A stretch of 32,089 nucleotides of DNA, taken from NCBI GenBank assembly GCA_009786195.1, contig WQTP01000038.1:1-32089 (forward strand), read 5' to 3'. A program made the translations under genes and the position numbers. This DNA comes from Candidatus Saccharimonadota bacterium. GTDB taxonomy: Bacteria; Patescibacteriota; Saccharimonadia; Saccharimonadales; Saccharimonadaceae. This document shows, one piece after another, positions 1 through 32,089 of this stretch. How positions within the stretch are numbered: the stretch's first letter is position 1; every line of letters starts with the position of its first letter. The notes beneath the pieces are model-generated. The model worked only from the letters and a program-made list of their open reading frames with translations, searched no databases and was not told the DNA's origin.

Positions 1-351
1 TTGACTGCGACGTTTAATCTTTGCATTATCCAAACCCGCAACCTGGCCGCACAGTTCCAAATATTCCAACGAGCGCATATAACCATAAAATTCTGGCACG
101 TCGGGCAAATAACCAACATGACGATTAGTTTTCGTGGCACCAAACGAAACTTTTTCGTCACAAACATGAATTTCACCATTGTCGGCCGGCATCAGCCCCA
201 AAACCATCTTCATCGTGGTAGTTTTGCCGGCACCATTCGCACCAATAAAGCCAAAGACACTGCCTTCTGGCACGTCAAACGAAACATCGTCGATCACTTT
301 GTTATTACCAAAACTTTTGGACAGATTTTTAATCGACAGAACGGCGGTCAT
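1..351 (-). CDS. ABC transporter ATP-binding protein, N-terminal part (truncated by left window edge)
   Basis: Reverse complement reads MTAVLSIKNLSKSFGNNKVIDDVSFDVPEGSVFGFIGANGAGKTTTMKMVLGLMP... with Walker A GANGAGKTTT; SD AGGAG upstream. Missing from the ORF track because its stop lies outside the window. Confidence 0.95.
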   Translation of the reverse strand, partial: MTAVLSIKNLSKSFGNNKVIDDVSFDVPEGSVFGFIGANGAGKTTTMKMVLGLMPADNGEIHVCDEKVSFGATKTNRHVGYLPDVPEFYGYMRSLEYLELCGQVAGLDNAKIKRRSQ

Positions 352-548
352 TCGTCTCCTTTGCCAATTACAAAATAAAGCACCGGACCGATAACGCTGG
401 TACACAGGCAAACAATCACCCATAATACGCGATTGCCGACGCGATATTTATTGTGTCGAAAGACGTGGATTAACGCAGCCGCCAACAACCCGAATTGAAT
501 CACGATCAACGGAATCAGAAAAGGCCAATATTCGCTCAACGTCTCCAT
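348..548 (-). CDS. Small membrane protein, PLDc_N (YxlE-like) family
   Basis: 66 aa, two hydrophobic helices, RVGNRVLWVIVCLCTSVIGPVLYFVIG pattern; SD aaggaggg; ATGA overlap with the downstream ABC ATPase. Confidence 0.8.
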   Translation of the reverse strand: METLSEYWPFLIPLIVIQFGLLAAALIHVFRHNKYRVGNRVLWVIVCLCTSVIGPVLYFVIGKGDE

Positions 549-589
549 ATCAATCCCTCCTTTTCGTTAAGTTGTTAATATTGTAACAT

Positions 590-1033
590 CTATTGCACCA
601 AAACGTCGTCTGGCCAATCAATGATTCCGCCGATGTCACGGACATTGGTGTATCCCATCTTGACTAACTCGGCGGCGGCGCGCGAACTTCGGGCACCGCT
701 GCGGCAATATACCATGATCAGCGTGTTTTTGTCGGGAGCTTCCATTTTGGCGCGCTCTTTGATTTCGCTATCGGGAACTGATACTGCATCCGGCAAATGT
801 CCTGCGGCAAATTCTTCCTCTGTTCTAACGTCCCACAAAAGGTAAGGTTTATCACTGTTCATTATGCTTTTTGCTTCATCAACAGTTATTTTCTGATACG
901 TCAATTTCTGAGGTGTTTTGTTTTCCGAAGCGCCGACGGATTCGTTTTTCTCGGTACCAGTTACGTTCATTGCTACAAAAACTCCACCTGTCCCCAGAAC
1001 AATTATTGCGAGGACGATAATAATTTTCTTCAT
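590..1033 (-). CDS. Membrane-anchored rhodanese-like domain protein
   Basis: N-terminal TM/signal anchor, then LLWDVRTEEEFAAGHLPDAVSVPDSE and VYCRSGARSSRAAAEL. Start set at MKKIIIV, preceded by aaaggag. Confidence 0.88.
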   Translation of the reverse strand: MKKIIIVLAIIVLGTGGVFVAMNVTGTEKNESVGASENKTPQKLTYQKITVDEAKSIMNSDKPYLLWDVRTEEEFAAGHLPDAVSVPDSEIKERAKMEAPDKNTLIMVYCRSGARSSRAAAELVKMGYTNVRDIGGIIDWPDDVLVQ

Positions 1034-1064
1034 CCGTAGCTCCTTTCTCAACTCTTTAATAAAT

Positions 1065-1093
1065 ATTGTATCACAGAGTTTCGACTATTGCAA
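1065..1093 (-). promoter_or_regulatory. Promoter of rhodanese gene (TTGCAA-N17-TACAAT, TGTGATACAAT extended)
   Basis: Reverse complement shows the two hexamers with a 17-nt spacer upstream of the SD. Confidence 0.5.
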
Positions 1094-1185
1094 AATTAAG
1101 AAAATATTGTATAATAAAAAAATAAACTTGCTAAAAACAAGCGTAAACATTAAAATATAACTACGTCGTATTTTACATTCGCTCG

Positions 1186-1211
1186 AAAGAAATAAACTAG
1201 TTTATTTCTTT
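1186..1211. repeat. Perfect 26-bp palindrome AAAGAAATAAACTAGTTTATTTCTTT
   Basis: 13-nt arms aaagaaataaact / agtttatttcttt are exact reverse complements; centre lies 26-27 nt upstream of the ftsK -10 hexamer. Confidence 0.9.
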
Positions 1212-1221
1212 GCTCACTTCG

Positions 1222-1230
1222 TGCTAAAAT
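1222..1230 (+). promoter_or_regulatory. Extended -10 TGCTAAAAT of ftsK, 7 nt before ATG
   Basis: tgctaaaat-atacact-ATG; no Shine-Dalgarno. Confidence 0.6.
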
Positions 1231-1237
1231 ATACACT

Positions 1238-3403
1238 ATGGCAAAGAAAAAACGCGGTCCTGGTCGACCGCCAAAGAATTCCAAATCGACGAAGCCTCAA
1301 CATAGTGTGCCACACGGTTTCTGGCGACAAGTTGGCGCTATCCTCTTGATTGTTATTGCACTGATTATGGGTCTGGGATTATTCAAAATCGGTGGTATTT
1401 TCCCAATCGGCTTGGCTGATGCAACGCGCTGGATCATTGGTTGGGCTACTTATATCGTGCCATTTGTTTTCCTTTGGCAAGCGATTCAAATTTTCCGTCG
1501 CGAAGACAACCGTTTACCCGGTATCATTTGGTTCGCCACGGTGTTGTTTTTAGTTTGTTGTGCTGGTTTGTTTCAACTAATGCTCAGTAATCCAACTAAT
1601 CAAGCTGAGGCCTTCGCTGGTAGCGGCGGTGGCGTGTTTGGTCTTGGTGTGGTTGAAATGCTGCTGCAAATTCTCAATGCGCCAATGAGCGCTGTTATTT
1701 TAATTGTATTAATAGCTATTTTGATCTTTTTTGTCATCAGTGTTTCACCGAAAAAAATTATCAGTGCTATCATTGATTTTTTCCGTCGCGAAGACGATGC
1801 TGAGGCCAACAATGCTAAAATTGCTAAGAAAATGGCCAGAGCTAACGAAGAATTAATCACTGGAGAACCTGTAAAACTGAAATTAAACAAGGGCGTCGAA
1901 ACTGTTGATCTGAACGAGAGACATGATGAAAGGTTACGTGACAAGACGGAACCAAGAGAAGAAAAAACCGCATTGACGCTGGCTTCTGATCCGGATTGGA
2001 AATTTCCTCATATAGATTTGTTGTCGAAAAAACAACGACCGGCCGATCCAGGTGATGTTGAACATAATGCTAAAATTATTCACGATACTTTGGCCGAATT
2101 TAATATTAACGTCGAAATGGAGGGTGCTAACATCGGGCCAAAAGTTACGCAGTATACGCTGCGGCCGCCATCTGGCGTTAAATTGTCGCGCATCACCGCG
2201 CTGGATTCGTCGCTGGCGCTCAACTTGGCAGCGTCAACTTTGCGCATCGAAGCACCAATTCCTGGTAAACGTTCGGTTGGTATCGAAGTGCCAAATGTCA
2301 AACCAGCCGACGTACGTCTACGCAATATTTTAGAGTCTGATACTTGGAAAGAGACGCGCGAACCATTGTCCTTTGCAATTGGTCTTGATATTAGTGGTGA
2401 ACCAATCATCGGTGAACTGAACAAAATGCCTCACTTGGTTATCGCTGGTCAGACTGGTTCTGGTAAATCGGTGATGATTAATTCGCTGATTTGTTCACTT
2501 CTTTATCGCAACACGCCGGCTGATATGAAATTGATTTTGGTCGATCCAAAACAAGTTGAAATGGCGCCATATAATGACATTCCTCATCTGTTAACACCGG
2601 TAATTACTGAACCGGACAAAACGATTTCGGCGCTTAAATGGGCGACTAGTGAGATGGATCGTCGTTACACGTTGCTCCATGACGAGCGAGTGCGCGACAT
2701 TAAATCGTACAATCAGAAACAAACTGGAGAAGCCATGCCGTACATCGTGATCGTGGTTGATGAGATGGCTGATCTGATGATGATGGCCAAGCGTGACGTT
2801 GAATCATTGGTGGTGCGATTAGCACAGAAAGCGCGCGCGGTTGGGATTCATTTAGTGCTGGCGACGCAGCGGCCGAGTGTTGATGTGATTACCGGCCTGA
2901 TCAAGGCGAACGTGCCAGCGCGGATTGCTTTCACGGTGGCGCAACAGGTTGATTCGCGGACGATCCTTGATCAGATTGGTGCAGAAAAATTACTGGGGAT
3001 GGGTGATATGCTACTGTTGACACCATCAATGTCCAAACCGAAGCGTATTCAGGGCGCTTTGGTTTCTGATGATGAAGTGATGAAGATTACTGATTATCTG
3101 CGCATGGAACGTCCACCGGAATATAACGAAGATATTATTTCTCAGCACGTTCAAATCACCGATCGTGGTAGTGTGGTGATGGATTTTGATGGAGCGGGTG
3201 ACGGCGAATATCGCGATGCGGTGCGAGTAGTGGTCGAGGCTAGAAAAGCATCAACATCGCTGTTGCAACGACGACTCCGCATTGGTTACAGCAAAGCCGC
3301 TCGTATCATGGAAGAAATGGAAGAAAAGGGTATTATCGGTCCCCAGGATGGCAGCCGTCCGCGCGAAGTGCTAATTGGCTCGCTCGATGAATTGGGGGAG
3401 TGA
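1238..3403 (+). CDS. ftsK: DNA translocase FtsK/SpoIIIE
   Basis: N-terminal TM helices; GQTGSGKSVMINSLI Walker A; VIVVDEMADLMM; C-terminal gamma winged-helix LLQRRLRIGYSKAARIMEEMEEKGIIGP. Confidence 0.97.
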   Translation: MAKKKRGPGRPPKNSKSTKPQHSVPHGFWRQVGAILLIVIALIMGLGLFKIGGIFPIGLADATRWIIGWATYIVPFVFLWQAIQIFRREDNRLPGIIWFATVLFLVCCAGLFQLMLSNPTNQAEAFAGSGGGVFGLGVVEMLLQILNAPMSAVILIVLIAILIFFVISVSPKKIISAIIDFFRREDDAEANNAKIAKKMARANEELITGEPVKLKLNKGVETVDLNERHDERLRDKTEPREEKTALTLASDPDWKFPHIDLLSKKQRPADPGDVEHNAKIIHDTLAEFNINVEMEGANIGPKVTQYTLRPPSGVKLSRITALDSSLALNLAASTLRIEAPIPGKRSVGIEVPNVKPADVRLRNILESDTWKETREPLSFAIGLDISGEPIIGELNKMPHLVIAGQTGSGKSVMINSLICSLLYRNTPADMKLILVDPKQVEMAPYNDIPHLLTPVITEPDKTISALKWATSEMDRRYTLLHDERVRDIKSYNQKQTGEAMPYIVIVVDEMADLMMMAKRDVESLVVRLAQKARAVGIHLVLATQRPSVDVITGLIKANVPARIAFTVAQQVDSRTILDQIGAEKLLGMGDMLLLTPSMSKPKRIQGALVSDDEVMKITDYLRMERPPEYNEDIISQHVQITDRGSVVMDFDGAGDGEYRDAVRVVVEARKASTSLLQRRLRIGYSKAARIMEEMEEKGIIGPQDGSRPREVLIGSLDELGE

Positions 3404-3981
3404 TGGTTCGCGCCATCATCTTTGATTATTACAATGTTCTAAAGTTCGATAGTTTTCCAGCATTTGCGACCGCGCGAGGATTGGATTATAGCAGCGCGGA
3501 CTTTATGGCAATTTGTAATAAAATAGACACTGGCCAGATTGATCGTGCGGAATTTTTGCGCCAAGTCGCCGAATTGTGGTGTGTGAATCTTGTTGATCTG
3601 TATGATATCGAAGATCAAGTTGCACCAAATCGCGAGTTGTTGGACTATATTGAAAGTGCTCTGTTGGGCAAGTATAAGTTAGCAATTCTATCAAATATAG
3701 CACCGAGTGATTCACTGAGTTTCGCGTTAACGGACGATGAATTAAAGATGTTTGACGCATTTGGTTTATCGTGTCAAACGGGATTTGTCAAACCGCAGCG
3801 CGAAGCTTATTTGGATATTGTGAAAAAATTAAATGTTGCGCCGGCGGAGTGTGTTTTTATCGATGATCGTGTTAAGCATGGGGTTGTGGCTGAAAAGATC
3901 GGGATGAAGTTTGTGCATTATCAAAATTTTGCACAGTTTCGCACGAACTTGGAAAAGATTTTGGAGTGTAAGAGTGCCTGA
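3400..3981 (+). CDS. HAD-superfamily hydrolase (FDxxNV-type motif I)
   Basis: IIFDYYNVL motif I, LAILSNIAP motif II, KPQREAYLDI and CVFIDDR motifs. Start is GTG 3400 or ATG 3403, overlapping the ftsK stop. Confidence 0.85.
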   Translation: MMVRAIIFDYYNVLKFDSFPAFATARGLDYSSADFMAICNKIDTGQIDRAEFLRQVAELWCVNLVDLYDIEDQVAPNRELLDYIESALLGKYKLAILSNIAPSDSLSFALTDDELKMFDAFGLSCQTGFVKPQREAYLDIVKKLNVAPAECVFIDDRVKHGVVAEKIGMKFVHYQNFAQFRTNLEKILECKSA

Positions 3982-4843
3982 ACTGCCCGAAGTGGAAACT
4001 GTTCGGCGGGGTTTGAACAAATTAATTATTGGTCGAAAAATTCTTGATGTTGAAATTCTGAATGAAAAATCTTTCTCTTTTGCAGGGTCGTTCCTTGCAA
4101 AGAATGTGATTGGGGCGAAAATTACTATCGTTCGACGGCGCGGGAAAGTGTTGATTATTGATCTCGATAACAATTTTTCACTAGTGATTCATCTAAAAAT
4201 GACTGGTCAGATGGTAGTTCGCGGCGATAAAGAATGGGGCGCGGGACATCCGACTAACTCGCTAATTGGTCGATTACCAGATAAATCGACGAGGGTTATT
4301 TTTTCGCTCCGCGGTGACGCTAAATTATTCTTTAATGATCAAAGGAAGTTTGGTTGGATAAAATTATTACCAACAAACGAAGTAGATAAAATCAAATTCC
4401 TGGTCGAAATGGGTCCAGAACCGTGGGAGGAAAAAATCGACGAAAAGTTTACGAAGAACGTTCGTCGTCACGGAAATTCGATGATTAAATCGATTATTTT
4501 GAATCAATCAGTTATCGCTGGTATCGGTAATATTTACGCTGACGAATCGCTATGGATGGCAAAAATCCATCCCAAAACACGCGTGAAAAATTTGCCGGAT
4601 AAGAAATTAAAGGAAATTTGTCACGCGGCTGGTGAGATTATGCAAAAATCAATCGATTCTGGTGGTTCAACCATGCAAACTTACGTTCGCGCTGATGGTA
4701 CGAGGGGTGATTATCTCGAAAAGTTTGCGAACGTCTTTAACCGTCAAGGACAACCATGTCCGCGTTGTAAAACTCTGATTATTAAAATCAAAGTTGCTGG
4801 TCGCGGTACGCACATTTGTCCAAAATGTCAGAAACTATCCTGA
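3974..4843 (+). CDS. mutM: Formamidopyrimidine-DNA glycosylase
   Basis: GTG start gives (M)PELPEVETVRRGL; LKMTGQM; NQSVIAGIGNIYADESLW; C-terminal zinc finger CPRC...GRGTHICPKCQ. The ORF-track start at 3911 would bury the catalytic N-terminal proline. Confidence 0.96.
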   Translation: MPELPEVETVRRGLNKLIIGRKILDVEILNEKSFSFAGSFLAKNVIGAKITIVRRRGKVLIIDLDNNFSLVIHLKMTGQMVVRGDKEWGAGHPTNSLIGRLPDKSTRVIFSLRGDAKLFFNDQRKFGWIKLLPTNEVDKIKFLVEMGPEPWEEKIDEKFTKNVRRHGNSMIKSIILNQSVIAGIGNIYADESLWMAKIHPKTRVKNLPDKKLKEICHAAGEIMQKSIDSGGSTMQTYVRADGTRGDYLEKFANVFNRQGQPCPRCKTLIIKIKVAGRGTHICPKCQKLS

Positions 4844-4850
4844 AAAAAAG

Positions 4851-5336
4851 TTATTCCGTCAAAGCCGATAAATCGGTAAACTCAATACCAGTCGGAACTT
4901 TGAGGTCAGCACCGTCCGGTTTACTACAGGTGAAAACGACTTCTTCGTCTTCCTTAGTTATTTCCGCATCTTTGATACCACTAGTAAAACCATTGAGGAG
5001 TGATGAATCATAAGTCATCTTATATGCACTATTTTCTCCCCAGTAATACAGAGCATCGCCATCGATAAACAACATGTTTACACCCTTCATCGTCATGCGA
5101 ACACTAGTCCAATTCTTATTAGCCTGAATTGTTACTTCACCTTGATCTGGATCAGTAACTGTACAATTGATAGCATCTTTATTAACCATAGCCGTCCTGA
5201 GATCTTCAAGATTTTTCGGCACTGACGTGTCCTTGACCAAAAAGATAATCAAACAAACTACCGCAGCGATAACCACCACAGCTGCGGCAATGATACCAAT
5301 AATCAACCCTTTCTTACTCTTTACTTTCTCACCCAT
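4851..5336 (-). CDS. Hypothetical membrane-anchored extracytoplasmic protein
   Basis: N-terminal KSKKGLIIGIIAAAVVVIAAVVCLIIFLV TM segment; SD gaggaggg; convergent with mutM. Confidence 0.75.
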   Translation of the reverse strand: MGEKVKSKKGLIIGIIAAAVVVIAAVVCLIIFLVKDTSVPKNLEDLRTAMVNKDAINCTVTDPDQGEVTIQANKNWTSVRMTMKGVNMLFIDGDALYYWGENSAYKMTYDSSLLNGFTSGIKDAEITKEDEEVVFTCSKPDGADLKVPTGIEFTDLSALTE

Positions 5337-5442
5337 TCGTCCCTCCTCTCTAGAGATTTACGTTGTGCTTACATATTATCATGTGGCAAGGGGACAGTAA
5401 ACCCCGAATCAGTGTACACTTCTGTTCAAGATGTCCAAAACT

Positions 5443-5451
5443 TGCTAAAGT
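5443..5451 (+). promoter_or_regulatory. Extended -10 TGCTAAAGT of holA, 6 nt before GTG
   Basis: tgctaaagt-agatgc-GTG; no SD. Confidence 0.55.
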
Positions 5452-5457
5452 AGATGC

Positions 5458-6408
5458 GTGATTTATTTCTATCATGGTGAGAACAGATTTATGTTACAGC
5501 GTCGAGTGGATGCGGTAGCGGCAAAGTTTAGCGAACAACATAGTATCGAAGCGATAACCCGGTTGGATGCGACTGAAATTGAACCGCAGAATCTATTAGC
5601 GGAAATCGTTAATATCAACATGTTTGCTCCGCAAAGGTTAGTGATCATTAAAGATGCTAGCGCTACTAAAGCGATCTGGCAAATACTAGGTGATAATCTA
5701 GCACGTATACCGGATGGAACTGAACTAATAATTACTGCGATCAAACCAGACAAACGCACTAAAACGTACAAAGATTTGCTAAAATCTGCTAAAACACGCG
5801 AATTTTTAAATCTAAAACCCGGAGAAATGAAAAGTTGGTTAACTAATGAACTACGAACGATGAACTTAGAGGTTAATACTAAAACGATCGATGAACTAAT
5901 AAATATCACTAGTGGCGATAGTGATCAACAGGCGCGGCTAGTGAGCGAAATCACTAAATTGCAAGTGCTGGGTCGGCCGATCGATGCTGATTTGGTTCGT
6001 CAAATCGTTGAGCCGAATTTGGCAACTAATGCTTTTGAAGTTTTGCACTTGGCGATCACTAGTGATCAACGTGCAGTTGCTAATGAGTTAAAACATCTTC
6101 GCGACTCAGGTGAGGATGCTAACAAATTTTTTGGTCTATTGACGAGTCAGATTTTCACTTTAGCGGTGGCGATTTTTGCGGGTTCTCACGCTAACGTTGC
6201 TAAAAACTTAAAAATTCATCCATTTCAACTTACCAAAATGCGTGATTTAGCAGATAAATTGGGCGATGCGGTAACACAAAAAAAACGAATCAGGGAAATT
6301 TCCAAGATTTTCATGGAAACAGATGCTAAAATAAAACTATCGCGTCCTGATGAAACTTGGGTGTTAATTGAAACAGCTCTAGCAAAAATATCTGTGAAAA
6401 ACTATTGA
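5458..6408 (+). CDS. holA: DNA polymerase III subunit delta
   Basis: MIYFYHGENRFMLQRRV start, APQRLVIIKDA, ITSGDSDQQARLVSEITKL, VLHLAITSDQRAVANELKHLRDSGED; DNA pol III delta pattern. Confidence 0.88.
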   Translation: MIYFYHGENRFMLQRRVDAVAAKFSEQHSIEAITRLDATEIEPQNLLAEIVNINMFAPQRLVIIKDASATKAIWQILGDNLARIPDGTELIITAIKPDKRTKTYKDLLKSAKTREFLNLKPGEMKSWLTNELRTMNLEVNTKTIDELINITSGDSDQQARLVSEITKLQVLGRPIDADLVRQIVEPNLATNAFEVLHLAITSDQRAVANELKHLRDSGEDANKFFGLLTSQIFTLAVAIFAGSHANVAKNLKIHPFQLTKMRDLADKLGDAVTQKKRIREISKIFMETDAKIKLSRPDETWVLIETALAKISVKNY

Positions 6409-6489
6409 CAAAGTCAAAAGCGTGTGATGTACTTATTCCGGTTAGAGTACTAAACTTAATGCTCGATCTGGGCACAAGGAGGACTAAAG

Positions 6490-9459
6490 GTGAAGATCCA
6501 AAAAAAGGCTCGAACAAACTGGTTCACGTGGGGTATTCGAGTCGGCGTGTTACTCGTCGCGACACTTTTGTTATCGGGCGTGTATGGTGTTGTGCAGTCC
6601 GGGGCGAATCAGATAGTCGAGCGACCCAGCCAATATAAACAGGTGATAATCGAGCTAAACAATGCTGATTACGTCGACATAACCGAACCAGATATCATTG
6701 TCGATCTACAGCAAAACGTTATAGAAAGTGCCAGAGAAAAGTTGTACAGGCAGATAGCAGGGCTTTCCTGTTACATAGAATTAGTTCGGGAATATGATAA
6801 CTTTCCACTAATTGCTTTTAGCGTCGATAGCACCTGTGAATCGTATCTCAAAATGAACCCGTTAGTGTCTCGTGTTAGTGAAAACAGACAATACGAGCCG
6901 CAGGCCTTTGACTATTCATCGCCAATCGATATTATCGACGGATCAATTGAAGAAGGATTTTCAGACGGGACAAATACCTATAGCGGGGCTGGACAAGCTA
7001 TCGTAATCATCGATTCCGGTGTTGACAAACATCACCCAGCGTTACAGGGGAAAGTGATCGCGGAAGCGTGTTTTGGATCTAATAGGATCATTCCGCTTAC
7101 TGATATGATAACAGGTGATGATGTACCAGGATATGTAAGGAGTCTATGTCCCGATGGAGTAGAATTTTCGGATGCTGAGGATTCTGGTCTCGACTGTAGC
7201 TATCTTTTACCCGATGATTGCGGTCATGGAACTATGGTGGCAGCAGCGGCGGTTATGTCGTATCATACTTATACTTCGCCATCATCCGGCGACATGGCTA
7301 AATTGCGCGGCGTGGCGACCGAAACGAAAATAGTTGCTATCCAGATTGATACAGTCGTAGCACTATCCGAGGATGGCGACGAATATATAGGAACTGCACT
7401 GTTTGATTCGGAAATATTAGCCGCTCTTGACTATGTGGCAACGCACGATTTTCCACTGCCAATTGCTGCGGTGAACATGAGTTTTGGCGGCGGGCTTTCG
7501 CATGAAGGTTTCTGCGATGGCTCTGACGCAATCTTTGCGGAAGTTTTTTCAATACTTAGACAAAAAGGTATCGCACCGATTGTAGCAGCTGGAAATGGCG
7601 GCGAATATGAACGCAATGTAATAAGTCCTCCGGGGTGCGTCGAGTCTGCCGTGACTGTGGCTGCTGTTAATAATAATGGAGCTAGATTAACTGATTATAC
7701 CAATAATGGTCGGGCCGTGGATTTGGCTGCTCCTGGTGGTGAAGGTGGCTGGCCGGAGTACGAGGGCGGCATGGTTTTGCCGCTGGCAACGACAACCGAA
7801 TATGTCAAAACTTCCGGAACGTCTTTCGCGGCACCGACGACAGCTGGCGCATTCGCGGTGCTACGTGAGAAAGCTCCAGATGCCTCAGTCGACGAGCTTG
7901 AAGCTATATTGCAGTCAACGGGCGCACCGATTTTTGATGACCGTGATGGTTTTTGGCCGTCGGAAAAACCATTGATCCAAGTCAATAAAGCACTAGCTGC
8001 ACTAGACGACCGAACGGCGGTTCGCGTCAGTAAAATCGAAATAAGCAAGAGCAGTGCCAAATGGGACGTGGCCAACAGAACGCGATCATTTGATTTAAGT
8101 GCTGCAGTATACGGTCTCAACAACCCTTCGCAAGACGTAACGTGGAGCATCACGGGCAATTTATCGAGCGATACCACAATCGATTCCACTGGTCATGTTG
8201 TCATGTCATTAAATGAAACAGGAGATGTGACGGTAATAGCCACGTCGGTTGCTGATTCCACGAAAAAAGCTTTCTTGATAGTTGGAGAGTTGGAAGTGAA
8301 CGAGCTGAAAGAGGGGGACTTTGATCCGGAGGATGAAGAGTTCATCACACAGCACACACTGAGCCCTGGTTCTATATTTTGTACTCCGAACCTGATCGAG
8401 CCCGGCAAGTCATATAAATGTTCAATGGATCCGCAAGTTGATATTGGATACGAAGCAATCAAGCCATATATAAAAGTTGAGTGGACACTTGAAATTCGTT
8501 CTTGGGAAGCATGCACAACAGAGGGCGAGCCCGATACCACAATTAACGCTAGCGGTGTTTTATACATTTCTGCGCAGGAATCTATTGGTAAAAATATATG
8601 CGTGTATGCAACGGTTAAGGGTAGGTATGAGGGAAGCATTATGCACATAGCATCGATCTTACCTATAGAAATCGGCGAAAATACTCACAAGCTAGAGGTG
8701 ACTTGCTATAGATACAGTTACGATAAATACCCCATGATGGCATGTAGCGCAGCTAGTAATATTAACCACACATTTGTTAATAGTCAACCTATAATCTGGT
8801 CAGTGTTAGGCGCTTCGAGCACCAGTACTGTAATTAGTGGCGATGATTGGGGTGGACATTGGGCTTGGTTAACTTTTGGGCCCGACGAAGAGAATATCGA
8901 ATTTACGGTGAGGGCTGCGCTGTCGGAGTATAGCGATGTATACGGAGAATATACATACATAGCGTATGATTGCAATAAATTCCCGGAGACATGTGATACG
9001 GTAGTGAACGTCACGGTCTGGCCATCTTTCGCTTCTGTGGTGCAAGGCGGGACTGAGCAATTTTGGGCCGAAGTCGAACGTGAAAACTTCTTTTTAGATC
9101 CTGGACAAGGTCTAACTTGGTCAATCTCCGGCAACGAAAAACCTGGCACTACGATCAATGACGGTTTGTTGACTGTTGCTGTCGACGAAACAGCGGATGA
9201 GATAATAGTTATGGCAACCTATCTCTCGAAAGTAGGTATGGCGACGGTGACAATCGTAAAAGTTAATACGCCAATCCAGGGTGATATTGACGGTGACGGT
9301 GCAGTAACCATGATTGATGCAATGTTAATAGCTCAGGCGGTGGTAGGTAGTGGTGGTCTTACTCCGGCACAAAGAGCAATCGCTGACATGGATGGTGATG
9401 GCGTCCTAACTATGGCTGACGTTGTGATGATTATGCGAAAAGCAGCGGGTATGTCCTAA
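6490..9459 (+). CDS. Secreted subtilisin-like (S8) protease with Ig-like modules and C-terminal dockerin-like repeats
   Basis: Signal anchor; I9-like propeptide; catalytic VIIDSGVDKHHP (Asp), DCGHGTMVAA (His), SGTSFAAPTTAG (Ser); C-terminal DIDGDGAVTMIDAMLIAQAV and DMDGDGVLTMADVVMIMRKA. SD aaggagg before GTG. Confidence 0.93.
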   Translation: MKIQKKARTNWFTWGIRVGVLLVATLLLSGVYGVVQSGANQIVERPSQYKQVIIELNNADYVDITEPDIIVDLQQNVIESAREKLYRQIAGLSCYIELVREYDNFPLIAFSVDSTCESYLKMNPLVSRVSENRQYEPQAFDYSSPIDIIDGSIEEGFSDGTNTYSGAGQAIVIIDSGVDKHHPALQGKVIAEACFGSNRIIPLTDMITGDDVPGYVRSLCPDGVEFSDAEDSGLDCSYLLPDDCGHGTMVAAAAVMSYHTYTSPSSGDMAKLRGVATETKIVAIQIDTVVALSEDGDEYIGTALFDSEILAALDYVATHDFPLPIAAVNMSFGGGLSHEGFCDGSDAIFAEVFSILRQKGIAPIVAAGNGGEYERNVISPPGCVESAVTVAAVNNNGARLTDYTNNGRAVDLAAPGGEGGWPEYEGGMVLPLATTTEYVKTSGTSFAAPTTAGAFAVLREKAPDASVDELEAILQSTGAPIFDDRDGFWPSEKPLIQVNKALAALDDRTAVRVSKIEISKSSAKWDVANRTRSFDLSAAVYGLNNPSQDVTWSITGNLSSDTTIDSTGHVVMSLNETGDVTVIATSVADSTKKAFLIVGELEVNELKEGDFDPEDEEFITQHTLSPGSIFCTPNLIEPGKSYKCSMDPQVDIGYEAIKPYIKVEWTLEIRSWEACTTEGEPDTTINASGVLYISAQESIGKNICVYATVKGRYEGSIMHIASILPIEIGENTHKLEVTCYRYSYDKYPMMACSAASNINHTFVNSQPIIWSVLGASSTSTVISGDDWGGHWAWLTFGPDEENIEFTVRAALSEYSDVYGEYTYIAYDCNKFPETCDTVVNVTVWPSFASVVQGGTEQFWAEVERENFFLDPGQGLTWSISGNEKPGTTINDGLLTVAVDETADEIIVMATYLSKVGMATVTIVKVNTPIQGDIDGDGAVTMIDAMLIAQAVVGSGGLTPAQRAIADMDGDGVLTMADVVMIMRKAAGMS

Positions 9460-9480
9460 ATTAACGGTCTCTAGCGAAAA

Positions 9481-9879
9481 TTATTTCTTGATAGTGGGTT
9501 TCTTGGTGGTTGCTTTAGCGGCTGGCTTCTTTGGGGGAGTTTTCTTGGCCACGGGCTTCGCGGTAGTTTTGGCGACTGGTTTAGCGGCTGTTTTGGCGGT
9601 GGTTGATGTGACGGTTTTTTTGACAGTGACAATTTTGACACCAGCTTGTTTAGCGATAGCGGACAAATGTGACATACGACGTGCGGCGGCAGCCTGACTC
9701 AACAAGTTTTTCTTGACTGCGGTGTCGATTTTACTCTGAGCTTCGCGCAGAGTGTCGAATGATGGTTTAGCTTCGAATGTTTTTACCGCGGTACGCATAA
9801 CACGTTTGGTGCGCAAATTACGAGCGTAACGACGCTGATCCTGTTTCATTTTTTTGGTTGCTGATTTAATAATCGGCAT
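9481..9879 (-). CDS. rpsT: 30S ribosomal protein S20 with Lys/Ala/Pro-rich C-terminal extension
   Basis: MPIIKSATKKMKQDQRRYARNLRTKRVMRTAVKTFE... S20 core followed by (A)KPVAKTTAKPVAKKTPPKKPAAKATTKKPTIKK. SD gaggag before ATG at 9879. Confidence 0.92.
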   Translation of the reverse strand: MPIIKSATKKMKQDQRRYARNLRTKRVMRTAVKTFEAKPSFDTLREAQSKIDTAVKKNLLSQAAAARRMSHLSAIAKQAGVKIVTVKKTVTSTTAKTAAKPVAKTTAKPVAKKTPPKKPAAKATTKKPTIKK

Positions 9880-9936
9880 AAGATAACTCCTCTCGCGGCG
9901 ATCCAAAGACCGGTGACGCGTTAAACTAACTGCCAT

Positions 9937-9965
9937 ATTCTACATGAAACCAAAGAGAAAATCAA
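9937..9965 (-). promoter_or_regulatory. rpsT promoter TTGATT-N17-TAGAAT
   Basis: Reverse complement hexamers with exact 17-nt spacer. Confidence 0.6.
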
Positions 9966-9968
9966 TAG

Positions 9969-9997
9969 TTGACCAGTAGAGCGTCAGCTGTTATTAT
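9969..9997 (+). promoter_or_regulatory. Surface-operon promoter TTGACC-N17-TATTAT (TG-extended)
   Basis: ttgacc agtagagcgtcagctgt tattat; SD and start codon at 10048 downstream. Confidence 0.65.
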
Positions 9998-10047
9998 TGG
10001 TAGAGAATGGTTATGTTTACATGTTTAATGTGAGAGGAGGGCGAGGT

Positions 10048-10551
10048 ATGGAGACAGAAACTAACACAGAGTCAGTCAAGCGAAAGTTACCGGTGGGTAT
10101 CATTATTGTTGTCTTAGTTGTCGCATTAGTGATAGGTGCAGGTATAGCAGCGTGGGCAACGGGGTATTTATATGTCGGTTTCAAGAATTCTAAACAAGAG
10201 GCCGTGGTGCACACATCAGTGTGCGATCATGATGTCCAAAAAAGATTCTTTGACGAATATACTAATGTTTCTCATGATGAGAATAAACTAAAGAGCATAC
10301 ACAATGATATAACATCCGATGATAACTGGGAAAAAGATCCGAATTGTCTGATGATTATATTTTTATACGCGACACTAAACGAGGTGAAGGATCAACCGCT
10401 AGCCCAGAAAATGCTTGATGAAATAAAGGATCTCAGCGCAAAAGGTATAAATCCCAGTGGAGAATTCTTTAACCCGAATTGGTCGCACATGCGCATTATG
10501 ACGAAAATGGTGCCGGGAGGAATTGAAGGATCGGGATCTGAGGAGGTATAG
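10048..10551 (+). CDS. Hypothetical single-pass membrane protein
   Basis: METETNTESVKRKLPVGIIIVVLVVALVIGAGIAAWATGYLYVG TM segment; SD gaggaggg. The ORF-track start at 9997 overlaps the promoter. Confidence 0.75.
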   Translation: METETNTESVKRKLPVGIIIVVLVVALVIGAGIAAWATGYLYVGFKNSKQEAVVHTSVCDHDVQKRFFDEYTNVSHDENKLKSIHNDITSDDNWEKDPNCLMIIFLYATLNEVKDQPLAQKMLDEIKDLSAKGINPSGEFFNPNWSHMRIMTKMVPGGIEGSGSEEV

Positions 10552-10552
10552 T

Positions 10553-13500
10553 ATGGTGCGCATTACACATATTTGGCGTAATAAATTCGTAATGGTCGTA
10601 TCGTTTGTAGTCCTGGCGACAATGGCCGCTATGTCTAATACTGATATTGTTCATGCAGAGAATTGCTCTAATACTGGTGCTACTTGCTACAACTCCGTGA
10701 CCGCGGACTTGCCGAGTTATTGTGATCGTATAGGTAGTAACAGATGCGCTGGGCCGTGGTTTTCGGATCCCGGTTCTTCTTATTATAGTATAGGTATAAC
10801 TATTGATTGGAATCAAACTGGGGATGTTAATGTTATGATTAGAGGGGCTGGCTATAGTAAGTTTAGTAGCCAGGATAATGTTTACTCTACTGGTTTAAGC
10901 ATGAATAATGTATTTTATAGTAATGGAACAATGCCATATCCTTTAAGCTCTAGTGGCGCTCAGGGATGGGAAACTACAGCATTACATAGTGTGTCTAGCG
11001 ACTATAACTATAGAGGAACTACTCAAAATGGAAATGGTAATTGGACTAATCAAGGTTCTGAAATATCGGCGAAACTTAACTTGGCAAGAGCGGGAGTGAC
11101 AAACGTACTGCCGAGACCAGGAGAGACTAAAACCATTCAAGTCCCGATGTTCTCTTGTTTTACAATTAATAATACAACTCCTCCTTCGGGTTGGAATCAA
11201 CCATCATCCTACGCATACCCATCCTGTGATACTTCAATGGTTCCGATTCAAGTAACCAGGAGGTCCGCTCCTCAATGGAACATTTCTGTCACCACCACCA
11301 TCGACAAAACTACCGCGTTGCCCGGCGAAACAGTTACCTGGAAACACACTATGCGAGAAAGTAATAACTCAGACGTTAGACACGATGAGGGCGACTGGAT
11401 AGGCGAAACCGGAGATACTCTAGTGAGACCGACTGGCAACATATATCAATATACCAACACCACTGGTGTTGCACCAGTGGTGCAGAATAAAATAGAATGT
11501 GTTGTTCCCAACGGTACTTATAGAATTGCATCCGCTGCTGTCCCGGCGATGCGTTTAGATGTTAGTGGAGGATTGAATAACGGTAATGCTATCATCTACG
11601 AAGGTTCTACTCAAACCTGGACGCTCACTTGTGGAACGGATGGTTTTTACACTATCAAAAACGTCAGACCAGAAGGTAGCGGTTCGAATGGTCAAGTACT
11701 CGATGTGGCGTGGGGTCTCACTTTATCTGGTACTAGCGTGGGTGTTTATGATAACAATGGTACTGCTGCTCAGAAATGGCGCATCGTACCAATTGATTCT
11801 ACTAGTGGTAATTACAGGATTTACAATCAAAGTGGATTAGCTCTAGATATTAATGGAGGCACATATACTAATAACACAAGGGTACAAGTATGGTTGCCTA
11901 ATGGCACACACGCTCAGGGATGGAAAGTTTTGAATACTAGCACTAATAGTGAAATTTTCCCAACAACACTTGTGTATAATGAAAGTAAAGGTACTAATAG
12001 CGCTAAGCTGCCGGCCAGCTGGCACATGTTTAATGATAAAGCAGTTAGCTATACAATAACGAGCGCTGATGTTGGCAAAAAAGTCTGCCAACTGGTGCGT
12101 TCCAACTGGAGTTATAGCAATAACTTCCGTGACAAAGACTCTGATCCGAAATGTGTGACAGTTCAAAATCCTTACGCATACGAATTAATCCCAGAAACCA
12201 CCGTAGTTGATGGGGGTGGGGGTACGGGCGGAGATGTTACTTATGGCGACCGAGCTAGATTTAAAGGTAATATTCGCAATACAGGTCCGGATAATAGTCG
12301 CGAAACCGATTGGGAAGCTTTTATTTTTGTGATCCCCAGAGGTGGCGGTACAGCTGAAGCCCAGAGTAGAACTGTGGGTGGCACACTGAGCAACTCTGTT
12401 ATTAACAGCGTTTATCATCTCGTAAATGTTCGAGATTACGAGTTTGTTGGTAGTCACACTAATCCTCATAACTGTGTGGTTCACAGCACCAGGGGTATCT
12501 TTTCACCCGACAGTATTAGTAATAGTGAAATAGTTTGTCAAACTGGCGATTTAACAGATCGGCTAAATACTCTCGATCTTGGTGATCAATTCTGTTTCGC
12601 TATTCGTGTTTGGCCGTCCTGGGCGTCGCCAGATTATCCGACTCCGGCCAACGACTATAGTTACTCCCGCCCAGCCTGCCTGACTATCAGCAAATCTCCC
12701 CAGATCCAGCTACGAGGGGCTGACTCGAGGTCCGGAGCTGCTAGATTTGGTCAGACAGTGCTCACAGATAGTAAATACAAGGGTGGTTTTGAGGGTAACT
12801 TTTCTGCTAACGAGCAACGTGGTTCTTGGAGTCAGTTTGGACTATTAAGTAACGGTGGAATCACTAATTTTGGCGCTAACGGCTACACTTTTGCAACCGC
12901 CGACAGTCGATCAAAAGCCTGCAAATTGCACTTCGCTAACGTAGTTGATGGTAGCGCCAATTGTGACGGTAGCCTGAGCGGCAACTTTGGTCAAACTGAT
13001 CGAATCATCACTATCCCCAAAGTAGCTGAGTGGAGTGCTGCTGACTTACAAGGATTCGCTAACGTAGGTCAAATCAAAGAACTGACCAATATCTCATTTA
13101 GTTTAGAGGGTCTCGAATCCGGCACGTACTATCTCAAGCAAAGTACCACTATTGAAGCGAGTCGACTCAGCAAGAATCAGCGCCTGGTCCTAGTGGCTGC
13201 TGACCCTAATCACACTATCACCATCGCTGGCAACATCGAAGTCAACCCAACCGACAGATACGACGATTTGAGAGAAATCCCTTCACTCACGGTGATCGCT
13301 GACAAAATCTACGTCCAAGGTTTTAGTAGTATCAGCGGTAATCGAATTGAGAAAATCTTTGGCACTTACATCGCTAAAGAACGTTTCAATACCTGTAACC
13401 TCGGCACAGATAGTGCTCTTGCCGGCATAGCAACCTATAACTCAGCTTCAGTCGACCAAGAAGGACTTTGCCAAAACCAACTAACCGTCCAGGGTGCAGT

Positions 13501-13684
13501 TATTAGCCGAGACCGACCCAATTTCTGGCGCACTTATGGTGCTAGTAGAGATGATGCCAGCGCACCATCCGAAATCTTTCAATATACTCCCAACCTCTAT
13601 CTCACGCCCTTTACCCTTGGCATCAACGACGGTGCTAACGACTGGCGATTAACCGACCTAAGACAGTTACCAGCGAGGTTGTAG
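10553..13684 (+). CDS. Large secreted/surface protein with ricin-type beta-trefoil lectin domain
   Basis: Signal peptide NKFVMVVSFVVLATMAAMSNTDIVHAE; ricin repeats with QxW-type motifs (TQTWTL, AAQKWRI, HAQGWKV; LDVSGG, LDVAWG, LDINGG). SD gaggagg; 1 nt after the preceding stop. Confidence 0.9.
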   Translation: MVRITHIWRNKFVMVVSFVVLATMAAMSNTDIVHAENCSNTGATCYNSVTADLPSYCDRIGSNRCAGPWFSDPGSSYYSIGITIDWNQTGDVNVMIRGAGYSKFSSQDNVYSTGLSMNNVFYSNGTMPYPLSSSGAQGWETTALHSVSSDYNYRGTTQNGNGNWTNQGSEISAKLNLARAGVTNVLPRPGETKTIQVPMFSCFTINNTTPPSGWNQPSSYAYPSCDTSMVPIQVTRRSAPQWNISVTTTIDKTTALPGETVTWKHTMRESNNSDVRHDEGDWIGETGDTLVRPTGNIYQYTNTTGVAPVVQNKIECVVPNGTYRIASAAVPAMRLDVSGGLNNGNAIIYEGSTQTWTLTCGTDGFYTIKNVRPEGSGSNGQVLDVAWGLTLSGTSVGVYDNNGTAAQKWRIVPIDSTSGNYRIYNQSGLALDINGGTYTNNTRVQVWLPNGTHAQGWKVLNTSTNSEIFPTTLVYNESKGTNSAKLPASWHMFNDKAVSYTITSADVGKKVCQLVRSNWSYSNNFRDKDSDPKCVTVQNPYAYELIPETTVVDGGGGTGGDVTYGDRARFKGNIRNTGPDNSRETDWEAFIFVIPRGGGTAEAQSRTVGGTLSNSVINSVYHLVNVRDYEFVGSHTNPHNCVVHSTRGIFSPDSISNSEIVCQTGDLTDRLNTLDLGDQFCFAIRVWPSWASPDYPTPANDYSYSRPACLTISKSPQIQLRGADSRSGAARFGQTVLTDSKYKGGFEGNFSANEQRGSWSQFGLLSNGGITNFGANGYTFATADSRSKACKLHFANVVDGSANCDGSLSGNFGQTDRIITIPKVAEWSAADLQGFANVGQIKELTNISFSLEGLESGTYYLKQSTTIEASRLSKNQRLVLVAADPNHTITIAGNIEVNPTDRYDDLREIPSLTVIADKIYVQGFSSISGNRIEKIFGTYIAKERFNTCNLGTDSALAGIATYNSASVDQEGLCQNQLTVQGAVISRDRPNFWRTYGASRDDASAPSEIFQYTPNLYLTPFTLGINDGANDWRLTDLRQLPARL

Positions 13685-13691
13685 AGGGTGG

Positions 13692-13721
13692 TTGACTTTC
13701 GCAAGATACTTATGCTAAAAT
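13692..13721 (+). promoter_or_regulatory. Promoter TTGACT-N18-TAAAAT (TGCTAAAAT extended)
   Basis: ttgact ... tgctaaaat upstream of the SD-bearing leader of the gene at 13744. Confidence 0.6.
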
Positions 13722-13743
13722 AACAGGTAAGAGGTAAACAAAA

Positions 13744-15279
13744 ATGAATGAAAAATCACCTCGTAGTCAGTTAGTAACTAAAATTAAAGACACTAATAAT
13801 GTTTTAGTGACTGTTTCGCGTAATCCAAATGTCGATCAGTTAGCTGCGGCACTAGGTTTGACGTTCGTGCTCGATAAGATGGGCAAACACGCTACAGCAG
13901 TATTCAGCGGCGAAATTCCACCCGCCATTAATTTTCTTGAACCAGAAAAAACTTTCGAAGGTACGGTCGATTCTTTGCGCGATTTTGTGATTTCTTTAGA
14001 TAAAGAAAAAGCTGATCGCTTACGTTATAAAGTCGAAGGTGATCTGGTCAAGATTTATATCACTCCCTATAAAACTACCATTTCTGAAAAAGATTTAGAA
14101 TTCAACGAAGGTGATTTTAATATTGAACTAGTGGTTGCTGTTGGTGTAGAGCAAAAAGACTACCTTGACGAAGCTATTACCGCGCATGGCCGTCTTTTGC
14201 ATGATGCGACAGTAGCTACTCTAGCTCTGGGTGAAGAAGGTAAAAACACTTTCGGCACTATTAATTGGCAAGAAATCGAAGCTAGTAGCCTCTCAGAGAT
14301 GGTGGCTAATCTGGTTGATGATTTATCAGATAAAGAAAACCAATTACTAGATGAACAAATTGCCACAGCGTTACTGACGGGCGTAGTGGCAGCGACCGAC
14401 CAATTTCGCAATGAAAAAACTTCAGCCAATGTTATGACTCTCGCGGCTAGTTTGATGGCTAAGGGGGCTAATCAACAACTAATAGCCAGTGAACTTTCAG
14501 CATCTGACAAAACACCGGCGGCTGATTCTGATTCAACCGAGATCGAAGAAACCGAAGAAACTAAAGAAACCGAAGATCAGCCCGAACCCGAAACTCCCGA
14601 AACTCCTGAAACTCTAATGATCAATCGTAATCTTACCCCGGAGGCTGATATTCATATTGCTACTGATGCCAAAACTGTGGCCGAAGAACATAATCGAGAT
14701 GCTTTATCAACGGTCCAAGAACGATTGGCGGCTATCACTAACACACGAGACGCGACTTCTCCAGAGTCAGAAGTAAGACCAAATTCCACTCGAATTCCGG
14801 CATCTATTAATGATACAATTCCAAAACCATCTTCAGTTTTCGCACCAGAGTTACCGCCAGCTAGTTCGAATTCAACTATAACCCCAGCTACATCCGACGA
14901 AACTGAACTGGATGTTCTAATGGCCAGTAATAAAACTATCACTAATCATGCTTCTCCCTATGTTGAGAGCTCTATCGGCGCACCGCTAAATTCCGCTATA
15001 GCTAACAGTGACGAACCACCCACGATAGATCCTTTTGCGACGAATAAACCTCCTGCTCCTATATCGACAGTTGACACAATAACATCAGTACCACCACTAA
15101 CAGTACCGCCATTCACTTCACCTAACATTGAACTACCCCCACCCCCACCTCCTCCGCCACCCCCTTCGGGCCTGGGCCAATTACCACCATTACCAACAAC
15201 CCCGCCAACTACTGATCCAATGTTTCCGCAACTTACTACCAATCCGAGTGATCCAACAGAATATCAGATACCAAACTAG
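13744..15279 (+). CDS. DHH-phosphoesterase-like protein with degraded catalytic motifs and Pro-rich C-terminal tail
   Basis: NrnA/DHH-like layout: VTVSRNPNVDQLAAALGL, EASSLSEMVANLVDDL, IATALLTGVVAATDQF, MTLAASLMAKGA. Tail carries PETPETPET and ten consecutive prolines. Confidence 0.65.
   Translation: MNEKSPRSQLVTKIKDTNNVLVTVSRNPNVDQLAAALGLTFVLDKMGKHATAVFSGEIPPAINFLEPEKTFEGTVDSLRDFVISLDKEKADRLRYKVEGDLVKIYITPYKTTISEKDLEFNEGDFNIELVVAVGVEQKDYLDEAITAHGRLLHDATVATLALGEEGKNTFGTINWQEIEASSLSEMVANLVDDLSDKENQLLDEQIATALLTGVVAATDQFRNEKTSANVMTLAASLMAKGANQQLIASELSASDKTPAADSDSTEIEETEETKETEDQPEPETPETPETLMINRNLTPEADIHIATDAKTVAEEHNRDALSTVQERLAAITNTRDATSPESEVRPNSTRIPASINDTIPKPSSVFAPELPPASSNSTITPATSDETELDVLMASNKTITNHASPYVESSIGAPLNSAIANSDEPPTIDPFATNKPPAPISTVDTITSVPPLTVPPFTSPNIELPPPPPPPPPPSGLGQLPPLPTTPPTTDPMFPQLTTNPSDPTEYQIPN
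15136..15165 (+). repeat. Ten consecutive proline codons
   Basis: ccc cca ccc cca cct cct ccg cca ccc cct in frame. Confidence 0.95.
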
Positions 15280-15284
15280 TAATT

Positions 15285-15293
15285 TGTTATAAT
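15285..15293 (+). promoter_or_regulatory. Extended -10 TGTTATAAT of truB, 6 nt before GTG
   Basis: tgttataat-aaccaa-GTG; no SD. Confidence 0.65.
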
Positions 15294-15299
15294 AACCAA

Positions 15300-15974
15300 G
15301 TGAAAAGTTTTGATCGCGTTATCTTGATCGACAAACCTGCCGGTATTTCATCCTTTGGAGTGGTAGCGCGTGTTCGACGAGAATTGACTAATGAAGCTGG
15401 CCAGCGCATCAAAGTAGGCCACACTGGCACGCTAGATCCATTCGCGACCGGCCTGATGATTTTACTATCGGGCAAATTCACGCATCGTGCGAACGAATTC
15501 TCGAAACTCGACAAAGTTTACCAAGCGACGATTCATCTCGGTGCTACTTCAACCACCGGCGACCCAGAGGGTAAAATTACCCAAACTAAATCAATCTTGC
15601 AAGGAACGACCCTGCAAAAAGTAGAGAAAACTTTATCAAAATTCGTCGGTAAAATTACCCAAACCCCACCGATTTACAGCGCAATCAAAATCGATGGTCA
15701 GCGCGCTTATAAATTGGCACGCAAAGGCGAAACGCCGAAAATACCATCGCGACAGGTGGAAATTTACTCGCTCGAAATATTGGATTACGAATATCCCAAT
15801 CTGAAAATCCGCGTTCATTGTTCGTCGGGCACCTACATTCGCACCCTAGCCGAGGATATCGGCAAGGAGTTGGGAACTGGTGCTTATACGACAAAGTTGC
15901 GACGAACCAAAGTTGGTCAATATGATGTGGAGGCAGCTGAAAAAATGCTCGAATCGCCACGACCTCTTGCGTAA
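15300..15974 (+). CDS. truB: tRNA pseudouridine(55) synthase TruB
   Basis: DKPAGISSFGVVARVRRE, KVGHTGTLDPFATGLM, YSAIKIDGQRAYKLAR, CSSGTYIRTLAEDIG. Confidence 0.97.
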   Translation: MKSFDRVILIDKPAGISSFGVVARVRRELTNEAGQRIKVGHTGTLDPFATGLMILLSGKFTHRANEFSKLDKVYQATIHLGATSTTGDPEGKITQTKSILQGTTLQKVEKTLSKFVGKITQTPPIYSAIKIDGQRAYKLARKGETPKIPSRQVEIYSLEILDYEYPNLKIRVHCSSGTYIRTLAEDIGKELGTGAYTTKLRRTKVGQYDVEAAEKMLESPRPLA

Positions 15975-15986
15975 TCTGTGAGAATC

Positions 15987-15995
15987 TGCTAAACT
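15987..15995 (+). promoter_or_regulatory. Extended -10 TGCTAAACT of rpsO, 7 nt before ATG
   Basis: tgctaaact-acttcgc-ATG; no SD. Confidence 0.6.
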
Positions 15996-16002
15996 ACTTC
16001 GC

Positions 16003-16269
16003 ATGATTACCAAAGACAAGAAAATTGCGGCGATCAAAAGCACGCAAGTTCATAAGGACGATGTCGGTTCACCGGCGGCACAAATTGCCATATTGACGGC
16101 ACGAATTAACGAAATCACCGAACATCTCAAAGTGCACAAACATGATTTTATGGCCCGCCGCGGCCTCCTTCAAATGGTCGGCCGTCGCAAAAAACTCCTC
16201 CGCGCTCTCGAGAAAAACGATTTTACTCAGTACAAAAAAGTTATCGAGACGCTTGGGCTGCGGAAATAG
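16003..16269 (+). CDS. rpsO: 30S ribosomal protein S15
   Basis: DVGSPAAQIAILTARINEITEHLKVHKHDFMARRGLLQMVGRRKKLLRAL. Confidence 0.97.
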   Translation: MITKDKKIAAIKSTQVHKDDVGSPAAQIAILTARINEITEHLKVHKHDFMARRGLLQMVGRRKKLLRALEKNDFTQYKKVIETLGLRK

Positions 16270-16289
16270 TCTTAATAATTTAGATTTGG

Positions 16290-16601
16290 GTGAGGCAGAA
16301 AGGTGCTTGTCGTGAGAAATATTTGCAAGACGAGAATAGGGGGGGGCTGGATCAATGTCCTGCGCTGAAGTACGGATTTTGTAAAGAAGGATTCGATTAT
16401 AAAGTTACAGGTACAGACCTAAACCGTCTTCAATTATGCGAGACAGCATTGTTGACGACTATAGGTTATATAATTGAAAAACCCAAAATTACTTCGGATG
16501 ATGTTAGGACTCTGAGGGTAATCACTGAAAAACTGGGAACTCTAGTAGTGACTCTTCAAAAACTAAAACAGCGTGAAGAGGAAGCCTGGAATGTGCAATA
16601 G
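16290..16601 (+). CDS. Hypothetical small protein with N-terminal Cys cluster
   Basis: 103 codons with GTG start; coding-like C-terminal helix (ITSDDVRTLRVITEKLGTLVVTLQKLKQREEEAW). No convincing SD; start uncertain. Confidence 0.5.
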   Translation: MRQKGACREKYLQDENRGGLDQCPALKYGFCKEGFDYKVTGTDLNRLQLCETALLTTIGYIIEKPKITSDDVRTLRVITEKLGTLVVTLQKLKQREEEAWNVQ

Positions 16602-16649
16602 CTAGACACTCAAAAATCCACATGGTGGGCTGCACAATTTAATTTGTGA

Positions 16650-16655
16650 TACAAT
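16650..16655 (+). promoter_or_regulatory. pnp promoter -10 TACAAT (TGTGATACAAT)
   Basis: tttgtgatacaat upstream of the leader hairpin. Confidence 0.5.
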
Positions 16656-16673
16656 AGAAAAGCAAACTTAACT

Positions 16674-16729
16674 GTCGGTGGTGAAAATTGACGCGGGAAC
16701 GATTTTGTGCGTCAATTTACACGACCGAC
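16674..16729 (+). promoter_or_regulatory. Long leader stem-loop upstream of pnp (21-bp stem, two mismatches, 14-nt loop)
   Basis: Left arm gtcggtggtgaaaattgacgc (16674-16694); right arm gcgtcaatttacacgaccgac (16709-16729) reverse-complements to gtcggtcgtgtaaattgacgc, 19/21 matched. Confidence 0.9.
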
Positions 16730-16748
16730 TATAGAAAGGAAGGTCAAA

Positions 16749-18872
16749 ATGACCAAAATTATTCAAACTGGCAAGGAGATTATTGCCGTTTCAACCGAGT
16801 GGATGGGTAAAACTCTGACACTCGAAGTTAATCGCGTGGGATTTCGCACCACCGCGAGCGTTCTCGTTAAATATGGCGACACAATTGTGCTCGGTGCGGC
16901 GCAAACTGGACCGGTCAATCCTTCTTTGGATTATTTTCCACTGTCGATTGATTATGAGGAAAAGTTTTACGCTGCTGGCAAAATTTCCGGTAGCCGTTTT
17001 ATTAAACGCGAGGGTCGTCCGTCTGATGAAGCAATCCTAATTGGGCGTCTAATCGACCGCCCGCTGCGCCCGCTGTTCCCGAAAGGTTATAGAAACGAAC
17101 TACAGGTCGTGGCCAGTGTTTTGTCGATGGATCCCGAATTTCGTCCCGACGCTGTGGCGATGGTTGCGGCCAGCGCGGCACTGATGATTACCGGCGCACC
17201 GTTTGACGGGCCGGTAGCGGGGCTACGCGTGGGTATCGATGCGAACGGAAAATTTACTACATTTCTAAGTCGTGATGAGATGGATAAAAATCAACTTGAT
17301 TTATTCGTAGCTGGTTCGAAAACTGGCGTGATGATGGTCGAAGCTGGTGCTCATGAAGTTAGTGAAGACACTGTAACTGAGGCGATTGCTTGGGCGCACA
17401 AAAATATCCAACCGGCGATTGAACTGCAAAATAAATTACGCGCTGCCATCAGTCCAACCGAACAGGAATATGAACTGGTTGTACCCAACGAAGAGATTAT
17501 TGCGACGGTCGAAAAGTGGATCAACAGTCAATTAACCGAAGATTTTCATCAACCCTACCCGGAACGTAACGAACTAATTCACAATCTGCGCGAGGCTATG
17601 GTCGAAAAGTTTAGCGCCGATTACAGTGAGGACGAATGGAAAGAAATCAAGGGCGAGTACGGCGAAGCATTTGCACTAGCGCTGCACAAGGATGTGCGAA
17701 AGGGTATCATTGAAAAGAAAATTCGTCCCGATGGACGCAGTCTGACCGAAATTCGCCCACTCAGTTCGGAAGTTGGTTTATTACCGCGAGCGCACGGTTC
17801 GTCGCTGTTTACGCGGGGTCTGACCCAAGCGATGAACATTGTGACACTAGCCCCCCTAAGTTTTGCGCAGTTGGTTGACACGATGGAAGTAACCGACGGC
17901 GAACGATGTTACATGCATCATTATAATGCGCCGGGTTATACGGTTGGCGAAGTTCGACGTCTCGGCAGTCCAGGACGACGCGAAATTGGTCACGGATATT
18001 TAGCGGAGCGCGCTTTGATACCGGTGTTACCGAGCGAGGAAGATTTCCCATACGCTATCCGCAGCGTTACCGAAATCATGAGTCAGAACGGTTCGACATC
18101 GATGGCGGCGACTTGTTCGTCGTGCTTGGCGTTGATGGACGCCGGTATCCCAATCAAAGCTCCGGTCAGCGGTGTGGCGATGGGTCTGATGGTTGATGGT
18201 GATAATTATTACATTTTGACCGATTTGGCCGATCAAGAGGATTTTGCCGGCGATATGGACTTTAAAGTCACCGGTACAGCCAAAGGCATCACAGCGCTGC
18301 AAATGGATATGAAAGTTCACGGTTTACCAATCGAAGTCCTTAAAAAAGCCCTAACTCAGGCCAAAGACGGTCGTGCGGAAATCCTAAAAAACATGTTGAC
18401 GATTTTGTCCGAACCCCGAAAAGAGTTGTCGCCGTACGCACCGCGCATCGAAAAATTGATGATTAATCCGGAAAAAATCGGCGCAGTTATCGGCAAGGGC
18501 GGTGAAGTGATCAACAAAATTACTTCTGCAACCGGCGTAACTATCGATATCAAAGAAGATGGTCTGATTACTTTCGCGTCCAACGATCCAGAAAAAATGC
18601 AACAAGCTCTGACCTGGGTCAAAGGTCTGACCGAAGAACCCGAAGTCGGCAAAATCTACACCGGCACAGTTGTTGGTATTAAGGATTTCGGCGCGTTTAT
18701 CAATATTTTACCCGGTATTGACGGTATGTTGCATATTTCACAGATTACCGAACGTCGTTTGGATAGTGTTGACGAAGTCCTGCACATGAGCGACAAAGTT
18801 CATGTTCGCCTAACTGCTATCGACGATCGTGGTAAATTGTCACTGACAATGCGAGGTATCGAACAGGAATAG
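16749..18872 (+). CDS. pnp: Polyribonucleotide nucleotidyltransferase
   Basis: RNase PH cores (GSRFIKREGRPSDEAILIGRLIDRPLRPLFPKGYRNE; DGRSLTEIRPLSSEVGLLPRAHGSSLFTRG), KH (IGAVIGKGGEVINKI), S1 (YTGTVVGIKDFGAFINILPGIDGMLHISQI). SD aaggaagg before ATG 16749. Confidence 0.97.
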   Translation: MTKIIQTGKEIIAVSTEWMGKTLTLEVNRVGFRTTASVLVKYGDTIVLGAAQTGPVNPSLDYFPLSIDYEEKFYAAGKISGSRFIKREGRPSDEAILIGRLIDRPLRPLFPKGYRNELQVVASVLSMDPEFRPDAVAMVAASAALMITGAPFDGPVAGLRVGIDANGKFTTFLSRDEMDKNQLDLFVAGSKTGVMMVEAGAHEVSEDTVTEAIAWAHKNIQPAIELQNKLRAAISPTEQEYELVVPNEEIIATVEKWINSQLTEDFHQPYPERNELIHNLREAMVEKFSADYSEDEWKEIKGEYGEAFALALHKDVRKGIIEKKIRPDGRSLTEIRPLSSEVGLLPRAHGSSLFTRGLTQAMNIVTLAPLSFAQLVDTMEVTDGERCYMHHYNAPGYTVGEVRRLGSPGRREIGHGYLAERALIPVLPSEEDFPYAIRSVTEIMSQNGSTSMAATCSSCLALMDAGIPIKAPVSGVAMGLMVDGDNYYILTDLADQEDFAGDMDFKVTGTAKGITALQMDMKVHGLPIEVLKKALTQAKDGRAEILKNMLTILSEPRKELSPYAPRIEKLMINPEKIGAVIGKGGEVINKITSATGVTIDIKEDGLITFASNDPEKMQQALTWVKGLTEEPEVGKIYTGTVVGIKDFGAFINILPGIDGMLHISQITERRLDSVDEVLHMSDKVHVRLTAIDDRGKLSLTMRGIEQE

Positions 18873-18881
18873 AAAGTTTGT

Positions 18882-19490
18882 ATGAGCAAGCAATCTGACA
18901 TTGACCAAATTCGAGTGGATATTTTAACGCAGAATATTTGTCCGGAGCTGGCCGAGCAAGCGACTAACTTGGTGATTGGTGATGGTAATGTTAATGCCGA
19001 AATTGTATTTGTTGGCGAAGCGCCGGGCAAAAGTGAGGACGAACAGGGTCTACCGTTTGTCGGTGCGGCAGGAAAATTCTTAAACGAAATGTTAGAAACG
19101 TCTAACATGCAACGTCAGGATGTTTATATTACCAACATTGTTAAATATCGTCCGCCGAATAATCGTGATCCATTTCCAGAGGAAAAAGAAGTTTTTTGGC
19201 CGTTTCTTCTGCGACAACTCGAAATTATCCAACCAAAAATCGTTGCCACTCTCGGTCGTCACAGTATGGAATATTTCTTACCAAATGCGAAAATCAGCGA
19301 AATTCACGGTCAGCCGAAACGGATTAATCTGGGTAGTCAAACAGTGGTAATTGTACCGCTGTTTCATCCGGCTGCCGCACTGTACAACGGTTCGATGCGT
19401 GAAACTTTGATGAATGATTTTGCCAAAATTCCGAATATTCTTAAACGCGCCAACGAATACGACGCGGTATTGAAAATCATGACAGAATGA
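18882..19490 (+). CDS. Uracil-DNA glycosylase, family 4-like, lacking most Fe-S ligands
   Basis: VFVGEAPGKSEDEQGLPFVGAAGKFL, TNIVKYRPPNNRDPFPEE, HPAAALYN motifs. Confidence 0.88.
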   Translation: MSKQSDIDQIRVDILTQNICPELAEQATNLVIGDGNVNAEIVFVGEAPGKSEDEQGLPFVGAAGKFLNEMLETSNMQRQDVYITNIVKYRPPNNRDPFPEEKEVFWPFLLRQLEIIQPKIVATLGRHSMEYFLPNAKISEIHGQPKRINLGSQTVVIVPLFHPAAALYNGSMRETLMNDFAKIPNILKRANEYDAVLKIMTE

Positions 19491-20052
19491 ACTGTCGTGC
19501 TGTTTCAATGTGCGCATCAAAATTAACTTTATCAAAGTCAGTCGTGTCAATTGTAATAATTTCTCCGTCAATGTGAAAATCATCAAGATTGTGACAATAC
19601 CTCTCGAAATAATCATAAGTAAAATCACTCCACAGCTTATTTGCCTCACCATGTTGGTGTAATTTTTCGCGCTCCATGCAACGCTTGTACAAAATCTGCA
19701 TGTCTCCCACAAATTTATAAGTCAGTGATTGATAATCATATTTGTCGATCAGTTTCTTGATAACGCCGGCTTCGTCAATTTCTTTAACACCGTGTGGCAC
19801 GAAATTGCTCTCAATGATAATTGGATGATCTGTTTCGAGAAATCTTTCTACAACATACATCATGACGTTAAAAGCGACGGCGGAAAAACGTTTACTTTCT
19901 TCTCGGCTTCTTATGGGAATGTTCGTGCAAATGGCGCTTTTGAGAGTGTCTTTTGTTAGGTATGGAATGTTTAGCTCCTTTGACAACCTGAGCGCAAATG
20001 TTGATTTTCCAGAGGCGAAATGTCCTCCGATGATAATGATTTTCTTATTCAT
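19477..20052 (-). CDS. P-loop kinase/zeta-toxin-like AAA ATPase
   Basis: KKIIIIGGHFASGKSTFALRLSKEL Walker A; IIIESNFV; start at MNKK. Confidence 0.75.
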   Translation of the reverse strand: MNKKIIIIGGHFASGKSTFALRLSKELNIPYLTKDTLKSAICTNIPIRSREESKRFSAVAFNVMMYVVERFLETDHPIIIESNFVPHGVKEIDEAGVIKKLIDKYDYQSLTYKFVGDMQILYKRCMEREKLHQHGEANKLWSDFTYDYFERYCHNLDDFHIDGEIITIDTTDFDKVNFDAHIETARQFILS

Positions 20053-20061
20053 ATGATCCAT

Positions 20062-20070
20062 ATTGTAGCA
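20062..20070 (-). promoter_or_regulatory. Extended -10 TGCTACAAT, 9 nt before ATG of P-loop kinase
   Basis: Reverse complement tgctacaat-atggatcat-ATGAATAAG. Confidence 0.55.
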
Positions 20071-20086
20071 TATGTTGTGGAAAAGC

Positions 20087-20115
20087 TTGACTTTTTGACA
20101 AAAGTTTGATACGAT
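20087..20115 (+). promoter_or_regulatory. RNase J promoter TTGACT-N17-TACGAT
   Basis: ttgact ttttgacaaaagtttga tacgat; about 70-nt leader follows. Confidence 0.55.
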
Positions 20116-20194
20116 TGACCCAACGGTAGGGATAACGTCTCTATATATCTCGTGAACTATAATAATAAATTGTAATAGGAGAGGATAATAAAAT

Positions 20195-22438
20195 ATGGGT
20201 CAAAGAAGAGTGACTGAAGCAAGAAGTGATGATTTGTCGAAACGCCCCAATGGTAGACGAAAAACTGGTAACAGCGTGCTCGATGCTACAACCACCAGAA
20301 AAGGTGAGGTTTTACGGGCGGCGCGACGTACTAACGAAAACGTTAATTTACAAGCTGGTTTATATAACAGTAGCGACACACCAGTTAACAAATCAATTTA
20401 CAACGGTTTTAATGGTGAACAGTATGCGTCATCATTGGTTAAAAAATCCAAAGATAATAATCAATTATCTCTCAAAGTTATACCAATCGGCGGTACTCAA
20501 ATTGGTCGTAATACCACAGCACTGTGCTACGGTGATGAAATTATCGTGATTGATATGGGATTCGAATTTCCGGGTGACGATTATCCGGGAATTAACTATA
20601 TTGTGCCGGATATTTCTTGGTTAGAAGAGCGCAAAGATCAAATCAAAGCTGTCGTTTTTACGCATGCTCACCTTGACCATATCGGTGCTTTTCATCACAT
20701 GATTCCGAAAATTCCAGCGCCAGTTTACGCGACGAAATTTACTATTGCAATGTTGAAAAAAAATATGGAAGAAGAAGATACTAACTACGAACCTGAATAT
20801 CACGAGTTAGTGCCAGAGCGCCACGATCGGGTTCAACTGTCGCAACATTTTAGTTTGGAACTAGTGCGCGTCAATCACTCAATTCCCGATTGCGCTTGCG
20901 TAGTTATTCGCACACCAGTTGGTGTAGTGGTGAGTTCGGGCGACTGGCGTTTTCAAGAAGATCCACTTGATGGTCGCAAATTCGATATGGAACGTTTGAC
21001 CGAAATCGCTACCAAAGAAGGTGTTCAACTCTTGATCAACGAAAGCACTAACTGCGAAGTCGATGGCAGCAATGATTCCAAAGAAGCTGAAGTTCGCCTG
21101 ACTTTTAATCAAGTGATGGGAATGTATCCTAATTCGCGCATTATCATATCAACTTTCTCTTCGCAGATCCATCGCTTGCAAGTAGCTATTGGTGAAGCTA
21201 TCAAGTATGGTCGCAAAGTCGCTGTCGCAGGTTACTCAATGATCAACAACGTTGAAATCGCTCTCAGAACGGGCGATCTTAAAGTGCCAGCGGGCGCGTT
21301 AATGAAACTTGAAGATATTATTAAGCTGCCTGATGGTCAGGTTTGTATTCTTTGCACTGGTAATCAGGGTGAGTTGAATGCCGTTTTGAATCGCATGGCG
21401 AACGGTGCGCATCGTTATATCAAGATTAAAAACAGCGACATTATTGTGCTCAGTTCGTCACGCATTCCGGGCAACGAAGGTCACGTGGCGATGATGGAGG
21501 ATAACCTGATTCGCGAAGGTTGCGATGTGATTTCGAAAAATAATAATCAAAGTTACAATCTCGGACCAGTGCACCTCGGTGGTCACGGACATTATGACGA
21601 TCATGTTAAATTTATCACAGCGCTCAATCCGAAATTTTATTTGCCCAATCACGGTGATTTTACTTTTCTCGAACACAACGCGCGCATCGCGGAAAAAGAA
21701 TGCGGTATTCCGCGAAAAAATATTTTCGTTTGTGATGCTGGTGATGTGGTGGAACTTTTCCATGATGGTACAGCGCGGCGTGGCGCGCGCGTGCATTCCG
21801 GCAGCGTGATGTATGACGACGCTGGCGCAATTGTTTCCGAAGTTGTTTTAAAGGATCGCATTCATATGTCGACCGAAGGAATTTTCGTGGTGGTGCTAAC
21901 TGTTCAGCGCGGCACTGGGCGCTTGCTCAGTTCACCGGATATTATTAGTCGTGGGTTTATTTACTTGCGCGATAGTGAAGAATTGATTACGTCAATTCGA
22001 ACTTACGCAAAGCAAAAGGCAGCGCGAGCTTATACTGGTCGTCGACTCGATATAGAAAGTTTTAAACGTGATTTGCGCGATGATATTACCCAGATTTTAT
22101 ATGATCGTACACAACGCACGCCAATTGTTATCCCGGTGGTTAATGAAATTGGTTCGCCAAATTCACCAGCTGCTCGTAGAGCTGAAACCGAAATCGAAGC
22201 TCGCGACCGTAGTTTCGAACAACAGGAAATGGCACGTATTCGCGGACAAGGGCCGGCCGGTCGTTTTACGTCGTCACCGCGCAAAAAACCAAACCATCAT
22301 TCCCCAGCCAGAAACACTGTAAATAATAACATTGACACAACCGCGCATCCAAACCCAGCACCCAAAAAACCCGAAAAAATCTCATTCAAGAAAACCCCTC
22401 AGGGTCCAAACCCCATGCGCATGTGGCGCGAGTATTAA
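20195..22438 (+). CDS. rnj: Ribonuclease J with long basic N- and C-terminal extensions
   Basis: KVIPIGGTQIGRNTTALCYGDEIIVIDMGFEFPGDDYPGINYIVPD, FTHAHLDHIGA metallo-beta-lactamase motif, YLPNHGDFTFL. SD aggagagg. Confidence 0.95.
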   Translation: MGQRRVTEARSDDLSKRPNGRRKTGNSVLDATTTRKGEVLRAARRTNENVNLQAGLYNSSDTPVNKSIYNGFNGEQYASSLVKKSKDNNQLSLKVIPIGGTQIGRNTTALCYGDEIIVIDMGFEFPGDDYPGINYIVPDISWLEERKDQIKAVVFTHAHLDHIGAFHHMIPKIPAPVYATKFTIAMLKKNMEEEDTNYEPEYHELVPERHDRVQLSQHFSLELVRVNHSIPDCACVVIRTPVGVVVSSGDWRFQEDPLDGRKFDMERLTEIATKEGVQLLINESTNCEVDGSNDSKEAEVRLTFNQVMGMYPNSRIIISTFSSQIHRLQVAIGEAIKYGRKVAVAGYSMINNVEIALRTGDLKVPAGALMKLEDIIKLPDGQVCILCTGNQGELNAVLNRMANGAHRYIKIKNSDIIVLSSSRIPGNEGHVAMMEDNLIREGCDVISKNNNQSYNLGPVHLGGHGHYDDHVKFITALNPKFYLPNHGDFTFLEHNARIAEKECGIPRKNIFVCDAGDVVELFHDGTARRGARVHSGSVMYDDAGAIVSEVVLKDRIHMSTEGIFVVVLTVQRGTGRLLSSPDIISRGFIYLRDSEELITSIRTYAKQKAARAYTGRRLDIESFKRDLRDDITQILYDRTQRTPIVIPVVNEIGSPNSPAARRAETEIEARDRSFEQQEMARIRGQGPAGRFTSSPRKKPNHHSPARNTVNNNIDTTAHPNPAPKKPEKISFKKTPQGPNPMRMWREY

Positions 22439-23151
22439 CTTATCTTTTTCTTGAAAAACCTGCCGTATAGAATACTAGCGTGAGTGATCAACGCGACGCC
22501 GACCGAACAGGCGATGAACATCGCCGCTGCCACTAGTTTTGCTGACGAAACATATTCGTTTTCTGGGTTGAGGTTAGTGGTGAACACGGCGAATAAGCCA
22601 CTAAAAACCAAGAAAAGTCCCCACAATAATCGTCGAACAAGCATTTGGCGACCCTTAACTATTTCTTTTTCTGAATAAAGATTCGCCGCGGCTTGTTTGC
22701 CGACGGATTTTTTCAGACTATTAAAGGGAATACTAGCGTAGATAATCATGAGCACCACCAACACAAAGGTAAAAGATTGATCAAACCAAAATTCCGCCAG
22801 TGAATTTCCGCTGCCCGTGAAATAAATCGTGCTAAAACCGATATCTGTAACCAGCAACCCGGTAAGGATCGCAGTGGTGATGGCGAGACGACGGTAGGCT
22901 TTGTCGAGCGCAGCCCGTTTTCGTTTCTTATCATCTTTTTCAATCACATCCAAATCAGCACTGCCCAACAACTCGTCCAAAGACACGTCGAATAGGGCAC
23001 GTATTCTCAAAATCTTGTCCATTTCCGGAAAACTTTCACCCGATTCCCAGCGCGACACAGCTTGGCGACTAACGTCCAATTTGTGCGCCAACTGCTCCTG
23101 ACTAATGTTTTTCGCTCCTCTTAGCTTCTTGATATTGTCGGCAAAATTCAT
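22435..23151 (-). CDS. XRE-family HTH regulator fused to C-terminal transmembrane helices
   Basis: NIKKLRGAKNISQEQLAHKLDVSRQAVSRWESGESFPEMDKI, then about four hydrophobic helices. Confidence 0.92.
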   Translation of the reverse strand: MNFADNIKKLRGAKNISQEQLAHKLDVSRQAVSRWESGESFPEMDKILRIRALFDVSLDELLGSADLDVIEKDDKKRKRAALDKAYRRLAITTAILTGLLVTDIGFSTIYFTGSGNSLAEFWFDQSFTFVLVVLMIIYASIPFNSLKKSVGKQAAANLYSEKEIVKGRQMLVRRLLWGLFLVFSGLFAVFTTNLNPENEYVSSAKLVAAAMFIACSVGVALITHASILYGRFFKKKIS

Positions 23152-23172
23152 ATCTTGCTCCTTTCTTATTAA

Positions 23173-23928
23173 TTATAACTGTTTTTTATTAAATTTTGCT
23201 ATAGCCGCAACAACCAAAGTAGTGGTTATGGCGGCGTAGGTTATAAATACGGGCGCAAAATACGCAGGATTTTTTTGCCCGCTCAACAATTCTAGTGATC
23301 CACCAGTGATGGACATAGGATTGTACTTCAGGGTTTCAGGGGCGGTCAGCACCGTACTAAGAATCGCTATCGCTACTAAGAGGACGACCAAAGCACCCCA
23401 GTAACTTTTGAGCAGCACACCTCCGAGAACTAATGTTGCGATCAAAAGTTCACCGAGCAACCACGGTGCGAGAAAAGCGAAAAATACGTAATTTATTGCG
23501 TCGCCTGGCCCGTAACACATTATTATGATGGAGCAAATCGTAATACCTAACAGATAACTAATCGTCCACAAAATGCTAGCTGTTAAAAATTTCGCCAAAA
23601 TAACAGTGCTACGCCTGAGACCTTTTGTCAGTAGATTTATGAGTGTTCCTTGACTTAATTCATTTGCCATAATACCGCAAAATACGATAGCCAGTATCAT
23701 TATGCCAAGCATATCTATGCCCCCGAAAAAAGCTTGCCAAGATTCCATCGCTGTGAATTCCAAAGGGAACACACCTTGCACGTCGCTACCTCTCGCATCA
23801 ACAGCATATTTGATAAATAATGGACAGATGACCCCCATTAACGCGAACGCTGCCAGCAACACAACCGCGCGAAAAGAGCAAAAACTCTCGAGGAATTCTT
23901 TTTTGGTAAAGGCGACAAAAGCTTTCAT
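23173..23928 (-). CDS. ABC-2 type transporter permease
   Basis: MKAFVAFTKKEFLESFCSF..., FCGIMANELSQGTLINLLTKGLRRSTVILAKFL; multiple TM helices. Start reassigned to 23928 (ATGA overlap with ATPase). Confidence 0.9.
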   Translation of the reverse strand: MKAFVAFTKKEFLESFCSFRAVVLLAAFALMGVICPLFIKYAVDARGSDVQGVFPLEFTAMESWQAFFGGIDMLGIMILAIVFCGIMANELSQGTLINLLTKGLRRSTVILAKFLTASILWTISYLLGITICSIIIMCYGPGDAINYVFFAFLAPWLLGELLIATLVLGGVLLKSYWGALVVLLVAIAILSTVLTAPETLKYNPMSITGGSLELLSGQKNPAYFAPVFITYAAITTTLVVAAIAKFNKKQL

Positions 23929-24647
23929 GATGATATCTCCAAGAATAGGTCTTCGATGGCCGTGTCGGACTTGCGTCTGGCTTGGATCTCGGCGAGCGTG
24001 CTCGACAATGCAATGCGTCCGTTGTGGATTATGGCTATTCTGTCGCAAATGCGTTCCACGTCGGAAAGAATATGCGTCGAGAAAAACACAGTGGTCTTGT
24101 CTTTTATTTGTTTCAGAATATCCAGAACATCTTTGCGACCAATCGGGTCAAGAGCAGAAGTCGGTTCATCACAAATCAACAACTTCGGCTCGTGCAACAA
24201 AGCTTGCGCTATGCCCAGCCGCTGTTTCATACCGCGAGAAAACTTACCGATTTTTTTATCGATGCCAGAAAGACCCACGACATTCATGAGCTCGATTGTG
24301 CGTTTTTCGATCGTCGCAGTATCGAGGCCAGCTATTTCGCCACATAACTTTAGGTATGTTTTTGGACGCATATAATTATAAAATTCGGGCACGTCTGGGA
24401 CGTATCCAATGTGTCGATTGGTTTTTGTTGCACCAACAAACACTTTTTCTCCGCATACATAAACTTCACCATCGTCGGACGGAAGTAACCCTAAAATTAT
24501 TTTCATAGTGGTTGTTTTGCCAGCTCCATTTACACCAACAAAACCGAATATGCTCCCTTCTGGCACGTCAAAAGAAAGTCCGCCGAGCACGCGACTACTG
24601 CCAAAACTTTTGGAGAGGTTTTGGATTGACAAGGGACTGTTGGTCAT
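23925..24647 (-). CDS. ABC transporter ATP-binding protein
   Basis: GVNGAGKTTT Walker A, FSRGMKQRLGIAQALLHEPKLLICDEPTSALDP signature/Walker B; SD aaaggag. Confidence 0.96.
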   Translation of the reverse strand: MTNSPLSIQNLSKSFGSSRVLGGLSFDVPEGSIFGFVGVNGAGKTTTMKIILGLLPSDDGEVYVCGEKVFVGATKTNRHIGYVPDVPEFYNYMRPKTYLKLCGEIAGLDTATIEKRTIELMNVVGLSGIDKKIGKFSRGMKQRLGIAQALLHEPKLLICDEPTSALDPIGRKDVLDILKQIKDKTTVFFSTHILSDVERICDRIAIIHNGRIALSSTLAEIQARRKSDTAIEDLFLEISS

Positions 24648-24679
24648 TCATTACTCCTTTCAATTTAAATTTTACATTG

Positions 24680-24706
24680 GGTTTTGGGCGCTCGCCGAGC
24701 AAAACC
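24680..24706 (-). promoter_or_regulatory. Inverted repeat (7-bp stem plus inner 3-bp stem) at predicted 5' end of ABC operon transcript
   Basis: GGTTTTG / CAAAACC arms with nested CTC/GAG; candidate -10 TAAAAT on minus strand at 24714-24719. Confidence 0.5.
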
Positions 24707-24765
24707 TAGAGTGATTTTATCCTAGTTAATACAAGAAAACTACCAACTTGCAGTTGCAATTCCGA

Positions 24766-24790
24766 AAAAAGTCGCAACCACCAGTTGCGA
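24766..24790 (-). terminator. Rho-independent-like terminator of P1B ATPase gene
   Basis: Minus strand TCGCAAC TGGTG GTTGCGA (arms 24784-24790 and 24772-24778) followed by CTTTTTTC. Confidence 0.7.
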
Positions 24791-24798
24791 AAAAGCAC

Positions 24799-26622
24799 CT
24801 ACCCCCGATGTGCGCGGAGGGCGTTTAGGATGACGGTGACGTCGATTAGTTCTTGGAGGCCGGCGCCGACGAGGGCGGGGATAAAACCAAAGGCGGCGAT
24901 TAATTCGAGAATCACGCAGAGCGCGATGCCGGTCCAGACGGATTGTAGGGCGACTTTGATGGTGCGTTTGGAAATTTTCCTCAGCAAACTGACGCGGCTG
25001 AGATCGTCGAGCATGATCACCGCGTCGGCGGATTCGCTGGCGGCCGTGCTGCCGCGCGCGCCCATGGCGATGCCGACGTCCGATGTGGCCAGCACCGGCG
25101 CGTCGTTCACACCATCGCCAACCATGGCCACGCGGCCGCTACCAGTGTTTAACTTTTGCATAATTTCAACTTTGTTTTTGGGTAAAAGTTCGGCAAAAAC
25201 TTTGTCCACGCCGGCCGATGCGCCGATTTTGTTAGCAATCGCCAGACGGTCGCCAGTCAACATAACGGTTTCTTGGATGCCGGTAGATTTCAGTTCGCGT
25301 AAAGTGGCGCGGGCTTCTTTGCGCACTTGGTCGATGAAATATATCGCGCCGGCGAATTGGTTGTTGATAGCTACGAAAATCGCGGTGGAGTTTTTATCGG
25401 TCGTGGGAATAACGATTTTGTTTTTAATCAGAAACTCAGCGCGACCAGCGATAACTTTTTTGCTGCCAACAGTTGCGAACACACCGTCACCAGTAATTTC
25501 GCGAACGTTTTTTGCGCGAAGTAGTTTCAGGTGGTGACTTTTGGCATAGGCGACCAGCGATGTGGCTAAAATGTGCGAGCTACTCATTTCGGCGCTGGCG
25601 GCCAGTTGGACGATTTCGTCTTTTTTGAAATTATCCGCGATCACAACTTCACTAACGACGACGTCACCGTGAGTTAGAGTGCCTGTTTTGTCAAAAGCAA
25701 AAATAGTTACGGAATTTAATCGTTCCATAACCGCGCCATTTTTGACGATGATACCATGTTTAGATGCGCGACTCATGCCAGAAATCAGAGCGATCGGTGC
25801 CGCCAGAATCAGCGGGCAGGGGCTGGCGACCACTAACACTTCGGCGAAGCGCGCCGCGTCGCCAGAAATCGCCCAGGCCGTACCAGCGATGACATAGGAA
25901 AAGATAGTGAAGGGCACGGCGTAGCGATCGGCCAATCGCACAAAGGGTGCGGGTTGGTTCTCGGCATCACGCACTAGTTGGATGATTTGTTCGTACTGGG
26001 AATGTTTGGCGTCGGCCGTGGCGCGAATGCGTGCGGCCACTTCACCGTTTAGTGCGCCGGACATGACGGTTTCGCCGCGTTTTTTAACCACCGGGATGGA
26101 TTCGCCGGTTAATGAACTTTCGTCGAATTCGGCCGAATCGGAAATCAGTTCGCCGTCAACGGGTACAACTTCGTGTGGTTTGACGATTACAATATCGTCG
26201 GGTTTGACGACGGAAATTTTAACGTCGACAATTTCCCTTCCTTTTAATATATGGGCCATGGTTGGGGCGCGTTCCAATAGGGCGGATAATTCTCGTCGTG
26301 CTCGATTCGCTGCGAAATCTTCTAAAGTTTCACCGCCCGTTAACATCACCACAATAACCAACGTCGCCCAATATTGACCGACCGCGATAGTTGCTCCGAT
26401 TGCGGTGATCGCCAGGATATCGACGCCGTACATTTTTTCTCGCAACGTTTGGATCATGTCCCAAAACAAAAACAAAGAGATAAAGATAGCGTAGCTGCTA
26501 ATCAGCCACTCAGCCTCACTTGATCGATCGAAAACAAACGTCAAAACTAACACTATCGCACCAACCATCAAAGTCAAAACGAATCGCCAATAACGTAGTA
26601 GGGAGTTTTTAACTTTAGTCAC
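24799..26622 (-). CDS. P1B-type heavy-metal-translocating ATPase (SPC variant)
   Basis: VVASPCPLILAAPIAL, FAFDKTGTLTHGD, MVGDGVNDAPVLATSDVGIAMG; no N-terminal metal-binding domain. Confidence 0.94.
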   Translation of the reverse strand: MTKVKNSLLRYWRFVLTLMVGAIVLVLTFVFDRSSEAEWLISSYAIFISLFLFWDMIQTLREKMYGVDILAITAIGATIAVGQYWATLVIVVMLTGGETLEDFAANRARRELSALLERAPTMAHILKGREIVDVKISVVKPDDIVIVKPHEVVPVDGELISDSAEFDESSLTGESIPVVKKRGETVMSGALNGEVAARIRATADAKHSQYEQIIQLVRDAENQPAPFVRLADRYAVPFTIFSYVIAGTAWAISGDAARFAEVLVVASPCPLILAAPIALISGMSRASKHGIIVKNGAVMERLNSVTIFAFDKTGTLTHGDVVVSEVVIADNFKKDEIVQLAASAEMSSSHILATSLVAYAKSHHLKLLRAKNVREITGDGVFATVGSKKVIAGRAEFLIKNKIVIPTTDKNSTAIFVAINNQFAGAIYFIDQVRKEARATLRELKSTGIQETVMLTGDRLAIANKIGASAGVDKVFAELLPKNKVEIMQKLNTGSGRVAMVGDGVNDAPVLATSDVGIAMGARGSTAASESADAVIMLDDLSRVSLLRKISKRTIKVALQSVWTGIALCVILELIAAFGFIPALVGAGLQELIDVTVILNALRAHRG

Positions 26623-26628
26623 ACTACC

Positions 26629-26637
26629 ATTGTAACA
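26629..26637 (-). promoter_or_regulatory. Extended -10 TGTTACAAT, 6 nt before GTG of P1B ATPase
   Basis: Reverse complement tgttacaat-ggtagt-GTG. Confidence 0.5.
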
Positions 26638-26647
26638 CGGTAGAAAG

Positions 26648-27367
26648 CTAAGATGTCTTTTTATCAGTTGTTTCTAATGCCTCATCAATGGCTTTTCTAA
26701 TACCAGCGTCCGTCATGTCATTTTTATCAACCTTTTTACCGTTGATGAACCAAGTTGGTGTACCATTCACTTTAACTTTTTTGCCCAAAGTTTTATCTCG
26801 GTTTGTTTTATCTAAGATACCATTACTCCGATAATTCTCAACAGTTTTCAAGAATTTATCGACATCCAACCCAACTTCTTTGGCAAAACCACCAAGCAAT
26901 TCTTTGCGTTGATCATTCGGGACGGCTTTACCACCGGTCCAAGTTGAATCATCTTTGAATAACAATTCATGCATTTGCCAATAAGCTTCCTCACCACCCA
27001 GCAAAAAAGCTGCTTCAGCGGCCGACTGGCTGACTATCGAGTTCGGATAATTCAAACTAAAATGACGATAAATAAACAATATGCGATCCTGGTAATCAGA
27101 CACAATCTTGCTAAAAGTCGATGCCATCTGAGCGCAGTGAGCACACGCAAAATCTCCGTATTCAATCGCTATTACTTTAGAATCTTTATTGCCGATATAG
27201 TGGTCAGGAATGTTATCATCACCAACATCATTAATCGTTAACAACTTCTGAGCATCAAAATTACTAATATCAATATTATCCGTATCGTTCTTTTTCCAAA
27301 CAATTAATGTTCCAAGTACTATGAGTATCAATACCACAAAAACAATCCACAATCTTTTGTTCATCAT
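26648..27367 (-). CDS. Membrane-anchored DsbA-like thioredoxin-fold oxidoreductase
   Basis: N-terminal TM; IEYGDFACAHCAQMASTF (CAHC active site); GTPTWFINGKKV cis-Pro motif; SD aaggag. Confidence 0.92.
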   Translation of the reverse strand: MMNKRLWIVFVVLILIVLGTLIVWKKNDTDNIDISNFDAQKLLTINDVGDDNIPDHYIGNKDSKVIAIEYGDFACAHCAQMASTFSKIVSDYQDRILFIYRHFSLNYPNSIVSQSAAEAAFLLGGEEAYWQMHELLFKDDSTWTGGKAVPNDQRKELLGGFAKEVGLDVDKFLKTVENYRSNGILDKTNRDKTLGKKVKVNGTPTWFINGKKVDKNDMTDAGIRKAIDEALETTDKKTS

Positions 27368-27388
27368 ATCTCCTTCTTAATGCTTACC

Positions 27389-27397
27389 ATTTTAGCA
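27389..27397 (-). promoter_or_regulatory. Extended -10 TGCTAAAAT for the DsbA-like gene
   Basis: Reverse complement of attttagca, upstream of SD-bearing leader. Confidence 0.55.
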
Positions 27398-27403
27398 CTA
27401 ATC

Positions 27404-27412
27404 TGCTACAAT
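27404..27412 (+). promoter_or_regulatory. Extended -10 TGCTACAAT, 6 nt before ATG 27419
   Basis: tgctacaat-ttaaac-ATG; no SD. Confidence 0.6.
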
Positions 27413-27418
27413 TTAAAC

Positions 27419-28300
27419 ATGGACATTTTCCTGATTTGTCTAACTGGTTTGATTCTTCTGGTGTTATTGTCGTTTCGATTCAAAACAAATGAAACGCGAT
27501 TTGAAATCAATCGATTAGCGGAACATTCAACCAAGTTCAAGACGCTAGCGCGGTTTTTGGATATTTATCCCGGGATAGTTGTTTTGGCGCGGATTTTGGC
27601 TTTGGTGGATGCGATTCTTCTGACAGTTTTCGCGACTTCTTCGTGGAAATTGCTCGCGGGCGGGGCAATAGCGTTCGGTGTTATATTGTTGGTTTGTCTA
27701 TTGGCGCGCATTTTGCACAGCGTGGTCGAAAAGTTAATCGGCAAACATTTGGAATTCTTTAACAAATATTTTTCCTGGGTTAAAGTATTGGGACGTTTCG
27801 CCGCGACCCCCGACGAACCACGCATCAGTTCAGAATACGAATTAGCGCATCTAATTGAAAAAGGTGATTTTCTCGATGATCAAACAAAAACACTGCTCAA
27901 AAATGCGCTGGTTTTTCGCGACCAAACGGTCGGTAAAATTATGACACCGCGCGACCGGATCGCTTTTATTCATTCGCGCGACGGTCTGACGCCAAAATTA
28001 CTCGACGAATTATTCGCATCGGGGTACAAAATCTTCCCGGTGGCGCAGGGTGGTCTCGATCACGTGGTCGGATTGCTACATCTGGACGATGTTTTGCCCA
28101 TCGAACAAGAAGAAAAAGTTTTGACGAAAACTATGCGCAAATGTCCACCGTTCGTCGATCAGGATGCTCCGCTGGAATCGGCGCTAAACCAAATGTGCGA
28201 ATACAATTCGACGACACTACTCGTCACCAAAAACGATAAAGTCGTCGGTTTGGTGTCATTAAAAGACATCGTACGCACGTTGTCATCAGTGGCGGAATAA
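27419..28300 (+). CDS. CBS-domain membrane protein, TlyC/CorC (CNNM-like)
   Basis: N-terminal TM segments; VGKIMTPRDRIAFI, YKIFPVAQGGLDHVVGLLHLDDVL, TTLLVTKNDKVVGLVSLKDIV (CBS pair). Confidence 0.88.
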   Translation: MDIFLICLTGLILLVLLSFRFKTNETRFEINRLAEHSTKFKTLARFLDIYPGIVVLARILALVDAILLTVFATSSWKLLAGGAIAFGVILLVCLLARILHSVVEKLIGKHLEFFNKYFSWVKVLGRFAATPDEPRISSEYELAHLIEKGDFLDDQTKTLLKNALVFRDQTVGKIMTPRDRIAFIHSRDGLTPKLLDELFASGYKIFPVAQGGLDHVVGLLHLDDVLPIEQEEKVLTKTMRKCPPFVDQDAPLESALNQMCEYNSTTLLVTKNDKVVGLVSLKDIVRTLSSVAE

Positions 28301-28302
28301 AG

Positions 28303-28308
28303 TAAAAT
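28303..28308 (+). promoter_or_regulatory. -10 TAAAAT, 7 nt before ATG of GNAT gene
   Basis: agtaaaat-atacacc-ATG within a 15-nt intergenic gap; no SD. Confidence 0.5.
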
Positions 28309-28315
28309 ATACACC

Positions 28316-28867
28316 ATGAAAAAACAACCACGAAGCTTGGCGGATGTGACGATCAGAAGCGAGCGCTTGATCTTGCGCCCGATCACGCTTGATGACGCTC
28401 GGGATGTCTTTATCGAATTTAATGATAATGTTACAAAAATGATGGCACACGGACCGAACGAAAGTTTAGAGGCGACCAGTGAATTCATAGAAAAAACCAT
28501 TCAACAAACCCGCGAAGGTGAGAAATTACAGTTCGTGATTGTCGATAAAGAAGAAAAGTTTTTGGGTCTGGCATCAATCGAAGACGCGAACCACCGAACG
28601 CCGGAAATTGGTTTGTGGCTAAAAAAAGCGGCGCAGGGCAAAGGTTTCGGAACCGAACTAGTTTTTGCGCTGGTCGAATGGGCGAATCAAAATCTGGAAT
28701 TCGATTATATAAAATATCGTGTTCATGCCCAAAACGTTGGCAGTTGGAAAATTGCTGAAAAACTAATCGAAAAATACGGCGGTGAGTTTATCGGTGAAAC
28801 GCCTGAAATATTGCAAGGAGTTGAACGAATGACGAAAGTTTATCACATCTTTCCTGAAAATTCATGA
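28316..28867 (+). CDS. GNAT-family N-acetyltransferase (RimJ/RimL-like)
   Basis: SERLILRPITLDDARDVF, EIGLWLKKAAQGKGFGTELVFALVEWA, YRVHAQNVGSWKIAEKL. Confidence 0.92.
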   Translation: MKKQPRSLADVTIRSERLILRPITLDDARDVFIEFNDNVTKMMAHGPNESLEATSEFIEKTIQQTREGEKLQFVIVDKEEKFLGLASIEDANHRTPEIGLWLKKAAQGKGFGTELVFALVEWANQNLEFDYIKYRVHAQNVGSWKIAEKLIEKYGGEFIGETPEILQGVERMTKVYHIFPENS

Positions 28868-28874
28868 ATTTATG

Positions 28875-28883
28875 TGATAAAAT
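28875..28883 (+). promoter_or_regulatory. Extended -10 TGATAAAAT of aspS, 7 nt before ATG
   Basis: tgataaaat-acttgat-ATGAGAAGAACA; no SD. Confidence 0.6.
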
Positions 28884-28890
28884 ACTTGAT

Positions 28891-30666
28891 ATGAGAAGAA
28901 CATTAGCGAACAAAACGCCTGATGAAATTGGCCAAGAAGTTTTAGTAGCTGGCTGGGTCAACACGCGTCGCGACCACGGCGGCGTGATTTTTGTCGATTT
29001 GCGCGATCATACTGGGTTGGTGCAGTTGGTTTTTAACCCCGACGCAGCGGAGATTTTCGCCATGGCCGAAACTCTGCGCGACGAATTTTGCGTGACGGTC
29101 GAAGGAAAAGTACGAGCACGCGACGCGGGATTAGAAAATCCAAATATCGCAACCGGCAAAATCGAAGTGGTCGTCGAACATTTGGAAATCCTCAACAAAT
29201 CCGAACCGCTGCCGGTGGCTACGCGTGACGAGGGTCAACAATCGGGCGAAGAAATGCGCCTTAAGTATCGTTTTCTCGATCTACGTCGCACGTCGATGCA
29301 AAATATGATAAAAAAACGCGCTGAATTCAATCATTTCATCCGCAACTATATGGAGAAAAACGATTTTATAGAGGTAGCCACGCCGATTTTGGCCAACAGC
29401 TCGCCTGAAGGCGCGCGCGACTTTCTCATCCCATCGCGCGTTCATCCTGGTAAATTCTACGCTCTGCCACAGGCTCCGCAGCAGTTCAAACAACTCCTCA
29501 TGGTCGGTGGTGTGCCGCGCTATTACCAAATCGCGCCGTGTTTTCGCGACGAAGATCCACGCGCCGATCGATTGTACGGTGAATTTTACCAACTGGATCT
29601 CGAAATGTCGTTTGTGTCGGACGGCGAAGTGGTGCGTCAAATGCTCGATCCATTATTCAAGGATTTGGTCGAAAATTTTGCCGGCAAAAAATTGTTGTTC
29701 CCGGACACACCGCGCATTACTTACGCGGAAGCGATGGAAAAGTACGGCATCGATAAACCGGATCTTCGTTACGGCATGGAACTGGTCGATCTGACCGAAA
29801 CGTTCGCTGGAACCGATTTCAAAGTATTTCAAACCGATTGCGTCAAAGCGATCCGCGTCCCGAACGGCGCTAATTTGTCGCGCAGTCAAATCGATAATTT
29901 CACCGAAATCGCAAAAAACGAGGGTGCCGGCGGGTTGGCGTATTTAACGTACGATGGTGGCGAAATAAAATCACCAATCGCCAAATTCTTATCCGAAAAA
30001 GAACTCGCGGAAATCACCGAAAAAACTGGCGCGTTGGACGGCGACGCAATTTTCTTTGGCGCCGACGATCGCAGTAAAGTCAACAAAGTTTTAGGCAAGC
30101 TGCGTATCGAATTTGCTGACTTTTATAAATTAAAGGATCCAAATGTCGTGGCAATGGTATGGGTGGTCGATTTTCCGTTTTACGAACTCGACGAAACCAA
30201 TTGGCTAGGGCGAGGTGGCATCGAGTTCGGACACAACCCATTTTCCATGCCAAAGGGCGGCCTCGAAGTTCTGCAATCCGCCAAAACCGACGCCGAAAAA
30301 CTAAACATCGTCGCTGACCAATATGATATCGTGATGAACGGCTACGAAGTCGGGTCGGGCGCGGTGCGCAACCACAACCCTGAAATCATGTACGCAGCGT
30401 TCGGGGCGATTGGTTATGACAAAAAGTACGTCGAAGAAAAATTCGGCGCGATGTTGAACGCGTTCAAATTCGGCGCACCACCGCACGCCGGATGCGCCCC
30501 GGGATTGGATCGAATATTCATGGTCTTAAACGACACGGAAAACATCCGCGATGTTGTAGCATTCCCCAAAAACGGCAGCGGCGTCGACGTCATGATGAAC
30601 TCCCCGTCCGAAGCCACCATCGAACAGTTAAACGAATTGTCGATAAAAAATATAGAAAAACGATGA
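28891..30666 (+). CDS. aspS: Aspartate--tRNA ligase
   Basis: VAGWVNTRRDHGGVIFVDLRDHTGLVQLVF, PQQFKQLLMVGGVPRYYQIAPCFRDEDPRADR, GCAPGLDRIFMVLNDTENIRDVVAFPK. Start reset from 28864 to 28891. Confidence 0.97.
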   Translation: MRRTLANKTPDEIGQEVLVAGWVNTRRDHGGVIFVDLRDHTGLVQLVFNPDAAEIFAMAETLRDEFCVTVEGKVRARDAGLENPNIATGKIEVVVEHLEILNKSEPLPVATRDEGQQSGEEMRLKYRFLDLRRTSMQNMIKKRAEFNHFIRNYMEKNDFIEVATPILANSSPEGARDFLIPSRVHPGKFYALPQAPQQFKQLLMVGGVPRYYQIAPCFRDEDPRADRLYGEFYQLDLEMSFVSDGEVVRQMLDPLFKDLVENFAGKKLLFPDTPRITYAEAMEKYGIDKPDLRYGMELVDLTETFAGTDFKVFQTDCVKAIRVPNGANLSRSQIDNFTEIAKNEGAGGLAYLTYDGGEIKSPIAKFLSEKELAEITEKTGALDGDAIFFGADDRSKVNKVLGKLRIEFADFYKLKDPNVVAMVWVVDFPFYELDETNWLGRGGIEFGHNPFSMPKGGLEVLQSAKTDAEKLNIVADQYDIVMNGYEVGSGAVRNHNPEIMYAAFGAIGYDKKYVEEKFGAMLNAFKFGAPPHAGCAPGLDRIFMVLNDTENIRDVVAFPKNGSGVDVMMNSPSEATIEQLNELSIKNIEKR

Positions 30667-30691
30667 CCTCGCGGAACTTTTGTGAAAGTAG

Positions 30692-30697
30692 TAAAAT
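30692..30697 (+). promoter_or_regulatory. -10 TAAAAT, 6 nt before ATG 30704
   Basis: gtagtaaaat-gttttt-ATG; no SD. Confidence 0.5.
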
Positions 30698-30703
30698 GTT
30701 TTT

Positions 30704-31627
30704 ATGGATCGTGCACAAATTATTGAAGGTCTAGAAAAGCAAAATCGTGATTTTACTAAGGCGCTGCTAGAAGAGTTGGAAAATCAAAAATTTAATTTTC
30801 CGGAAATTAACAAGATTCATAAAAATCATCTTGATAAAAAGTTAATTGTTCGTCACGCATTACCGTTTTGTATCACCGAGCGAACATTTTTTGGTGAACC
30901 TGCGAATGTTGATTTTTTCACAAATATTATCTTATTGCACACACTGGCATTGACGCGAATTGATGACTATTATGACGGAAAAAATGATAACATAAAGGTA
31001 GAGAATCTAGCCTATGCTCTCTCTGTCACGCATACTGCGATTAGTAAAATTGTCGGTTCTGATTTTACAAATAAACAGATGAAAGACCTAATTGATATCA
31101 CGAAATTTGTTCATGCGCGGATGTTCAAGGATTCGCTCGAACGTTACGATGAAAAATTTTTGCATAATCCACGCAAAAATCTCAATAGTTATTTGACTTC
31201 ACCAAAATCACGTATTTTTGCTAGCGGCTACTGGGAAGTAATGGCCCGTGCGTCATTTGTCTCACGCGGAAAAAATTTTCCATGGGTTCTTCATTCATTG
31301 AACGAAAAATTACGAAAGCTACGTCAGGTCGTTGACGAGTATTTTGATGTCGAAGAGGATTTGCGTGGCGGCCTGGTAACTTTGCCGACACTTTATGTTC
31401 TTGCAAATTCAGAAAGGTCCAATGAATTCAAAGAGCAAATTATCGAATTTTGGCACGGTGGGAGTGAGCCGATCTTAAGTGAATTTTTGGAAGAAACCAA
31501 CGTTAAAGATTGGATGAAAAATCTTGCAAAAAATATTTATAGCTCGGCCATAACTGAATTAAAACTGATTGAAAAAGATGCAGGTTATAAAAATTTGTTT
31601 GATTATAAACTTGCGAAAATTATCTAA
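30704..31627 (+). CDS. Divergent polyprenyl-synthetase-like (isoprenoid synthase fold) protein
   Basis: First Asp-rich motif LALTRIDDYYDGKND; second QVVDEYFDVEEDLRGGLVTLPTLYVL, resembling DDxxD...D..GG..TLP. Confidence 0.65.
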   Translation: MDRAQIIEGLEKQNRDFTKALLEELENQKFNFPEINKIHKNHLDKKLIVRHALPFCITERTFFGEPANVDFFTNIILLHTLALTRIDDYYDGKNDNIKVENLAYALSVTHTAISKIVGSDFTNKQMKDLIDITKFVHARMFKDSLERYDEKFLHNPRKNLNSYLTSPKSRIFASGYWEVMARASFVSRGKNFPWVLHSLNEKLRKLRQVVDEYFDVEEDLRGGLVTLPTLYVLANSERSNEFKEQIIEFWHGGSEPILSEFLEETNVKDWMKNLAKNIYSSAITELKLIEKDAGYKNLFDYKLAKII

Positions 31628-32089
31628 GTATCTAAGCTTTCGCCGGGTTGCAAATCAACAAACTCGGCACCGATTTCCGTGCATTCTTTACGGAGCCAAT
31701 TATAAGTAATGTCTTCGCCAACTTTGCTGAGCAGGGCATTGTGTGTCGGAAAAACTCTCGCGGGTTTTACAGCGGATATGTATTTCAAAACCTCGTCAAC
31801 TTTTAGCCATGGTGCACTGACTGGAGTAGCTAAAACCTGCGGCGTATAGGGGGGGGGTGTAAACGAATCGCCAGGGTAAGCTAAAATATCATTTACCATC
31901 ACGCCAAGATTATCGCACGGCACCACATCGTCAACAATCGGCGCATGGTCGTGGCCGAAAAATTGCAATGTAAAGTTTCCGACTGTGATTTTTTCGTCTT
32001 GATCGGGCACTTTAGCATCGGAAATCTGAGAGGCCACTTTTTCTGTTGTAAATATAACAACATTAGGATTGAAGGAGTGTATAGTCGCA
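31624..32089 (-). CDS. Metallo-beta-lactamase-fold hydrolase, C-terminal part (truncated by right window edge)
   Basis: Frame stays open to the window end (ATIHSFNPNVVIFTTEKVASQIS...); FGHDHAPIV, ILAYPGDSF, ARVFPTHNALLS typical of UlaG-like MBL proteins. The ORF-track GTG at 32037 is probably internal. Confidence 0.75.
   Translation of the reverse strand, partial: ATIHSFNPNVVIFTTEKVASQISDAKVPDQDEKITVGNFTLQFFGHDHAPIVDDVVPCDNLGVMVNDILAYPGDSFTPPPYTPQVLATPVSAPWLKVDEVLKYISAVKPARVFPTHNALLSKVGEDITYNWLRKECTEIGAEFVDLQPGESLDT

Follow-up and report, generated by a model that had tools for sequence, protein, structure and literature searches.

Cellulosome-style docking seems to hold subtilisin proteases on a cell surface in a saccharibacterium

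The window, a stretch of 32,089 nucleotides of a tiny and presumably host-dependent bacterium, encodes a subtilisin that ends in a type I dockerin, and a second subtilisin-dockerin gene on contig C17 of the same genome adjoins the gene for a membrane-anchored cohesin protein; from this adjacency, cellulosome-style docking seems to hold proteases on a cell surface. The window protease itself is probably held through its dockerin on a cohesin-bearing partner, as in a lineage that would tether secreted proteins to its own membrane in this way. By analogy with known cohesin-dockerin biology it would be exported, activated by cleavage of its propeptide and retained non-covalently through a calcium-folded contact between dockerin and cohesin, rather than diffusing freely. 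The scheme proposed for the lineage combines an enzyme ending in a dockerin with a protein, encoded just downstream, that has a signal peptide, a cohesin and a membrane helix, so that the cell would apparently keep secreted proteins, proteases among them, tethered to its membrane. The window gene would then be a second dockerin protease, separately inserted, in a genome that already carries the C17 pair.

The features of the protease gene are collected in Table 1. The reading frame runs from a GTG start to a TAA stop, and the predicted protein begins with a hydrophobic export signal followed by a propeptide region. All four catalytic residues are present in the S8 domain, namely D175 (IIDSGVD), H246 (DCGHGTM), N369 (AAGNGG) and S445 (GTSFAAP), in agreement with the original prediction of a secreted S8 subtilisin with a propeptide and an intact active site. 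The several Ig-like modules that had also been proposed are plausible, although a single Big_2 module was detected and its score lies below the Pfam cut-off. No relative of the window protease was found in a scan of the named genome contigs. Near the protease gene, at positions 10523-13684 of the forward strand, lies a gene for a secreted protein of 1053 residues with a ricin-B lectin domain; a partial homologue of this protein adjoins rpsT in the same-genus genome G001.

Table 1. Features of the window protease gene, in positions of the window.
Feature	Positions	Strand	Residues	Description and basis
Shine-Dalgarno sequence	6477..6482	+		AGGAGG upstream of the GTG start; direct sequence reading
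S8-dockerin reading frame (window protease)	6490..9459	+		989-residue subtilisin, putatively secreted, with C-terminal dockerin; reading frame and Pfam
Peptidase_S8 catalytic domain	6985..7923	+	166-478	Pfam, 113.1 bits
Big_2-like Ig module	8086..8253	+	533-588	18.8 bits, below Pfam cut-off of 22.8
Type I dockerin	9280..9438	+	931-983	Pfam, AlphaFold and Foldseek
Calcium-loop repeat 1	9283..9318	+		DIDGDGAVTMID; sequence
Calcium-loop repeat 2	9385..9420	+		DMDGDGVLTMAD; sequence

The two calcium-loop repeats near the C-terminus have the positions and motifs that had been claimed for them, and both loops are complete. Jointly they match the Pfam Dockerin_1 family (PF00404) with a score of 41.2 bits (E 1.9e-10, cut-off 22.9), which by this profile is far beyond chance, and the closest sequence match in the PDB is the dockerin module of an S8 protease from Clostridium thermocellum (8X39). 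An AlphaFold model of the module, made with 26 dockerins from related genomes as alignment partners, has a pLDDT of 94.8 and a pTM of 0.80, with helices at residues 14-24, 32-38 and 48-58. When this model was compared with the PDB using Foldseek, the top 33 matches were all dockerins, with TM scores of up to 0.89; the leading match was 2CCL_B (TM 0.88, rmsd 1.1). EF-hand proteins rank after the dockerins, at TM ~0.3, which rules out reading the repeats as isolated EF-hands. Profile match and predicted fold together argue that the C-terminal module is a genuine type I dockerin, as had been suggested from the repeats.

A dockerin had been taken to imply a cohesin partner, and a search of the assembly that contains the window (772 kb in 43 contigs, 88% complete) with the Pfam Cohesin profile (PF00963) gave one match, at C17 8031-8378, with 38 bits. 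The isolated domain scored 38.1 bits against a curated cut-off of 24.1, whereas hmmscan with the full-length protein overlooked it; phmmer with the C17 protein gave no match in the PDB, where the profile of the class was needed. No further cohesin was seen in the assembly even with a profile of 46 cohesins from the class at E values up to 1, which leaves the C17 cohesin as the sole candidate partner there for the window dockerin. The cohesin of genome G031, which is 43-48% identical to that of C17, models as a cohesin, and its first 19 PDB matches are cohesins. Dockerin_1 matches the assembly twice, in the window and at C17:7700-7873. The order on C17 is dnaB, two membrane-protein genes, ybaB, the S8-dockerin gene, the cohesin gene and recR, where dnaB, ybaB and recR are names that we presume from our own reading. 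The first protein of the pair is a subtilisin of 1100 residues with Flg_new, CBM_X2 and Big_3 domains and a C-terminal dockerin. The second, of 497 residues, has a signal peptide, the cohesin, three cadherin-like domains, a C-terminal membrane helix and a basic tail, and its reading frame starts 19 bp after that of the dockerin protein ends. This pair is the clear case, in which the bacterium likely displays a protease on its own membrane.

The same arrangement recurs across the class. In this genome and 60 relatives, every genome with a cohesin over the cut-off (7/7) also carries a dockerin over the cut-off. Of 295 genomes of the class, 31 have a cohesin, 62 a dockerin and 26 both domains (Fisher P 1.4e-15 with no correction for relatedness). 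The two domains lie within 3 kb of each other in 25 of the 26 genomes with both, where about 1.25 would be expected, and in 14 of the 26 they are on the same strand, dockerin first, with a gap of less than 300 bp. One of the pairs (G041) depends on a dockerin match (2e-4) that falls just short of the cut-off used in the survey, and one genome counted as free of cohesin (G102) shows an adjacent cohesin with the sensitive profile. The dockerin-bearing cargo in these pairs includes a subtilisin (G000), polysaccharide deacetylases (G010, G044, G238 and G102) and Ig/fn3 proteins. Phylum-wide, a cohesin match was found in 94 of 381 genomes. Genomes of this phylum, presumably Patescibacteria/CPR, measure about 0.5-1.7 Mb, and the class is probably Saccharimonadia. 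Among named genomes, the C17 cohesin protein has its closest relatives in metagenome-assembled genomes (MAGs) of Bacilli and Clostridia, and in Bacilli and related MAGs outside the phylum (L233, L234, L236 and L241) a gene ending in a dockerin is found directly 5' of a cohesin-membrane gene. Horizontal exchange of the C17-type two-gene unit is likely.

Larger assemblies of these domains were also seen. Genome G228 encodes a protein of 999 residues (L193:5670-8669) in which Pfam identifies three cohesins, fn3 repeats and a C-terminal dockerin, so that scaffoldin-like proteins exist in the class. Genome matches in the same genus, L188 (G135) and L199 (G300), are three-cohesin/fn3/dockerin proteins of ~1000 residues that resemble adaptor scaffoldins. 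The 0.8 Mb genome G050 (L065-L069) has eight dockerin and five cohesin matches, with nearly uniform dockerin motifs (IFDLSILLS); its cargo looks partly glycoside-hydrolase-like by eye, and a miniature cellulosome is possible. In G031 (L062:1514-9463) a repeat protein of 2649 residues ends in a dockerin and is followed by two cohesin-cadherin-membrane genes.

Whether the window dockerin docks on the C17 cohesin was considered through the recognition residues. In known type I dockerins, specificity resides in positions 9-11 of the loop and 13-20 of the helix. At these positions the window and C17 dockerins are 9% identical, no more than unrelated dockerins are, while pairs of dockerins within other single genomes are 32-95% identical. 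Pairs from different genomes average 20%, and the window dockerin against all others gives 9%. The C17 dockerin is also 82% alike between its two repeats, compared with 27% for the window dockerin. By this proxy, which is one of sequence, the two dockerins appear to fall in different recognition classes, and the 9% identity suggests a different partner for each protease. The expectation of a cohesin in the same genome was correct, but its recognition class appears to differ from that of the window dockerin. As a model of an adjacent pair, the G031 dockerin was read through its stop into the neighbouring cohesin and folded as a single chain, giving a pTM of 0.58 with a long helical linker. The C17 cohesin is a tentative candidate for the partner of the window dockerin; about equally possible are a cohesin in the missing 12% of the genome, or one too divergent to detect, and a dockerin that has no partner now. 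A cohesin on another cell is an unlikely partner.

The alternative of an orphan dockerin, in which the partner was lost or never present, the module is decaying or just caps the C-terminus with calcium to stabilise it, and the protease is freely secreted, we regard as possible but rather doubtful. It is consistent with a recognition class unlike that of the C17 pair, the one dockerin-cohesin pair that the genome has, and with the same-genus orthologue in G001 (L128:4030-6414). This is 63% identical across the protease, but its dockerin has lost the calcium ligands in both loops while keeping the helices TMSDVIILM and TMFDIVILL, and a search of that genome with the class profile gave no cohesin. 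The same search gave no convincing cohesin in G008 and G014, which encode related subtilisin-dockerins. In genus g2, which belongs to the same family, dockerins occur in many genomes where no cohesin was detected; large proteins of such genomes (L213, L215, L217 and L220) end in a dockerin type typical of gut bacteria (DYIKIKKHIM). On the other hand, the complete calcium loops and very confident predicted fold of the window dockerin argue against a long period of relaxed evolution, and with an assembly just 88% complete a partner may lie outside it.

It is improbable that the window dockerin instead plugs the protease into a cohesin of a host or of a neighbouring, perhaps gut, bacterium. The lack of a convincing partner among the cohesins of the same genome and the presence of C17-related cohesin-membrane proteins in gut Bacilli and Clostridia MAGs would fit such a role, although the pattern across the class is one of pairing inside a single genome. 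If true, cohesin-dockerin recognition would serve attachment and delivery between organisms. That protease display is directed at a host, as had been suggested for a possibly epibiotic genome, is a conjecture.

Retention of the window protease on a cohesin-bearing partner, the reading preferred here, is set in a genome that has acquired both dockerin proteases by insertion. In G001 and G002, both of the same genus, ybaB directly adjoins recR in otherwise the same gene order (L106 and L107), and from this empty site the C17 S8-dockerin/cohesin pair has been inserted between the two genes. That C17 is contamination, leaving the genome without a cohesin of its own, is very improbable and was rejected: the closest named relatives of its cohesin protein are in Bacilli and Clostridia MAGs and GC falls to 34-39% over the S8-dockerin gene, but dnaB, ybaB and recR flank the insert in the order of the same-genus genomes, the site is empty there, and the C17 RecR is 87% and 88% identical to those of G001 and G002, whereas no other searched genome exceeds 79%. 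The window protease gene is also an insertion, as loci L133 and L134 show: holA adjoins rpsT in G001, and in G002 just one unrelated short gene separates them. In G005 (L110) a sortase-like gene immediately precedes recR, at the junction where ybaB directly adjoins recR in other genomes, so that surface genes may have been inserted here repeatedly. The recR genes of G002 (L107) and G008 (L100) carry an in-frame insertion near residue 167-171.

Among the known systems closest to the window protease is Clo1313_0689 of Clostridium thermocellum (8X39, 8X3A; Foldseek TM 0.87), which also joins a subtilisin-type protease to type I dockerin modules and for which anchoring at the cell surface through ScaD has been proposed (PMC12484212). 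Clo1313_0689 has two tandem dockerins and belongs to a full cellulosome producer, whereas the window protease has a single dockerin, and its ultrasmall genome shows one cohesin but no scaffoldin. The window dockerin shares its fold and calcium-loop layout with the cellulosomal type I complexes (1OHZ, 2CCL), although its recognition residues differ. Nor does the genome resemble that of a cellulosome producer: no multi-cohesin scaffoldin was detected, the 88% of the genome that is available holds one cohesin, and both of its dockerin proteins are subtilisins, with no cellulase cargo detected. Both by profile and by fold, the cohesins of the class match best the non-cellulosomal cohesin-like modules of GH84C/NagJ and GH33 from Clostridium perfringens (2JH2, 2W1N, 2VO8); there the cohesin is on a secreted glycosidase, while here a separate protein anchored in the membrane carries it. 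CPR Microgenomates (Shapirobacterales, Roizmanbacterium), of another class within the same phylum-level group, have cohesin and dockerin domains and putative cellulosomes for carbohydrate degradation, and the part of that account considered here describes no two-gene unit of protease and membrane cohesin (PMC9123182). The cultivated epibiotic saccharibacterium Southlakia epibionticum has an envelope protein with a dockerin domain, SEML1_0315, that was essential in a transposon screen; it is likened here by its description and is not described as a protease, nor is a cohesin mentioned (PMC10633639). Dockerin proteases are already known from cellulosome producers (PMC12484212). The two-gene unit appears undescribed in Saccharibacteria, as no account of it was found in the literature searched.

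What is known of cohesin-dockerin recognition comes chiefly from clostridia that degrade cellulose. In one class of ultrasmall bacteria, and in gut Bacilli, it appears in the form of a compact display unit of two genes, a secreted dockerin protein with a membrane-anchored cohesin. The cargo includes proteases and polysaccharide deacetylases. Such units bear on how these bacteria may retain and use their exoenzymes, and binding can be predicted directly from the pairs, from the order of their genes and from the recognition residues. If SEML1_0315 has a cohesin partner, this could account for part of an essential function in the envelope (PMC10633639).
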